A DNA stretch of 64,000 nucleotides from Myxacorys almedinensis A (lineage in GTDB: Bacteria > Cyanobacteriota > Cyanobacteriia > Leptolyngbyales > Leptolyngbyaceae): assembly GCF_010091945.1 (NCBI RefSeq), contig NZ_WVIE01000001.1, positions 62,001 through 126,000 of the forward strand, written 5' to 3'. This document shows, one piece after another, positions 1 through 64,000 of this stretch. Each line of letters opens with the position of its first letter. The first letter of the stretch is position 1. Made by a program: the position numbers and the translations under genes. The notes under the pieces are model-generated. The model searched no databases and had not been told where the DNA came from. It worked only from the letters and a program-made list of their open reading frames with translations.

Positions 1-2
1 GG

Positions 3-1271
3 GTTAAACCAGAGGTTTATTATTTGCGCGATTTATATCGCTCAGGTCGGCTAAATTCTTACATTGATATCTTCCTCAAAAACGCTCATTTGGTTAGAGA
101 AGCTTATCTAGAAGTAAGCAAAGCACGTCGCCCGGATAACTGGTATCCCTTTCAGATTACTTGTGAAAATTGCGGCAAGATTGCAACAACTGTCGTATCG
201 GATTATAACGGGTCAGAAGTTTTCTACACTTGTAAGCCTGATGCAACAGATTGGGTTCAAGGTTGTGGTCATTCAGGCTGGGTTTCTCCTTTTGATGGTA
301 ATGGCAAATTGCCTTGGAAAGTTGAATGGGTTGCGAAGTGGGATCTGTTGGGAATCACCATTGAGTTTGCGGGTAAAGATCACTCTCAGAAAGGAGGATC
401 TAGAGATGTTGCGAATGCAGTCTGTCGAAAAGTGCTACGAAAGCAGCCACCTTTTCATTCACCCTATGAATTCATTTTGGTCAATGGCACGAAGATGAGT
501 TCATCGAAGGGGGTCGGTTCAAGCGCTAAAGAAATTGCTGAGTTGCTTCCTCCTGAGCTACTTCGATTTTTAATGCTACGAACTCAGCCTAAAACGGTCA
601 TTAACTTCGCGCCAAATTACGAAACGACAACTCGGTTATTTAGAGACTATGATGCTCTAATCGATAAGTATCAGGCTTTATCGCCAGATGTTCAGCCAGA
701 ATCTGCTTTGCCTGAAGATCTAATGCCATTGTTTTATGCTCAACTTGATGGAGTGATTAAGCCCTATCATCCACTTGATCTAAGTACACTGATTTCTTTA
801 CTGCAAGTGCCACATCTTGATATTCGTCAAGAGATTGAAAGACGTAGTACTCAGCCCTTAAGTGAGTATGACTGGCAGATTGCAAATCAAAGAATTTCAG
901 TTGCTCAAAAATGGCTGGCAGACTATGCTGACGAAGACGAAAAGTTGGTTCTTTATCTTGATAGGGTTCCTGAGAAAGTTAAGGACTTGACTCACGAACA
1001 GATCTCTTATCTCAGACAGCTAACTCATAGCTTGGCAGATGTTAAGCTTTGGGAAGCTGAGGAACTGCAAACAACATTATTTGCAACAGCAAAAGAACTG
1101 GAGATGCAGCAACCCGTTGCTTTTAAGTCTGTTTACTTGTCGTTTTTAGGCAAGGAGCGCGGACCCAAGGCAGGAGCCTTGCTGTCGTATTTAGAACGTG
1201 ATTTCGTGGTTGCTCGCCTTCGAGATGTTGTGCAAGTGAATACATCTCAAGCTGCTCTCGTTGCTGAATAG
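3..1271 (+). CDS. lysK: Class I lysine--tRNA ligase, 5'-truncated by the window
   Basis: Charges tRNA-Lys with lysine in the cytoplasm. The frame is open from base 3, so the N-terminus with the HIGH motif lies outside the window; about 420 residues remain of a family usually above 500. Visible features are a CxxC ... GCGH zinc-ribbon-like insert (CENCGK near base 162, GCGH near 267), the KMSSSKG class I signature loop at 492-512, and a C-terminal helical region. These are the marks of the archaeal-type class I LysRS, not of the class II LysS that bacteria usually carry. The next gene is unrelated and starts about 390 bases later. Family assignment is strong from the KMSSS loop and its surroundings. 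Whether a class II enzyme also exists in the genome cannot be seen. Confidence 0.9.
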   Translation, partial: VKPEVYYLRDLYRSGRLNSYIDIFLKNAHLVREAYLEVSKARRPDNWYPFQITCENCGKIATTVVSDYNGSEVFYTCKPDATDWVQGCGHSGWVSPFDGNGKLPWKVEWVAKWDLLGITIEFAGKDHSQKGGSRDVANAVCRKVLRKQPPFHSPYEFILVNGTKMSSSKGVGSSAKEIAELLPPELLRFLMLRTQPKTVINFAPNYETTTRLFRDYDALIDKYQALSPDVQPESALPEDLMPLFYAQLDGVIKPYHPLDLSTLISLLQVPHLDIRQEIERRSTQPLSEYDWQIANQRISVAQKWLADYADEDEKLVLYLDRVPEKVKDLTHEQISYLRQLTHSLADVKLWEAEELQTTLFATAKELEMQQPVAFKSVYLSFLGKERGPKAGALLSYLERDFVVARLRDVVQVNTSQAALVAE

Positions 1272-1319
1272 GCGCGAGTTTAGTCGAGAAAGCTTTGTAC
1301 CTGTTCTTACGCTTTTAGT

Positions 1320-1526
1320 TCAAGGACAGTTTTTTATGGATTCAATTTCGTCGGTTTCTGCCATCAATACACATTGCATTACCAAGTTGATATCGATGTC
1401 CTTCAAACCAAGTAGCTCACTACGACAGATTCGCTCATAACCGCTCTCACACAGATGATAGAGAATTTTGCCAAAACCAAACTTCAGAAACGCCCAATGC
1501 TCGGTAACGCACCAGTTTGCTCTCAC
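1320..1526 (-). CDS. Doubtful small ORF, unknown
   Basis: A 68-codon frame with a GTG start and no clear ribosome binding site, in the 378-base gap between the LysRS gene and the AraC-type regulator. The product would have four cysteines and no motif I recognise. It may be a fragment of a lost gene or chance. I list it only because nothing else occupies the gap apart from the candidate promoter at 1569-1597. Confidence 0.2.
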   Translation of the reverse strand: MRANWCVTEHWAFLKFGFGKILYHLCESGYERICRSELLGLKDIDINLVMQCVLMAETDEIESIKNCP

Positions 1527-1568
1527 TTCTACTAATTATGATTTACACCCGTTGAACCTCAGCAGAGC

Positions 1569-1597
1569 TTGACAATCGTTTTACTTAAATGAGAATA
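1569..1597 (+). promoter_or_regulatory. Candidate sigma70 promoter of the iron-uptake unit
   Basis: TTGACA at 1569-1574 is followed, after 17 to 18 bases, by AGAATA/GAATAT, about 60 bases upstream of the regulator start. The -10 region is embedded in an A/T-rich stretch (AAATGAGAATATTTTGCAA) that could hold a Fur-type iron box. That is an inference from composition and from the iron genes that follow. Confidence 0.4.
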
Positions 1598-1658
1598 TTT
1601 TGCAATCCTTGACCGAAACGTTTGTTCGATATTTCTCAATTTAAACAGATTGATCGCA

Positions 1659-2744
1659 ATGACGAAAACTATCTCAGAGGAAGACTATAAAGACCTATGG
1701 GAGGAAAGCCAGCAAACGGGACAAGTTGTTGAATACTATGATGAGTTCATAACGGGACATCAAGGATATATTCCCTGGGTTGGTAAAGTGCTGGATTGGT
1801 CAATCTCTCTTCAAGATGGGCTGGGTTTAGGAGTGTACAGATACGATCTAGAACAGGACTTGAAATTATTTGAACAGCAGAATAAAAATGCGTCTTGGTC
1901 AGTCCTGAGCTTTTTTGTATCAGGGGATGTGAAGACAACGTTACGAGGAGTGATTGATCAAGTCGATGAGCTTGCAGAACGAACCTATTTAAGCTGCTGC
2001 TCGGATACTCCAGAAACAGAAGAATGGGTTGGAGGAGAGTGCTTGACTCGGCTTCAGATCTGGTTTGAGCCTCAGCACTTTCTAAAGAATTTTACACCAG
2101 AGCAACTGTCTCCTTTGCCCCTTGAAGTACAGCAGGCAGCAGAGGGAACGATTCAACCATACTATTACTCAGGCAGAATGACCCCTGCTATGAAAGCGAT
2201 CGCTCATCAAATTCTAAATTGTTCCTACAGTGGAATTATGCAGCGATTTTACTTAGAAGGGAAAGCGTTGGAATTAATGACGTTGCAGTTCGAGCAGTTG
2301 CGCGATCAGTCACGAACCCTAACCCCACAAATTTTTCTAAAATCAGACGACCTCGATCGCATTCATCAAGCAAGAGATATTTTGATTGCCAATCTTATCG
2401 ATCCTCCCTCTTTGTTAGAACTTGCCCGACAAGTTGCTATCAATGACCACAAACTCAAGCAAGGATTCCGTCAAGTGTTTGGGACAACCGTTTTCGGCTA
2501 TTTGCATGATTATCGGTTGCAGCAGGCACAATCCCTTTTGCAAACCCGTGAAATGAGTGTGGGTGAAGTAGCTCATCAAATTGGATATGTCGATCGAAGT
2601 CATTTTGCCGCAGCCTTTCGCAAGAAATTTGGGCTGAATCCTAGTCACTATGCACGGCAGTATCAAAGTAACCGTTCGGCAACATCGCTAATTTCTCCGT
2701 CTAGCCATCAAAAAACTCCGCCTAGCCATCAGCAACCTATTTAG
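1659..2744 (+). CDS. AraC-family regulator, PchR-like
   Basis: DNA-binding activator of the kind that switches on siderophore receptor and synthesis genes when a ferric siderophore is present. The N-terminal two thirds match the PchR-type sensor region by general appearance. The C-terminal 100 residues carry two helix-turn-helix units, with the AraC signature VGEVAHQIGYVDRSHFAAAF followed by FRKKFGLNPSHYARQY. The frame opens at TTG 1650, but ATG 1659 is the better start (361 residues), since PchR-like proteins begin with this segment. A TonB-dependent receptor starts 92 bases downstream on the same strand, which is the usual arrangement for such regulators. Iron or siderophore control is inferred from family and context. 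Confidence 0.87.
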   Translation: MTKTISEEDYKDLWEESQQTGQVVEYYDEFITGHQGYIPWVGKVLDWSISLQDGLGLGVYRYDLEQDLKLFEQQNKNASWSVLSFFVSGDVKTTLRGVIDQVDELAERTYLSCCSDTPETEEWVGGECLTRLQIWFEPQHFLKNFTPEQLSPLPLEVQQAAEGTIQPYYYSGRMTPAMKAIAHQILNCSYSGIMQRFYLEGKALELMTLQFEQLRDQSRTLTPQIFLKSDDLDRIHQARDILIANLIDPPSLLELARQVAINDHKLKQGFRQVFGTTVFGYLHDYRLQQAQSLLQTREMSVGEVAHQIGYVDRSHFAAAFRKKFGLNPSHYARQYQSNRSATSLISPSSHQKTPPSHQQPI

Positions 2745-2836
2745 TTACACCGAGCTTCTCTCTATACTCTTGAAACAGTTTCTCAACTATTTGGGAATCG
2801 AGACGGCACAAGAGTTCGTAAGAGTGTGGAGTAGGA

Positions 2837-5410
2837 ATGAACGTGAGAAAATTTTCTGTATCAACCCAATTGATGTTGATGGGAGTAGTCTCTAGCAGTG
2901 CGATCGCGTGGACATTGCCAGGATGGGCACAGCTTGATTCAAAACAGCAAAAGCCTCTTCATTTAACCCCCTTCACTCCAACAATCTCCACAACTCGGCA
3001 ACATCATTTCTCACGTTCCGCCACGACTCTCAGAGAATGGGTTGCACAAATCGAAGCCGCTACAGTGCAAGTCACTGGAGTCAATCTCAACCGTACCGAC
3101 ACTGGATTGGAAATTGTGCTGCAAACTGCTGAAGGTAAGCCTTTGCAGGTCGATGCTACAAAATTTCGCAGCGAAGGGAACAGTCTAATTGCCGACATTC
3201 CCAATGCAGTGCTGACATTACCAGAAGGGAATGAGTTTCGCTCAGAAAATCCGGTAACGGGGATTACAGCCGTCAACGTGACACAGGTGAGTGCTAGCAA
3301 TATTAGTGTTATTGTGACTGGAACCAATGCCCTGCCGACTACAGACATCACGTTGAGAACGGGCGAGTTTGCCTATAGCCTCAACCCGGAAGAGTCAGAA
3401 CCCGATGAGGAAATTGTGGTGACGGGTGAACAGAATAGTTATCGGGTGCCGAATGCCGCTACTGGTACCAGAACTGATACGCCAATTCGCGATATTCCTC
3501 AGTCGATTCAGGTCATTCCTCAACAGGTGCTAAAAGACCAGTCTGTGATTCGACTCACTGATGCACTGCGGAATGTTAGTGGGGTTGTGCAGAGCGGGGG
3601 GTTTGGGCAGACTGATGATCAGCTTAATATCAGAGGGTTTGATGCTGCGACTATTCTTAGAGATGGTTTGATAGATCTCAATGGGTTGAGAGAAACTACT
3701 AGCGTTGAACAGATAGAAGTTCTTAAAGGACCAGCCTCGATTTTGTTTGGCAACGTTCAGCCCGGAGGCGTTATCAATTTGGTCTCAAAAAGACCCTTGC
3801 GAGAACCTTACTACTTTGCTGATTTCTCGGCAGGAAGCTTCAGCTTTTACCGCCCCACGATCGATTTTTCAGGTCCTCTCAATCCAGAGAAAACAGTTCT
3901 CTATCGACTGAATGCTGCTTATGAAAATGCTGGTAGTTTCCGTGATTTCGTAGATAGTCAGCGATTCTTTATAGAACCTGTTTTAGATTTCAAAATTGGC
4001 AACAATACAACCCTGTCACTGAATCTGAATTATCTGTATGACGATCGCACCTTCGATCGTGGTTTGGTGGCGTTTGGTCGGGGGATTGCAGATATTCCAA
4101 GGAGCAGATTTCTAGGCGAACCCGATGATAATTCTGAAATCAAGGATTTTAATGTGGGTTATCGGCTAGAGCATCGCTTTAGTGAAAATCTAACCCTCCG
4201 CAATGTCTTTCGGTTTGGCTCACAAGATAGCCTGAATTTTCGGGCTGAGCCGTTGGGATTAGATGAGTCAACGGGTGAGTTATTGCGAAATTATCGATCG
4301 AATGATACCGATAGTAGAATTTATTCGTTACAAACAGAGCTTGTTGGCAAATTCGCAACGGGTTCGGTTCAACATACACTTCTGCTGGGATTGGATTTCT
4401 TTAGACAAACCCAGGATTTCACCCGAACTCAGCTACGGGGAGGACTCACTCCAACGATTAATATCTTTGACCCAATTTACAGTTTTCTGCAACCCTCTGC
4501 TCTTAACGATCCAGCCACTCGAACAGGATTTAATTCTGTTACTAAAACAGATTCCTTGGGCGTTTTTCTACAAGACCAGATTGCACTTGCAGACAACCTC
4601 AAACTGCTGGTAGGCGGTCGGTTTGATGTCGTGGATCAGAAAAGTGAGTTTCTTCCTTTCGATGAAAGCGAGGTCTCTGAATCGGGTCAGAGTGATCAGG
4701 CATTCACTCCCCGAATTGGGATTGTTTACCAGCCCATTCAACCGATCTCGCTCTATGCCAGCTATAGTCGCTCATTTGTCCCCAGTTTTGGTCAGCGTGT
4801 AGACGGCTCGTTATTAGAGCCAGAACGAGGTACACAATATGAAGTCGGGATCAAAGCAGACTTGAATCGCAGGCTCTCAGCCACGTTAGCGCTTTACCAA
4901 ATCACTAAAACCAATATTGCTACGCCTGATTTGGCGAATGAAGGCTTTTCTCTCGCGATCGGGGAGCAGAGAAATCGTGGAATTGAACTCGATATTGCCG
5001 GTGAAATTCTACCGGGATGGAGGATCTTGACCTCCTACAGTTACACGAATGCTGAAATCACAAAAAGCAACGATCTACCTGTGGGTGCTACAGCCGCTTT
5101 AGTTCCGCAACATAAAGCCAGCCTCTGGACAACCTACGAAATTCAGCGGGGCAATTTAAGAGGACTCGGCTTTGGGTTGGGACTATTCTATGTTGATGCA
5201 AGACCAGGTGATTTAGACAGCAGCTATACACTGCCCAGCTATTTTCGGACTGATGCTGCCATTTTCTATCAGCGAGACAACTGGAAAGCCGCCATTAACC
5301 TTAAAAACCTATTTGATGTAAACTCCTTTGAGTCGATCAATTACGGCAGAGTTTCAGTTGTCCCTGGGGCGCCCTTTACAGTTGTAGGCTCACTCTCAGT
5401 TAACTTCTAG
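2837..5410 (+). CDS. TonB-dependent siderophore receptor with AMIN domain
   Basis: Outer-membrane gated channel for ferric siderophores, 857 residues. In order: signal peptide (about 1-32, ending GWAQ), an AMIN-like domain (about 45-130) typical of cyanobacterial receptors, a candidate TonB box around EEIVVTG near residue 190, a plug domain (about 205-315, with QPGGVINLVSKRP), and a 22-strand type barrel to the end. The final residue is Phe, the usual last residue of barrel proteins inserted by BAM. The ATG is preceded by GGAG five bases away. It sits between the PchR-like regulator and a FecB-type lipoprotein, with only a few bases to the latter, so the three probably form one iron-uptake operon. 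The ligand cannot be told. Confidence 0.93.
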   Translation: MNVRKFSVSTQLMLMGVVSSSAIAWTLPGWAQLDSKQQKPLHLTPFTPTISTTRQHHFSRSATTLREWVAQIEAATVQVTGVNLNRTDTGLEIVLQTAEGKPLQVDATKFRSEGNSLIADIPNAVLTLPEGNEFRSENPVTGITAVNVTQVSASNISVIVTGTNALPTTDITLRTGEFAYSLNPEESEPDEEIVVTGEQNSYRVPNAATGTRTDTPIRDIPQSIQVIPQQVLKDQSVIRLTDALRNVSGVVQSGGFGQTDDQLNIRGFDAATILRDGLIDLNGLRETTSVEQIEVLKGPASILFGNVQPGGVINLVSKRPLREPYYFADFSAGSFSFYRPTIDFSGPLNPEKTVLYRLNAAYENAGSFRDFVDSQRFFIEPVLDFKIGNNTTLSLNLNYLYDDRTFDRGLVAFGRGIADIPRSRFLGEPDDNSEIKDFNVGYRLEHRFSENLTLRNVFRFGSQDSLNFRAEPLGLDESTGELLRNYRSNDTDSRIYSLQTELVGKFATGSVQHTLLLGLDFFRQTQDFTRTQLRGGLTPTINIFDPIYSFLQPSALNDPATRTGFNSVTKTDSLGVFLQDQIALADNLKLLVGGRFDVVDQKSEFLPFDESEVSESGQSDQAFTPRIGIVYQPIQPISLYASYSRSFVPSFGQRVDGSLLEPERGTQYEVGIKADLNRRLSATLALYQITKTNIATPDLANEGFSLAIGEQRNRGIELDIAGEILPGWRILTSYSYTNAEITKSNDLPVGATAALVPQHKASLWTTYEIQRGNLRGLGFGLGLFYVDARPGDLDSSYTLPSYFRTDAAIFYQRDNWKAAINLKNLFDVNSFESINYGRVSVVPGAPFTVVGSLSVNF

Positions 5411-5443
5411 CCCTTGAAATTGCCATCTTTGCTGAACATCGTA

Positions 5444-6442
5444 ATGAGCAAATCTCTGCATCATTTTCTTCGCCTTTCTGTTCTTCTGGGACTTACCTTA
5501 GTGATGGTGATAGCTTGTCACAAGCTGCCTGCTCAAAAAGTCCTTGCTCCAAATGGCAAGCTACCAACCTCTGAATGCCGAGTTGTTAAACATGATTTGG
5601 GAGAAACTTGCGTACCACTGAATCCTAAGCGGGTTGTAGTTTTGGGTGCAGAACTAGATGGGTTGGTTGCTCTAGGCGTTAAACCATTTGGCACAACGGC
5701 GGAGATGAAACCTTACCTTAAGCCTTATCTAACTCAGGCTGAAGCTGAAGCGATTAAGTATGTGGGAGTTAAGGAGACAGGTCCCAGTTTAGAAGCGGTG
5801 CTAAGCCTCAAACCTGATTTAATTTTAGAAGTGGCTTGGGGCAATTCACTGACCTACCAACATCTATCGCAGGTTGTACCAATGGTTGTGGTGATCCCTG
5901 AGTCTGATGGGCAATGGAAACCAGCCTTTCTCAAGTTTGCTGAGGCGTTGGGAAAAGAGCAGGAAGCAAAGCAGGTGCTAACCAACTATGATGCTCGATT
6001 GGCAGAGTTCAAAGCTAGAATGGGCGATCGCCTCAATCACGTTAAAATCTCTCTAGTTCGGATTTACCCGAATGGAATTTCCTTTTACCTTAAAACATCA
6101 TTCTCCGGGTCAATCTTGGCAGAGGCAGGACTGAAACGCCCACCAGCGCAAGATAAAGCACCCAGAGGACAAAACCAGGAACAGGTCAACAAGGAACTGA
6201 TTCATGTTTTAGAAAGCGACATGATGTTTGTGTGGACATACGGGCATACCTCAGATATTGCTCGCAGTGCCCAGGTAGCACTCAAACGGTTGCAGTCCGA
6301 TCCGCTTTGGTCAACCCTAGAGGTGGTGCAGCGCAATCAGATCTATGAAGTGCCATCGCTCTACTGGTTCGGAAACGGGCCGATCGCAGCCAATCTAGTT
6401 GTAGATGATCTATTCAAGTACTTTTTAGACCAGCCAGCTTAA
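5444..6442 (+). CDS. Iron-siderophore ABC transporter substrate-binding lipoprotein (FecB/FhuD-like)
   Basis: Periplasmic protein that hands a ferric siderophore to an inner-membrane ABC importer. The frame opens at TTG 5414, four bases after the receptor stop, but ATG 5444 places a normal lipoprotein signal (hydrophobic stretch ending VMVIAC) at the start, giving 332 residues. The mature part has the FecB/BtuF-type fold: GETCVPLNPKRVVVLG, then SLEAVLSLKPDLILE, and a C-terminal NQIYEVPSLYWFGNGP segment. No permease or ATPase gene for this importer is in the window. Its stop overlaps by four bases the end of the convergent Uma2 gene. Confidence 0.9.
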   Translation: MSKSLHHFLRLSVLLGLTLVMVIACHKLPAQKVLAPNGKLPTSECRVVKHDLGETCVPLNPKRVVVLGAELDGLVALGVKPFGTTAEMKPYLKPYLTQAEAEAIKYVGVKETGPSLEAVLSLKPDLILEVAWGNSLTYQHLSQVVPMVVVIPESDGQWKPAFLKFAEALGKEQEAKQVLTNYDARLAEFKARMGDRLNHVKISLVRIYPNGISFYLKTSFSGSILAEAGLKRPPAQDKAPRGQNQEQVNKELIHVLESDMMFVWTYGHTSDIARSAQVALKRLQSDPLWSTLEVVQRNQIYEVPSLYWFGNGPIAANLVVDDLFKYFLDQPA

Positions 6443-7290
6443 CGCTCTAGCGCCGATCGCACTTCCTCCTCTGACAAGCTCAACGCCTCGGCAATCTGGA
6501 CTGGGGTGAGATTGAGCGATCGTAAGCGCCCAACTGCATCCAATCGAGCTTGCCGCTCCTGATCAGCCCGTTCTGCCCCAGTCAAAATCACCTGTCCTTG
6601 AGCATCGCACCAGCGCAACCACAGCCGCGTTACTTCCTCTTCAAATTGCCCTTCCCACAGCGTTAACCCTAGCTCGCTCGTTTCCAACCAGACCGATTGC
6701 CCCACCTGCACAATGCCTACTGCCGAGGTCACTTCCACGTAACGCCCAGATTGCAGCGTCCACACGCGCAGCAATGCGCCATTCATTTCCGCCTCACCCT
6801 GAGTTTGTTGAAGTGGGTCGAAGACAACATAGTACGGCACTCCCACTTGTGCGTAGGTCTCTTTCTTACTCGCGACCTTGCCCTTTTGCCGCGACTTCTG
6901 ACTCAAGCTCAGTTCATCGCCTTCCTGGTTGGAGACAATCTCAACGCAAACATCGGGAACTTTGCCAAACTCCCAAACGAAATAAGAACGATTGCGCCGT
7001 TCGGACAGGTCTTCTGCCCGCTGCACACCCAGACTCAGCAACACATCGGGCACAATCGGGTCGCCCTTGAGTTTGTAGAATAGCCCTACATCAGCTTCGG
7101 CAATGAAGGGTAAGGGAACGGCTCTGGAACTGTAGAGCGCATCGATCAGCAATCGCTGCTGCTGAGCAGACTGAAAGTTGTCCACAGGCGTATCGTCCTC
7201 AATCACCAGGTGGCTGATGTCAAGCTCGGTGACGATTTCTGCACCATCTTGCTCTGCATCCTCTTCTCGGTTGAGCAGTTGTTGAGTCAT
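6439..7290 (-). CDS. Uma2-family (DUF820) putative endonuclease
   Basis: PD-(D/E)xK-fold protein of the Uma2 family, very abundant in cyanobacteria and of unsettled function; some members are tied to mobile DNA. The core elements are present: IVPDVLLSLG, then PDVCVEIVSNQEG, then a KKETYAQVGVPYYVVFDP stretch that supplies the Lys-Tyr of the family. The N-terminal 60 residues are acidic. The C-terminal 50 residues are a charged tail (ADQERQARLDAVGRLRSLNL, then LTPVQIAEALSLSEEEVRSAL) that looks like a small helix-turn-helix, common in this family. It converges on the FecB-like gene with a four-base overlap. Confidence 0.85.
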   Translation of the reverse strand: MTQQLLNREEDAEQDGAEIVTELDISHLVIEDDTPVDNFQSAQQQRLLIDALYSSRAVPLPFIAEADVGLFYKLKGDPIVPDVLLSLGVQRAEDLSERRNRSYFVWEFGKVPDVCVEIVSNQEGDELSLSQKSRQKGKVASKKETYAQVGVPYYVVFDPLQQTQGEAEMNGALLRVWTLQSGRYVEVTSAVGIVQVGQSVWLETSELGLTLWEGQFEEEVTRLWLRWCDAQGQVILTGAERADQERQARLDAVGRLRSLNLTPVQIAEALSLSEEEVRSALER

Positions 7291-7579
7291 GGCGGCGAGG
7301 AGAACTCAGCAGTACGATTATACTCTAGGTTGAGTGCGATCGCACCAACGCCGCTTGGCTTGTAATGGATGAGGCAACCAAGGTATTAATTAAGAATTAT
7401 TTTCAATTGCTAGAGTTCAAAAGCGATGACGATCGCGCTCAACCCCTAAAAATTCCGTTTAGAAGCCAAAAAACTCCCGCTAGGAGCCAAAATCGGCTGA
7501 CACGAGAGTACGCTTTACAATAAGCTGCTGAGCGAGCATTGATGGCTCCAATAGACCCAGGTTTTGAGTTGCTGCTGCT

Positions 7580-7810
7580 ATGCCGATTCCCCTTCAACAA
7601 TACGGAACGCTCTTGGCAGGCTATCTTAAACCGCAGCAAGGGCGCGTGATTAGCTTGGCGATCGCACTGCTCAGCAGCATTGCCTTGCAAATCATCAACC
7701 CGCAAATCTTGGGGTACTTCATCGATACAGCAGTTCAAGGAGGATCACAGCAAGCCTTATTGACTGCAACGATCGCATTACTGACGCAAGCAACTGCGAT
7801 CGCGGCAACA
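7580..7810 (+). pseudogene. 5' fragment of an ABC exporter (permease-ATPase)
   Basis: The first 77 codons read like the N-terminus of a fused ABC exporter half-transporter: LLAGYLKPQQGRVISLAIAL followed by INPQILGYFIDTA, covering the first transmembrane helix and the loop to the second. After ...QATAIAAT the similarity stops. The frame runs on through unrelated sequence and ends inside the tRNA-Val gene at 8023. No other membrane helices, Walker motifs or signature sequence exist downstream. The gene is therefore a truncated remnant about 190 bases from the 3' end of the tRNA. Confidence 0.6.
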
Positions 7811-7996
7811 GAAAAACTCCTTGATTGCTCAAGTTGTTTCTACATGCCTCCTAAGCTTCTAGATCGCGACAACGGTTTGACCAGCTTGCTCGGAAAGGGA
7901 GATGGCGTCTTTATAGCGTTTCGTGGCATTTTAGGGATCTCTCCAAACAGAACCAGCGCCCTGTCAGGAATGCTGAAACTATTGACTTATCAGGAA

Positions 7997-8068
<72 letters not shown>

Positions 8069-8078
8069 TTGCAGCCCC

Positions 8079-8084
8079 AGTATA
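8079..8084 (-). promoter_or_regulatory. -10 box of tRNA-Val
   Basis: On the minus strand TATACT lies 10 bases before the tRNA 5' end, the right distance for a -10 element. No good -35 is visible. Confidence 0.4.
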
Positions 8085-8148
8085 CCATTTTGAGGAATCT
8101 CTGCGAGTCAGTTTCTGCGCTTGCTTACGTTTCAGTTTTCTGCTTGGG

Positions 8149-8188
8149 TTGACAGAATTACCGAAGTTCAATATAGTACTTGTGTACT
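8149..8188 (+). promoter_or_regulatory. Near-consensus promoter with palindromic operator, upstream of the ParM-like gene
   Basis: TTGACA at 8149-8154, exactly 17 bases, then TATAGT at 8172-8177: a strong sigma70-type promoter. The palindrome AGTAC-TTGT-GTACT at 8175-8188 overlaps the -10 and the likely start site, where a repressor would block polymerase. A second small palindrome, CTGGC-T-GCCAG, lies at 8195-8205. The gene starts at 8243 after a GAGGAG ribosome binding site. Autoregulation by the downstream RHH protein is an inference from ParMRC-type plasmid systems. Confidence 0.6.
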
Positions 8189-8242
8189 AACAAACTGGCT
8201 GCCAGGTAACAGAAGCTCTACATAATCCTTGAGGAGAAAGCT

Positions 8243-9295
8243 ATGCCCTTTGGAACTCGACAGACAAGCGTGAGAAAAGATGCGATCGCACTGGGGGGGA
8301 CTTGCCGAACCAATTTTTCGGAAACGGGTAGGACAATTGCTCTCGATGCTGGAAATTATGACCTGAAATTTTGGGACGGCGCAGGGCACCCAAGAGCCAT
8401 TCGATCCGTTAGGTTTCAGCTTCCTCAAGGTCGCGATCCCGTTCGTTACTCGGAGAGTTCTCCTTTAGTAGAGTTGCCTGATGGCTCACGTTACCACTTT
8501 GGCACGCAAGCTTACAAGTACCGCAGGCAGCAGCAAACCGTTGTTGAGAATAAAGTTGAATTAGCTCGCCTGCATTTGTATGCGTGTTTAGAACCAGAGC
8601 GCAAAGAAGAGATTTGTCATTACCCGCTCCAGCTTTATGTTTCGACCCCTGATCTCATGAGAAATGCCGATGCACTGCGATCGCAACTTCTCGGCATTCA
8701 TGAATTTAAACGGAACGGTATTCCCTACCGCGTCACAGTAGATCATGTAGAAGTCGAACGGGAAGGGATTGGTTCCTATCGCTATGCTCAACAGTTGGGG
8801 ATCATTCCTGATAGTGGGTATACGATTGTGATAGATATTGGCGGCGGCACTTGGCTATCCCGCCTGATCGACGCAGAAGGAGACGTGATTGATGAGAACG
8901 TCATGGATCGCGGTGGGTCTTATGAACTGGCGACTGCCATTAGCTTTGATCGCCGCTTGGCAGATCTTCTAGGCACAACGGCTGACCCTGCGATCGTCAT
9001 GGATGGCTTCAAAGCTGGACACACCTATGCCGATACTGGGTTGTCCTGGTCGCTTTGGCTCGAAGAATATCTCGATCCTTGGTTTAAGGGCATTTTTCAA
9101 ACCGTGAAAGCTCAATACACACCCTACATGGCACGAGTGACTCGGTTTTTAGTCACAGGGGGAAGTTCCCATCTGATCTCCGAACGCCTTGCCGGTCGCC
9201 AACTTTTTGCGGTCATGCCCGATCCTCAGTTTGCAAACGTGCGGGGGCTGTTTCCGATCGCGGAGGGACTGCAACTATGTATGACAACAAAGTAA
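8243..9295 (+). CDS. ParM/StbA-like actin-family ATPase
   Basis: Predicted filament-forming actin homologue of the kind that segregates plasmids. Residues 31-42 hold the phosphate-1 motif (TIALDAGNYDLK), about 198-203 the phosphate-2 motif (DIGGGT), and about 304-309 the adenosine motif (VTGGSS), all in the actin-fold order. The length, 350 residues, fits ParM-type proteins, with a 30-residue N-terminal extension. The ATG follows GAGGAG at good spacing. The last 19 bases overlap the next gene, so the two are probably translationally coupled. No replication or partition gene of a plasmid is nearby; flanking genes are chromosomal. Family assignment is good; a segregation role is inferred. Confidence 0.82.
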   Translation: MPFGTRQTSVRKDAIALGGTCRTNFSETGRTIALDAGNYDLKFWDGAGHPRAIRSVRFQLPQGRDPVRYSESSPLVELPDGSRYHFGTQAYKYRRQQQTVVENKVELARLHLYACLEPERKEEICHYPLQLYVSTPDLMRNADALRSQLLGIHEFKRNGIPYRVTVDHVEVEREGIGSYRYAQQLGIIPDSGYTIVIDIGGGTWLSRLIDAEGDVIDENVMDRGGSYELATAISFDRRLADLLGTTADPAIVMDGFKAGHTYADTGLSWSLWLEEYLDPWFKGIFQTVKAQYTPYMARVTRFLVTGGSSHLISERLAGRQLFAVMPDPQFANVRGLFPIAEGLQLCMTTK

Positions 9296-9555
9296 GGCTG
9301 AGCAAAGATGTAATCGACAAGGCAGAACTGATCGCCGCTGAGTGGGGTTTAAAAAATGCCAGGGCAGCGATCGAAGCGGTGTTCCGAAAGTATGCAGATG
9401 ATTATCTGTATGGGCGCATGAATGGAACTGGAATCCCCGGTTCGGCTCAACCTCAACGCGCGATCGATTCGCTTCGCCTTGCTTCGAGAGATCGAGATAG
9501 TCAGTCTGTGTCGTGTGAAGCGCTAGATCAGTTAGATGATTTGTTAGGCATGTGA
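9277..9555 (+). CDS. Ribbon-helix-helix protein, candidate ParR-like partner
   Basis: A 92-residue protein whose first 45 residues look like a strand (DNKVRLSKDV) followed by two helices (KAELIAAEWG and ARAAIEAVFRKYADDYL), the layout of ribbon-helix-helix DNA-binding proteins. The second half (about 50-92) is polar and ends in DQLDDLLGM, a short hydrophobic-acidic tail that could contact a partner. ParR adaptors of plasmid ParMRC systems have this plan: an RHH domain binding centromere repeats and a C-terminal segment binding the filament tip. It starts inside the ParM-like gene, and 13-bp tandem repeats begin 28 bases after its stop. I do not recognise it by sequence; the role is inferred from fold and position. 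Confidence 0.65.
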   Translation: MYDNKVRLSKDVIDKAELIAAEWGLKNARAAIEAVFRKYADDYLYGRMNGTGIPGSAQPQRAIDSLRLASRDRDSQSVSCEALDQLDDLLGM

Positions 9556-9583
9556 GGCGAGCACAGTACGCGATTTTATACCC

Positions 9584-9622
9584 TGTTTGATGCCCTTGTT
9601 TGATGTAGTTGTTTGATGCACT
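9584..9622. repeat. Three tandem 13-bp repeats (iteron-like)
   Basis: TGTTTGATGCCCT, TGTTTGATGTAGT and TGTTTGATGCACT follow each other with no gap; nine to ten positions are invariant. They lie between the RHH gene and the CHASE2 cyclase. They could be a centromere-like binding site for the RHH protein or an operator for the cyclase gene that starts 94 bases further on. Confidence 0.85.
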
Positions 9623-9716
9623 GTGAAAGATTCTCATAGGCATGATTGCCCTTCATTCCGTTTGAATTAAGCTCCAGGCGGGATTAATTGAGCAGTGAGC
9701 CTACCTATCTCTTCCA

Positions 9717-12035
9717 ATGCTGAAAAACGTAAAGCGGATTGTTTGGCAGTGGCGCGGCGTTCTGATTGCTGCGCCTAGTGTAGCTGGATTAGTCGTCTTA
9801 GTGCGCCTCACAGGGATGTTGCAACCGCTTGAATGGACATCCCTCGATCAATATTTCCGGTTGCGCCCAGAAGAGCCAAAAGATCCGCGAATTACGATCG
9901 TAGGTGTCACTGAAGCAGATATTCAAACCTATGGCTTTCCGCTGCCCGACCAAACATTGGCAACAGTGCTCAAGAAAATTAAGCAGCAGCAGCCTAGGGC
10001 GATCGGGCTAGATCTATACCGAGATTTGCCCGTTGGCACAGGCTACGCTGACTTAACGAGCCTGTTCAAATCGACCCCCAATCTGGTTGGCATCCAGAAA
10101 GTAGTGGGCAGAAATGGCATTGGCACGGTTGCGCCGCCGCCTGTGCTAAAAAAATTAGGTCAGGTCGCCGCTAATGATTTGGTTTTAGATGGAGACGGAA
10201 AGCTGCGTCGGGGGTTGTTGTCGATCAGCGATGCTTGCAAGCTGCCGTGTGGAAACGCGGCAGAGCCTGACGCAGCTAGGCATGAACCGCAAGAGCATTT
10301 AAGTTTAGCGTTTGCCCTCTCGCTTCTGTATTTGCAGAAGGAAGGTATTGAGCCAGAAGCGACCGAGAGCGGACGCATTAAATTAGGGCAGACGGAACTG
10401 GTGCCGTTTGAGGCGGATGATGGCGGATACGTGAGGGCAGAAGCCGCTGGATATCAGATCTTACTCAACTATCAGGGCAGCGATCGCTTTGATGTCATCC
10501 CCATCAGCCAGGTTTTGCAAGACACCGTTGCGCCAGAAAAATTCCGCGATCGCGTTGTGTTGATCGGCTCGACGGCAGAGAGCTTGAATGATTTTTTTGA
10601 GACGCCCTATAGCGTGCGCTGGCAGCAGTTGCGCCATCCTACCCCCGGCGTTGAGCTTCATGGTGAGTTGGTCAGTCAAGTTCTGCGTTCGGTGCTAAAC
10701 CAGCGTCCGTTTCTCCGCACCTGGTCGGAGGGGCAAGAAGGGATGTGGATCATTGGATGGGCATTTGTGGGTGCATTATTGGTGTGGCAACAGCGATTTG
10801 CGTTGCACTGCGCCGCAGAAAAAGGCACGGAAACAATGCGCGATCGCCTGCTGACACCCCATTTTCAATCGCTAAAAATCTTGCTGAGCTTGTTGGTCGC
10901 AAGTGTCGGTCTGTTTGGGCTAACCTATCTTGCCTTTTTGCAAAGCGTTTGGGTTCCGGTTGTTCCGCCGTTTTTAGCCCTGACTGGATCTGCGATCGCA
11001 GTGACAGCGTACTTGGCTCAAAGCGCGGCTGAACTGAGAAAAACCCTCGGACGCTATCTCACCAACGAAGTGGTTTCAAACCTGCTCGAAACGCCGGAAG
11101 GCTTGAAACTAATTGGAGAGAAGCGAAAAATTACCATTCTAATGTGTGATATTCGTGGCTTTACTAGCATTTCAGAACAGCTTCCACCGGAACAAGTTGT
11201 TCTGTTGTTAAACATGTATTTAGACATCATCACAAAAGTGATTCAACAATATAACGGAACCATTAACGATATTACAGGCGATGGCATTGTTGTCTTCTTT
11301 GGTGCGCCGCTTCAGCAAGACAATGATTCCCATCGGGCCGTAGCGTGTGCGATCGCAATGCAACTTGCGATGGAAACGGTGAATCAGCGATCGCAAGCGC
11401 TGAGCTTACCAACACTAGAGATTGGCATTGGGATCAACACCGGAGAAGCGGTGATCGGCAACATTGGTTCTGAAGAGTTGGCAAAGTACACGGCGATTGG
11501 CAGCCATGTTAATTTGGCGGCTCGGATCGAGTCATTCACCGTTGGTGGACAACTCCTCATTTCGCAGACAACCTACGATGAGGTGCAATCTGTGGTGCAG
11601 CTTAGCGGGCAAACGCAAGCCTTTTTAAAGGGGGTGAGTCAGGCAGTGCCGCTCTACGATGTCAGTGGTATTGGTGAGCCTTACAGCGTGTTTTTGCCAG
11701 AGGAGCGCGATGTAGTTGTTGTGCTAAAAGATGCGATCGCGCTGGAGTATGAAATCTTAGAAGGAAAGCATTTGGCAGGCGAACGGATATCTGGAATGTT
11801 GACCAAGCTATCGAGCAAAGGCGCTGAGATCGATGGGATGAAAAGTCCACCACCATTAAGCAATCTCAAGCTGAGAGTGTTTTTTGGTTCAGAAGTGATG
11901 GATGACATTTATGCTAAAGCGATCACTAAAGACGCAGAAAGCGAAACTAGTTTTCAGATCCGATTTACAACGCTACCCAAAAAAGTAGAAGAGGCATTTC
12001 AAACATTACGCGGCGATCGTCGCGCAAGAAAATAA
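9717..12035 (+). CDS. CHASE2-domain class III nucleotide cyclase
   Basis: Membrane receptor cyclase, 772 residues. A membrane anchor near residue 15-35 is followed by an extracytoplasmic CHASE2 sensor (about 40-320), then three hydrophobic segments (about 340-440) and a cytoplasmic class III cyclase domain (about 470-640). Both metal-binding Asp residues are present (CDIRGF near 477 and the GDG of ITGDGIVVFFG near 523), as are the transition-state Asn and Arg in VNLAARIE. At the position that is Lys in adenylate cyclases and Glu in guanylate cyclases it has Asp (INDITGD); the partner Thr is kept (KYTAIG). About 120 extra C-terminal residues form an unrecognised domain. Product is most likely cAMP, but that substitution makes it uncertain. 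Confidence 0.88.
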   Translation: MLKNVKRIVWQWRGVLIAAPSVAGLVVLVRLTGMLQPLEWTSLDQYFRLRPEEPKDPRITIVGVTEADIQTYGFPLPDQTLATVLKKIKQQQPRAIGLDLYRDLPVGTGYADLTSLFKSTPNLVGIQKVVGRNGIGTVAPPPVLKKLGQVAANDLVLDGDGKLRRGLLSISDACKLPCGNAAEPDAARHEPQEHLSLAFALSLLYLQKEGIEPEATESGRIKLGQTELVPFEADDGGYVRAEAAGYQILLNYQGSDRFDVIPISQVLQDTVAPEKFRDRVVLIGSTAESLNDFFETPYSVRWQQLRHPTPGVELHGELVSQVLRSVLNQRPFLRTWSEGQEGMWIIGWAFVGALLVWQQRFALHCAAEKGTETMRDRLLTPHFQSLKILLSLLVASVGLFGLTYLAFLQSVWVPVVPPFLALTGSAIAVTAYLAQSAAELRKTLGRYLTNEVVSNLLETPEGLKLIGEKRKITILMCDIRGFTSISEQLPPEQVVLLLNMYLDIITKVIQQYNGTINDITGDGIVVFFGAPLQQDNDSHRAVACAIAMQLAMETVNQRSQALSLPTLEIGIGINTGEAVIGNIGSEELAKYTAIGSHVNLAARIESFTVGGQLLISQTTYDEVQSVVQLSGQTQAFLKGVSQAVPLYDVSGIGEPYSVFLPEERDVVVVLKDAIALEYEILEGKHLAGERISGMLTKLSSKGAEIDGMKSPPPLSNLKLRVFFGSEVMDDIYAKAITKDAESETSFQIRFTTLPKKVEEAFQTLRGDRRARK

Positions 12036-12047
12036 GAATTACTTCGC

Positions 12048-12197
12048 TTAACCCTTTAGCCAAAGAAATCGCAAACGAAATTTCTTACCCAACATATTAT
12101 TTTCTTGAATGCGATCGCCAGTCTCAATCTCTAACAAATCACAGTTTCGACAATCATAAACCTCAACCGAACCCACAACACCCTCGGCTCGTAGCAT
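12048..12197 (-). CDS. Candidate 49-residue protein directly after clpB
   Basis: ATG at 12197 opens a 49-codon frame ending TAA at 12048. It begins six bases after the clpB stop codon and in the same frame as clpB. The product has one CxxC (YDCRNCDLLE), an acidic middle and a basic C-terminus (LGKKFRLRFLWLKG). There is no clear ribosome binding site apart from possible coupling to clpB termination. Otherwise this 168-base spacer between clpB and the convergent cyclase gene holds nothing I recognise. It could be a real small gene or chance. Confidence 0.35.
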   Translation of the reverse strand: MLRAEGVVGSVEVYDCRNCDLLEIETGDRIQENNMLGKKFRLRFLWLKG

Positions 12198-12203
12198 CGC
12201 TGA

Positions 12204-14879
12204 TTAAGATTCCACGACAGAAACAACAGACGGTATCGAGGCTGAAGTGCTCGTCGCTAAAGACTTTTTGGTAAAAGCAAGCTTTCCATCTACAAGATCA
12301 ATCACGATCGTATCCCCCTCGACAAAGGTGTTTTCGAGCAATTTTGTAGCAATCGGGTTCTGCACCTCTCGTTGGATCGCTCGCTTGAGCGGACGCGCCC
12401 CATAGGTTGGGTCGTAGCCCAACTCTGCAACATGATTGCGAGCCGCCGTTGTCAGTTCTAACAGAATTTTTTGATCAGATAGCAGCGCCTGAATTCGCAC
12501 CAATTGCAGCCCAACGATTTCTCCAAGTTCCGCACGGTTGAGCGCATGAAACAAAATCGTATCATCAATGCGATTGAGAAACTCTGGTCGAAAATGTTTG
12601 CGTAATGCACTCATCACTCGTTTCTGCATTTCTTCGTACTGAGAGTCATCACCAGAGACATCGAGAATGTATTCACTTCCGATGTTGCTAGTCATGACGA
12701 TAACAGCATTGGTAAAGTCAACGGTGCGACCTTGAGAATCGGTAATGCGCCCGTCATCGAGAACTTGAAGCAAAATGTTGAACACATCCGGATTCGCTTT
12801 CTCGACTTCATCCAACAGCACCACAGAATAAGGCTTCCGGCGAATTGCCTCAGAAAGCTGTCCGCCTTCGTCGTAGCCAACATAGCCCGGAGGCGCACCG
12901 ATAAGACGCGATACAGAATGCTTTTCCATGTATTCAGACATGTCGAGCCGTACCATCGCCTCTTCCGAATCGAACAAGAACTGTGCGAGGGCTTTGGCAA
13001 GTTCTGTTTTCCCGACTCCTGTTGGTCCTAAAAACAAGAACGATCCGATCGGGCGACCGGGATCTTTCATGCCCGATCGGGCGCGGCGAATGGCAGCCGC
13101 AACAGCTTCTACAGCGTCTTGCTGACCAATCACCCGCTCATGCAAGTGATGTTCCAAGTTCAAGAGTTTCTGCCGTTCGGTTTCCAGCAATCGATTCACC
13201 GGAATGCCAGTCCACTTCGCCACGATTTCGGCAATATCTGCCTCTGTCACCTGCTCTCGCAGCAGTGAGGTTCCATCTGCCTGCATTTCTAGCAGTTCAG
13301 CTTCTTGAGTCTCGCGATCGTGCTGCACTGCTTCCAAGCGACCATATTTTAACTGCGCGGCTGTATTGAGATCATAGGCCCGTTCTGCCTGCTCGATTTG
13401 CAGCCGCAACTGCTCTTCTTCTTCTTTAAGAGATTTAATTTTTTCTAGAATTTGCTTCTCGTTTTGCCACTGCGAATCAAACTCGTCTTGCCTCGGTTGC
13501 AGTTCGGCGATTTCTTGTTCGATGCGCTCTAGCCGATCTTTTGACGATCGCACCAAGCCCGTAACGCTCGCTTTGTTTTCGCCTTCAATAGATAACTTTT
13601 CCATCTCAAGTTGTCTGAGGCGACGCTCGATCTGCTCTAGCTCGGTTGGCTTGGAGGTAATTTCCATCTTGAGTTTGGCAGCCGCCTCGTCTACCAGGTC
13701 GATGGCTTTGTCGGGCAAGAAGCGATCGCTGATATATCGGCTCGATAAAGTCGCGGCGGCAACTAAGGCAGAATCGGTAATGTTGACGCCATGATGGACT
13801 TCATAGCGCTCCTTCAGCCCTCGCAAGATCGAAATGGTATCGTCCACCGACGGCTGATCGATCACCACTTGTTGAAACCGCCGTTCCAATGCCGCATCTT
13901 TCTCAATATATTTGCGATACTCATCAATCGTCGTTGCCCCGATGCAGCGCAATTCTCCCCGCGCCAACATCGGCTTGAGCAAGTTGCCCGCATCCATGTT
14001 GCCCTGCGTTGCGCCCGCCCCCACGACGGTATGCAGTTCGTCAATAAATAGAACGACTTGCCCATCAGAATGGATCACTTCTTTCAGCACGGCGCGTAGC
14101 CGATCTTCAAACTCGCCGCGATATTTTGCCCCCGCGATCAGAGAACCCATATCGAGCGAAATTAAGGTTCGACCTTTGAGAGATTCGGGCACATCGTTAT
14201 TGATAATACGTTGCGCCAACCCTTCTGCGATCGCAGTTTTGCCCACGCCCGGTTCACCGATCAGTACCGGATTATTCTTCGTTCGGCGAGATAGCACCTG
14301 AATCACCCGGCGAATTTCTTCATCCCGCCCGATTACCGGATCGATTTTGCCTTCTCTCGCATGCTCGGTTAAATCTCGCCCAAATTTTTCTAAAGCAGAA
14401 TATTTAGACTCCGGGCTTTGATCCGTCACTTTCTGGCTGCCCCGCACCTCTCGAATCGCCGTATCGAGTTTGGCACTATCGACATTAAACGTCCGCAAAA
14501 TCCGCATTCCCAAGCGCGGATCGTTAGAGAACCCAACCAGAAAATGCTCGATAGAAATAAAATCATCTTGCAGACTAGCGCGAGCCGCTTCAGCGCGATC
14601 GAGCATCGTATCGAGGTAGCGACCCAGATAAAGCTGCTCGCTCGTGCCCACCTTGGGCTGGCGGCGCGTGTATTCATCCACCTGCTGCCACAGCCGCGTT
14701 GCATCGATCCCAGCCCTAGTAAAAATCTTGCCAGCTAAGCTATCTTGTTGCTCTAGCAAACTGATCGCCAGATGCTCAACTTCTAGGTTCTGGTGTTTAT
14801 AGCGCCGCACGACATCTTGTGCCTGTACGATCGCTTCCCATGCTTTGTCGGTAAATTTGCTTGGGTCTGTGGGTTGCAT
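12204..14879 (-). CDS. clpB: ATP-dependent disaggregase ClpB
   Basis: Hexameric AAA+ chaperone that threads aggregated proteins through its pore together with DnaK. All ClpB parts are present over 891 residues: Clp N-terminal repeat domain (about 1-145), first AAA domain with Walker [16 protein letters not shown], a long coiled-coil middle domain (about 410-530, rich in E, Q, R and L), and a second AAA domain with Walker [16 protein letters not shown] and the pore motif GYVGYDEGG. The middle domain separates it from ClpA and ClpC. The C-terminus is about 25 residues longer than usual, rich in Ser, Thr and Val. Cyanobacteria often have two ClpB paralogues; which one this is I cannot tell. The porin gene lies upstream on the same strand. 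Confidence 0.96.
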
Positions 14880-14983
14880 GTGGTCGAATGAATGGGGTTG
14901 AATCAGGGTCTCGGACTTTCATTGTAGCGACTCGTGAGTCGGAGTTAGTACTCTGAAGCACGAGAGGCTCAAGCAGTTTAGGG

Positions 14984-16486
14984 TTAAAACGAATAAAGCA
15001 CTCGCACCGTCCATTCCCAAATTGTTGGACTCTTGCGGTTATTGGGGTTAGACACAATCAGCAATGCCGGACTGAGATTAATATGCTCACTGAGCGCCAA
15101 GCCGAAAAAGGCTTCTATATTGGTCTGGGTCGCGTTTCCTAACCTGCTGGTGACAAACGGTTGACCCACCGCAACTCCCGCTTTTGATCCGGGGATTAAG
15201 AAGTTTTGAATCGAAACCCCCAGTGCCCAAGTTTTTGGATTGAACTCCAACTCTTCTGCCAAGATTGAATTGAAGCCTTGATAGCGACCAATTCCCAATC
15301 GCCCGAAGATGCCAAAGATGCCATAGCGACGCCGAATGGCCCATTCTGCGTTGATCCCAGCCGCATCGATCTGGGTGCCGTTAATCTCAGCATGGGTATA
15401 TTGCAAGCGCACGGTAATCGGCTGATTGGGCACGGTATATTCCGCTTCTAACGTGGCTTGGTAGCGGTCTTGAAACAGACCTGCTGCCGGATCAGAGGCA
15501 TCGGCTGCCGCATACAGTGCCCGTAGGGTTAGATTATTCCTGACATTCCAAGCAACGGCGGCTCCGGCTCCCCCAAAGCGATCGACTTCGTTTTGGGTAA
15601 TTAGAGGATTGTTTGCGAAAAAGCTGGAGCTAAAATTTTGTCCTGACTGATTGGCAAAACTGTTGCGATCGATAAAATCACTGGGCGGTAGCTGAGAGCC
15701 AACGGCAACTTCTACCGTTTCAGATGGGCGAAACGCATAATACAGTTTACGCACCCGCACCCCCTGCGCTACCCCAACCGAGTCAATGCCACCGCCATCG
15801 GCAAGCATGCCAGTGGTTCCGAGTAGATTTTGACGACGATTGTGAGCCTCTGCCACCGCATCCTGCCCCTCGTTACCGGCTTCTAGCTGGGTCACGAGCC
15901 GATCTGAACCTTGAAAGCTAGTGATCAGATCTAATCGAGTCCGATTGATCACCGTCAGACCCGAATCTGTGCCGTCTGTGGTCGCTAGATCAATGCGCCC
16001 ATTTAGTTTAGTTGTCGTGGAAAATTGTTGTCTTTCCAACGCGGTGGCGCGATCGGTGATGGTGTCGAGGCGCGATCGCAGCGTCTCTAATTCCTTGCCG
16101 TAGAAATTACTTAACTGACGAATCGTTGCCACATCGTCTTGCACGGTTCCACCCGCATCGCTTGCCAATAGCTGCTCCTCGACTCGGCTCACCACCGTAT
16201 TCAAAGCAGCAGCAAACTCGTAGCGGCTCATCGGGCGATTGCCCCGAAAGGTTCTGTCAGGGTAGCCCCCAAGGACGCCATAGCGCTCGATCAAGGTTTG
16301 CAACGCCTGAAATGCCCAATCGCCAGGACGAACATCTGCAAGCTCTGAAACCGAGGTAACCTGCTCTATTGGCTCATCAGACGGCTCATCCAAGGGGTAG
16401 GTTTCCTGCGCCCAGACAGGCAGCATAAACGCCAGAACACTAATTCCCCCTAAGCTTTGTGCTATCCAGTCAATCTTCTTCACCAT
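14984..16486 (-). CDS. SLH-domain iron-uptake porin
   Basis: Outer-membrane porin of the cyanobacterial SLH/OprB-like type, which carries inorganic iron and other small solutes. The frame opens at 16525, but the ATG at 16486 is preceded by AAGGAG seven bases away and starts a normal signal peptide (MVKKIDWIAQSLGG... to WAQE), giving 500 residues. An SLH domain (ADVRPGDWAFQALQTLIERY, about 45-105) tethers it to the peptidoglycan-linked polymer, followed by a coiled-coil linker (about 110-150) and a beta-barrel ending in LYSF with a terminal Phe. The iron theme recalls the receptor operon at 2.8-6.4 kb, but there is no direct link. Confidence 0.9.
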   Translation of the reverse strand: MVKKIDWIAQSLGGISVLAFMLPVWAQETYPLDEPSDEPIEQVTSVSELADVRPGDWAFQALQTLIERYGVLGGYPDRTFRGNRPMSRYEFAAALNTVVSRVEEQLLASDAGGTVQDDVATIRQLSNFYGKELETLRSRLDTITDRATALERQQFSTTTKLNGRIDLATTDGTDSGLTVINRTRLDLITSFQGSDRLVTQLEAGNEGQDAVAEAHNRRQNLLGTTGMLADGGGIDSVGVAQGVRVRKLYYAFRPSETVEVAVGSQLPPSDFIDRNSFANQSGQNFSSSFFANNPLITQNEVDRFGGAGAAVAWNVRNNLTLRALYAAADASDPAAGLFQDRYQATLEAEYTVPNQPITVRLQYTHAEINGTQIDAAGINAEWAIRRRYGIFGIFGRLGIGRYQGFNSILAEELEFNPKTWALGVSIQNFLIPGSKAGVAVGQPFVTSRLGNATQTNIEAFFGLALSEHINLSPALLIVSNPNNRKSPTIWEWTVRVLYSF

Positions 16487-16567
16487 TGACTCCTTACCTC
16501 CACCTTGAGGAGTATAAGCGCTCAACGGAGGCAGAAACCAGAAAACCGGCTAGTAGATTTTCAACAC

Positions 16568-16668
16568 TAAGTGGAGGGCATGGGCGGATAGACTAGATTA
16601 CTGAGCGACCCATCCACCCATCGACTCCTACTCCCCCAGTTCCACCTTGACAGACCCCGAAGAACAGA
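16568..16668. repeat. Dispersed hairpin element, copy A
   Basis: The spacer between the porin and gloA contains a G-rich arm (GTGGAGGGCATGGGCGGAT) and a C-rich arm (ACCCATCCACCCATC, then ACTCCTACTCCC) followed by TTGACAGACC. The same order of blocks occurs at 33200-33326. The arms can pair, so the element would fold as a long imperfect hairpin. It is probably a miniature or REP-like intergenic repeat. Confidence 0.55.
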
Positions 16669-16686
16669 ACGTTTATTGGTCAAGCA

Positions 16687-17115
16687 TTAGGATGTACTAG
16701 CGGCGACAGGCGTTTGAGCGGTTGACTCTTGAGACTTGAGTTGAATCAGTTCGACCTTATAGCCATCCGGATCTTCGACAAACGCGATCACCGTTGAGCC
16801 GTGTTTCATCGGTCCTGGTTGGCGCGTGACATTGCCCCCTTGGGCAGCAATTTCTTTACAGGTCACGTAAATGTCATCTACCCCGATCGCGATATGTCCG
16901 TAAGCATCCCCTAACTCATAGGTTTCCTGCCCCCAGTTATGGGTTAGTTCAATGACAGTATTTTCTGATTCTTCACCATAGCCAATGAATGCCAGAGTAA
17001 ATTCTCCGCCTGGATAGTCTTTTTGGCGCAAAAGTTTCATGCCCAACACCTCGCAGTAAAACCGCAGCGATCGCTCTAAATTTCCAACCCGCAGCATGGT
17101 ATGCAGTAAACGCAT
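16687..17115 (-). CDS. gloA: Lactoylglutathione lyase (glyoxalase I)
   Basis: Cytoplasmic metalloenzyme that turns the methylglyoxal-glutathione hemithioacetal into S-lactoylglutathione. The 142-residue length is that of GloA. Landmarks are [20 protein letters not shown] at the start (metal His), VIELTHNWG (metal Glu) in the middle, [10 protein letters not shown] (second His), and [14 protein letters not shown] (second Glu) near the end, one metal site per half of the vicinal-oxygen-chelate fold. The last 15 residues ([15 protein letters not shown]) are an unstructured tail. It is transcribed on the same strand as the porin, separated from it by the hairpin element. Confidence 0.95.
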
Positions 17116-17229
17116 GATGAGTTCTCCTCGTGGTTCTGACGTTCATTGTGCCAAAGTTTTGCAGAAATCTCTAAGTTTGGGCTTAACGTTCGGATGTTTC
17201 CTGGTTCAAAGCATTGAAACCTAGGTGTC

Positions 17230-17253
17230 CCAAGTTCAGAGCTTGGCTTTTTT
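17230..17253 (+). terminator. Intrinsic-terminator-like hairpin
   Basis: CCAAG (17230-17234) pairs with CTTGG (17242-17246), followed by CTTTTTT. It lies just before the WD40 remnant, so it may be left from a deleted upstream gene. Confidence 0.35.
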
Positions 17254-17256
17254 CCT

Positions 17257-17550
17257 GGAAGCGGCAGTCAAGATCACGCTGTCAAGATTTGGGACGCAAA
17301 TACAGGCGACTGTCTCTGGACGTTATGCGGTCATACCGACTGGGTGAGAGTCGTTGCGTTCAGCCCTGATGGTCAAATGTTGTGCAGCAGCGATCAAGAC
17401 GGAGTGATTTTGGGCTGGGACATGCAAACCTTTGAATGCATCAGAACCATCAGAATTTCTAGACCTTATGAAGGCATGAGGATTACAGGAGCAACAGGCT
17501 TGACTGACGCTCAGAAAGCTTCGCTTGTTGATTTGGGCGCGATCGCATAA
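17257..17550 (+). pseudogene. C-terminal remnant of a WD40-repeat protein
   Basis: The frame encodes GSGSQDHAVKIWDANTGDC, then GHTDWVRVVAFSPDGQ, then one more blade, and ends with RPYEGMRITGATGLTDAQKA and LVDLGAIA, the conserved tail of cyanobacterial NACHT/AAA-WD40 proteins. Only about one and a half blades and the tail remain. A TGA in frame lies near 17214 and nothing upstream codes for the rest. A start could only be made at GTG 17344 inside a repeat. This is the stump of a large WD40 protein, not a functional gene. Confidence 0.7.
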
Positions 17551-17695
17551 CCAAAAAATATCGAGACTCGTTTTGAATCTGTCGCGATCAGGAACGAAAC
17601 TTAATTTCTCTGAGTTTGCGCTTTCTTCGGAGTTGCGCTAATCGCCGAGCAAATCGCTAGAATCAAACTATAGCCTGTCAATCGAGCCACACATT

Positions 17696-18406
17696 ATGCT
17701 ATCTCGCCTCATGAGTTCTTGGATGCGAAACGGGGCAATCCTTGCAGTTGTGATGTCCAGCGTTTTAGATTCTCGTGCGATCGCTCTGCGACCTTCCGAA
17801 GGAATCGCTCTGCAAACACCATCAGCAGAGCTTCCGATCGTGCGATCGTCGATCTTACAGCCCAATCTGCGAGTGCCGTGGTCGCAACCTGTTCGAGTCA
17901 TTGATGCATTTGAAGGCGAATCCCTCGCTGTATTTGATCAGAATTATTTTTCGCGATCGTTTCGTAATAGCAATGGTCAGGTTAAAGTCGTCAGTCTGTG
18001 GAAGCCAAATGCTGTTCGTGTCTTACTAGCCTACAGCGGAAGAGAATGCACGATTGGCACAAGGCGTAACTTTGGCGCGATCGCTCATCGTTCGTTTCAC
18101 CGTCGATTATACGCCTCAAGGTTTGGATATTATCCATTTGGCTACTTTGATGATGGATTTCCCAATTCAGTTTGCATTGTCAATAATGGCACTGAGAAAA
18201 TTACTGGGCTATCCGTCAAAGTCGGAGAGCGGGTTTTTCAACTCGACAACAAAAATGGTCAGTTTCCAATTACCTCAGAACTCGCAACTGTCCTCAAAAG
18301 CGCGCCAGAACAAAATGTTCACTTGAGGGCAACTGCCGATAATGGGGAAGTCGTTGATAGCGTCATCGGTCAGGCGACGGTTAGAGCTTGGAAGAGAATT
18401 TACTGA
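17696..18406 (+). CDS. Secreted protein of unknown function
   Basis: 236 residues with an N-terminal hydrophobic segment (about residues 11-30, ILAVVMSSVLDSRAIAL) that looks like a signal peptide. I recognise no family. The mature part is basic and rich in aromatic residues around 130-150 (SFHRRLYASRFGYYPFGYFD) and has two cysteines (ECTIG and VCIVN) that could form a disulphide. It ends in a region with alternating hydrophobic residues that looks like beta structure. It stands alone between the WD40 remnant and the enolase gene. The long open frame with plausible codon use supports a real gene. Confidence 0.6.
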   Translation: MLSRLMSSWMRNGAILAVVMSSVLDSRAIALRPSEGIALQTPSAELPIVRSSILQPNLRVPWSQPVRVIDAFEGESLAVFDQNYFSRSFRNSNGQVKVVSLWKPNAVRVLLAYSGRECTIGTRRNFGAIAHRSFHRRLYASRFGYYPFGYFDDGFPNSVCIVNNGTEKITGLSVKVGERVFQLDNKNGQFPITSELATVLKSAPEQNVHLRATADNGEVVDSVIGQATVRAWKRIY

Positions 18407-18473
18407 GGGTTGAGTGAATTCAAAGGCTGACTCGTTGTCATGAGAGCGCTTGGTTGGCAGCAAATTAGGTAGC

Positions 18474-18545
18474 GGATGTAACGGATAAGTGGCTCATTAT
18501 CGTTCAAGATCTAGGGCTAGAACCGATAAGGCATCCGTTACATCC
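18474..18545. repeat. Perfect 13-bp inverted repeat with 46-base loop
   Basis: GGATGTAACGGAT at 18474-18486 is repeated as ATCCGTTACATCC at 18533-18545. It lies in the 392-base gap between the secreted unknown and enolase; the rest of that gap shows no gene. Both orientations of a protein site, an RNA stem in the leader, or the ends of a tiny mobile element would all give this picture. Confidence 0.75.
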
Positions 18546-18654
18546 ATTATCAAAATCCGTTGCCAATATTTCTATTGCAAATAAGACGGTAAACAAAGAG
18601 CTTGAAAGGGAGTCGCACAAACGGCAAATTCTCCTCAATGTCAGGACAGCATGA

Positions 18655-20076
<1,422 letters not shown>

Positions 20077-20157
20077 TTTCCGAAACTAGGGAAAAGACGG
20101 CTGAACATGGTGTAACGTTCACACAGGGCAGGTAAGAACAGCCAACGTGCTTGTCGT

Positions 20158-20189
20158 ATAGGCGATCTCTCTAAGAGATCGCCTATTTT
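20158..20189 (+). terminator. Intrinsic terminator after enolase
   Basis: ATAGGCGATCTCT and its complement AGAGATCGCCTAT form a 12-13 bp stem with a tiny CTA loop (20158-20186), followed by TTT. The stem is long and could work for both strands, since lipB converges from the other side. Confidence 0.75.
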
Positions 20190-20234
20190 GTATGAACCTG
20201 TGTGTGAACCCGAAAAAATAGAGCATCTAAAACT

Positions 20235-20912
20235 TTAAGCTACCTTCAGCCGCACCTTAAAAACTTCGGCGAATGCGATCGCAACGTCCTCTCTTACCTG
20301 CTCCACACTCACCCCAGACACAAACTGCTCTAAACTGCCCACCGGCTTATCTTCGATGCCACAGGGGACGATTTGATTAAACCCAGTTAAATCAGGATTC
20401 ACATTCAACGCAAAGCCGTGCATCGTAATCCAACGGCTGACTTTAATACCGATCGCCGCTAATTTACACCCTTCCACCCAAACTCCAGTCAATCCCGAAA
20501 TTCGAGTTCCCTCAAGGCTATACCGTGCCAACACCCGGATGATTACTTCCTCTAGCTGGCGTAAATACCAATGCAAATCTTTCTGATAATAATGCAAATT
20601 TAAAATCGGATAGCCCACCAGTTGTCCAGGGCAGTGATAGGTCACCTCGCCCCCACGCTCAACCTGATGTACCTCATCGTTAGATTGCATCCGATCAAAC
20701 TTCAAAAACCGGGCATCTGCCCCCTGCCCAAGGGTGTAAACCGGAGGATGCTCTAGGAGAACCAAGACATCTTCTAGACTGGGATCTTGCTTGCGATCGC
20801 GCACCAAGACCTGCTGCCAACTCCACGCTGCCAAATAAGGCATCAATCCTCGATTGTAGAGAACGCAAGTGCGAGGCGGCAGATCAACCACGGTATATCT
20901 ATCACCGGTCAT
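20235..20912 (-). CDS. lipB: Octanoyltransferase LipB
   Basis: Moves octanoyl from acyl carrier protein to lipoyl domains, the first step of lipoate assembly. The 225-residue protein has the LipB motifs [14 protein letters not shown], the [19 protein letters not shown] region with the conserved His, and the catalytic Cys in [13 protein letters not shown] preceded by the conserved [13 protein letters not shown]. The start at 20912 lies in a well-spaced intergenic region divergent from lrtA. Confidence 0.96.
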
Positions 20913-21105
20913 GGGTTACGGCAAATCGCCCAGCTTTCTAGCGTGATAGATATTATGTGAAAGATCAAGGAGGAGACTACCCAAAATGCAGATTTGGTAG
21001 GTCAAGAATTGTCAACAGATGCAAAACATTCTAAACGAAGCTGTGAGCCACAATACAAAGTGATAGTGTTGAAGTACACCCAAACCTTTCAGGGGAATGC
21101 AGCTT

Positions 21106-21738
21106 ATGAAGCTTGTTATCCAGGGAAAGAACATCGAGATTACAGATGCGATTCGTGAGTATGTCCAACAAAAAATAGAAAAGGCGGTTAATCACTTTCA
21201 AACGTTAACAACCGAAGTAGATGTTCATCTGTCTGTTGCTCGAAACCCGCGAATTCCAAAGCAAATTGCTGAAGTCACAATCTATGCTAACGGCACCGTT
21301 GTTAGAGCCGAAGAATCGAGTGAAAACCTCTACGCTAGCATTGATTTAGTTGCCGATAAAATCGCGAGACAACTGCGAAAATACAAAGAAAAAAGAGTTG
21401 ATCGGCGGCATGAATCGATCAAAACTACTGAAGCCCTGAGTGATCAGCCCGTCGTAGCAAACTTGAACCTCGATCGCACCCCAGAACTCCCTGCTAGTGT
21501 GGTCAGAACAAAGTATTTTGCGATGCCACCGATGACCCTCGATGAAGCCCTAGAACAGTTGGAACTCGTAGATCACGACTTTTATATGTTCCAAAATGTG
21601 CAAACAGGAGAAATTAACGTCATTTACGAGCGAAACCACGGTGGGTATGGTGTAATTCAACCGCGCAAAAACAACGGTCACCCTCACCAAAACGGCAAAC
21701 AAACTGACAAAGCTGTGGTGAAATTAGATCATCGATAA
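21106..21738 (+). CDS. hpf: Long-form ribosome hibernation promoting factor (LrtA-type)
   Basis: Binds the decoding region of 30S subunits and drives 70S dimerisation in the dark or stationary phase. The N-terminal domain (about 1-100; [19 protein letters not shown] onward) is the S30AE/YfiA fold and the C-terminal domain (about 145-200; [20 protein letters not shown], then [20 protein letters not shown]) is the dimerisation module of long HPF. Two ATGs are possible: 21097 lies only two bases after AGGGGA, so ATG 21106 (210 residues) is preferred. In cyanobacteria the orthologue is the light-repressed transcript lrtA, with a regulated leader. It is followed by a terminator and an EF-G-like gene. 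Confidence 0.95.
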
Positions 21739-21746
21739 ATCAAACG

Positions 21747-21776
21747 TGGGGGTGTTTAATGCACCCCCAATTTATT
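21747..21776 (+). terminator. Intrinsic terminator after hpf
   Basis: TGGGGGTG and CACCCCCA (21747-21754 and 21762-21769) form an eight-pair G/C stem with a seven-base loop, followed by ATTTATT. The rest of the 315-base gap up to 22053 shows nothing recognisable. Confidence 0.8.
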
Positions 21777-22053
21777 AAGAAAATCCGTTGGTTTTACGCT
21801 CAATTGTTCAACTTGATTCATACTTCTTGCACGGTCAATTCTGAGTAGTCAGAATCCCCATAAAAGAGAAAATGCTGCTGATTTCAAGCCGCTTCTAACT
21901 GTGGAAATTAGCAACTAAAGCCTCTCTATTTCTTGCCCAATAAGAACAGATTTCTGCCCCTCAATATTGCTGCTCAATGCAGCGATCTGATCGCTTATTT
22001 CGCGTGTAAATGAGCGAATCGATATCCTTTTACCTTTTTCAAGGAGAACTCGT

Positions 22054-24102
22054 ATGAAAGCCCAACAAACCTCCGGTATCCGAAGTGTGGCGATCGTGGG
22101 TCCCTATCTCAGTGGTAAGACGACACTCTTGGAAAGCTTGCTGTGGGTCACAGATGCGTTGACTCGCAAAGGCAACGTTCAAGACAAAAACACCGTTGGT
22201 GATAGCGCCCCAGAAGCCCGCGATCGCCAAATGAGCGTTGAACTAAACGTTGCAAGCACGACTTATAACACCGTACGATTTACGTTTCTCGATTGCCCCG
22301 GTTCGATTGAGTTAGCCCAAGAAAGTTTGAATGCCCTGGTGGGAGTCGATGCCGTTGTGGTGGTGTGCGAACCTGTTGTAGACCGGGTTCTTACCCTTTC
22401 ACCTCTGTTTAAATATTTGGATGATTGGGAAATTCCGCATTTGGTGTTTCTCAACAAAATGGATCGTGCCGATGTCGATTTTATGGATGTGCTGAATGCG
22501 CTAAAAACGGTGTCGAGCCGCCCGTTGGTGCCTCACCAATACCCTATCGGGCGGGGAGAATCGCTGATCGGATTTATCGATCTGGTGACCGAGCAAGCCT
22601 ATCACTATCATCCAGGCGCACCGGCTGATCCGATTCCGTTTCCTGATGAATTAAAAGAACAGGAACAGATCGCCCGCATGGAAATGCTAGAAACGCTCTC
22701 TAATTTTGATGACCACTTGCTAGAGGAACTGCTAGAAGAAATCAATCCATCAGAAGAAGAAATTGTTCAAGATCTAAAACTGGACTTAGGCGCAGATCTA
22801 ATTGTGCCTGTCTTTTTTGGGGTTGCCGATCGCGATTTTGGCGTGCGTCCACTCCTTGAAGCCTTGCTCCGAGAAGCCCCCGAACCCGAAACTACCGCCG
22901 AACGACGGGGCATCACTTTAAGTGCAAGCACCCCTCTAGCACAAGTGCTAAAAACCTATTTTACGCCTCAAGGTGGAAAGCTATCTCTGGTGCGAGTTTG
23001 GCAAGGCGCGATCGCAGATGGCATGACCCTCAACGGCATCCGGGTTGGCGGCATCTACGAGTTAGGACAACAACAAACCAGCCTCAACCAAGCCCACTCA
23101 GGGCAAATTGTCGCCTTGGGGCGCATGGAAAGCATTCACACCGGGGATACCTTAACCAACAGCGATCAGCCGTGCAACGAGCTTCCGAAAGCGGAACAAC
23201 TTGCGCCGGTTTTTGCGGTTGCGATCGCTGCCGAAAAACGCAATGACGAAGTAAAGCTTACAAGCGCCTTGGCAAAACTATTAGATGAAGATAGTGCGCT
23301 GCGGTGGGAACACCATGCCGACACCCATGAAATTATTCTGTGGGGGCAAGGCGACATTCATCTGCAAATTGCTCTTGATCGGCTGCGGCGAAAATTTAAC
23401 CTGCCCATGAAGACCAGCAAACCGCAAGTGCCCTACAAGGAAACGGTGCGGAAGTCGTTTCTCTCTCACGGACGCTACAAGCACCAAACAGGCGGACATG
23501 GGCAGTTCGGCGATGTCTATCTCGATATCAAACCCATGCCCCGAGGCGAAGGATTCCGGTTTGCCGAAACGATTGTGGGCGGCGTTGTGCCAAAGCAATT
23601 TTTTCCTGGTGTTGAGATGGGCGTGCGAGATTACCTCGCTCAAGGCCCTTTAGGGTTTCCGGTGGTGGATGTCTCGGTCACGCTGACCAACGGGTCGTAT
23701 CACAGCGTCGATAGTTCTGAGCAAGCGTTTAAGCAAGCGGCACGAATTGCCATGCAGGAAGGCATGATGCGCTGTGAGCCAGTGTTGCTTGAGCCAATCG
23801 TGCGGATTACGGTTTCGGTGCCCACAGATTTCACCTCAAAAGTCTTGCGAATTGTGAGTGGGCGGCGGGGTCAAATCTTGGGCTACGATGCGAAAGCAAA
23901 TTGGATCGGGTGGGATGAGGTGGTTGCATTGTTACCGCAAGCTGAAATGCATGATCTGATTGTAGAACTGCGATCGCAGACCCTAGGCGTGGGTTTCTTT
24001 CAGTGGGAAGCAGATCACCTACAAGAAGTGCCCGATAAGGTGGCAGAACGAATGCTGGCGGCATCAGGATCTAGATCAGGATCTGGGAATGGTAAAAAGT
24101 AA
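22054..24102 (+). CDS. Elongation-factor-G-like translational GTPase
   Basis: Second EF-G-type GTPase (682 residues), distinct from the main translocase. P-loop GPYLSGKTTL, DCPG (G3) and NKMD (G4) are intact. The switch I element that reads RGIT in EF-G is RQMS here. Domain II follows at about 275-370, domain IV has QTGGHGQFGDVYLDIKPMPR and the loop VEMGVRDYLAQG, and domain V runs to about 665, ending in a Ser/Gly-rich tail. AGGAGA stands well spaced before ATG 22054. It starts 315 bases after hpf, with a terminator between. Some EF-G paralogues act in ribosome recycling or release of hibernating ribosomes; a link to hpf here is inference from position. Confidence 0.87.
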   Translation: MKAQQTSGIRSVAIVGPYLSGKTTLLESLLWVTDALTRKGNVQDKNTVGDSAPEARDRQMSVELNVASTTYNTVRFTFLDCPGSIELAQESLNALVGVDAVVVVCEPVVDRVLTLSPLFKYLDDWEIPHLVFLNKMDRADVDFMDVLNALKTVSSRPLVPHQYPIGRGESLIGFIDLVTEQAYHYHPGAPADPIPFPDELKEQEQIARMEMLETLSNFDDHLLEELLEEINPSEEEIVQDLKLDLGADLIVPVFFGVADRDFGVRPLLEALLREAPEPETTAERRGITLSASTPLAQVLKTYFTPQGGKLSLVRVWQGAIADGMTLNGIRVGGIYELGQQQTSLNQAHSGQIVALGRMESIHTGDTLTNSDQPCNELPKAEQLAPVFAVAIAAEKRNDEVKLTSALAKLLDEDSALRWEHHADTHEIILWGQGDIHLQIALDRLRRKFNLPMKTSKPQVPYKETVRKSFLSHGRYKHQTGGHGQFGDVYLDIKPMPRGEGFRFAETIVGGVVPKQFFPGVEMGVRDYLAQGPLGFPVVDVSVTLTNGSYHSVDSSEQAFKQAARIAMQEGMMRCEPVLLEPIVRITVSVPTDFTSKVLRIVSGRRGQILGYDAKANWIGWDEVVALLPQAEMHDLIVELRSQTLGVGFFQWEADHLQEVPDKVAERMLAASGSRSGSGNGKK

Positions 24103-24169
24103 GTCGATTCAGAATTTAGAAGTCTACCCGTTCTGTCGGTTCACTCTGTTAACGTAACTCCAGTGATTG

Positions 24170-24218
24170 CCCGTGATTTGTGGTGGGTTTATGACCGACC
24201 TACGATCGCGGGTTTTTT
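24170..24218 (+). terminator. Branched intrinsic terminator after the EF-G-like gene
   Basis: CCCGTGAT (24170-24177) pairs with ATCGCGGG (24205-24212) with one G-U. An inner stem GGTGGGT/ACCGACC has one mismatch. Six Ts follow at 24213-24218. Confidence 0.7.
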
Positions 24219-24292
24219 GTAGGACACAGTAAGATAGACCCTGACAACGATAGACCGCAAGCCATAAATCCTGCCATCTTTCACCCCTAGCC

Positions 24293-24904
24293 ATGACCAG
24301 CAATTCTTTAGAGCGCCAACCTGCTCGGATGCCAAAACGCCCTAAGCAAGCCCTTTTAGCCAAGATTTTTCACTGGGTTAATATCGTGAGTGTGAGCATC
24401 ATGCTGACCAGTGGATTGCAAATTTACAATGCAAATCCGGTCTTTGGTGGGCGGGCAGGTCCTCATGTTTTTCCGTTGTTTACCCTGGGAGGATGGCTAG
24501 CAGGAGGGCGTGATTGGCACTTTGCCGCAATGACGCTGTTTGCGCTAAATCTGCTGTGGTATGGAGTTTACATTGGGCTGACTCGTCGCTGGAAAAATCG
24601 ATTTGTTGGGGGTAACGATGTAAAAGCGCTGCAAGTGGGTCAAAACCAGAAACGCAACGCCTATGCTTGGCATCGCATTGTTTACACCGCGATCGTACCT
24701 ATTCTTTTGCTCGCGGTCTTCACCGGCATCGGCATGTACAAACCCGCGCAGTTTTACTGGATCGTTGATGCGTTTGGCGGCTGGGATGCCCTGCGAATTG
24801 TGCATTTTATGACCGTTCCGACCGTGATCGGGTTTGCGATCGCACATTCGCTGCTTGCTCTCAAAGTCGGTGGCACCCGCCTTTTAGAATCTATGTTTTG
24901 GTAG
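24293..24904 (+). CDS. Membrane cytochrome b (Ni/Fe-hydrogenase or thiosulfate-reductase type)
   Basis: 203 residues with four predicted membrane helices and the histidines of a b-type cytochrome: FHWVNIVSVS in helix 1, WHRIVYTAIVPILLL in helix 3, VHFMTVPTVIGFAIAHSLLAL in helix 4. The family passes electrons between the quinone pool and a partner oxidoreductase. It overlaps the open frame of the next gene and is 108 bases upstream of that gene's likely start, so the two are one unit: a cytochrome feeding or draining a molybdoenzyme. Confidence 0.85.
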   Translation: MTSNSLERQPARMPKRPKQALLAKIFHWVNIVSVSIMLTSGLQIYNANPVFGGRAGPHVFPLFTLGGWLAGGRDWHFAAMTLFALNLLWYGVYIGLTRRWKNRFVGGNDVKALQVGQNQKRNAYAWHRIVYTAIVPILLLAVFTGIGMYKPAQFYWIVDAFGGWDALRIVHFMTVPTVIGFAIAHSLLALKVGGTRLLESMFW

Positions 24905-25011
24905 TTCCATCTGCACTTGTAAAACTTAGCGACGCATCCCCAATCTCTGCGGTTACAGTTAAATCGTCGTCTGCTTTTATCGCGGTTCCCGTCCCTCATT
25001 TTTCCCACCTC

Positions 25012-25704
25012 ATGCACCGTCGTCAATTTCTCCACCTCACCGGGCTTTCTAGCGCAGGTCTTTTGCTGTCGGGCTGTGGCACAAACTTTCTGTCAGACCT
25101 CGCAGGAAATGCGACAGAACCGTTTAACCAAAAGGTTGAAGAGTTGCTGCTCAAGCCTCAGACCCTGGTTCCAGAGTTTCCCATCAGCCAGATTGAGCCA
25201 GAAAAACTGTTGGTGAATACGTTTAGATCCACACCGCAAATTGACCCCGCCCAATACCGATTGATCATTGATGGCGAAGTCGCTCAGCCGATGCAGCTTA
25301 GTTTAGAAGATATTTACAAACTGCCGTTTCGGTCGATGGTGATTCGGCATGTGTGCGTTGAGGGTTGGGCCGCGATCGTGCAGTGGGGCGGCGTGCCGTT
25401 ACGAGAATTAATTCAATTGGCACAACCGAAGAACAGCGCAAAGTATGTCTATTTTCAGTCTGTCGATCGCTATTACGAAAGTTGGGACATGGCTTCGTGT
25501 TTACATCCACAAACACTAATGGCATATCAGAAAAATGGCGAACCCCTGCCGATTGACAATGGCGCACCGTTGCGGCTCGCCGCACCAATTAAGCTAGGAT
25601 ATAAGCAAAGTAAATGGGTGACTCGAATTACGCTAACGAGCCAACTTCTGAAATATAAAGGGTATTGGGAAGATCAGGGCTACGAGTGGTTTGCAGGACT
25701 GTAA
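25012..25704 (+). CDS. YedY/MsrP-like molybdopterin oxidoreductase with Tat signal
   Basis: Exported single-subunit enzyme of the sulfite-oxidase fold. The frame opens at TTG 24898 but the natural start is ATG 25012 (230 residues): MHRRQFLHLTG is a twin-arginine signal, and the following LLSGC is a lipobox. The mature part has the sulfite-oxidase core, with the molybdenum-ligand Cys in RHVCVEGWAAIVQWGG and the substrate-site APIKLGYKQSKWV near the end. The dimerisation domain of true sulfite oxidases is absent, as in YedY. MsrP/YedY repairs oxidised periplasmic methionines using a heme membrane partner; the adjoining cytochrome b may be that partner though it is not MsrQ-like. Substrate unknown. 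Confidence 0.87.
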   Translation: MHRRQFLHLTGLSSAGLLLSGCGTNFLSDLAGNATEPFNQKVEELLLKPQTLVPEFPISQIEPEKLLVNTFRSTPQIDPAQYRLIIDGEVAQPMQLSLEDIYKLPFRSMVIRHVCVEGWAAIVQWGGVPLRELIQLAQPKNSAKYVYFQSVDRYYESWDMASCLHPQTLMAYQKNGEPLPIDNGAPLRLAAPIKLGYKQSKWVTRITLTSQLLKYKGYWEDQGYEWFAGL

Positions 25705-25939
25705 ATTGATAGGTAAGCTGATCGTGCCAATTACTATTAAAACATCATTTAGAATGATATTTCTAACATGTGTTGTCGCTATCATTCTACGATCGTAAGC
25801 TATGCAGAGCATTGAAAGGTTGAACCCACGGGTAGCAATCGCTGAGAAACAGATAAAACAAATGGAAATTGAGCTTCTATCTGCCTATTTGCTGCCTATT
25901 ACCGATGAAAAGTTTTCACTTATGCTCTAGCTGCCCATT

Positions 25940-26680
25940 CTATAGTTCCTGGGATTGCAAAACGCAATTCAACGTTTTTTCTAACCAGTTTTGAAATCGC
26001 TTTTGTAGAAGCTCTTGTCGTAACTCAGGAGTCAGCTTTGCGGGCAACAATTTTTCTACCATGAGCACATGATAGCCTTGGTCTGTTGCCACAGGAGTTA
26101 AGACTTGCCCAATCGCCTGATCAAAAACGCTTGCTGCAATCTCAGGCTGAAGCATCCGACGGTAAAACAGTCCGGCATATCCGCCGTGAATGTGCCTCTG
26201 CTCATCTACATCGTAGAGGTAGGCAGCCTCGTAGAAACTGATTTTAGAGCTTTTGATCTGGTAAAACACCTCTTGGGCTAATCTTTCGTTGGAAAAGATG
26301 ATTTGATAGAGCGAAACTTGGTCAAAGTCGGAGCGATGTTCGGCAAAGTGTTGTTCAACGTCTTGGTCAAACAAGGTTTTCATCAACTTTTGGATCAACA
26401 CGCGATCGCAGATGCCTGATTCCCAATCATCGGGTGTAATTTGCTGTTTAGCGAGCCACGCCAGGGCGTCTGCTGCGCGCTCTAATTGGGCTTGACGCCG
26501 AAACTGATCTGCCTCATATTGAATCTCCTGAGAGGTCACAACAATGCCGCGATCGCGAGCTACTTTATCCACGATTCGCTGATAGACAATCTGCTGACAC
26601 ACCTCTTTGTAACGAACGTTTTTTTTCAAAAATTTAACAATCTCGTCAGGCTCAGGAAAAGCCGCAATGCGAGCATCCAT
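25940..26680 (-). CDS. PpiC-type peptidylprolyl isomerase, apparently cytosolic
   Basis: Parvulin-class rotamase with a SurA-like N-terminal helical arm. The frame opens at 26845, but the first 55 residues are Cys-rich and unlikely; ATG 26680 (MDARIAAFPEPDEIVKFLKK) gives 246 residues. About 1-105 is the helical arm; about 110-215 the PpiC domain with QVSLYQIIF, HGGYAGLFYRRMLQPEIAAS and the C-terminal strand VATDQGYHVLMVEKL. No signal peptide is seen, unlike SurA and PrsA. Cyanobacteria have several such soluble parvulins, often beside peptide-maturation or HlyD/ABC-export genes, but none is near here. Confidence 0.82.
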   Translation of the reverse strand: MDARIAAFPEPDEIVKFLKKNVRYKEVCQQIVYQRIVDKVARDRGIVVTSQEIQYEADQFRRQAQLERAADALAWLAKQQITPDDWESGICDRVLIQKLMKTLFDQDVEQHFAEHRSDFDQVSLYQIIFSNERLAQEVFYQIKSSKISFYEAAYLYDVDEQRHIHGGYAGLFYRRMLQPEIAASVFDQAIGQVLTPVATDQGYHVLMVEKLLPAKLTPELRQELLQKRFQNWLEKTLNCVLQSQEL

Positions 26681-27241
26681 TGGTAAAACTATGAACGGCT
26701 TGACAGGAAGAAATCGCCTTAACGGTAGACTGAATCTGCACTGCTGATGGGCTAAAAGCGAATTTATGAATCTCCAGTCTAAGGTGTGTAAAAGCTTTGG
26801 CTGCAAAGGGGCACAGCTTTTACACGAGTTGTGGCAACACCGCAATCTGAGCCATGAATCACCATAGTTTTCTCACCTTTAGGCACGACAATCTTGAGTA
26901 GTTAGATCTAACAGCCCATTCGGTTTGAATCAGGAATATTTTTAGAGTAAGAGCCATGAAAACCTGGATAGCAACTGTTTTCCCATTGGTGTCTGCGTGC
27001 AGTTTATGTTGCGAATCGCACCTTAAAGTTCAAAAAATTGTTTAGGATACATTTTTAGGACAATGCAGGACTCTTATCTAACCCAAAACTTGGGTAGTTA
27101 AGTCGGCAAACTCCATTTAGACCTACTTAGGATGTAGTAGATTTCACAAACATACTTTACAAACAGTTGGGCAACCAGAGGTAAAATTTAATCCATTACC
27201 GATTCAAGATCAGAACGTCTGATCTCCTTTAGAATCAACTC
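26681..27241. other. 560-base gap upstream of the SbcC-like gene
   Basis: No gene of normal size fits. A 29-codon frame at 26956-27045 (MKTWIATVFPLVSAC, ending ...KVQKIV) has a lipobox-like segment but is too short to trust. The sequence is A/T-rich, with TTTAGGATACATTTTTAGGAC as a small direct repeat near 27040-27062. Confidence 0.3.
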
Positions 27242-30001
27242 ATGGAAATCCTCTCGGTCAGCCTCAAAAATTTCAAGTCTCACAGCGATCGCTCCTTTGT
27301 GTTTCAACCCGGAACCAATGCCATTTGTGGCGAAAACGGCGCAGGCAAGACAAGCATTCTTGAAGCGATCGCGTGGGTTTTGTTTGACTACAAAGGCGAT
27401 TATAAAGTTGAAGATTTAGTCCGCAATGGTGCCAACAGTGCCCAAGCGCGAGTTTGTTTTGTGTCGAGCCGAGATCAGCGAACCTATGAAGTGCAACGCT
27501 GCACGCGAGCGGGCTACACGCTGTTTGACCCGCAATTGGGAGAAAGACTGGGCTACAGCCGGATCAAAGAAGAAGTGTTGCCGTGGCTGCGAGAGAATCT
27601 AGGCGTTCCCGTGGGGACAGATTTAGCCAAACTTTTTTCAAACACTATTGGCGTTCCGCAGGGCACGTTTACGGTAGATTTTCTGCAAACCGCAGAAAAG
27701 CGCAAACCGATTTTCGACGCAATTCTCAAGGTCGAAGAATATCGTCAGGTGAATCAGCAGATGCTATCTCTAGAAAAATATGCAAAAGCTGAAACAGAAC
27801 GCTTAGATCGAGAGATTAAACTGTATGATGAATCTCTGCAAGAATGGGAACCTCTAAGCCAGCAACGCCATGCGATCGCTAGAGAAATATCACAAATAGA
27901 AATTGATCTCACCCATTGGCGGCAACGCTTAGACCAGCTTCAGAACGAGCAAGAGGGCTATAGCGCGATCGCTGCCCAAGTTCAGCAACTTACCTCGCAA
28001 CTCGAAAATCTCAGTACCCGTATTCAGTCTGGCAGCCTCAACCTTGAGCGGCTCAACGCCGATCTTGCCATTGCGGAAAAAGCAGTTGAAATTTGCACCA
28101 CGCATCGAGAAAATTATCATACTGTTTTGCAGGCAGAAGCAATGCTAAAACAATTGGAGCGCGATCGCGCGACGCAACAAGACCTGTTGCAAAAACGGCA
28201 AGCTCTGATGGAGACTAGTGGCGCTTACCAAACCCAACTTGCCACAGTGCAGCAGCAGATCGAGCGGCGATCGCAGGTTGAAACAGAACTTAAACGGCTT
28301 GAGCCACTGATCGGGCAGCAAACAGATCTGGAAACGCAGCAGCAAAACATTAACCAACAGCTACAAGATTGCCAAAGCTGGAGACAAACGATCGCCCGTG
28401 ATGAACGTCGATTAACTCAACTTGAGACGCATCAAAAACAACTTAGCAACGAAATTGAGCGGCTAGAAGCATTGGGCGCGATCGTTCATCAAATTCCCTA
28501 TCTCGAACAGCAACTTCAACGCTATCAGCAACAGCTTAGTCGGATCGAAGCGGCTACTCAATTTGAATCGGATTTGCGCCAAATCATAACGCAAGCTCAG
28601 ACGCGAGAAAGTATTCATAACCGCCATATAAAAAACGCTACCGCAACATTAAAGGAACTGCAACAGGCAACACCGCTGTGGTCAACCCAAATTGAGGAGG
28701 TGCTGGTTGCGTTGGGCAATGGCTCTACCTCTCAAGAGCAGTTGATGGCAGACCTTCAAAGTATTTTAGATGACTTGTCTGAGCAAATTTTGGCTGAGCG
28801 ACTAAAGCAATTGCAGCAGGAAACTCAAGCTCAGTTAGATACGGCTCGGAGTCAGCAAGCGCAATATTTTACCCTTGAAGTTAAGTTTGATGATGAAGAA
28901 AAGCTAGCGACTGAAGTAGAAGAGGTGCGATCGCAGCTAGCTCAAGCCCAAACGCAGCTTGCGTCAGAACCCGACCTAAAGCAGCAGTTAGCCTATCTCA
29001 CAGGTCAACTTCAAACCCTTGAAAACCCTCGCGAACGGACAAGAATTTTACAGCGAGACCTCAACCAACAGGCAAATTTAGAGTCTCAGCAGCAAAAACT
29101 GGAGACACTGACTGCAAACATTGGAGGCGCGATCGCAGATCTAGATGCTCAACTCCAAGCCTTTGCCCATCTTTCTGCTCAGCTTTATCAACAGCAAGAA
29201 CTACGCGAACGCCATCGTAAAGATTATCAAATCTACTTAGAACATCAGCAATCTGCTAACAGCTATAAAGGTCGCAAACAGCAACTTGAAGAAGCAGCAA
29301 ATGATTTACAGTTGCTTCAGCAACAAGAAGCCGAACTTGCAACCCAGAAAGCAACCCTAGCCAAAACTTATGATCCTGAAAAAGTGGCAGACGTACAAAA
29401 AAATTATCAAGAAGCAAAAACGCAACAGATTACGCTAACTGCAATGCTACCTGAAAAACTAAAACGTCTAGAAGAATACGATGAACGGCTATCAAGACTT
29501 CAGGTCATTCAGCAAAAACGTACACAAGCGCAGGCAGACCAAAAACGCAAACAAAAAACCGAGCGATTCATTAAATTTGCTCGTAAAGCTTACAAAGAAG
29601 CAGGACCTAGAATCACAGAACGTTATGTTCACAACATCTCGCGGGAAGCCGACAAACTATTTCGCGAGCTAATGAACCGCCCAAATGTTGCCCTAGAGTG
29701 GACTCGTGACTATGAGATTGTGATTCAGGAGGGCGCTCATTCCCGTCGCTTCATTAATCTTTCAGGAGGAGAGCAAATGTGTGCGGCGTTGGCGGTTCGA
29801 CTGGCGTTGCTCAAGGTGTTGGCAGATATTAATATCGCCTTTTTCGATGAGCCAACCACTAATATGGATAGACCCCGACGCGAAAGTTTGGCAGATGCGA
29901 TCGCAAACATCAAAACCTTCCGTCAACTCTTTGTCATCAGCCACGATGACACGTTTGAGAAAGTGACAGAAAACATCATTGTAGTGGAGCGAGACGCCTA
30001 A
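27242..30001 (+). CDS. SbcC/Rad50-like SMC-family ATPase
   Basis: 919-residue ATPase with the two-headed SMC/Rad50 layout. The N-terminal head has Walker A (NAICGENGAGKTSILEAIAWV, near 25-45), then a long coiled coil rich in Q, E, L and A (about 180-770). The C-terminal head has the ABC signature INLSGGEQMCAALAVRLALL and Walker B NIAFFDEPTTNMDRPR followed by the D-loop. In bacterial SbcC and Rad50 the coiled coil turns at a CxxC zinc hook; I find no CxxC anywhere in this protein. No SbcD (Mre11 nuclease) gene adjoins. It may act in double-strand-break or hairpin processing with a distant partner, or be a divergent SMC-like protein of another role. ATP hydrolysis motifs are complete. Confidence 0.88.
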   Translation: MEILSVSLKNFKSHSDRSFVFQPGTNAICGENGAGKTSILEAIAWVLFDYKGDYKVEDLVRNGANSAQARVCFVSSRDQRTYEVQRCTRAGYTLFDPQLGERLGYSRIKEEVLPWLRENLGVPVGTDLAKLFSNTIGVPQGTFTVDFLQTAEKRKPIFDAILKVEEYRQVNQQMLSLEKYAKAETERLDREIKLYDESLQEWEPLSQQRHAIAREISQIEIDLTHWRQRLDQLQNEQEGYSAIAAQVQQLTSQLENLSTRIQSGSLNLERLNADLAIAEKAVEICTTHRENYHTVLQAEAMLKQLERDRATQQDLLQKRQALMETSGAYQTQLATVQQQIERRSQVETELKRLEPLIGQQTDLETQQQNINQQLQDCQSWRQTIARDERRLTQLETHQKQLSNEIERLEALGAIVHQIPYLEQQLQRYQQQLSRIEAATQFESDLRQIITQAQTRESIHNRHIKNATATLKELQQATPLWSTQIEEVLVALGNGSTSQEQLMADLQSILDDLSEQILAERLKQLQQETQAQLDTARSQQAQYFTLEVKFDDEEKLATEVEEVRSQLAQAQTQLASEPDLKQQLAYLTGQLQTLENPRERTRILQRDLNQQANLESQQQKLETLTANIGGAIADLDAQLQAFAHLSAQLYQQQELRERHRKDYQIYLEHQQSANSYKGRKQQLEEAANDLQLLQQQEAELATQKATLAKTYDPEKVADVQKNYQEAKTQQITLTAMLPEKLKRLEEYDERLSRLQVIQQKRTQAQADQKRKQKTERFIKFARKAYKEAGPRITERYVHNISREADKLFRELMNRPNVALEWTRDYEIVIQEGAHSRRFINLSGGEQMCAALAVRLALLKVLADINIAFFDEPTTNMDRPRRESLADAIANIKTFRQLFVISHDDTFEKVTENIIVVERDA

Positions 30002-30488
30002 CTAAGGTGCATTTTTGGGGACAGATTCGTGCTTCTGTACATTCGATTTTTACTATCTCTACTCTAATTGCACAGGGCTGAGTGGCGCAGAAGGGAACGC
30101 TATTATTTCGGTCATTGTGCGTTTAAGAACCATCGATTTTGCTGGGGTGACTAGCAAACAGATAGCAACTGTCGCCAAACTCGCCGTCAATAACAATTCT
30201 GGAATGGGTTCTTTAGAACGCCGTATCAAACGATATTTTTCTATGAAAAATCGAGAAAAGAAATTAAACATCGCGGTTTTTAGTGTGAATCAACCTGTTA
30301 TTTTTCTCTGTATGCCCTGCTTGTGATGTGACAGTTCAATTCATCAGCAAGGTTGTCTATCTAGTTGTCTATCTAGAGTCGCGATCGCAACCTTCAACTC
30401 AAGGTCATGATCATAAGGTCAAGATTTAGTCAGCATTTCCAATCGCGCTTTTTGATCGATTGGAGCGAGCCTTCAAAGATGAGTAACG
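30002..30488. other. Poorly coding stretch, possible gene remnant, with 12-bp tandem repeat
   Basis: A 103-codon frame on the plus strand (30015-30326) includes SVIVRLRTIDFAGVTSKQI and LERRIKRYFSMKN, loosely like the N-terminus of a transposase, but it has many Cys and Tyr residues early and no start context. I do not call it a gene. TTGTCTATCTAG is repeated twice in tandem at 30353-30376. The A/T content is higher than in the neighbours, which fits decayed insertion DNA. Confidence 0.35.
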
Positions 30489-30773
30489 CTAACTGCTACA
30501 ATGCTTTTCTAGCCTGCTTTGGTATAGGCAGGTCAAGAACTGAATTTCAGTGTAGAGTCGTTGATGCAGATGGCTTTGCTGAGTTTGGGAAAATTGGTTG
30601 TGGGGCATTGCGGTGATAGATACGTAAGTTCTAATTCGCGCGTTTAACAAATCAACAATTTGTGGTAGAGTGACCCCGCTAGGCTGCCTTACTTGGTGAA
30701 ATAAAGCTTGAATAATAGGTAAAGTTGATGCATCAGAAAGGCAAGATTTTGCTTCTTTGACAACGATAGTCAT
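30489..30773 (-). CDS. Candidate small protein, 94 residues, unknown
   Basis: ATG 30773 is preceded on the minus strand by GAGGAAGG, an excellent ribosome binding site at six-base spacing. A -10 element and repeated block lie further upstream (30803-30846). The product starts MTIVVKEAKSCLSDAS, has an amphipathic middle (LPIIQALFHQVRQPSG, LPQIVDLLNARIRTYV) and a polar His/Gln-rich end, with no motif I recognise and no signal peptide. The second half has unusual composition, so the original protein may have ended earlier or been frameshifted. Promoter, ribosome site and start together support expression; function is unknown. Confidence 0.45.
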   Translation of the reverse strand: MTIVVKEAKSCLSDASTLPIIQALFHQVRQPSGVTLPQIVDLLNARIRTYVSITAMPHNQFSQTQQSHLHQRLYTEIQFLTCLYQSRLEKHCSS

Positions 30774-30802
30774 TGTTTACCTTCCTCGATTTTTAGGGTT
30801 AG

Positions 30803-30846
30803 ATTGTTACACGATCATAGAAAGATTGTTGCGCGATTATAGAAAG
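30803..30846 (-). promoter_or_regulatory. Duplicated 22-bp block with -10 elements
   Basis: Two adjacent 22-bp copies (30803-30824, 30825-30846) differ at three positions. On the minus strand each contains a -10-like hexamer: TATAAT at 30841-30836 and TATGAT at 30819-30814. They lie 30-73 bases upstream of the small gene ending at 30489. No good -35 was found; TTCCAC at 17 bases is weak. This looks like a promoter whose -10/operator has been duplicated. Confidence 0.5.
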
Positions 30847-31043
30847 CCGATCCTTGCTGTGGAACAAGAATCGACCTGGATATCTTTGGAGATCCGATAT
30901 TTCTAGAGTAAGGTTTGAATGTTAGGAAACCGAGTCTAAATTGAGGGGAAATCGGGGGGATATATTTTTGGCAAGCTATTAACTTGGTAGCCATTGAGAT
31001 TGCGGCTCCCGCCACCCCAACCTTTTTATTTTGGGATCGGCTA

Positions 31044-31718
31044 TCAGATTTGCTTCAAACGGTATCCTAACCCATGCACCGTTTCGATCAGATCCTCAGC
31101 CGTTCCTGCCTCCCGCAATTTTTGGCGGAGCGTTTTGATGTGAGACTTAACCGCTTCTTCAGAAGGAGGATCTTCGAGCGACCAGACCCGCTCGATAATT
31201 TCGGGACGGCTCCACACTCGCCGCCGACTCGAAACTAGAAGCTCTAAAATCGCATATTCTTTGGGCGTCAAATTCAAAACTTGGTCGCTGTAGGTTGCTT
31301 CGTAGGTCATTGGGTTGATCGATATATTACCCCATGTGAGCGCAGATTCGGCGCGAGAAGTTCCCCGTCGCAGCAGCGCTCGCACTCGCGCTAACACCTC
31401 GCGTAAAACGAAGGGCTTGACCATGTAATCGTCGGCTCCAGCATCCAAACCAATGATCTTGTCATCGATCGTATCTCGTGCCGTGAGCATCAAAATAGGC
31501 AAATTGATCTCGCGATCGCGGATCAGTCGGCAGAGTGTGATCCCGTCGAGTTTTGGCAGCGTCACATCGAGCAGTACCAAGTCATACTCCAGCGTCTTCA
31601 CGCAATGCCACCCTAAATCACCGTCGTGCGCCACATCAACGACATATTGGCGACTGGTGAGGGCTTCGGTTAACAAATCAGCGATCTGAACATCATCTTC
31701 AACCACTAGAATCCGCAT
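31044..31718 (-). CDS. OmpR-family response regulator
   Basis: Two-component output protein, 224 residues. The receiver domain (1-118) has the acidic pocket (VVEDD), the phosphorylated Asp in DLVLLDVTLPKLDG, the Thr in MLTARD and Lys in YMVKPF. The C-terminal winged helix (about 130-224) has LTPKEYAILELLVSSRRRV, the recognition segment EEAVKSHIKTLRQKLR and the wing VHGLGYRLKQ. It is divergent from a CHASE3 histidine kinase with only 72 bases between, so the two are probably a pair and share a control region. The regulon is unknown. Confidence 0.93.
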   Translation of the reverse strand: MRILVVEDDVQIADLLTEALTSRQYVVDVAHDGDLGWHCVKTLEYDLVLLDVTLPKLDGITLCRLIRDREINLPILMLTARDTIDDKIIGLDAGADDYMVKPFVLREVLARVRALLRRGTSRAESALTWGNISINPMTYEATYSDQVLNLTPKEYAILELLVSSRRRVWSRPEIIERVWSLEDPPSEEAVKSHIKTLRQKLREAGTAEDLIETVHGLGYRLKQI

Positions 31719-31790
31719 TGAAGGTTAATATTTTGAAATAGGACTCTGCTACTTCTATAGCCTAAAGGACAGTAAGACCTTAGGACAACG

Positions 31791-33179
31791 ATGAAATGGA
31801 AATGGTCACGGGAAGGAAAATGGGTTGTTGGCGGCTACCTGCTGGCATTCTTGCTAACCGGCGGGACAAGCGCCATCTCCTATCAAAACGCGGCTCGGCT
31901 CGCAGAAAGCACCACAAAGGTAAAACGCACTCAAGAAGTGATTGGAACACTGCTTGGCATTCTGGGCACGTTGAATGAGGCAGAATCAGGACGGCGAGGC
32001 TACATTCTTTTAGGAGACCGGGCAGAGCTAGATCGCTATCAGCTTGCCATCACAAAACTCGATCCCGCGATCGCTCGGTTACAAACGTTGATCCAAGATC
32101 ATCCCGCTCAGCAGCAGCGACTTGCCGACTTAAAATCGCTGATCGAGCAACGGCTAGTGATTTCTAAAACGTCGATCGAAACCTACCAAACCGGGGAAGC
32201 CCCAACCACTCAATCTCGGTTAGGGACGGCTAGCAGCCGCAATCGCGCTGACATTCATCAGGTCGTCAGCACCATGCAAGATGAAGAGGGAAAGACCCTA
32301 GAAATTTGGGTAGAACAATCTCAGTCGAGCATTCAAGCGCGGATGCTGATTGAGCTTTTAGGTAGCGTCGTCTCATTTGGAATTCTTTTAGGAGTGTTTG
32401 GCTTGCTCTATCGCCAAACCCTAAAACGCCAGCAAGCAGAGAAACGGGAACTGATCCTCGCCCAAGAAAAAGAACTAGGCGAACTAAAGCTTCAATTTTT
32501 CTCGATGACTTCCCATGAATTTCGGACGCCTCTGAGCATCATTCTCGGTTCTGCCGAACTGCTAGAAGATGCTTTGCGCCCGATCGTCGAGCCGCCCAAA
32601 CTCAAAAATCTCTACCGGATTCAGGTTTACGCCCAGTTGATGACCGGCTTACTTGCAGACGTGTTGATGCTCTCAAGAGCCGAAGCAGGGCGCTTAGAGT
32701 TTCAGCCTAAATTGGTTGAAATGCAGGCGTTTTGCCTCAATCTTGTTGAAGATATCCAAGTGCTCGGCACGGCACGCCATCCCATTCGGTTCGTAAAACA
32801 AGGGCAGGTTACTCATGCGTGGATAGATGAACATCTGATGTACTCGGTTTTAAGCAACTTGCTATCGAATGCGATCAAATATTCCCCAGAAGGTAAAACG
32901 GTTGACTTTACGCTTGTTTGTGAGCCAGATTCTACAACTTTCCACATTAGGGATGAGGGAATCGGGATGCCGCTAGACTTACAAGAAGTGTTATATCAAC
33001 CGTTTCAACGGGGCGAAAACGCTAAAAAAATCTTAGGCACAGGCTTAGGATTAGCCCTAGTTAAAAAATGTCTCGACCTGCATCACGGGCAAATTACTGT
33101 GGACAGCGAAGTCGGAGTTGGAACGCAGTTCACTGTAAAAATTCCTCAGTCTCAGACTGAACTTAGCGATCAGCGCTAG
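31791..33179 (+). CDS. Sensor histidine kinase with CHASE3 domain
   Basis: 462 residues. First membrane helix about 13-31, then an extracytoplasmic CHASE3 helix bundle (about 35-180, with LNEAESGRRGYILLGDRAEL typical of the family), second membrane helix about 185-207, a short coiled linker, HisKA with the phosphorylated His in MTSHEFRTPLSIILG (about 241), and HATPase with LLSNAIKYSPEGKTV, DEGIGMP and GTGLGLALVKK. All catalytic motifs are intact. There is no HAMP domain. It is divergent from the OmpR-type regulator and probably its cognate. The signal is unknown. Confidence 0.93.
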   Translation: MKWKWSREGKWVVGGYLLAFLLTGGTSAISYQNAARLAESTTKVKRTQEVIGTLLGILGTLNEAESGRRGYILLGDRAELDRYQLAITKLDPAIARLQTLIQDHPAQQQRLADLKSLIEQRLVISKTSIETYQTGEAPTTQSRLGTASSRNRADIHQVVSTMQDEEGKTLEIWVEQSQSSIQARMLIELLGSVVSFGILLGVFGLLYRQTLKRQQAEKRELILAQEKELGELKLQFFSMTSHEFRTPLSIILGSAELLEDALRPIVEPPKLKNLYRIQVYAQLMTGLLADVLMLSRAEAGRLEFQPKLVEMQAFCLNLVEDIQVLGTARHPIRFVKQGQVTHAWIDEHLMYSVLSNLLSNAIKYSPEGKTVDFTLVCEPDSTTFHIRDEGIGMPLDLQEVLYQPFQRGENAKKILGTGLGLALVKKCLDLHHGQITVDSEVGVGTQFTVKIPQSQTELSDQR

Positions 33180-33199
33180 TAAATTGTCAACGTTGAGTT

Positions 33200-33326
33200 G
33201 ATGGGTGGAGGGGTAAGAGGGTGGATGGGTAGATGGAGATGTTACCCATCCACCCATCCACTTATCGATTCCTCCACTCCTCCACTCCTAGTCCCCCATT
33301 TCAATCTTGATAGACCACTAGAGACC
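33200..33326. repeat. Dispersed hairpin element, copy B
   Basis: GTGGATGGGTA (33221-33231) pairs perfectly with TACCCATCCAC (33243-33253) around an 11-base loop. Outer G-rich and C-rich blocks (GGTGGAGG and CCTCCACTCC) extend the pairing. The order ACCCATCCACCCATC, CGATTCCTCCACTCC, TAGTCCCCC, CTTGATAGACC matches copy A at 16568-16668. It lies just after the kinase stop. Confidence 0.6.
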
Positions 33327-33432
33327 CCTGGCAACTTCTCCAAAATTGCCCATCTGCGCCCGGTTGGGTGCTGCGATCGCGGCTTATAATTTAACCTCAG
33401 TTCGATCGCGCCCAGCGCTTCTATCACCCCTG

Positions 33433-33529
33433 TGTGAACCAGCAGGCTAGGAGGAAGCTGGCGACCGTTAGTTCACAATACCAACTCCGTTAGGTCATGA
33501 TACGCCTGGCGAAGTTCTGCATGCAGGCG
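33433..33529 (+). other. Possible structured leader of the potassium transporter gene
   Basis: TGTGAAC (33433-33439) pairs with GTTCACA (33471-33477), enclosing CAGC (33440-33443) with GCTG (33457-33460). A second hairpin CGCCTG/CAGGCG spans 33503-33529. This is the 130 bases before the TrkH gene. It does not match the c-di-AMP riboswitch or any other class I know, so I only note that the RNA could fold. Confidence 0.3.
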
Positions 33530-33566
33530 GTTCTCAGGTTCAGTTTGTCCCTCATCCCTTCTTCCC

Positions 33567-34907
33567 ATGACCGTTTCCCGTACCATTTGCTTAGGCTTCT
33601 TAACGGTGATCACAGCCGGTACATTGCTTCTGATGTTGCCCCTCTCAACTACAAATGCAGGGTGGAATCATCCCATCGTTGCCTTATTTACCGCCACCTC
33701 TGCGGTGTGTGTAACCGGGCTGTCGATCGTGGATGTGGGTCAGTTCTACACATTTTGGGGACAGTTGTTCATTGTTCTTTTAGTGCAAGTTGGTGGCTTG
33801 GGATACATGACTGCAACCACCGTTCTGCTGTTGATTTTGGGACGACGATTGGGGCTACGAGACAAAATTGCTATCCAACAATCGCTCGATGTGCAAGGGC
33901 TATCTGGTTTGTCTGGCTTGCTGCGATCGATCATCGCCACAACCCTGTTTTTTGAAGTGGCGGGCGTGGTGCTGTTTATGCCAATTTTTTTGCCCCAGTT
34001 TCGGGATCGTCCTGCGATCGCGCTGTGGCAGTCTATTTTTCACAGCATTAATGGGTTTAACAATGCGGGGTTCAGCCTATTTTCTGACAATTTGATCCAA
34101 TATGCTGCCAACCCCGCCCTGGTAGTGGTAATGAGCGGGCTAATTGTCTTTGGCGGCATTGGCTATCAGGTGATCATGGAGATGTATTTGTGGGGACGCG
34201 ATTGCACCCAAAATGCCTCTCGTAAATTGCTCTTTTCGCTAAACTTCAAAATTGCGATCAGTACAACGTTATTTTTGCTAGGGGCAGGAACGCTCGCCTT
34301 TTTTATGACCGAGTTTCGCAATCAGCAAACCATCGGCGGCTTGGACTGGTCAGGAAAATTTTTGGCAGCTTGGTTCCAATCAGTGACAACGCGCACGGCA
34401 GGCTTTAACACGATCGACACAACGAAGATGACGACCGCAGGGCTATTTATTACGATCGCACTGATGTTTGTGGGTGCGAATCCGGGCAGTACGGGCGGCG
34501 GCATCAAAACCACGACCGTGCGAGTGTTGGCAAGCTGCACAAAAGCCGTGCTGCAAGGCAAAGAGGAGGTGCTGTGCTATAACCGGCAGATTCCGAATGC
34601 GTTGATCTTTAAAGCGATCGCCGTCTTGATGGGATCGATCGCCACGGTTGTGATCGCCACAATCTTAATTGCCCTGACCGATCCAGAGATTGGTTTTATT
34701 GGCATTTTGTTTGAAGTGGTTTCTGCCTTTGCGACGGTAGGGCTATCGGCAGTGGGAACCGCAAATATTTCAGTGCCTGGGCAACTGCTACTGATTCCTG
34801 TTATGTACGTTGGGCGAGTCGGGGTCTTGCTGATGATGAGCGCTATTTTGGGCGATTCTAAACCCAGTTTTGTCAACTATCCTGAAGAAAATTTGCTCGT
34901 TGGTTAA
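33567..34907 (+). CDS. TrkH/KtrB-family potassium (or sodium-coupled K+) channel subunit
   Basis: Membrane pore subunit of a Ktr/Trk K+ uptake system, 446 residues, about eight to ten membrane helices in four M1-P-M2 repeats. The four selectivity-filter segments are visible, each with the conserved Gly: TSAVCVTGLS, INGFNNAGFSLF, VTTRTAGFNTID and ASAFATVGLSAVG; GSTGGGIKTTTVRVL lies in the third repeat. The Gly in the first P-loop (VTGLS) is the feature tied to K+ selectivity in KtrB. A TrkA-type regulatory protein follows 106 bases on, so the two are one unit. The start at ATG 33567 lies after a possible structured leader. Confidence 0.94.
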   Translation: MTVSRTICLGFLTVITAGTLLLMLPLSTTNAGWNHPIVALFTATSAVCVTGLSIVDVGQFYTFWGQLFIVLLVQVGGLGYMTATTVLLLILGRRLGLRDKIAIQQSLDVQGLSGLSGLLRSIIATTLFFEVAGVVLFMPIFLPQFRDRPAIALWQSIFHSINGFNNAGFSLFSDNLIQYAANPALVVVMSGLIVFGGIGYQVIMEMYLWGRDCTQNASRKLLFSLNFKIAISTTLFLLGAGTLAFFMTEFRNQQTIGGLDWSGKFLAAWFQSVTTRTAGFNTIDTTKMTTAGLFITIALMFVGANPGSTGGGIKTTTVRVLASCTKAVLQGKEEVLCYNRQIPNALIFKAIAVLMGSIATVVIATILIALTDPEIGFIGILFEVVSAFATVGLSAVGTANISVPGQLLLIPVMYVGRVGVLLMMSAILGDSKPSFVNYPEENLLVG

Positions 34908-34919
34908 CCAATTCAAACT

Positions 34920-35045
34920 ATGATCAAATCTACCCTCTGTTGTCTGATGGTCGCTTCGCTACTGGCGACGTTTTCTTCAGCAACAGGTCTCTATCATTAC
35001 ACTGGAGAAGTTTGTGAATCTGTCTTCACTAAGTTTCTTTCATAG
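34920..35045 (+). CDS. Candidate 41-residue membrane or exported peptide between trkH and trkA
   Basis: ATG 34920 to TAG 35045 encodes MIKSTLCCLMVASLLATFSS followed by ATGLYHYTGEVCES and a short end: a signal-like or membrane-spanning N-terminus and two to three Cys. It starts 12 bases after the TrkH stop and overlaps the TrkA start (35014) by 32 bases. No clear ribosome binding site precedes it. Translation through it could couple the two genes. It may also be chance. Confidence 0.3.
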   Translation: MIKSTLCCLMVASLLATFSSATGLYHYTGEVCESVFTKFLS

Positions 35046-35715
35046 TTTGCGCGCTGATCGCAAAAACAAGCAATTTGCAGTTATTGGGTTAGGGCGGTTT
35101 GGGCGCGCCGTCTGCGGTACGCTGCACCATGCAGGGCACGAGGTTTTGGCGATTGACACCGACATGTGTAAAGTTGACCAAGCGTTGAGCGATCGCATCG
35201 TTACCCACGCTAGACAACTCGACTCGACTCAACCAGCGGCCCTAAGGGAAGCTGGAATTTTTGAGCAAGATACGGTGATTGTGGCAATCGGGAACTATGT
35301 GCAAGAAAGCATCATTACCACGCTCAATGTCAAAGAAGGGGGGGTGCGCCATGTGGTTGCCAAGGCGTCTTCAGAGATTCATGAAAAGCTGCTTAAGAAA
35401 GTTGGGGCTGATCATGTTGTCTTTCCAGAGCATGAAATGGGCTATACTCTAGCGCGATCGCTCACCAAACCGGGCATCTTAGAGCGCTTTGATCTCGACC
35501 CAGAACACAGCATCGTTGAGCTAATTATCCCAGAGAATTTTGGCGGTAAAACGATCGCCGAACTCCAACTTCGGGCTAGATATCGGCTAAACCTCCTCGC
35601 ATTTAGTCACAACGGCAAATTTATCATCAATCCTGACCCTCATACTCGGCTGTTGACCGGGACTGCGATCGTGGTCATTGGGTCAAACAAAGATATTGAC
35701 CAGTTGCCGATCTAA
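35014..35715 (+). CDS. TrkA/KtrA-type NAD(P)-binding regulator of potassium uptake
   Basis: Cytoplasmic ring protein that gates the TrkH/KtrB pore. 233 residues with a GTG start at 35014. The RCK_N domain starts at QFAVIGLGRFGRAVCGTL (Rossmann GxGxxG) and goes on with the acidic end of strand 2 (VLAIDTD). The RCK_C domain (about 150-233) includes SIVELIIPENFGGKTIAELQ and the closing TAIVVIGSNKDIDQL. Such regulators bind NAD(H)/ATP in the N-domain and, in several cases, c-di-AMP in the C-domain. Confidence 0.92.
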   Translation: MNLSSLSFFHSLRADRKNKQFAVIGLGRFGRAVCGTLHHAGHEVLAIDTDMCKVDQALSDRIVTHARQLDSTQPAALREAGIFEQDTVIVAIGNYVQESIITTLNVKEGGVRHVVAKASSEIHEKLLKKVGADHVVFPEHEMGYTLARSLTKPGILERFDLDPEHSIVELIIPENFGGKTIAELQLRARYRLNLLAFSHNGKFIINPDPHTRLLTGTAIVVIGSNKDIDQLPI

Positions 35716-35933
35716 GCGGTTTGTTCATATTTAGCGCATGTTCTGAGGGTTGGAACGGTCTATCTACTCACACCTGATTCGATTTGGGTGCCTGTTCACC
35801 TAGATTAAGAATCGTAATTTTTTGATGCATCTGTGGTGAGGTCGCCTACATTGTTCCTGCCGTTTGACAAGCGAGTGAATCAGGAATTAAAGGGCACTAT
35901 TGAAGACAACCAAACACTGATCATCTAAATCTT

Positions 35934-36362
35934 ATGGAATACATGTTCATTCACCCGGTCATTGGTCTCATGCCAATGCTATTAGCTCAATTGGAAGATT
36001 CTGCTGATTCTGTTGCTAGCGCTGGCACTTCAGCCATAACGCTGTTGTTTTATGCGATCGCATATGTGTTTTTCTCGTTTTGCACTTGGAAAATTTTTCA
36101 GAAGTGCGGTACTGAGAATGCTTGGTTTGCTTGGATTCCCGTCCTAAGCCTCTATGCCCTGTTTAAAACAGTGGGGGATGAAAAAGCGGTTTTGTGGACG
36201 GTTCTCAGCATCATTCCGTGTGTTGGCATTGTGTCTGCCGTGATGTCGATCGTGGCGTGGGTTAAAGTGTTTCAAAAACTGGATAAGTCTCCTTGGCTAC
36301 TGTTGCTCTGCTTGACCGGAATCGGTACCTTTTTCGTATTTGGCTATGTCGCCTTTGCTTAA
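35934..36362 (+). CDS. DUF5684-type small membrane protein
   Basis: 142 residues with about four hydrophobic segments and the features of the DUF5684 family: CGTENAWFAWIPVLSLYALF, followed by VGDEKAVLWTVLSIIPCVGI and WVKVFQKLDKSPWLLLL. These proteins look like a short signal-peptidase-associated or structural membrane unit; function is unknown. ATG 35934 starts the frame; the end overlaps the next open frame by 23 bases, though the likely start of that gene lies further on. Confidence 0.75.
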   Translation: MEYMFIHPVIGLMPMLLAQLEDSADSVASAGTSAITLLFYAIAYVFFSFCTWKIFQKCGTENAWFAWIPVLSLYALFKTVGDEKAVLWTVLSIIPCVGIVSAVMSIVAWVKVFQKLDKSPWLLLLCLTGIGTFFVFGYVAFA

Positions 36363-36369
36363 TGCCATG

Positions 36370-36594
36370 ATGACGTTTAAATCTAGAAAAGCTCTTTTCT
36401 CGCTGTTGCTTGCCCTGTTTGCAGGTGGCTCATTGGCGGCTTATTCGTCGTCTGAAGCAAACTTTATGCTCAAAACGATCGAATTGTTAGTGATTCAACA
36501 AATTGGAGCCGCAATCATTTATCTTGCTTGCTTTGCACCAGATTTGTTGCGACCGTCTAGTTCACGCAAAGAGTCTCCACTAAAATCAAATTAG
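36370..36594 (+). CDS. Small membrane protein, unknown
   Basis: About 75 residues from ATG 36370, with two hydrophobic segments (ALFSLLLALFAGGSLAAYS and LLVIQQIGAAIIYLACFAP) and a basic tail. It starts eight bases after the DUF5684 gene, so they may be one unit. I do not recognise the family. Confidence 0.5.
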   Translation: MTFKSRKALFSLLLALFAGGSLAAYSSSEANFMLKTIELLVIQQIGAAIIYLACFAPDLLRPSSSRKESPLKSN

Positions 36595-36749
36595 GGTTCA
36601 TGGTCGAATAGAATTTCACAATAACATTTCACAATGGATGCAACCCACATGCATGATTGCCAAACTAATGCAGATAACAGGATTAAGCACCTCTGTGCGG
36701 AATCGAGCTAAACCCATTGCCTGTTGCATTCATCTGTGGAATTAGTTCT

Positions 36750-37205
36750 ATGCCGTTATCTCAACGCCACCGAGTTAAACGATATTTTTATTTAGCGATC
36801 GCACTTGTTCCCCTGATCGGCAGTCTAACCTTGAAATCCGGCATTCCATTTCTAGGCTGCCCACTAAAATATTGGGTTGGCATTCCTTGCCCAGCATGGG
36901 GGTTAACAAGAGCATTCATTGCGATCGCTCATGGGCATCTCAATCAAGCTGCTACTTATCATTTGTTTGCGCCAGCGTTGTTTCTAGCATTTCTAATTTT
37001 AATCATTCACCTGTTATTAGAACTGGCTTTAAACAAATCTCTTAAGCCGCGTTACATCACGCTTTTCCATCAATCTAACGTGCAAATTTTTCTGTTACTA
37101 CTGTTGTTTGGCTATCACGGTTCACGAGTTTACCAACTGACCAAGATCGGAACCCTCCAAAGTGATATTCTTGGGTCACCTTTTGGGCGCGCCATGTTCC
37201 ATTGA
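36750..37205 (+). CDS. DUF2752 membrane protein
   Basis: 152 residues from ATG 36750 (the frame opens upstream at 36717). The family signature is present: GIPFLGCPLKYWVGIPCPAW followed by GLTRAFIAIAHG. Three hydrophobic segments are visible. Function of the family is unknown. It converges on the TonB-like gene with about ten bases between. Confidence 0.8.
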   Translation: MPLSQRHRVKRYFYLAIALVPLIGSLTLKSGIPFLGCPLKYWVGIPCPAWGLTRAFIAIAHGHLNQAATYHLFAPALFLAFLILIIHLLLELALNKSLKPRYITLFHQSNVQIFLLLLLFGYHGSRVYQLTKIGTLQSDILGSPFGRAMFH

Positions 37206-37215
37206 TCCCCTCGCT

Positions 37216-38367
37216 TCAGGCAGGCGAGATCGCAATTCGCAACAGCACCTCCCAATCTGACTCAGGCGCAATTTTGCCATCGGGTCCTGGCTCTACAACA
37301 ACGTTGTACTTCGTACCGGCAAGCACATTTTCAGCGAGTTGCCTCAGCAGATCTCGATCCAAATTTGGGCGTCTCTCTAGGGTAGGGCTGTCCGGATCAA
37401 CGCGATTGATCCTGGCAAATTCCTGGAGTTCATTATCGATCGAAAAGTTGACCCGTAACTCTAAAACCCGCTCACCCCCAAACAGCGCCGGATCAAGTTG
37501 ATCAGGATCAATCCGAATCGGCTGAATTGAATTGACCAACGTGGCTGCTTTAGCACTCGTCTGACCGCGAGCAGACGCCGGAATTGTTAGCTCACCCACG
37601 ATCTGCCCCTGATAAGTCTGTGCGCCTCCTGGCGGGGTCAGTTTGTCTGGCGAACCCACAGGGTCTTGCGGAGAGGGAGCCTCTGGAGCGCCAACTGGCT
37701 CTCCGGTTGTTGCAGGCTCCGAGGGGCGAGGGGTCGGCGTCGTAGGCTCTTCCCGATTTTCGCTTGTCGGAAGTTCTGAAGGACGAGGGCGAGCAGAAGT
37801 CTGAGGATTTGGGGTAGAACTTGCGTCCGGTAGCGGAGATGAATTAGTGACCGGACGAGGCTGCTCTGAAGGCAGGGTGCTTGGGTTGGGCGATCGCTGA
37901 GCCGTGGGCGAAGGCGCTGTGGACGCTTGTGGCTGAGCGGGCTGAGGTGAGAGTGACGGTTGCAACTGCTGGGGTGAAGGCGTTGGGCGATCGCTCGACG
38001 GAGACGGCGGTATGCGTTGGATGGAAGCTATGGCTGAAGACGGGGCGGAAGAGTCGGGTGGAGGGGGCGCAGATGGTGGGAGAGGAGAACTCTCTGCCGG
38101 GGGTTGAGATGGCGCGATCGCATCCGCATTGCCTTCTGCGGTGATCACGCTTTCACGTCTAGCCACCGCTTTGGGATCGATCTCAACAAATTCGATGGGC
38201 TTTGAAGAGCTACCCGCAGCTTGCAACCTCGAAGGCTGGGCAAGATACCACCGCCCAATCAGCAACACTGCCAAATGCAGAGCTAGCGACCCCGCCACCA
38301 CCACTAGCCAAAACAGGGGAGAATCGCTGCGATCACGCTGACGATCGGAGGTAGAAAATTGCGTCAT
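37216..38367 (-). CDS. TonB-like periplasm-spanning protein
   Basis: Predicted energy transducer. From ATG 38367 it has 383 residues: one membrane anchor (about 20-38, LFWLVVVAGSLALHLAVLLI), a long Pro/Ser/Gln-rich stretch (about 80-240) able to cross the periplasm, and a folded C-terminal domain (about 255-380) with VLELRVNFSIDNELQEFARI and YNVVVEPGPDGKIAPESDW. The C-domain is longer than, and not obviously the same as, the classical TonB domain. No ExbB/ExbD genes adjoin. It could serve the TonB-dependent receptor at 2.8 kb, but that is inference. Confidence 0.7.
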   Translation of the reverse strand: MTQFSTSDRQRDRSDSPLFWLVVVAGSLALHLAVLLIGRWYLAQPSRLQAAGSSSKPIEFVEIDPKAVARRESVITAEGNADAIAPSQPPAESSPLPPSAPPPPDSSAPSSAIASIQRIPPSPSSDRPTPSPQQLQPSLSPQPAQPQASTAPSPTAQRSPNPSTLPSEQPRPVTNSSPLPDASSTPNPQTSARPRPSELPTSENREEPTTPTPRPSEPATTGEPVGAPEAPSPQDPVGSPDKLTPPGGAQTYQGQIVGELTIPASARGQTSAKAATLVNSIQPIRIDPDQLDPALFGGERVLELRVNFSIDNELQEFARINRVDPDSPTLERRPNLDRDLLRQLAENVLAGTKYNVVVEPGPDGKIAPESDWEVLLRIAISPA

Positions 38368-38480
38368 ACACACCCAACCCAACAGAGACGAAACTAAGCG
38401 AGTTTTAACTCTGAATCTGATGCCTCGTTTTCAGAGTTAATTCCCTTCTATCCTAGTCTCTGATTGTGGGTTTCGGTTCC

Positions 38481-41400
38481 CTAAGCGGTAGCTCTGAGCG
38501 CTGCCACATCGTAAGGATTGACGGAAAATGTCAGAACGGTTTCGTCTACCCCTTTTAGTTTCAACGGAGTCTCTTTCGTCATGATGTCTTCATCAAGATA
38601 ATCTGCAACCGCTGCCGAGACCAAAATTGCGCCCGGTTGAGCCGCTTCTTGGAGACGAGCAGCAATGTTGACGCTGGGCCCAATGGCCGTATAGTCAGAG
38701 CGTTCGTCACCGCCAAACATGCCCACGACAGCCGTGCCTTGATGAATGCCACACCGAAACTGGACGCGGCTAATCCCTTGAGCCTCCCACCGAGTATTGA
38801 GATCCTCTAGGGCAGCATACATTTGCCGGGCCGCCGCGATCGATCGCCTGACTTGTTCGTTAGGCGAGAGTTCTTCTGGCGCACCAAAAATGGCTAAAAT
38901 TGCATCGCCCATAAATTTATCAACCGTGCCACCGTTGGCAAAAATGGTGCGGGTCATGCAGGCAAGGTATTCATTAAGCAACTCGGCAACTCGGCGCGAT
39001 CGCAGCGTGTTCGAGAGTTGGGTAAAGCCCACAATATCGCTAAACAGAACCGTCACCATGCGCGGTTCGGGGCGCAAATCTAAGGACAGTTCCCCTTTGG
39101 CGGCTCGTTGCACAAGGCTGGGAGGCAAGAACCGGCTGAGAACCGATTCAGTTAGGTATGTATTAAGTTGCGACACACGCTGTTCGTTCTCTTTGAGCGA
39201 GAGCAAATTTCGCACTTCGGCTAGCAGTTCGCGATCGTTAAATGGTTTTGACAAGTAGGCATCGGCTCCCCGCTCAACTCCATCAATTCGGGTGTCTTCA
39301 TCTGCTTTTGCAGTCAGCAACACTACCGGAATTCCTTTCAAATCTTCCTGTTCTCGAAGCATCCGAATCAGGTCGAGACCAGAGACTTTAGGCATCATCA
39401 GATCTGTCACAATCAGCGAAGGGCGCAGCGTTTGGGCATGTTCAAAGCCTTCCCCGCCGTTGCGAGCAGTCCAAACAAGATAGCCTTGTTGGCGCAAGAT
39501 ACCTGACACATAAGAGCGCAGATCAGGATTGTCGTCTACCACCAAAATTCTCGGTTGGTCGGAGGTGTGGGGCACAACCAATTCAGGAGTGGGTAAAGCG
39601 TCTGACGAATCTGCAAAGTCCTGAAGCTCTGTTTCCAGATCTGCTAATTCTACAGAGGCACGGCTCGGTTGCACTGCGGCTAAGGTGTCTTGCAGTTGCT
39701 CAGACGGCAGATGAGCCGAGCCAGTTTGGAGGCAAATTGTAAAACTCGTGCCCTCACCGTAGGTCGATTCGACATGAACCTGCCCGCCATGAAGCTCTAC
39801 CAACTCCTTCACCAGCGCCAGCCCCAAGCCCGTGCCCTCATAGCTCCGATTGGCAGAGCCTTCTGCTTGGCGAAACCGCTCAAACAAATGAGGAACCTGA
39901 TCCTCGCGAATCCCAATGCCGCGATCGCGCACCTGCAAAATGCACTGATCGCCCTCCAGCCGTAAGGCAACCGTCACACCTTTACCGGCGGGTGTAAACT
40001 TCATCGCGTTAGACAGCAAATTATACAGCACTTTGTCAAACTTTTCGGCATCGAGATACACCGGAGGACACTCGCTCAACTCGGTCGAGAGGGTCAATCC
40101 TTTTTTCTCGCAGTAAGCGCGGAACGTTTCCACAATCTGGGTCACAAAATCCGTCAGGTTGCACGCCTGAAACGTGGGCTGCATTCGCCCGGCATTGAGC
40201 CGCTGCAAATCAAGCAGTTGGTTTACCAATCGGAGCAGGCGGCGGGAATTTCGCAGCGCGATCGTCGATTGCTCGTAAGATAAGCCGTTCTGCTGCGCCA
40301 CTGCGCCTTCGAGCGGTCCCACCATCAAGGTCAGGGGCGTGCGAAACTCGTGGGAGATATTTTGAAAGAACTCGGTTTTTTGGCGATCGAGTTCGATCAG
40401 TTTTTCGGCTTGCTGGCGTGTCGTTTGGTAGAGGCGCGACTGTTGCACTGCGATCGCAGCTTGAGCCGCAACCGACTGAGCAAGCTGAATCTCCGACCCC
40501 CGCCAATGCCGAGGATGATGGTTTTGGCGCAGCGAAATACTGCCGATAATCTTACCATCTGCAAGCAACGGCACAACTAGCAGCGCACAGGTCGGAGACC
40601 GAAATTCAGCATGATCCAACTCTGGATGGTTGGCTAAGCTATGCATCACGACTGGTTGCTGCGTCGCAATCAATTGCTGTAAGACCGGATTTTCTGTAAT
40701 CGGAATGGTCGATTGGGGCAGGTCATCGTGTTCTGACGGGTCTTGCCAACTGGCATCATGCAACCCCACACACCGGACGAATTCATCCCCTTCTGACCAT
40801 AGCGAGAGGGCACAACCATCGACCTGTAAACCCTGACCGAGTTGTTGAGTAATCGCAGAGAAAATTTTCTGCGGATCAAGGCTCGACCGAATGGCAGTAG
40901 TAATGGTGTTGATTAAGGCTTCCCGTTTTGCCAACGCCCGGACTTGCTCATAGGCACGCGCTTGAGACAATGCCAGGGCAGCTTGGTCTGCCACCATGCC
41001 CAAGAGTTCTACTTCGTCGGGCTGCCATGGGCGCGGTTCACCGCAGGCATGGAGTGCCAGCATTGCCATCAATTCGCTTTGAAAGACAATCGGCACGATT
41101 AAGCTAGAGCAAATGCCAGCTTGCTGATAAACCGAGCGAAGCCCCGCTTGCCCAATGCGATCGTCGGTTTCGCTCGCTTGAATAACTTCGATCTGAGTCG
41201 CTTTCCATAAGGTAGAGGCAAGCACCACAGGAGGTTCGGTGTTGCCGAGAGAAAAGTTGAAGTCTTGAGCCTCAAATTCTCCGTCTTTTACAGACCGGAT
41301 GATCGCATGGCTGGCGTCTAGCGTGCTGCCCACCTTCTCGACGATCGTCTGCAAAATTTCTTGGTAGCTTAGGGCACTGCGAATGGTGCTGGTAACCGCA

Positions 41401-41846
41401 TTGAGCAGGGTCTCTCGGCGCAAGGTACGGCGGAGTTCTTGCGTTCTCGCTTTCAGGACATTGTGGGTATCAGCCGCCTGCCGAACCACGAGTTTCAGTT
41501 CTTCATCGTCCCAGGGCTTGGTGACATATTTAAACACCTTTCCAGAGTTGATGGCTTCTACCAGGTCTTCAACATCGGTATAACCTGTTAGAATAATCCG
41601 GATAATATCTGGATATTTAGCCGCAGTGAGGCTCAAAAATTCTGTGCCGCTCATGAGGGGCATTCGCTGATCGGAGATGATCACTGCGACATTAGGTTCT
41701 TGCTCTAAGAGTTGGAGCGCTACGGGTCCGCTTTCTGCCTTAAGGACTCGAAACTCGCGGTGAAAGGTGCGATACAACAAATCAAGATTATCTGGTTCGT
41801 CATCAACGACCAAAAGTTTCTGCTTTTTAACATCATGAGCGTTCAT
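38481..41846 (-). CDS. Hybrid REC-GAF-GAF-histidine kinase-REC-adenylate cyclase
   Basis: 1121-residue cytoplasmic signalling protein. In order: receiver 1 (about 10-125; Asp in VIISDQRMPLMSG), GAF 1 (about 150-300), GAF 2 (about 310-475), HisKA with ISHEFRTPLTLM (about 510), HATPase with NLLSNAMKFTPAGKG and GTGLGLALVKEL, receiver 2 (about 775-890; Asp in LIVTDLMMPKVSG) and a class III cyclase (about 935-1110). The cyclase has the metal Asps (FSDIVGFT, GDAILAIFG), the adenine-specifying Lys in VDKFMGD and Thr in DYTAIG, and VNIAARL, so an adenylate cyclase is expected. The plan resembles CyaC of Arthrospira. No membrane helix is present. Confidence 0.93.
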   Translation of the reverse strand: MNAHDVKKQKLLVVDDEPDNLDLLYRTFHREFRVLKAESGPVALQLLEQEPNVAVIISDQRMPLMSGTEFLSLTAAKYPDIIRIILTGYTDVEDLVEAINSGKVFKYVTKPWDDEELKLVVRQAADTHNVLKARTQELRRTLRRETLLNAVTSTIRSALSYQEILQTIVEKVGSTLDASHAIIRSVKDGEFEAQDFNFSLGNTEPPVVLASTLWKATQIEVIQASETDDRIGQAGLRSVYQQAGICSSLIVPIVFQSELMAMLALHACGEPRPWQPDEVELLGMVADQAALALSQARAYEQVRALAKREALINTITTAIRSSLDPQKIFSAITQQLGQGLQVDGCALSLWSEGDEFVRCVGLHDASWQDPSEHDDLPQSTIPITENPVLQQLIATQQPVVMHSLANHPELDHAEFRSPTCALLVVPLLADGKIIGSISLRQNHHPRHWRGSEIQLAQSVAAQAAIAVQQSRLYQTTRQQAEKLIELDRQKTEFFQNISHEFRTPLTLMVGPLEGAVAQQNGLSYEQSTIALRNSRRLLRLVNQLLDLQRLNAGRMQPTFQACNLTDFVTQIVETFRAYCEKKGLTLSTELSECPPVYLDAEKFDKVLYNLLSNAMKFTPAGKGVTVALRLEGDQCILQVRDRGIGIREDQVPHLFERFRQAEGSANRSYEGTGLGLALVKELVELHGGQVHVESTYGEGTSFTICLQTGSAHLPSEQLQDTLAAVQPSRASVELADLETELQDFADSSDALPTPELVVPHTSDQPRILVVDDNPDLRSYVSGILRQQGYLVWTARNGGEGFEHAQTLRPSLIVTDLMMPKVSGLDLIRMLREQEDLKGIPVVLLTAKADEDTRIDGVERGADAYLSKPFNDRELLAEVRNLLSLKENEQRVSQLNTYLTESVLSRFLPPSLVQRAAKGELSLDLRPEPRMVTVLFSDIVGFTQLSNTLRSRRVAELLNEYLACMTRTIFANGGTVDKFMGDAILAIFGAPEELSPNEQVRRSIAAARQMYAALEDLNTRWEAQGISRVQFRCGIHQGTAVVGMFGGDERSDYTAIGPSVNIAARLQEAAQPGAILVSAAVADYLDEDIMTKETPLKLKGVDETVLTFSVNPYDVAALRATA

Positions 41847-41849
41847 GCA

Positions 41850-42134
41850 TCACACTCCTGCTGCGAAGGCACGACAAGAAACTGAGGTAGGCAGAGCGTA
41901 ACTCGCCCCAGCGCCCACCGGGAACACGATCCGAATCGCTGTCTCATAAGGGGATTTATAGGGTTTGATTGAATGACCAGGATGCCCGAACTGGTTTTGC
42001 CCAAGAGGTTGGCAAGACCACATAGGGTTGAGTAGCACCAGAGTGGTGAAGAACGTTAGGGTATAGCGGTACATCAGCGCGGGGGACGATGGGCTGATGG
42101 GAAGACACAATCTAGGGGGAAAGGATTGTTTCAA
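41850..42134 (-). CDS. Doubtful small ORF upstream of the hybrid kinase
   Basis: 94-codon frame ending three bases before the kinase start. A shorter version from ATG 42074 would encode MYRYTLTFFTTLVLLNPMWS followed by a Cys, like a lipoprotein signal, then a Pro/Gly-rich piece. There is no visible ribosome binding site. It could be a leader peptide of the kinase gene or chance. Confidence 0.3.
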   Translation of the reverse strand: MKQSFPPRLCLPISPSSPALMYRYTLTFFTTLVLLNPMWSCQPLGQNQFGHPGHSIKPYKSPYETAIRIVFPVGAGASYALPTSVSCRAFAAGV

Positions 42135-42560
42135 TCTTCTTTAGTCAAGTTGCCCTCGTTGCGTCAAGTTCTAACGAATGTGAAGAAAATTTTGTGATCA
42201 AGATCGCTGAACCAAGGAGATCCACGTCAGAGCTATGGTGCGATCGCGAGGGGCTTGCTTTCGGAGGAAAGACTCTTGCAGCATGCTTTGCAGGGTAGGC
42301 AGGCAGTGGGCAGAAGCTGGCAACCGACCCTGATCGCCTGGAAAACGACGCTGCCGATAGCGGAAGGAAAAAAGTTTTGAGACTTAGTACACTAGCGGTA
42401 TTATGGGACTTATAAGACGCAAGCCGACTTGGGAACGTTTTACCCTGCTGCTACTCTGCTGTTGCCTATGGAAGGATTTACAACAGGATGAGGAGAGATT
42501 CAGATTGACCCCTAGCGCCTAGGGATTCGTGAGCTACTATTTCTTTGGTGAATAGAAATT
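42135..42560. other. 426-base gap upstream of nrdR
   Basis: No gene is seen. The plus strand contains G-rich blocks (GGCAGGCAGTGGGCAGAAGCTGG) that could fold but match no RNA class I know, a TATTAT near 42400 and the small palindrome CCCTAG-CGC-CTAGGG at 42510-42524, 37 bases before the nrdR start. The palindrome is not a standard NrdR box. Confidence 0.35.
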
Positions 42561-43109
42561 ATGCGGTGTCCTGTTTGTCATCATCTCGAAAATCGGGTTT
42601 TGGAGTCGCGATCGGCGGAGAGTGGGCAGAGTGTCCGCAGACGGCGAGAATGTTTGAAGTGTACCCATCGCTTTACCACCTATGAACGGATCGAGTTTGC
42701 GCCGATTGTGGTGATCAAGCAAGGCGGGGAGCGAGAGTCGTTTGACCGTGCGAAACTGCTGCGGGAAGTGATCCGCTCGTGCGATCGCAGAAACGTTTTA
42801 GACTCTGAGATCGAAGGGCTAGTGAGTGGGGTAGAGGCAGATTTGCAGCAACGCACCCATCGCGAAATTGAGAGTCGTGAGATTAGCGAATTGGTGTTGC
42901 AGCGTTTGCGATCGCTCAGTGAAGTAGCTTATATTCGCTATGCGTCTATTTACTGCGATTTTGAGAATGTTGAGGGGTTTGTTGAAACGCTTGGTCGGTT
43001 GCGCTCTGACTCTACTGATTTACCCTCTGAGCCAACGGCGGTGGGTGAGCTTTCGAGTGTAGAGACAGAGAGTGCTGAGCCGAGTTTAAGTTTGCTCACG
43101 GACAGATAG
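42561..43109 (+). CDS. nrdR: Transcriptional repressor NrdR
   Basis: Zinc-finger and ATP-cone regulator of ribonucleotide reductase genes, 182 residues. The zinc ribbon is complete (MRCPVCHH ... RRRECLKCTHRFTTYERIEF). The ATP cone (about 50-140) has VVIKQGGERESFDRAKLLRE and the segment EVAYIRYASIYCDF. The tail beyond about 150 is acidic and longer than usual, ending in a Ser/Glu-rich stretch. No nrd gene is in the window. Confidence 0.96.
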   Translation: MRCPVCHHLENRVLESRSAESGQSVRRRRECLKCTHRFTTYERIEFAPIVVIKQGGERESFDRAKLLREVIRSCDRRNVLDSEIEGLVSGVEADLQQRTHREIESREISELVLQRLRSLSEVAYIRYASIYCDFENVEGFVETLGRLRSDSTDLPSEPTAVGELSSVETESAEPSLSLLTDR

Positions 43110-43138
43110 TCTTCCGATTCGGCTTGCTATGCTAAGGG

Positions 43139-44944
43139 GTGCTCGAACAGAATCAAAGGTCACGACCCATCGAACCTGCATCGCGCGATTCGTCTGATGT
43201 CGGGTTTTGGTCGTCGTCCGATCGCTGTGTTCCCATCCTTTATCGAGCCGTGCTTATGTTGCACTCTACGTTTTCTGATGCCCTTGAGACAGCGCTTCAG
43301 CGTGACATTGTTGGGCAGATGGTCATTGGTCAATATCGCTTGTCGATCGGATCGAAGCAGGGTGTGCTGCTAGCGATCGCAGATACACCAGTAGAGCCGC
43401 CAAAACTCAGACCTGCACCACTGAGCCAATTACCCGCCGCTTTTCCTGAACTGATCGGACGCCAAGTAGAACTGGAAAGGGCACGATCGGCGTTGCAAGA
43501 AGGTCAATCCCTTGAGATTTACGGAGAGTCGGGCGCGGGAAAATCAGCGTTTTTGCGGCATCTCATTGTTCAGCCGCGAGTCAAATTACATGGGTTGAAC
43601 CCATTGTTTTATATTAGTCAACCCCTGACCGCGCCAGAGATTCTACAGCGCCTGTTTGATGTTTTTTATGAAACGCCAAGACGAGCCGCGCGATCGCTCC
43701 CCGAAATCGGACGAGCCCTGGGTCAGCACCGGGCTGTGATTGTGATTGATTACCCAGCATTACCAGAATCTCAGATCAATCAGATCAAAGCCGCGTTGCC
43801 CTATTGTCGTTTGATTGTTGCGTCTAGAGAAAGGCGATTTAGTGCTGCTGATGTTGCGATCGCACTACCGCCTTTAAGCCTGCAAGATGCCCAAACCCTG
43901 ATCGAACGAGAGTTAGGGCAACCAGCTTACCTATCGGATCGCCTGACGCTAGAGCAGCACTCTGAGCTAGAAACAATTTGGCGCTTGTTGGATGGAAATC
44001 CTCAACGGTTGCTCCAGGCGGCGGCACTTGTGCGAGAAGATCGGGTTTCTCTAGAGCAAACCTTGCACTATATTCAAACGGATGATCCCATTCGTACGTT
44101 TACGCGCTTGAGTTTGGCGTCGCTTCCAAAGGCTCAGCGATGGATTGTTGCGCTTTTGACCGCCACGGCAGGTATTGGGCTAAAAGCCGAACAAATTGCG
44201 GCGATGGTAGGTCCGCCCAATCCGTACCCAAGTTTGCAGTCGCTTTTACAACGGCATCTCATCCAATTGAGCGACGATCGCTACAGTTTGGTAGATAGCT
44301 TAGCCGATGTACTGCAAGCTGATTTTAATGCAACGCCATGGATGGAAAGAGCGATCGCTCATCTTATTCCCTGGGCAGAAACTCATCAGCCTCACCATGA
44401 CGCAATCTTGGAAGAGCAGGCTGTGTTGATGAATGGTCTGCATTGGACAATGGAGCAAAAGCGGTGGAGGGATGGGTTGCGCCTGATATCAGCCATGGAG
44501 GTAGCGCTGATTATGGGTAAACAATGGGAAGCATGGCGACAGACCCTTCGCTGGAGCTTGAAAGCAGCGTGGGCACTCAACGATCAACATACCGAAGCCT
44601 GGGCAATGCATCAGCTAGGAACGCTAGCATTTTGCCAAGAAAAAATTCCAGAAGCTTACGATACCTTGACCGAAGCGCTAAAGATTCGTCGAGCAAATTT
44701 TGGTAACGAGTTAGCGACAAATTTAACGCGCCACAACCTCGATCAAATTAAAAAAACACTGTTGCCACAAAGCTTTAAAGATCCCACACTCCGGCTTAAT
44801 CAACAGCGCACCTACCGAGCTTTGGCGCTAATTGGTCTCTTAGTATTCTTGATCTCAGTGGTGATTGGGTCAACAATTTCACGATGGCTGACTCAAGAGC
44901 CACCGGGCGGAGGTACAGTCAACCCTGCGCCATTGCAGAAGTAG
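43139..44944 (+). CDS. STAND-type NTPase with C-terminal membrane anchor
   Basis: 601 residues from a GTG, or about 562 from ATG 43256. The N-terminal part (about 40-95) is an unrecognised domain. A STAND/AAA NTPase follows (about 105-330): Walker A EIYGESGAGKSAFLRHLI near 125-142, Walker B HRAVIVIDYPALPESQ, then a helical winged-helix-like part. About 420-550 has TPR-like helices (EAWAMHQLGTLAFCQEKIPE, AYDTLTEALKIRRANFG). A single hydrophobic helix near 573-595 (ALALIGLLVFLISVVIGSTI) and a Pro/Gly-rich end follow. The end anchor is unusual for STAND proteins. It lies 30 bases after nrdR on the same strand. Function unknown. Confidence 0.75.
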   Translation: MLEQNQRSRPIEPASRDSSDVGFWSSSDRCVPILYRAVLMLHSTFSDALETALQRDIVGQMVIGQYRLSIGSKQGVLLAIADTPVEPPKLRPAPLSQLPAAFPELIGRQVELERARSALQEGQSLEIYGESGAGKSAFLRHLIVQPRVKLHGLNPLFYISQPLTAPEILQRLFDVFYETPRRAARSLPEIGRALGQHRAVIVIDYPALPESQINQIKAALPYCRLIVASRERRFSAADVAIALPPLSLQDAQTLIERELGQPAYLSDRLTLEQHSELETIWRLLDGNPQRLLQAAALVREDRVSLEQTLHYIQTDDPIRTFTRLSLASLPKAQRWIVALLTATAGIGLKAEQIAAMVGPPNPYPSLQSLLQRHLIQLSDDRYSLVDSLADVLQADFNATPWMERAIAHLIPWAETHQPHHDAILEEQAVLMNGLHWTMEQKRWRDGLRLISAMEVALIMGKQWEAWRQTLRWSLKAAWALNDQHTEAWAMHQLGTLAFCQEKIPEAYDTLTEALKIRRANFGNELATNLTRHNLDQIKKTLLPQSFKDPTLRLNQQRTYRALALIGLLVFLISVVIGSTISRWLTQEPPGGGTVNPAPLQK

Positions 44945-45017
44945 GTGCCTTCGCCCAAGTCTTGAGTTTATCAGCGATCGCTCGATTGGGATCTGTTGCC
45001 TAGCGACGGCTGCTAAA

Positions 45018-45320
45018 TTATTTTTCGTTGCCCGAAATTGGATTCACTTCTTTAGCCATTGCCTTATAGTCACTAGGATCGCTAGTCGATTCTGCTTTTA
45101 TGTCTCCAGTCTCAGGAACCTCAAGCTGATGAGAGCTAACCGCTTCAGCCGCTTTAGCACCTTCTTCGGATTGATCGATCGCACTCACGCTCAGTTCCTT
45201 GGAGGCTTCATAGTCTGCCGAAACGTCAACATTTGGAGCCGGACGATCGCCGCTGCTGATCTCTTCCGTCATTTGTTCAGCGTCGTAAGTTTGATTGAAA
45301 TCTTTATCAGTTTCTGACAT
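45018..45320 (-). CDS. Small acidic protein, unknown
   Basis: 100 residues, very rich in Glu, Asp, Ser and Ala, with no hydrophobic segments and no Cys or Trp, so probably disordered and soluble. The ATG at 45320 is preceded by AGGAG at six bases. Cyanobacteria carry many short acidic proteins of this sort, but I do not recognise a family. It is divergent from the OCP-N gene, with a 331-base spacer that shows no other gene. Confidence 0.65.
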   Translation of the reverse strand: MSETDKDFNQTYDAEQMTEEISSGDRPAPNVDVSADYEASKELSVSAIDQSEEGAKAAEAVSSHQLEVPETGDIKAESTSDPSDYKAMAKEVNPISGNEK

Positions 45321-45651
45321 AACAAACTCCTGTAATTGTGAATTCTACAATGGGGTGATAATGGCGCGATCGCAATAAATCTCGGCGCAACTAACCGCGT
45401 TTAGACATGAGAGAACCTTCAGCGATGAGAGTCGCCAATTTCTGCAAGAGCGCGTTGCTTAGATCCGAGATTACTGTCACCCTATCAGAGGTGTACCCCA
45501 TGTCTTAAACCTTCCGAAGGGGGATTTGCGATCTCTTTCGTTAGACAGATTAACGTGCGATCGCAAGTTCGTTCTAGAGAAAGGCGACGCCTAACCGTCA
45601 AACCTGATACACCTTGAAGCGACCGAATCGTTTATCGCTGGAGAACAGGAC

Positions 45652-46188
45652 ATGGCAGAGTCTGCAAATCAAAACACGGAACGGACTGACTATTTGGATG
45701 AGAACACTTTAAAGGCAGTTGAAACTTACGAAAAGCTGGGGACTGATAATAAACTAGCGCTTCTATATTACGTGTACGAAAAGATGGGAGATTCGGTCAC
45801 ACCCGCAGACCCCACCGCCGCCGAGCCAGAATTGTCGCCGGTTTTGATGGATAGTTTTTACAATCTTTCTCACACCGATCAACTCAATGCAATGCGTGAC
45901 ATTGTGAATTGTGCTGATACAGAATACTCGCGTGCCTACGGTGCGCTGAAGGAAAACAATCAGCTTCTGGTGTGGTTTGATTGGGCAGAGCGTATGGGTG
46001 ACACAGTTGTGGGAATGCCAAGCGACTACAACGTGCCTGAATCAGTTAACACTAGCCTCGGTCAAATTGAAGCACTTGAGTTTGAGCAACAGATAACACT
46101 ACTGCGAGAAATTGCACGCGGTATGGGTCACACTGATGTGAAACCGATTCCAACCCAGACAGAAACCGGAAAAACATCAAGCTTGTAA
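45652..46188 (+). CDS. Orange-carotenoid-protein N-terminal-domain protein (helical carotenoid protein-like)
   Basis: 178-residue stand-alone version of the all-helical carotenoid-binding N-terminal domain of OCP; the regulatory C-terminal domain is absent. Conserved landmarks: LALLYYVYEKMGDSVTP (OCP reads LALIWFAYLEMG), where the Tyr equivalent to OCP Tyr44 is kept and Trp41 is Tyr; LLVWFDWAERMG, with the Trp110 equivalent kept; and QQITLLREIARGMG, with the Arg155 equivalent kept. HCPs bind a keto-carotenoid and quench singlet oxygen or phycobilisomes. Here the tail beyond about 160 is short and polar. Carotenoid binding is likely but not proven by this reading. Confidence 0.8.
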   Translation: MAESANQNTERTDYLDENTLKAVETYEKLGTDNKLALLYYVYEKMGDSVTPADPTAAEPELSPVLMDSFYNLSHTDQLNAMRDIVNCADTEYSRAYGALKENNQLLVWFDWAERMGDTVVGMPSDYNVPESVNTSLGQIEALEFEQQITLLREIARGMGHTDVKPIPTQTETGKTSSL

Positions 46189-46249
46189 TCCCTGATTTGC
46201 TACTTGCTGCAACACTTTGATCCTTAGTTTCTAATACTTTGTATGAAGC

Positions 46250-46903
46250 TTATCTGTCGGAGCGGGTCTGTCTTCGATGGAGAAGCTTGAGAAGAGGATC
46301 TAACTCTTCGGGCGTTAGGTCGCGCCATTGCCCAGGGGCAAGCCCGGTGAGACAAAGTTCAGCATTTCTGTTTGAGACTGAATCTACCAAGCCCTTTAAG
46401 AGCGCTACTCTCACTAGCCGTAGGGTGGGAAATCCGATGGCGGCGGTCATGCGTCTAACTTGCCTATTTTTGCCCTCAGTGAGCGTGATTTCGATCCAGG
46501 CTGTCGGGACATTTTTGCGAAATCGGATTGGCGGATCGCGGGGAGGAATGTCAGGTTCAGGAATAAGCGACACCTGTGCGGGGCGAGTGTTGTAATTTTG
46601 GATCTTGATGCCTTGGCGCAGGTGAGCAAGGGCTGCTTCGGTCGGGATGCGATCGACCTGTGCCCAGTAGGTGCGCGGATGCTCAAATTTTGGGTTGCTT
46701 AATTGGTGCTGAAGTTGCCCATGATTGGTAAGCAACATTAGCCCCTCGCTGTCGTGATCGAGACGACCAACCGGATAAACATCAGTAACTGGAATAAAAT
46801 CTTTGAGTGTTGATCGTCGTTGCTCTACTGGGCTGTCATCGGTAAATTGACTCAGAACATTATAGGGTTTGTAAAATAAGAGATAACGATAAGACATAGG
46901 CAT
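46250..46903 (-). CDS. rluE: 23S rRNA pseudouridine synthase, RluE-type
   Basis: Isomerises a specific uridine in ribosomal RNA. Features: [20 protein letters not shown] at the start, [16 protein letters not shown] with the catalytic Asp, and a C-terminal domain with [19 protein letters not shown]. The match to the RluE branch is by the [11 protein letters not shown] segment. The frame opens at 46945; ATG 46903 or 46897 is preferred, giving about 217 residues. It has no S4 domain. It lies 29 bases downstream of hisC and is probably co-transcribed with it. Confidence 0.88.
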
Positions 46904-46931
46904 GATGATTCGTTTCTTTATTAGGACAGGA

Positions 46932-47981
46932 TTAGAACAGGTCACGCAAAGTTTCGACTAAGCGTTGGTTTTGCTCATCTGTCCCGACGGTGATGCGAAG
47001 CTTATCGTCTAGCCCAGATTGATTAAAATAACGGACAAGAATTCCTCGATTTTTTAATTCTAAATATAGATCTTCTGCGCGTTTTGCTGTGGAAGTGGCA
47101 AGCACAAAATTTCCATGAGACTCTGCGATCGCAAATCCTAAATTGATCAGATCCAGCGTTAAACGCGATCGCGAAGTTTTCACCTTCTCAGCACACGCAT
47201 TTTTGTAGGCTTGGTCGCGCATTGCGGCTGTTCCAACCAGCGTCGCGATCGCATCAATATTGTAGCTATCTTTTACCTTAAATAACCCCTCTAGCAGCGT
47301 TGGATTGGCAATTCCAAACCCCATTCGCAATCCGGCTAATGAATATCCTTTTGACAAGGTTCGCAACACAATTACGTTCTGAAACTCAAACACTAGCGAT
47401 AACGCAGAATATTCAGAAAAGTCAACATAAGCTTCGTCAATCACCAATACGCCAGTCAACTGTTTCGCTAATTTTCGCAACTCATCAAGCAACACAACAT
47501 GACCCGACGGGCTATTAGGAGAAGCAATAAACGTCACTGCTCCTTTCGCGGCAACAAGTGCATCAATCGGAAGCGCAAAGTCTGATGGGTAGGGGATCTC
47601 AATCACTTCCGCAGGCTGCATTGCTGAGAGAGTGCCGTATAAAACGTAGGTTGGAGTTGGGTAAACGATCGTGCGATCGCTCCCTTCGCCACATGCCCTC
47701 ACCACCACATTCAGCATGTCATCACTGCCATTTCCTACAATCACCCAATCGGCAGGAACACCGAGCGCATCGCTGACAGCCTCGCAAAACTCGCGTGCAA
47801 ACGGGTCGGGGTAGCGGCGGAGCCATTCACCATCGAGAGCGCGGAGCGCTTCTAGCGCTTGAGGAGAAGGCGGATAGGGATTTTCGTTGGTGTTGAGTTT
47901 GATGATCGACGTTCCAGGTTTGGGCTGTTCGCCTGGAATATACCCCTTCATAGCTGCGATCGTAGGACGAAAGTAACTCAT
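46932..47981 (-). CDS. hisC: Histidinol-phosphate aminotransferase
   Basis: PLP-dependent step of histidine biosynthesis. From ATG 47981 ([19 protein letters not shown]) 349 residues; the frame also opens six codons upstream at a TTG. The PLP lysine is in [15 protein letters not shown], with [14 protein letters not shown] at the N-terminus, [15 protein letters not shown] for substrate and IDEAYVDF for PLP contact. It is followed by rluE on the same strand. No other his gene is near. Confidence 0.95.
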
Positions 47982-48382
47982 AGCGTTTGCAGAAACCAAT
48001 CGTGCGATTATTGATGGCGTGAAGTGAACTGTTGCAATTTAATTAAAATTTAGATTTTACCGTGTGAATCAACAGGCGTTCTAAAAACAGCAGAATTTGA
48101 CTTAAAACCTGCGATCGCATCATCAATAACCCTAAAAATAACTACAAATAAAGTACTGAAAATTGTTGAGAGGTCTGGTGTCCTAAGACTGCATCAACAG
48201 CCGTCTCATCCCAAAGAAGCATCACTAATCCAGATTAGTCCCAGATTGGACTTTTACTCAGTCGGGAGAACTACGACCATAGATAGAAATGCCTAAAAAT
48301 CGTCATTTTGTCATTTCTATGTCACATTTACCTTCGATTCTAGACACTAGACCAGCCATGAATTACCGTCTACAAAAATTGT

Positions 48383-48412
48383 CAACATTGTTTCAAACAA
48401 CATTGTTTCAAA
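48383..48412. repeat. 15-bp tandem repeat, two copies
   Basis: CAACATTGTTTCAAA occurs twice end to end, 32 bases before the methyltransferase start. The whole gap 47982-48443 is A/T-rich and otherwise empty of genes. Confidence 0.85.
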
Positions 48413-48443
48413 ATAGTTGTCTATCCCGTTTGGAAATTGCCTT

Positions 48444-49088
48444 ATGAACACCTCACGATTCTGCCACACACCACCCCAGCGATCGCTGAAGGTTTTGATT
48501 GCTGGATTTGGCTTGGTTGGTTTGCTCGCAGCAGGCTGCACCCAAGATCGCACGTTTGATGCAGGAACTCAAGCCACTCCTACTCAGCCTGCGACTGCCT
48601 CTCCCCAAGTCCAAAAAGACGTGCCCTATGTTCCCACTCCCCAAGAGGTGGTGAATGAGATGCTGCAACTGGCAAATGTGGGTCCAAATGACGTGCTCTA
48701 CGATCTTGGCAGTGGTGATGGGCGCATTGTGATTACTGCCGCTCAAAAGTTTGGCACTCGTGGAGTTGGTGTTGATATCGATCCAGAACGGGTTGCAGAA
48801 GCCAACGCGAATGCTCAGACTGCTGGAGTTACCGATCGCGTGGAGTTTCGCCAGCAAGATCTGTTTCAAACTGACTTACGAGAAGCAACTGTTGTAACAC
48901 TTTATCTGTTGCCAGAAGTCAACCAAAGACTGCGCCCCAAACTCTTCAGCGAACTGAAACCCGGAACTCGAATCGTCTCCCATGCCTTTGATATGGGCAA
49001 CTGGAAGCCTGAGCAAGTCCGCCAAGTTAATGGACGCACCGTTTATTATTGGACTGTTCCTGAAACTATTCCTGAGAATTTACGGTAA
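48444..49088 (+). CDS. Exported SAM-dependent methyltransferase with lipoprotein signal
   Basis: From ATG 48444, 214 residues. The first 35 form a lipoprotein signal (RSLKVLIAGFGLVGLLAAGC with a lipobox), then a Thr/Pro/Gln-rich linker (about 36-60), then a class I methyltransferase domain with motif I DVLYDLGSGDGRIVI, the acidic loop GVDIDPERVAEA, and VEFRQQDLFQTDLREATVVT. The C-terminal part ends in a short strand segment (TVYYWTVPET). An S-adenosylmethionine enzyme with an export signal is odd, since SAM is cytoplasmic. Such annotated proteins occur in cyanobacteria; the substrate is unknown. Confidence 0.8.
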   Translation: MNTSRFCHTPPQRSLKVLIAGFGLVGLLAAGCTQDRTFDAGTQATPTQPATASPQVQKDVPYVPTPQEVVNEMLQLANVGPNDVLYDLGSGDGRIVITAAQKFGTRGVGVDIDPERVAEANANAQTAGVTDRVEFRQQDLFQTDLREATVVTLYLLPEVNQRLRPKLFSELKPGTRIVSHAFDMGNWKPEQVRQVNGRTVYYWTVPETIPENLR

Positions 49089-49326
49089 TCGCAGTTCTAT
49101 CATCGAGGGATTTCCAGTTGCCATTCAAAAGCAAGAGCGACATGTTGCGTTTTATGTAACTTATGGCAGGTGAATTTATTCTTCTTTTGTGATTTCATTA
49201 CTGTTGTAGTTGCTGTATAAATTGCATAACTCAGTTATCTTCAGCCAGCTACCATAGGCGGATGGATGGTCAAAAATCTTTTCGATCCGCGTCTTAAGTC
49301 TTTTGTTGAAATTTAGGAGATTCGTC

Positions 49327-49971
49327 ATGAACCGTTCTAGTCACGTTAGTTTAGTCACATCTTTTCAGACCCTGGTTTCAAAGTCATCTAAGGGTATCGT
49401 AGCTAGCCTTGCTCTTTTGCCGATCGTGGCGGCATGTGCCACCCCCACAACGCAAACACCCGAAGCCGTGCAACCGGCTCCAGAGTCTCCCATCGCAACC
49501 ACTCCAGAAACAACCCCAGCCCCGACTACAGGTGCTGCTCAGACGGGTGACAATATTGTAGAAGTGGCACAGGCGAACCCATCCCTGAGCACCTTTGCTT
49601 CTGTGGTTGGTGAAGCCGATCTGGGGGACACGTTAGACGGGGATGGTCCGTTCACAGTGTTTGCGCCCTCTAACGAAGCTTTTAATGCAGTTCCGGCTGA
49701 AACTCGTCAGCGCCTTCTACAGCCTGAAAACCGCCAAGTCCTTCGTCAGGTGTTGACCAATCATGTCGTCCAAGGGCAACGGCTGACGGCGGCGCAAATT
49801 CAACCCGGCTCGGTGCAGACTGTGGCAGGCAACTCGGTTGATATTCAAGTACCGCAAGCTAATCAGGTTAGAGTTGGGGAAGCCACAGTCACTCAGCCTG
49901 ATCTGGTGGCAAGTAATGGTGTGATTCACGTCATTGATCAAATTCTTTTGCCTCCGAATTTCAACCTATAA
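49327..49971 (+). CDS. Fasciclin-domain lipoprotein
   Basis: Secreted adhesion-type protein. ATG 49327 has GGAGA upstream at good spacing; the frame extends further to 49303. A lipobox (LPIVAAC) is at about residue 38. A Thr/Pro/Gln-rich linker is followed by one FAS1 domain (about 90-214) with FTVFAPSNEAFNAVP, VLRQVLTNHVVQGQ and GVIHVIDQILLPP. FAS1 proteins act in cell adhesion or envelope function; the exact role is unknown. A terminator-like hairpin follows at 50036-50070. Confidence 0.92.
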   Translation: MNRSSHVSLVTSFQTLVSKSSKGIVASLALLPIVAACATPTTQTPEAVQPAPESPIATTPETTPAPTTGAAQTGDNIVEVAQANPSLSTFASVVGEADLGDTLDGDGPFTVFAPSNEAFNAVPAETRQRLLQPENRQVLRQVLTNHVVQGQRLTAAQIQPGSVQTVAGNSVDIQVPQANQVRVGEATVTQPDLVASNGVIHVIDQILLPPNFNL

Positions 49972-50035
49972 CTCTTGCATTGCTTGATGTGCTGGTAAGT
50001 CTCTAAAGACTGCGTTGAATTTGACTTGAGCTAGT

Positions 50036-50070
50036 TGAGTGAGTCCCAAACAATTGTGGGGACTCACTTA
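50036..50070 (+). terminator. Terminator-like hairpin after the fasciclin gene
   Basis: AGTGAGTCCC pairs with GGGACTCACT (50038-50047 with 50059-50068), extendable by two pairs, loop AAACAATTGTG. The tail is TTAAAAG, not a T run, so termination may be weak or bidirectional. Confidence 0.5.
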
Positions 50071-50176
50071 AAAGTGTGTGCTAAGGCTTTGCACTCCCAC
50101 AACCTGGCACTCCTGCTAGCTGACAGGTTGCAGTCTACTTAAACCGAAGAAGGTGAAACCGATATAAGGTGCAGTT

Positions 50177-51547
50177 GTGAGTAAATCTGAAAATTTTGGT
50201 CGGGTGAAGATTGCCTCAATGGAGCAAGCCGCAGCCCCCAGACCAACTCTTAGTTCGGCAGATGCGATCGCATTGATTGTCGGGATTGTGATTGGGGCAG
50301 GTATTTTTGAAACGCCGAGTCTTGTGGCTGCCAATGCCAATGGCGCAACCATGGTGCTGTTGATTTGGCTGGCGGGGGGTATCGTATCTTTGTTTGGGGC
50401 ACTGTGCTACGCCGAACTTTCTACAGCCTATCCTCACGTTGGTGGAAACTACTATTTTCTTAAGCGGGCATTTGGGCAAAACCTGGCATTTTTGTTTGCT
50501 TGGGCGCGGATGGCAGTGATCCAAACTGGATCGATTGCCCTATTAGCCTTTGTTTTTGGCGATTATGCGTCCCAACTTTGGCGGCTTGGGGCTTCATCAT
50601 CATCAATCTATGCAGCGTTGGTTATTATTTTTTTCAGCATTCTTAATATCATAGGATTGCATCAAGGCAAAACGATGCAGAATGCATTGACAATTGCAAC
50701 AGTGCTAGGGTTGGCTTCTGTAATCGTAGTTGGATTGTTTTTAAGTAGCGCTCCTATTAGTCCGCAGGTGGTAGCTCCATCAACTGGAACGTGGGGATCG
50801 GCTATGCTTTTTGTTCTCTTGTCGTATGGCGGGTGGAATGAAGCGGCTTATATTTCCGCAGAGATTCGCGATGGGGAACGGAATATTGTGCGATCGCTGC
50901 TCTGGAGCTTGGGCATCATCACTGCCCTTTATTTGCTGATTAATCTGGCGTATCTACGTGGGTTGGGGCTAGATGGCATGGCGGAATCTCAGGCGGTCGG
51001 TGCCCAACTGATGCGGCAAGTATTTGGAGAACCAGGGGCAATCTTTCTCAGTCTTTTAGTTGTGATTTGTGCCTTGGGTTCCCTCAATGCCACCATCTTT
51101 ACCGGGGCCCGAACAAACTATGCCTTGGGGCAAGACATTCTCCTGTTCCGGTCTCTAGGTCGCTGGCAGTCTGCCTCAAGTACTCCCACAACAGCGCTGA
51201 TTGCCCAGGGTGCGATCGCGCTGTTTTTAGTGGGGTTAGGCACATTTACTCGAAACGGCTTTGAAACAATGGTTGACTACACTGCCCCTGTGTTTTGGTT
51301 CTTCTTTCTATTAAGTGGCATTTCGCTCATCGTACTGCGGTTTCGGGAACCCCAGCGATCGCGCCCCTTTCGGGTTCCCTTCTACCCGATTACACCGATT
51401 GTTTTCTGCGGGTTCTGCGTCTATTTGCTCTATTCCAGCGTGGTGTATACCGGCATTGGGGCAACGGTCGGAATTGCAGTGGTTGCCCTCGGTGCGCCGT
51501 TGTTGTATTTGAACAGCAAACTCCACGACAAAGCGAGAGACATTTAG
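50177..51547 (+). CDS. APC-family amino-acid permease
   Basis: Inner-membrane transporter, 456 residues with about 12 helices. The first helix has the family motif GIVIGAGIFETPSLVAANANG. Further segments: ALCYAELSTAYPHVGGNYYF, GGWNEAAYISAEIRDGERN and PVFWFFFLLSGISLIVLRFR. Two starts are possible: GTG 50177 and ATG 50219, the second giving 442 residues. Substrate is unknown. The PfkB kinase starts 90 bases after the stop. Confidence 0.85.
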   Translation: MSKSENFGRVKIASMEQAAAPRPTLSSADAIALIVGIVIGAGIFETPSLVAANANGATMVLLIWLAGGIVSLFGALCYAELSTAYPHVGGNYYFLKRAFGQNLAFLFAWARMAVIQTGSIALLAFVFGDYASQLWRLGASSSSIYAALVIIFFSILNIIGLHQGKTMQNALTIATVLGLASVIVVGLFLSSAPISPQVVAPSTGTWGSAMLFVLLSYGGWNEAAYISAEIRDGERNIVRSLLWSLGIITALYLLINLAYLRGLGLDGMAESQAVGAQLMRQVFGEPGAIFLSLLVVICALGSLNATIFTGARTNYALGQDILLFRSLGRWQSASSTPTTALIAQGAIALFLVGLGTFTRNGFETMVDYTAPVFWFFFLLSGISLIVLRFREPQRSRPFRVPFYPITPIVFCGFCVYLLYSSVVYTGIGATVGIAVVALGAPLLYLNSKLHDKARDI

Positions 51548-51636
51548 GCAGTCAACAAACGGAGGAATTAAGAGTTTCTTTAGGTTTAGAGCAATCGGGG
51601 CAAATAAACTATAGAGGACACTTCAAGGAAACGTCT

Positions 51637-52623
51637 GTGCTGAATCCTCGTGTAATCTGCCTCGGCGAAATCTTATTCGACTGTATTTCAAATCAACCTG
51701 GATCTCCTCTTGAATCGGTCACATCGTGGACTTCCTACCCCGGTGGTGCCCCTGCAAACGTTGCCTGCGCTTTGGCGAAATTAGGCACTCCATCGGCATT
51801 TGTGGGATGCGTCGGCGAAGATGAAGCAGGGCGATCGCTGGTTGATTTGCTGCAAACCCTTGGGGTAAACACGACCGGAGTGCAATATCATCCTCAGGCT
51901 CCGACGCGCACGGTACTTGTGCTGCGATCGCACACTGGCGATCGCAGTTTCGTGGCATTTGGCAATGAGCGATCGTCAGATGCATTTGCCGATACGCATC
52001 TTCAAGCGGCACATCTACCCGTAGAGTTGTTTCAGCAAGCGGATTACTTGGTGCTCGGCACGTTGGAGTTAGCGTATCCCGAAAGCCGAGCCGCGATCGC
52101 GCAAGCCCTGTCTCTCGCCGAACAATTCTTTGTCAAGGTGGTGCTAGATGTCAACTGGCGTCCGGTGTTTTGGCACGAGCCAGACATGGCTCCCTCGCTG
52201 ATTCATGAGATGATCAAGCGTATCGATTTTCTGAAGCTATCCGAGGAAGAAGCTGAGTGGCTGTTTGACACCACCGACCCAGGCGCGATCGCGTATCGGC
52301 TTGGCTCGGTCGAGGGGGTGCTGGTTACCAAGGGCGAACACGGCTCAGCCTATTGCCTCAGTGCAAACGAAGGGACGGTTCCGACCTTTGAGGTTGAGGT
52401 TGAAGACACAACGGGTGCCGGAGATTGCTTTTTGGCGGGGTTTGTCCATCAGCTTTGTCAGCACAACTTGCACGAGATTAGAGATCCGCAGGTGGCTCGG
52501 CAAATTGTGGAGTACGCAAATGCGGCAGGGGCGCTAACGACGGTGCGGCGGGGCGCGATCGCGGCTCAGCCCAGCCCCGCAGAAATCGAAGCCTTTTTAT
52601 TTCTACGCAACCAAACAAGCTGA
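51637..52623 (+). CDS. PfkB-family sugar kinase
   Basis: Carbohydrate kinase of the ribokinase fold, 328 residues from GTG 51637, which has AAGGAA at good spacing. An open frame runs upstream through the permease gene, but the family N-terminus (VICLGEILFDC) begins here. Motif 1 is SYPGGAPANVACALAKLG; motif 2 is DTTGAGDCFLAGF with the catalytic Asp. The sequence fits the fructokinase branch but the substrate is not certain. A tandem repeat and the CYTH gene follow. Confidence 0.88.
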   Translation: MLNPRVICLGEILFDCISNQPGSPLESVTSWTSYPGGAPANVACALAKLGTPSAFVGCVGEDEAGRSLVDLLQTLGVNTTGVQYHPQAPTRTVLVLRSHTGDRSFVAFGNERSSDAFADTHLQAAHLPVELFQQADYLVLGTLELAYPESRAAIAQALSLAEQFFVKVVLDVNWRPVFWHEPDMAPSLIHEMIKRIDFLKLSEEEAEWLFDTTDPGAIAYRLGSVEGVLVTKGEHGSAYCLSANEGTVPTFEVEVEDTTGAGDCFLAGFVHQLCQHNLHEIRDPQVARQIVEYANAAGALTTVRRGAIAAQPSPAEIEAFLFLRNQTS

Positions 52624-52635
52624 AATTGCACGATT

Positions 52636-52691
52636 CAAGCACACCAATTTCAGCACACCAGTCCAAGCACACCAATTTCAGCACACTAGTC
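52636..52691. repeat. 28-bp tandem repeat, two copies
   Basis: Two adjacent 28-base copies differ only at one position (CACACCAGTC versus CACACTAGTC), followed by the first five bases of a third copy. They fill the spacer between the PfkB kinase and the CYTH gene. Confidence 0.9.
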
Positions 52692-52704
52692 CAAGCGCAC
52701 ATCA

Positions 52705-53169
52705 ATGATGGAAATTGAGCGTAAATTCTTAATCAGCAGCGACGCGTGGCGCACCTTGGCAACGGGGACGCTCTATCGTCAAGGCTACATTCCATCTACC
52801 GATGGACGAACAGTGAGAGTGAGAATCGTCGGACAGCAAGGCTATTTAACGATCAAAGGGAAAACTCAAGGCATCAGCCGAGCAGAGTTTGAATATCCGA
52901 TTCCGGTAGATGATGCCACCCAACTGCTAGACACGATTTGCGAACCGCCTCTGATTGAAAAATATCGTTATCGTATCCGCTTAGATAGCGTGTTGTGGGA
53001 GGTCGATGAATTTTTAGGAGAAAACCAGGGGCTGGTTATAGCCGAAGTGGAATTGGAGACTGAGACTCAAGCGATCGCGTTGCCCTCTTGGGTTGGGCAA
53101 GAAGTTTCTGGGGATTTGCGTTACTACAATGCCAACTTAGCGAAGCATCCGTTTCAGCGCTGGAGCTAA
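52705..53169 (+). CDS. CYTH-domain phosphohydrolase (triphosphatase-like)
   Basis: 154 residues forming a triphosphate tunnel. It starts MMEIERKFLISSDAW, with the ExExK triphosphate-binding signature as EIERK. Acidic strands of the tunnel follow: VRVRIVGQQGYLTIKGK, YRYRIRLDSVLWEVDEF and LVIAEVELETETQAI. The family includes inorganic triphosphatases and class IV adenylate cyclases; short bacterial members usually cleave inorganic triphosphate. ATG 52705 and ATG 52708 are both possible. Confidence 0.9.
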   Translation: MMEIERKFLISSDAWRTLATGTLYRQGYIPSTDGRTVRVRIVGQQGYLTIKGKTQGISRAEFEYPIPVDDATQLLDTICEPPLIEKYRYRIRLDSVLWEVDEFLGENQGLVIAEVELETETQAIALPSWVGQEVSGDLRYYNANLAKHPFQRWS

Positions 53170-53244
53170 GATTCGCCATCATTCTTGTAGGTGAAGCGTT
53201 CTTGGGAAAGCATTTTCTAGGTAAAGCCTTGCCACAGGCGTCGT

Positions 53245-53730
53245 TTATGGTCTCAGCGCTTGATGAATCTGATCGACTACGTGCGTTACAGGCTGATCGA
53301 CATTGACTACGATCGCATCGATGGGTTCTTCTAAAGTTTGAAGCTGACTCTGCAACAGCGTAAGCGGCATAAAATGACCCTCGCGCCGCTCCATGCGTTC
53401 TTTCAACAATGCCTCAGGCGCTTTGAGGTAAACAAGCCTAACCTGATCGCAGTCTTGTTTTAGGTGCGATCGATACTTAGCTTTTAGAGCAGAACAGGCT
53501 AAAACGAGATTCGTGTTGCTCTCAAGTCTATGGGCGATCAGCGATCGCATCGTTTCTAACCATGGCTGGCGATCGGCATCGCCAAGCGGAATGCCCTGGC
53601 TCATTTTGTCGATATTGGCTTGAGGATGAAGCTTGTCTCCATCAATAAAGTCACACTCTAGGGCATTTGCAAGCTGTTTGCCGATCGTCGTTTTGCCAGA
53701 GCCAGCAACGCCCATCAACACCACAATCAT
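53245..53730 (-). CDS. Gluconokinase
   Basis: Phosphorylates gluconate to 6-phosphogluconate, feeding the oxidative pentose phosphate pathway. 161 residues from ATG 53730. P-loop [18 protein letters not shown], then [19 protein letters not shown] (substrate region) and [14 protein letters not shown]. Length and motifs fit GntK. Its ATG overlaps the leuD stop in an ATGA, so the two are translationally coupled. That pairing with a leucine gene has no metabolic sense I can see. Confidence 0.9.
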
Positions 53731-54329
53731 GAAGCAACACTCCACCGGACATAGGGCAACCGAGCCGCTGTAGCGCTAATCTGATCGGCTTGCGCCACCA
53801 ACTGACCGCAGGCATCCCAGGTGCCAGCCACAAACATTTGACGAGACCCTTCGCCCATCGCCACGGGAGCCACGACGCCTTCACAGGTAACTTGCATCGT
53901 CTCAAGATCTACCGTGATTTGAGCTTGAGGATTCGCACTCAGCCGTTCTTGTAGGTGTTTCGTCACGCTGGGATCGGCGGTTACACAGGGAAGCCCAAGA
54001 GCGACACAGTTGCCAAAAAAGATTTCGGCAAAGCTCTCTCCAACGATCGCGCGGATGCCCCACTTTGCGATCGCTTGAGGCGCATGTTCGCGGCTCGATC
54101 CACACCCAAAGTTACCGTTCACAACCAACACCATTGCGCCTTGATAGTGTGGCAAATCAAAGGGGTGCTGTCCGCCTCGTTGAGCACGATCGTCGGCAAA
54201 GACCTGTTCGCCCAATCCATCAAATGTGACCGCCCGCAAAAACCGAGCCGGAATAATCCGATCGGTATCAATATCATTTCCAACGAGGGGAATTCCCCGT
54301 CCTGTAACGGTTCTAACTTCGCTTACCAT
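53727..54329 (-). CDS. leuD: 3-isopropylmalate dehydratase small subunit
   Basis: Small subunit of isopropylmalate isomerase, which with LeuC interconverts 2- and 3-isopropylmalate in leucine synthesis. 200 residues with [39 protein letters not shown] and the loop [18 protein letters not shown]. LeuC is not adjacent, so the two subunits are unlinked here. The stop overlaps the gluconokinase start. Confidence 0.94.
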
Positions 54330-54437
54330 AGAACAACCTCTGCTTGGAATCTACCAGTATAGAACGGATCAAGCCGCACGGTGGATAGGGTTGCGATCTC
54401 CCATCGAAGGCAAAGATAACAATTTTACTAACCCGTT

Positions 54438-54677
54438 TCAACGGCGCGATCGCTGAGCGGCACTGGTATATTGTCCGTGAATGCTGACGAAATAGGGCAC
54501 ACAATAAGTAAGCATTGCAGAAATCCAGCGATCGCGGCTCATCTGTCCATCAATCAGCGCACGACCATGATTTAGCACCAGCAAAAGCGTCCCAATTACC
54601 AGTGCCACTTTGAATGCGGTAGGGGCAAATCTGGGGTTGGTGAGGCTAGCAAGAAAGCCTTTAAGAAATTGCATCAT
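54438..54677 (-). CDS. nrtS: NrtS-type nitrate/nitrite transporter
   Basis: Small membrane protein, about 79 residues from the double ATG at 54677/54674. One clear hydrophobic helix (FKVALVIGTLLLVLNHG) and a second, TYCVPYFVSIHG, plus LTNPRFAPTAFKVAL, fit NrtS proteins (two-helix subunits that assemble in the membrane, described in Synechococcus). The assignment rests on recognition of the KVALVIGTLL ... DRWISAMLTYCVPYFVS pattern. A nitrogen-regulator site was not found. Confidence 0.72.
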   Translation of the reverse strand: MMQFLKGFLASLTNPRFAPTAFKVALVIGTLLLVLNHGRALIDGQMSRDRWISAMLTYCVPYFVSIHGQYTSAAQRSRR

Positions 54678-54692
54678 TGGTTCAAATCTATC

Positions 54693-54790
54693 CTGCAAGC
54701 AGAATTATTGCATCATTCTCTAAGAAGCGACGATGGCTAACAGAATTGAAATCGAGTTTAAATGTGTTCTGCAAGCAGAATTGTTGCATC
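54693..54790. repeat. 22-bp direct repeat flanking 54 bases
   Basis: CTGCAAGCAGAATTATTGCATC at 54693-54714 recurs as the same sequence with one change (ATTG to GTTG) at 54769-54790. It begins at the 5' edge of nrtS. It could mark duplicated operators or a small insertion scar. Confidence 0.75.
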
Positions 54791-55218
54791 TTCACAAGTT
54801 CCTCAACTTCTTGTTTTAAAACTAAAAATTAAGAGGTGTTAACCTGCAAACCGCTGCAATCACGGGTTGCGGTCACAATACATGTTCCACAAAATCTTAA
54901 CTGCCAAGGTGCGTCTGATCCCACTCAGCACGAGTGAAATGCTGCGAACAGCTTTACTCAACCGAAGGCACCGCAGTCTCATCGGCAGTTTTATTGATTG
55001 TTTGATCAATTCAAGATGGATGCAGCATTCACCTATTCAATGTTGTGGATTGATGTTTGTGAATTGATGTTTGTGGATGAATTTATCCCACGCTGCTTCG
55101 TCGTTGCTCAACAGAGCGATTCTTTTTCAAACCTTCTCTTTTCCAAACGGTAATGACAAATCACTCGTGACAACTAACCCTGACAAACATTCAAATTGAC
55201 ACTTAGTTAGAGGTCTCT
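54791..55218. other. 428-base gap with a 14-bp tandem repeat
   Basis: No convincing gene is seen between nrtS and the FAD enzyme. A 66-codon frame at 54867-55067 lacks start context. TTGATGTTTGTGAA and TTGATGTTTGTGGA follow each other at 55050-55077. Confidence 0.4.
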
Positions 55219-56838
55219 ATGGAAAGCTTTGATTATGTAATTTTGGGCGCAGGACTCGGTGGACTCTCGACCGCCGCTTGTTTAACGCGGCAAGGCAACC
55301 GGGTTTTGGTTTTAGAAAAACATTATCTGCCGGGCGGTTGCTGTCACACTTTTGATTATGGGCAATACCGCTTTTGTGCCGATGTTCACTACATTTCCCA
55401 GTGCGATCGCGGACAAACAATCACCCAATTTCTCAACTATATCGAGCGAGATGTGTCCTTCAATTCGCTTGACCCAGACTGCATTGATCGGGTCATTACT
55501 CCCGATGCCGATTTCAACATTCCCCTCGGATGGGAAAATCTTCGCCAACGCTTGCTCTCTACCTTCCCCGAAGAATCGACCGCCATCGATCGCTATTGCG
55601 ATGAAATTAAACGCCTCCATCAAGACGTGCGTCAGCTTGTCCACGAAATCCATTGGTACAACCAAAAATGGACAGACTGGCTAAAGCTGCCAAAGTATTG
55701 GAACCTCTTTCAAAAGCGGAATTGGACGCTGCAAGATTTGTACGATCGCGTCGGACTTTCGCCCAAGTTACAAGCCGTCTTAGCAGGACAAAGCGGTGAC
55801 TATGCTTTGCCTCCTAACGAGATCGCCCTGATGACCCATACCTCCCTCGTGTGGGACTATTCCGAGGGCGCTTACTATCCTCAACATCACTTCAAACAGT
55901 TTGTCGATACGATCGTCGAAGCGATCACAGCAGGGGGAGGTGTGGTTAAATTTTCCGCCCCTGTTGAGCAGATTCAAGTTAACCAAGGGAAAATCACAGG
56001 TGTGATTGCCGAGCAAAACGTTTACGAAGCCAAGAAAGCCTACATTAGCGATCTCGATCCAAAACTCACGGTGCAGTTAATTCAAGATGGCAAAGCACTC
56101 AGCGATCGAGAACGCAAACGACTCACTAATTATGAGTATTCTGCAAGCGCTTTCAATATCTATTTGGGATTGGATGAGCGCTTTGATCCACAACACTATG
56201 GGATCGGAAACTGGAACATCTGGTACTACCCAACCGGAGATCTCAATCGAGAATATCAACAACAGCTAGAAGGCAAGCTTGATCACCCGTGGATCTTCCT
56301 ATCTTGCCCAACCATGAAATCCAGTGAACCGGGCATGGCTCCCCCAGGGCATCATGTGCTAGAAATCGCAACGGTGTGCCCTTATCACCCCTTCGAGCGT
56401 CTCCACACAACCGATCCGAAAGCCTACAAAGCCAGGAAGCGTGAGGTTTATCAGCAGATCATGCGGAGTGTAAAAGATTTGATTCCTGATATCGATCGCT
56501 ACACCCGCATGAAAGTTTATGGAACACCAACCACCAGCGAGTTTTATCTTGGGCAGCCCCAAGGCAATATTTACGGTGCTAAGCTGATCCCCAAGCAAGT
56601 CGGCTTAAATCGCCTGGGTTACAAAACCGAGTTGCCAAACCTCTTCTTTGTTGGCGCGAGTGCGGGTTATCCTAGCGTTCCGGGGGTGATCGGCAACGGA
56701 ATGGATGTTGTTGAGATGCTGACGGGTCAATCTGTCTGGAAATCTGCTCCAGGCTCGAAGCCACCTTCTTCTACTGTGCACAAACAAAATTTAAACCCTG
56801 CTGATCAAGAAGCAACAGTTAGAAACCGTATCAGGTAG
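55219..56838 (+). CDS. FAD-dependent oxidoreductase, retinol-saturase/CrtISO-like
   Basis: 539 residues. An N-terminal dinucleotide-binding motif (YVILGAGLGGLSTAACLTRQ, then VLVLEKHYLPGGCCHTF) is typical of the phytoene desaturase/carotenoid isomerase superfamily. The C-terminal FAD segment is LFFVGASAGYPSVPGVIGNG. The middle and the short CDRGQT stretch resemble retinol saturase and carotenoid-isomerase-like members. Cyanobacteria have several such enzymes; this one is not obviously CrtH. No carotenoid gene is adjacent. The last 25 residues are a polar tail. Confidence 0.85.
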   Translation: MESFDYVILGAGLGGLSTAACLTRQGNRVLVLEKHYLPGGCCHTFDYGQYRFCADVHYISQCDRGQTITQFLNYIERDVSFNSLDPDCIDRVITPDADFNIPLGWENLRQRLLSTFPEESTAIDRYCDEIKRLHQDVRQLVHEIHWYNQKWTDWLKLPKYWNLFQKRNWTLQDLYDRVGLSPKLQAVLAGQSGDYALPPNEIALMTHTSLVWDYSEGAYYPQHHFKQFVDTIVEAITAGGGVVKFSAPVEQIQVNQGKITGVIAEQNVYEAKKAYISDLDPKLTVQLIQDGKALSDRERKRLTNYEYSASAFNIYLGLDERFDPQHYGIGNWNIWYYPTGDLNREYQQQLEGKLDHPWIFLSCPTMKSSEPGMAPPGHHVLEIATVCPYHPFERLHTTDPKAYKARKREVYQQIMRSVKDLIPDIDRYTRMKVYGTPTTSEFYLGQPQGNIYGAKLIPKQVGLNRLGYKTELPNLFFVGASAGYPSVPGVIGNGMDVVEMLTGQSVWKSAPGSKPPSSTVHKQNLNPADQEATVRNRIR

Positions 56839-56986
56839 TAGAGGGTAAACATTACAGCCGTTTGAAATAAACGTCAATTCATGGGACTGGAGATGTGCGC
56901 GGACGATCTCGCCCCTCCAGGTCTCGCGATCGCAGCTTTAAGTAAGCTAAAATTTGGCGTGAATTTTAGCAACACCTCGTCGATAG

Positions 56987-57544
56987 ATGGAGAAAACTGC
57001 AAGAGAAAAGATGTTAGCAAATGAGCCATATATCGCGCTTGATCCTGAACTTGAAAGAATGCAGGCACAAGCACAAACCTTCTTACATGTGTTCAACTCT
57101 TCTTTGCCCAGCGAGATCGAAAAAAGGCGCGAGATGATCCACGCTCTTTTTGGTTCAATCGGTCAAAACTTTGAAGTAAAGCCACCGTTTCGCTGTGATT
57201 ATGGCTGTCATATCTACGCTAAAGAAAACCTGTTTATTAATTACGATTGCGTCATCTTAGATTGCAACACCGTCTATCTAGGAAGCAATGTGTTGCTTGC
57301 TCCTAAAGTTCAGATTTACACGGCATATCATCCACTAAACCCAGAACTGAGGAGATCAGGTTTAGAAATGGCTGCCCCGATCGTGATTGGGAACAATGTT
57401 TGGATCGGCGGCGGCGCGATCGTTTGCCCAGGAGTGACGATTGGAGATAATACTACCATTGGCGCAGGCAGCGTTGTCACTAAAAATATGCCAGCCAACG
57501 TCAGTGCAGCAGGCAATCCTTGCCGTGTGCTCAAAGAGGTATGA
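56987..57544 (+). CDS. Maltose/galactoside O-acetyltransferase-type enzyme
   Basis: Left-handed parallel beta-helix acetyl-CoA transferase, 185 residues. The N-terminal helical part (EKMLANEPYIALDPELERM, residues 8-26) and the hexapeptide repeats (NNVWIGGGAIVCPGVTIGDN, TTIGAGSVVTKNMPANVSAA) fit the Maa/LacA family. The catalytic His is in YTAYHPLNPELRRSG. The substrate sugar is unknown. The stop codon lies inside a 16-bp tandem repeat. Confidence 0.92.
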   Translation: MEKTAREKMLANEPYIALDPELERMQAQAQTFLHVFNSSLPSEIEKRREMIHALFGSIGQNFEVKPPFRCDYGCHIYAKENLFINYDCVILDCNTVYLGSNVLLAPKVQIYTAYHPLNPELRRSGLEMAAPIVIGNNVWIGGGAIVCPGVTIGDNTTIGAGSVVTKNMPANVSAAGNPCRVLKEV

Positions 57545-57572
57545 GATCACAGAGGGATGAGAGCACAGAGGG
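57541..57572. repeat. 16-bp tandem repeat overlapping a stop codon
   Basis: ATGAGATCACAGAGGG and ATGAGAGCACAGAGGG are adjacent, with a partial third copy ATGAAATCA. The first copy contains the TGA of the acetyltransferase gene. The repeat may have arisen by slippage. Confidence 0.85.
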
Positions 57573-57621
57573 ATGAAATCAAACAGGTAGGTCAACAGAA
57601 GGAGGCACCCCAAGACGGGGC

Positions 57622-58569
57622 TTAAAGCGGTTTGGGAACCATGCCTAGACGATCGAGCAGTTGTTCATCGTGCGATCGCGCTGGGTTTGCCGCTGTCAAC
57701 AGTTTCGCCCCCGTAAAAATCGAATTTGCCCCTGCTAAAAAGCACATCGCTTGCAGTTCATCGCTCATTTCGGTTCGACCTGCCGAGAGCCGCACCATTG
57801 CTGCTGGAAACAGAATTCGGGTTGTGGCGATCATTCGCACCATGTCAAACGGATCGATCGCTGGGGCATTCTCTAGCGGCGTTCCGGGAATCGGTATCAA
57901 ATAATTGATCGGAATCGACTCTGGTGGCGGATCAAATTTGCAAAGTGTTTCGAGCATTTCTAAGCGATCGCTCACCGATTCTCCTAATCCCAAAATACCG
58001 CCACAGCAGACCGAAATTCCAGCATTGCTTACCGCTCGAATCGTATCTAAGCGATCTTGATAGGTGCGAGTAGAGATAATTTTGTCGTAATAACTCGGTG
58101 ACGTGTCGAGGTTATGATTGTAAGCCGTCAGCCCTGCTGCTTTGAGTTGCTCTGCCTGATGGGGTTTTAGCATCCCCAACGTGCAGCACACCTCTAGCTC
58201 TAATGCCGCAACTTGCCGCACCATCTCTAGCACCCGATCAAACTGTGCCCCATCGCGCACCTCTCGCCACGCCGCCCCCATGCAAAACCGAGTCGAACCC
58301 GCACGCTTTGCTGCTTTTGCGTCAGCCAAAACCTCGGTTAAATTCATCAACGGTTCTGGCTGAAGCCCGGTGTTGTGATGTACACTCTGAGCGCAGTAAC
58401 CGCAATCTTCCGGGCACGCCCCCGTTTTAATACTGCTCAAGGTACACATCTGCACCATAGAGGGGTCATGGTGAGCGCGATGTACCCGTTGGGCTTCAAA
58501 CAGCAGATCGGGCAATGGTTGTTGATAAAGTTGGCGAATTCGGTCAAGCGTGGTGAAGCTGGCAACCAT
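57622..58569 (-). CDS. bioB: Biotin synthase
   Basis: Radical-SAM enzyme inserting sulphur into dethiobiotin. From ATG 58569, 315 residues. The SAM cluster is GACPEDCGYCAQS (CxxxCxxC). The second cluster's ligands are consistent with CCTLGML and GISVCCGGILGLGES, and YNHNLDTSPSYY is a biotin-synthase landmark. The tail ends GANSIFTGAKLLTAANPARS. It is divergent from bioY, with about 120 bases between the two starts, so biotin uptake and synthesis may share control. Confidence 0.95.
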   Translation of the reverse strand: MVASFTTLDRIRQLYQQPLPDLLFEAQRVHRAHHDPSMVQMCTLSSIKTGACPEDCGYCAQSVHHNTGLQPEPLMNLTEVLADAKAAKRAGSTRFCMGAAWREVRDGAQFDRVLEMVRQVAALELEVCCTLGMLKPHQAEQLKAAGLTAYNHNLDTSPSYYDKIISTRTYQDRLDTIRAVSNAGISVCCGGILGLGESVSDRLEMLETLCKFDPPPESIPINYLIPIPGTPLENAPAIDPFDMVRMIATTRILFPAAMVRLSAGRTEMSDELQAMCFLAGANSIFTGAKLLTAANPARSHDEQLLDRLGMVPKPL

Positions 58570-58690
58570 GAGCGCGATGAACAACTACAGTTTCTGATCA
58601 TCAACGATTGAGTCGCCCAAAGCAATACAGTTGTTTGGAATTAAAGAATTTTTCCCAGCTTTCATTTGCTAACCCGTGGTGTACAATGCC

Positions 58691-59338
58691 ATGACCATGA
58701 GACCGTCTCCTTCTCGCCGCCGCCGCACTCCTCCTGCTAAGCCCCAGCGTTTTAAGATTACGCTGACTGAGTTGTTGTGGGCGTTGATTGGGCTGTTGCT
58801 GACGATCGGAGGGACGTTATTAAAAGCCTCTACTACCGGATTGCCTTGGACGTGGGCGAATGGTCAAGTTCCCCTGCACTTTTTGGGGGTGAGTTATCAG
58901 ACCGGCGCTGTGATGCTAGTTGGCTGCCTTGGCGGTCAGAATGCGGCGGTCATGTCTCAGATTGCTTATTTGGCGCTGGGTTTAGCTGGGTTTGAAGTCT
59001 TCTCGCAGGGCGGCGGGCTGGACTATTTGACAGAGCCGACTTTTGGGTATTTGCTGGGATTTGTTCCGGCGGCGTGGATCTGTGGATACATCGCATTCAA
59101 AGCGCCGCCTCGTTTAGAGTCTCTCGCCTTTAGTGGACTGTGTGGCTTGATGGTGGTGCACACGGTGGGCATTAGTTATCTACTATTGAGTTATCTCCTA
59201 AATTGGCTTGATGCTGCCTCTGTGCCCTTGACCAAAGCGCTGATGATGTATTCTGTTACGCTACTCCCAGGGCAGGTGGCGGTGATTTGCGCGATCGCAG
59301 TGCTTGCCTATGTTCTTAGACGTGTCATGTTTTACTAA
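58691..59338 (+). CDS. bioY: Biotin transporter BioY
   Basis: Substrate-binding membrane subunit of the biotin ECF importer (or a stand-alone uptake protein). From ATG 58691, 215 residues, with a basic N-terminus (SRRRRTPPAKPQ) and about six helices; GQVPLHFLGVSYQTGAVMLV, the signature GYLLGFVPAAWICGYIAF and the C-terminal LLPGQVAVICAIAVLAY fit the family. No EcfA/EcfT gene is adjacent. lspA follows after three bases. Confidence 0.9.
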   Translation: MTMRPSPSRRRRTPPAKPQRFKITLTELLWALIGLLLTIGGTLLKASTTGLPWTWANGQVPLHFLGVSYQTGAVMLVGCLGGQNAAVMSQIAYLALGLAGFEVFSQGGGLDYLTEPTFGYLLGFVPAAWICGYIAFKAPPRLESLAFSGLCGLMVVHTVGISYLLLSYLLNWLDAASVPLTKALMMYSVTLLPGQVAVICAIAVLAYVLRRVMFY

Positions 59339-59341
59339 TTC

Positions 59342-59806
59342 ATGCTCAAAAATCGCTTTTTTTGGATCGCCGCGATCGCAGGACTCATTCTCGATCGAAT
59401 CACCAAACTTTGGGTGGTCAAAACGCTGGTTTTACTGCAATCTATTCCGGTGATCCCCGGCGTTTTTCACTTTACCTATGTGGTGAACAAAGGCGCGGCA
59501 TTTAGTTTATTTTCGGGTAGCCTGTGGTTGCGGTGGCTTTCTTTAGCCGTGAGCATTGGCTTGATGGCGATGGCGTGGTTTGGTCCTCGGTTTCCCAGGT
59601 GGGAGCAGTTTGGCTATGGGTTTATTTTAAGCGGCGCGTTGGGGAACGGCATCGATCGCTTTGTGTTGGGTCATGTGATCGATTTTATTGATGTTCGACT
59701 GATCAATTTTCCGATTTTTAACTTAGCCGATGTGTTTATCAACGTCGGCATTATTTGCTTGGTGATTGCCACGTTTTTCAAAGCCGAACCGAAACAAGGG
59801 ATTTGA
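59342..59806 (+). CDS. lspA: Lipoprotein signal peptidase II
   Basis: Aspartic membrane protease that trims prolipoproteins after lipid attachment. 154 residues with four helices; the two catalytic Asps are in NGIDRFVLGHVIDFIDV and FNLADVFINVG, and VVNKGAAFSLF is the conserved first-loop motif. It is three bases after bioY, so they are probably co-transcribed. Two hairpins follow downstream (59975-60072). Lipoproteins in this window (FecB-like, fasciclin, methyltransferase) would be its substrates. Confidence 0.95.
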   Translation: MLKNRFFWIAAIAGLILDRITKLWVVKTLVLLQSIPVIPGVFHFTYVVNKGAAFSLFSGSLWLRWLSLAVSIGLMAMAWFGPRFPRWEQFGYGFILSGALGNGIDRFVLGHVIDFIDVRLINFPIFNLADVFINVGIICLVIATFFKAEPKQGI

Positions 59807-59974
59807 GCTTGGCAACAGATGGGTAATGTTAACGTGAGTTTGGCACCATCCTTCCCGTCGTTTCTACCCCGCTCTGAACTCAAGATTACTTTGCAGAGCC
59901 TGTGGCTATGGGCTAATCAAACGCCAGTTTCGGTTAAGCCGCTTGCGGTAAAGCGAACTCCAATTGAGGCAATG

Positions 59975-60013
59975 GTTCTTCGGTTGATGGCAGTAGGCAA
60001 TCAACCGAAGAAC
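59975..60013. repeat. Perfect 13-bp inverted repeat
   Basis: GTTCTTCGGTTGA at 59975-59987 and TCAACCGAAGAAC at 60001-60013 with a 13-base loop. No T run follows. It may be a stability stem of the lspA transcript. Confidence 0.75.
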
Positions 60014-60038
60014 TAGATTGACCAAGAAATTCACCGGA

Positions 60039-60072
60039 GAGTTAGGGTGAGACTGAGCAGTTCCCCTAACTC
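60039..60072 (+). terminator. Terminator-like hairpin after lspA
   Basis: GAGTTAGGG (60039-60047) pairs with CCCTAACTC (60064-60072), followed by ATTATT. The T run is weak. It is the second hairpin of the lspA 3' region. Confidence 0.55.
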
Positions 60073-60238
60073 ATTATTGAAGCAACATTTTTTCCTGCTT
60101 GTCAGTCAGATTTCGATCGAATCAATTCCAGGCGCGACAGCATAAAACTTCCTGAAGAAATACGGAACATCTCTGCCGATGTCTCGTTCGAGGATTAATA
60201 TTATAGGGTCAGGTGTATTTCTTAGACGATTTAAACCC

Positions 60239-60664
60239 ATGCTAGCTTCAAAGACAATCAAGCTAATCTTAGCCTTATCTATTGCCTCGTCTATAATCGT
60301 ATTTTTTGCTGGCTTTATAAATGCAAACAAATCTGGAATCAGCGAGGTTGAACCGATGGCACAAAAACCAGACAAAGATTCAAAAGAGAACAGAGCTTCT
60401 GAAGTAAAGCCTATCAAATTACCTGATGAAATATGGAAAGAAATTGAAGAGCGTGACGAAAAAGCTCAGCAGAAACGAAATGAAGATCAAGCTAGGGAGT
60501 TAGCGAAAAAAGCACCGAAAGAAAGAGAAGAAATAGAGAAAGAAATAAGGAAGGAGAGGGAAACTAAGCACGCCCTAGAAAGAAGAACGGAAGAAGAGCT
60601 TAAGCAAGAGGATGAAAGACTTATGAAGCAGCTTGAAAAAATGAGAAGTGAAGGTCAATATTAA
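60239..60664 (+). CDS. Membrane-anchored coiled-coil protein, unknown
   Basis: From ATG 60239, 141 residues. One hydrophobic helix (about 7-26; LILALSIASSIIVFFAGFI) is followed by a strongly charged segment of E, K and R with Ala/Leu (about 70-140; KEREEIEKEIRKERETKHAL, then RRTEEELKQEDERLMKQLEK), which will be a helix or coiled coil outside or inside the membrane. The sequence is A/T-rich and A-ending codons dominate, unlike the neighbours. I do not recognise a family. Confidence 0.6.
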   Translation: MLASKTIKLILALSIASSIIVFFAGFINANKSGISEVEPMAQKPDKDSKENRASEVKPIKLPDEIWKEIEERDEKAQQKRNEDQARELAKKAPKEREEIEKEIRKERETKHALERRTEEELKQEDERLMKQLEKMRSEGQY

Positions 60665-60917
60665 TCAACTTTATTTTGACCTTGAGTATTGAGTCTTGAA
60701 TACAGTAGTTTATGCTCAAAGCATGATGGTTTCTTTTGCTTGCTTGAAGCGCAAATTGCTGTATTATAGCGCCTCCTCTCGAAATGAGGTATGCCTGAGC
60801 ATTTCAGAGTAAGGCTTTCAGCGGTGGAATCGTGCCTCACTAGAGCTAGAGACGCTATATATTTAATTTCAACTATTGTTAGTTGTCTTCTTTCATACAA
60901 CACAAAAAAGACGGTGC

Positions 60918-61706
60918 ATGCTTAAATTCGCAGCCTACCGCGCTCTTCTCTCCTTGCTTGTCGGGATACTTGGATACCAAACTCTTGCAAGCCGTTCATT
61001 ACTAGCGCAATCACTAACTCAAGCTCAAATTACGCAACAATCGTGTGCCCCTACAAATGGTCTTCCTCTAAACAAGAATCATATTGAATTACGAGGAGCA
61101 GCATTAGGATTTAGTTTAGATTCCAATACAATGGGACGTGCATTTCAAAACTTTGCACTTGATAGTGTTGGTAAGATAGAGAATACAACTTGGTTTCCCT
61201 CAAGAGTCCGAGAAATAGCAACCAGCACGTCTTCAACAATTCATAGAGGCATTGTCCCTGATGCTGTAGGCGCAATTGAGGTAATCGTAGTCAATTCACA
61301 AGGGCAAATTACGCAGCGAGATTACTACGGTCTTAGTTCTTTTCATGAAGCGAAATTCACTACTGGTACAATCTACCTAAGCTCTTTTGCACACCAAATT
61401 ATTGGCTATATTGATGTAGCTAAGAATAGTTCAGCAGGAAGAGCACCTATTGCTTTAGGAGGGCTACGTCCGACTCCTGTTGTATTTTTTCTTACTCCTT
61501 CAAATGCAACTATTGCAGCAAGTGTTATAATCACAGCCACTAATGATAGAGTTGCCGTCTATCAGCGCATTGCTTGCGATGCGCCATCAACACCGAGTAC
61601 TACAGACATGATTATGGGTTCGGCAGTACTACTCAATTCACAAGTGTATGCAGGTAGTTTCCCGCCCTTTGTAATACCCAGTGGGCGTGTAGCAGGATTA
61701 AGGTAG
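60918..61706 (+). CDS. Secreted protein of unknown function
   Basis: From ATG 60918, 262 residues with a signal peptide (about 1-28, MLKFAAYRALLSLLVGILGY to LLAQS). The mature part is polar with many Ser, Thr and Ile and alternating strand-like segments (ATIAASVIITATNDRVAVYQ); two Cys (QQSCAP and RIACDAP) could be bridged. It looks like a beta-sandwich, but no family is recognised. The A/T-rich composition matches the upstream coiled-coil gene, so the two may have arrived together. Confidence 0.6.
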   Translation: MLKFAAYRALLSLLVGILGYQTLASRSLLAQSLTQAQITQQSCAPTNGLPLNKNHIELRGAALGFSLDSNTMGRAFQNFALDSVGKIENTTWFPSRVREIATSTSSTIHRGIVPDAVGAIEVIVVNSQGQITQRDYYGLSSFHEAKFTTGTIYLSSFAHQIIGYIDVAKNSSAGRAPIALGGLRPTPVVFFLTPSNATIAASVIITATNDRVAVYQRIACDAPSTPSTTDMIMGSAVLLNSQVYAGSFPPFVIPSGRVAGLR

Positions 61707-61948
61707 GTAAACTCTTGAAGGGTGGGGTTTCAGGTGGACTAACCTAAACGGTGGCTGAAGTGTTTGGTTATTTTCAGCGTACTTGCCTCTGCCCTCTCTT
61801 AATCCAGAACTCACTTTAATAAAGGAGAGTTCGTTGAAACGGGCTGAAGAAGCCCAATCACTCTCCCGGTACCCTTCAAGGAACTTTCGCCTACAAGCCC
61901 GTAGCCGCAGGCTCTGCGAAGCAATCTCCAGTTGGGGGCGGGGCAGAA
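61707..61948. other. Intergenic region with two hairpins
   Basis: AACTC..CTTT-AAT-AAAG..GAGTT (61808-61831) and GGGCT-GAAGA-AGCCC (61841-61855) follow each other. A GTAGCCGCAGGCTCTGCGAAGC stretch is further downstream. No gene is convincing on either strand. It may be the terminator region of the convergent genes or the scar of a mobile element. Confidence 0.4.
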
Positions 61949-63592
61949 TCACCCCGACGGATGCCGCCGCGCCACCAGAGCCCACCCTTGTTTTGTGCCC
62001 AACACCTGTTGCTCCTTTTGAGGCAGCGTTTTTAGCCAGTCAGGTTCCACTAAAAAGTAAGGATGGACGCCCTCGCGCCAATGCTTTTGAATCTCAGCTT
62101 TTGAGACCGGTACAACCTGGCGATCGCTATAAAAATTGAGGGAGGGGCGATTGTAGGGGTAGGACGTGTAAATCACCTGTTTTTGGGGGGTATATTGGCG
62201 AATCATTGCCGCTACAGGCTTGACGGGATAGGCTTCCTGTAGCTCCCAAACCCAATTGTCTGACATCACAAACGTTAACAGCGTCAGATACATGCCCCAA
62301 ATTAGAACCGCAACAAATTGAGTATCGTGCCGCAGAATTAAAATGGCGGTGACGGTGAGGGTAAACGCCAGCGTTGCAAAAATTAGCTGTAGATCTACCT
62401 CGGCTTGAGGCGAGAACGTGTAAAACGCCCAAAGCCCCCACGCTGCGATCGCCAGCACCGTAAACCAAGTTGCCCAGATCCGAGCCTGAGGAATAGCGCG
62501 ATCGTGCCTCAGATCTGCCAGGAGTGGTGTCCACAGGCGGTTGATCTGCGCTCCAACCACGAGGGCAAATGCCGGGTAGAGCGGCAAACTATACCAAGGC
62601 AACTTGGTTTGCATCACCGAAATCACAAGAAAATAAACGCCTGCCCAAACCAACACGAGCTTTGCCCACCCCAAGTTGCGATGCTCCCAGGCGTAGCGAA
62701 ATCCAGCGGGAAGAAACAGCACCCACGGAACGCCATTCTTGAGAATGTCTAGCCCGTAAAACCAAATCGCCCCCCGATTGTTGCTGACCTGATCAGAAAT
62801 GCGCTTCAGCGATTGGTCGAGCAAATGCGTCTCAATAAAGAGTTGCCCATAATGCTGAATCTGAGCGCCATACCACAGGGCAACCGGAACGCAACCTAGA
62901 AAAAACCCGCCCCATAGATATCGGGATGCTAAGACTCGTGGGGTATCCCACGCAAGAAACCCCAGCGCGATCGCACCGAGCAGCACCCCTAACATTCCTT
63001 TCGTCAGACAAATTAGCCCAAAACTGATCCCGATGCCGAGTCCCCAGCGCAAATCTCGCCGCGATCGCAGCACAAACCACATCATCAACGTAAACCAGCA
63101 CAGCACCGCGCCATCTAGCATCGCCAAGCGCCCATTCCGAATCACAGGTAGCGACGTGAGATAGACCAGCGCGGCAAGCACTGCTGGCGATCGCCGGAAA
63201 AAGACTTCTCGCCCAATGCCATACACCACCGGCACCGATAGCGCCGTTAGCACCGCACCGGGTAAGCGAGAAGTCCATTCACTCATACCGCCCACTCGGT
63301 AGCTGAGTGCCACCAGCCAATGGATCAGCGGCGGCTTGTTGAAATAGGGATTGCCGCTTAGCTCTTTGGGATACAGCCACAGGAGCGCCTCACCCGGCGA
63401 TCGCACCATTTCCCGCGCAATTTGGGCGACAATGCCTTCGTCCCAGTCTCGCAGAGGCAAACTCCCCAAATTGACGGTGAGCAAAATCACTGCGCTCAGC
63501 AGCAGCCCCACCGCCCACGCAGGATCAACCCAACCGCGATCGCGCGGCGCTCCCTGGTCATAGGCGCTATTCGTAGAAATTTCCCGATTCAT
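61949..63592 (-). CDS. ArnT-like (GT39/GT83) membrane glycosyltransferase
   Basis: 547 residues with about ten membrane helices. The catalytic loop LPLRDWDEGIVAQIAREMVR with the Asp-Glu pair, then GNPYFNKPPLIHWLVALSYR, is typical of the ArnT/PMT family that uses polyprenyl-phosphate sugars. A periplasmic C-terminal domain (about 420-547) follows and includes PQKQVIYTSYPYNRPSLNFY. Acceptor and sugar are unknown. Cyanobacteria have several such genes, often in envelope polysaccharide metabolism. Confidence 0.88.
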   Translation of the reverse strand: MNREISTNSAYDQGAPRDRGWVDPAWAVGLLLSAVILLTVNLGSLPLRDWDEGIVAQIAREMVRSPGEALLWLYPKELSGNPYFNKPPLIHWLVALSYRVGGMSEWTSRLPGAVLTALSVPVVYGIGREVFFRRSPAVLAALVYLTSLPVIRNGRLAMLDGAVLCWFTLMMWFVLRSRRDLRWGLGIGISFGLICLTKGMLGVLLGAIALGFLAWDTPRVLASRYLWGGFFLGCVPVALWYGAQIQHYGQLFIETHLLDQSLKRISDQVSNNRGAIWFYGLDILKNGVPWVLFLPAGFRYAWEHRNLGWAKLVLVWAGVYFLVISVMQTKLPWYSLPLYPAFALVVGAQINRLWTPLLADLRHDRAIPQARIWATWFTVLAIAAWGLWAFYTFSPQAEVDLQLIFATLAFTLTVTAILILRHDTQFVAVLIWGMYLTLLTFVMSDNWVWELQEAYPVKPVAAMIRQYTPQKQVIYTSYPYNRPSLNFYSDRQVVPVSKAEIQKHWREGVHPYFLVEPDWLKTLPQKEQQVLGTKQGWALVARRHPSG

Positions 63593-63667
63593 TCACTTTG
63601 ACTCGTTCGACAACACCTAGCAGAGTTTCTCGGTATTTTCCCACTGCTATATTCTGCATCGTTTTGG

Positions 63668-64000
63668 TCAATTTTCTGGATCGTCGTACCGCCGCCTAAA
63701 CGACCATTGCTCCACTTTTTTCAAGCCTGCCAACGTTATAAGGGTGAAAATAATGCCTGCGATCGTCAGTTTCCATAAGCCGCATCCCGCTACCGCACCG
63801 AGGGCAGCCGTCACCCAAATCGCGGCGGCAGAGGTCAAGCCTTTGGCTCGTTGCTCTTCTGAGCCATGACGCTGCGTATGTAAAATTTCTCCTGCCCCCA
63901 AAAAGCCCACGCCTGCGGCAATCCCTTGAACCGTGCGGCTAACGCTATCTCCTAGGGAGTTGAGATCCAATTGCAAGGGAATCAACACAAACATTGCGGC
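63668..64000 (-). CDS. MgtC/SapB-family membrane protein, partial
   Basis: The window ends inside the gene, so the N-terminus is missing; the frame is open to base 64000 and an in-frame ATG at 63994 is internal. The remaining C-terminal part has the family features: ISRTVQGIAAG-type segment as SVSRTVQGIAAGVGFLGAGE, then AKGLTSAAAIWVTAALGAVA and a C-terminal hydrophobic stretch. MgtC proteins act in Mg2+ homeostasis and membrane potential control. The tail ends KVEQWSFRRRYDDPEN. Confidence 0.87.
   Translation of the reverse strand, partial: AAMFVLIPLQLDLNSLGDSVSRTVQGIAAGVGFLGAGEILHTQRHGSEEQRAKGLTSAAAIWVTAALGAVAGCGLWKLTIAGIIFTLITLAGLKKVEQWSFRRRYDDPEN

Follow-up and report, generated by a model that had tools for sequence, protein, structure and literature searches.

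The window, a stretch of 64,000 nucleotides from Myxacorys almedinensis A, contains two overlapping genes on the forward strand, which the initial annotation had described and which are confirmed here. The first (8243-9295) encodes a ParM-like actin-fold ATPase of 350 aa, about 27 N-terminal residues of which are poorly conserved, and shares 19 nt with the second (9277-9555), which encodes a partner protein of 92 aa in which a disordered linker joins a probable ribbon-helix-helix (RHH) domain (residues 1-46) to a helix at the C-terminus. The tail of the partner, CEALDQLDDLLGM (9514-9552, forward strand), carries the conserved motif CEALDxLDxLL and is proposed to be a filament-docking helix. 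The near-consensus promoter claimed for the pair was likewise found, TTGACA-N17-TATAGT at 8149-8177 on the forward strand, matching the consensus at 11 of 12 positions, and on its -10 element lies the palindrome TAGTAC-TTGT-GTACTA (8174-8189), a conserved candidate operator. GAGGAG (8231-8236, forward strand) is, to judge from the sequence, the probable ribosome-binding site of the ParM-like gene. Three degenerate 13-bp repeats with the common 9-mer TGTTTGATG follow the pair at 9584-9622, and upstream of it a tRNA-Val(CAC) gene, apparently an ancestral neighbour of the operon, is located at 7997-8068 on the reverse strand. Beside the tRNA gene, a 147-aa open reading frame (7580-8023), which has no Pfam match, resembles an N-terminal fragment of a membrane transporter and is possibly a gene remnant.

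The assignment of the first protein to the ParM-type actins is borne out by its Pfam ALP_N score (28.5 bits, above the cut-off of 26.3), by its retention of the motifs with which the actin/ParM fold binds nucleotide (ALDAGNYDLK, DIGGGTW and TGGSSHL), and by the fold matches of its structure model, which include Ta0583, pSK41 ParM, CorM and Alp7A, as well as PDB 4a62; the models of both proteins are of moderate confidence, with mean pLDDT values of 66 and 70. Its nearest relative is the ParM of plasmid pMIC7113.05 from Allocoleopsis franciscana, with 47% identity.

The RHH nature claimed for the partner is upheld only in part. Its model has an unpaired N-terminal segment and helices at residues 10-23, 28-45 and, beyond a disordered linker, 81-90 at the C-terminus, a topology compatible with RHH; the RHH structures NikR, Arc, TacA2 and yiiF are among its fold matches, but every one of them is at E>1 and Pfam gives no RHH family match, so that the RHH fold is likely rather than proven. 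By sequence, searches against Pfam, NCBIfam and PDB returned chance matches only; no phage relatives were found, nor any plasmid relatives by single-sequence search. In the alignment of partners, a near-invariant block, DNKVRLSxDVLEKAxxIAxEWGLKNARAAVEAVFRRY, is followed by a variable linker and then by the CEALDxLDxLL tail. Tails akin to it occur in plasmid-type partners (for example at loci L074, L079, L100 and L101), 11 of 21 of which have the strict motif where 3 are expected. In plasmid R1, the tail of ParR docks on the end of the ParM filament.

Both genes form a conserved orthologous group that has long been chromosomal in many filamentous cyanobacteria. The genome of the window has a single orthologue of the ParM-like gene; full-length orthologues at 69-91% identity are present in 33 of 57-58 relatives, and one more relative has a fragment; over the orthologous group as a whole, identities span about 67-91%. 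Across the class, 71 of 390 sampled genomes have a match at E<=1e-40, and the strong matches are limited to families f1, f4, f13 and f24 of at least 32 families sampled, family names f1-f24 resting on few plasmid-record matches and on named loci. Family f1 is that of the window, Leptolyngbyaceae, and includes Myxacorys, Phormidesmis, Stenomitos and Kovacikia, while f13 includes Leptolyngbya sp. BL0902, which is devoid of the ParM-like gene. The suggestion of a distinct group is supported, and the orthologues form a separate clade in the tree described below. The chromosomal setting is confirmed as well: in complete genomes the pair lies on main chromosomal contigs, and no copy of the ParM-like gene at >=60% identity was found among 72,556 plasmids. 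As to the co-occurrence of the two proteins, the partner was found at every locus with an intact downstream region, in most cases with the 19-nt overlap.

The genes around the pair vary between genomes, and no element genes are conserved there. At 15 of the 58 orthologous loci, deep branches included, the tRNA-Val(CAC) gene has the identical position and orientation, and this constancy suggests that the pair once occupied one ancestral chromosomal position and has been reshuffled since. The tRNA gene was also considered as an integration site. This was rejected because the operon sits on its 5' side, which is not the usual integration side, and the gene is therefore retained merely as a synteny marker.

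The initial annotation had read the locus as the full plan of a ParMRC-type module, completed by three exact 13-bp tandem repeats downstream. The ParM-type actin, the RHH-like partner and the dedicated promoter of this plan survive, whereas its iteron or parC part fails, because the repeats are neither exact nor kept beside any other orthologue. They read TGTTTGATGCCCT, TGTTTGATGTAGT and TGTTTGATGCACT, so that only a 9-mer recurs exactly, in three copies at 13-nt spacing. The array stands out from its surroundings (TRF score 57, with 0.05 to be expected in 64 kb of shuffled sequence), and it was found at none of the other 55 non-redundant orthologous loci, including a 91% identical one from the same genus, the very absence on which the earlier reading had staked itself. 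Nor was any conserved repeat array found upstream or downstream of the orthologues. A centromeric role of the downstream repeats was rejected given that they are specific to this genome, and they are probably not part of the gene-pair system.

The conserved DNA element of the gene pair is instead the promoter palindrome. Among 54 non-redundant orthologue upstream regions, AGTAC-N4-GTACT is perfect in 24 and has one mismatch in another 24, so that 48 of 54 regions have it with at most one mismatch, against 0.6 (and 0.015 perfect boxes) expected from shuffles. In several lineages, two such boxes, 20-39 bp apart, span the promoter. At the equivalent place, plasmid-type relatives of the system have different repeats, inverted or direct, which suggests that the operator changes along with the partner. 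In many orthologues (for example at L050, L067 and L068), a motif approximating TGGGGACAA, absent from the window, directly follows the palindrome. Within the window, AGTACGATTATACT (7311-7324) has one mismatch to AGTAC-N3-TGTACT and precedes a Uma2-family gene (6439-7290, reverse strand) by 21 bp; the same regulator may have a second site there.

Filamentous cyanobacteria are already known to have a chromosomal actin of ParM descent together with a small partner: FcmB and FcmC of N. punctiforme, a system of membrane filaments, are required for rod shape, and their mutants have no visible nucleoid defect (PMC12645912). Our preferred explanation, to which we would give a probability of roughly 0.45, is that the pair described here is an old, chromosomally domesticated filament system of the ParM/ParR type, host cytoskeletal rather than segregating. 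By analogy with CorMR/FcmBC, its present job is most likely the organisation of membranes or of cell shape, because it has no centromere array, resides on chromosomes and has been conserved for long. The unit would derive from a cyanobacterial plasmid lineage, having no centromere array and retaining the promoter palindrome. The first gene would provide a nucleotide-dependent actin-like filament protein, predicted to polymerise, and the second an RHH-type adaptor, the C-terminal amphipathic helix of which would attach to the end of the filament in the manner of ParR on ParM. The RHH domain would probably bind the palindrome and thereby repress its own operon. The cytoskeletal role may have been reached independently of CorMR/FcmBC.

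The main rival on the present function is that the pair still segregates or positions DNA, in which case the palindrome would serve as a minimal centromere bound by the partner, and the filament would move chromosome copies or an unlinked element. The ParM/RHH gene plan, the plasmid ancestry, and the conserved DNA site in the promoter, where the plasmid relatives also have repeats, are in its favor; moreover, the apparently intact DNA-binding half of the partner and the conservation of its putative site, which a DNA-moving system would retain, count against the cytoskeletal reading. At the same time, there are one or two palindromes rather than an iteron array, and neither side of the operon has a conserved repeat array. 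Exact palindromes elsewhere are also few: the window genome has 4 against 4 for a reversed control pattern, and a relative (G022) has 7 against 2. In the CorM/FcmB precedent, segregation has been lost (PMC12645912). Type II ParMRC plasmid modules share with the window pair the actin fold, a probable RHH adaptor with a C-terminal helix and operator-like promoter repeats, whereas the window pair is chromosomal, widely conserved in single copy, and has neither an iteron array nor replication genes. We consider continued segregation unlikely, though by no means negligible.

A different role would follow if the palindrome were a LexA box, placing the operon in the SOS response, with the filament acting after DNA damage, for instance in nucleoid handling or division control. 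The 14-bp palindrome of the window is indeed close to the cyanobacterial LexA operators: AGTACTTGTGTACT agrees with the published consensus AGTACWNWTGTACT (PMC3091678) at 13 of 14 positions, and the pattern RGTACNNNDGTWCB describes 25 of the 48 boxes found at orthologues. In one relative of the window organism, the same motif, AGTACCTTAGTACT at L155 (G022:C1:1247490-1247503), is located 55 bp before the gene of an SbcD-type metallophosphoesterase, and this is a possible LexA site. However, the orthologue boxes depart from the published ones in their spacer and second-half preferences: T stands at position 9 in 45 of the 48 LexA boxes that have been published but in 28 of 48 orthologue boxes (p=7e-5), and a second half of the GTA type, found in 36 of the published 48, is present in every orthologue box. 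The genes beside exact sites in two genomes include no lexA, recA or ssb, and the paired boxes that span the promoter in several lineages also speak against LexA. We consider control by LexA unlikely, though by no means negligible, and prefer autoregulation by the partner, which the palindrome would mediate.

The pair could also be taken for a divergent CorMR/FcmBC itself, with which it shares the plan of a two-gene operon that is chromosomal and conserved among filamentous cyanobacteria and encodes a ParM-derived actin and a small overlapping or adjacent partner (PMC12645912). The actin folds are similar, the two actins have a distant profile similarity (hhalign probability 74%), and the partners of both systems have a short acidic leucine-rich tail. 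In this comparison CorMR is represented by the entry title of PDB 9rmi, the solved filament structure of CorM from Anabaena PCC 7120, and by the CorM sequence. In Nostocaceae, the chromosomal actin-like gene gives a full-length match to CorM (E=2.7e-227), and all 12 Nostocaceae genomes examined have this CorM-type gene, which we infer is also FcmB. No chromosomal orthologue of the window ParM-like gene was found in Nostocaceae genomes. Orthology to FcmB, which similar descriptions and wide chromosomal conservation had brought up, was dropped on this ground, the CorM type being another family. The window protein matches many plasmid-type ParMs at E values of 1e-108 to 1e-18, but the CorM type only at E>=8e-4; with CorM directly there is no match, and the profile gives E=0.026. 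The partner has no detectable homology to the Nostocaceae CorM-type partner (hhalign probability 0.2%), the nucleotide-site motifs of the actins differ, and the promoter palindrome of the window is not common to both systems.

In the maximum-likelihood tree, the window clade (100/97) is separate from the CorM clade (100/100) and groups with the Allocoleopsis plasmid ParM and other plasmid-type proteins, although the deeper joins are uncertain because the branches are long. Among 35 genomes, the window type occurs alone in 12 and the CorM type alone in 16, both types occur in 2 and neither in 5, a complementarity that is significant when kinship is ignored (Fisher p=0.0005) and loses significance inside f13 and f24 combined. 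PatD, tried as a marker of heterocyst formers, gave no discrimination. The two genomes with both types, G145 and G271 of f13 (CorM-type genes at L129 and L133), the latter on one large contig, indicate that the systems can coexist and are not strictly interchangeable. With separate clades, unrelated partners and a largely complementary distribution, the window pair is, as far as these sequence comparisons go, distinct from CorMR/FcmBC, and identity with it is very improbable. The list of FcmB orthologues in PMC12645912 may nevertheless already hold some window-type genes under the name FcmB.

That the pair is a decaying, functionless remnant of an integrated plasmid, for which the plasmid ancestry of the ParM-like family and the adjoining tRNA gene might speak, is extremely improbable, being contradicted by how strongly the two proteins and the promoter are conserved in several families, by surroundings with no conserved element genes, and by the position of the operon relative to the tRNA gene. 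Instead of the integrated plasmid remnant that the initial annotation had contemplated, the locus holds an old single-copy chromosomal pair.

Returning to the domesticated cytoskeletal system that we favor, the comparison raises a broader proposal, which we advance tentatively, its chances being somewhat short of even: filamentous cyanobacteria may have turned plasmid ParM/ParR machinery into host cytoskeletal systems at least twice independently, once as CorMR/FcmBC, present in Nostocales and certain other groups, and once as the window pair, present in Leptolyngbyaceae and further families, each largely taking the place of the other. In the literature and structures examined, CorMR/FcmBC is the sole chromosomal, shape-controlling, ParM-derived cyanobacterial system. 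If the proposal is true, a second, unrelated chromosomal pair with a conserved operator of its own would mean that the reuse of plasmid segregation machinery has recurred, and it would provide a candidate morphology system for those filamentous cyanobacteria that have no CorMR. It would also lend itself to comparing what such machinery loses (the centromere) and what it retains (the docking tail and the operator) on taking over a host role. Outside cyanobacteria, chromosome-encoded ParMs are known from Desulfitobacterium and Clostridium, where a role beyond plasmid segregation was suggested (PMC12270681; PDB 8x1i). These are likewise chromosomal ParM-type actins with a partner gene, kept within their lineage, but they belong to another phylum and are distant relatives of the window protein (profile E=0.18).

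Two observations concern the plasmid-type relatives. One of them, L082 (G160:C115:6973-7914), has two in-frame TGA codons and is probably a pseudogene. In the parM operon of the Allocoleopsis plasmid pMIC7113.05, a perfect 13-bp inverted repeat, AGGAGATTTACCT and AGGTAAATCTCCT, surrounds the -35 region (L074:3864-3896) and is a candidate operator or centromere of this nearest plasmid relative.
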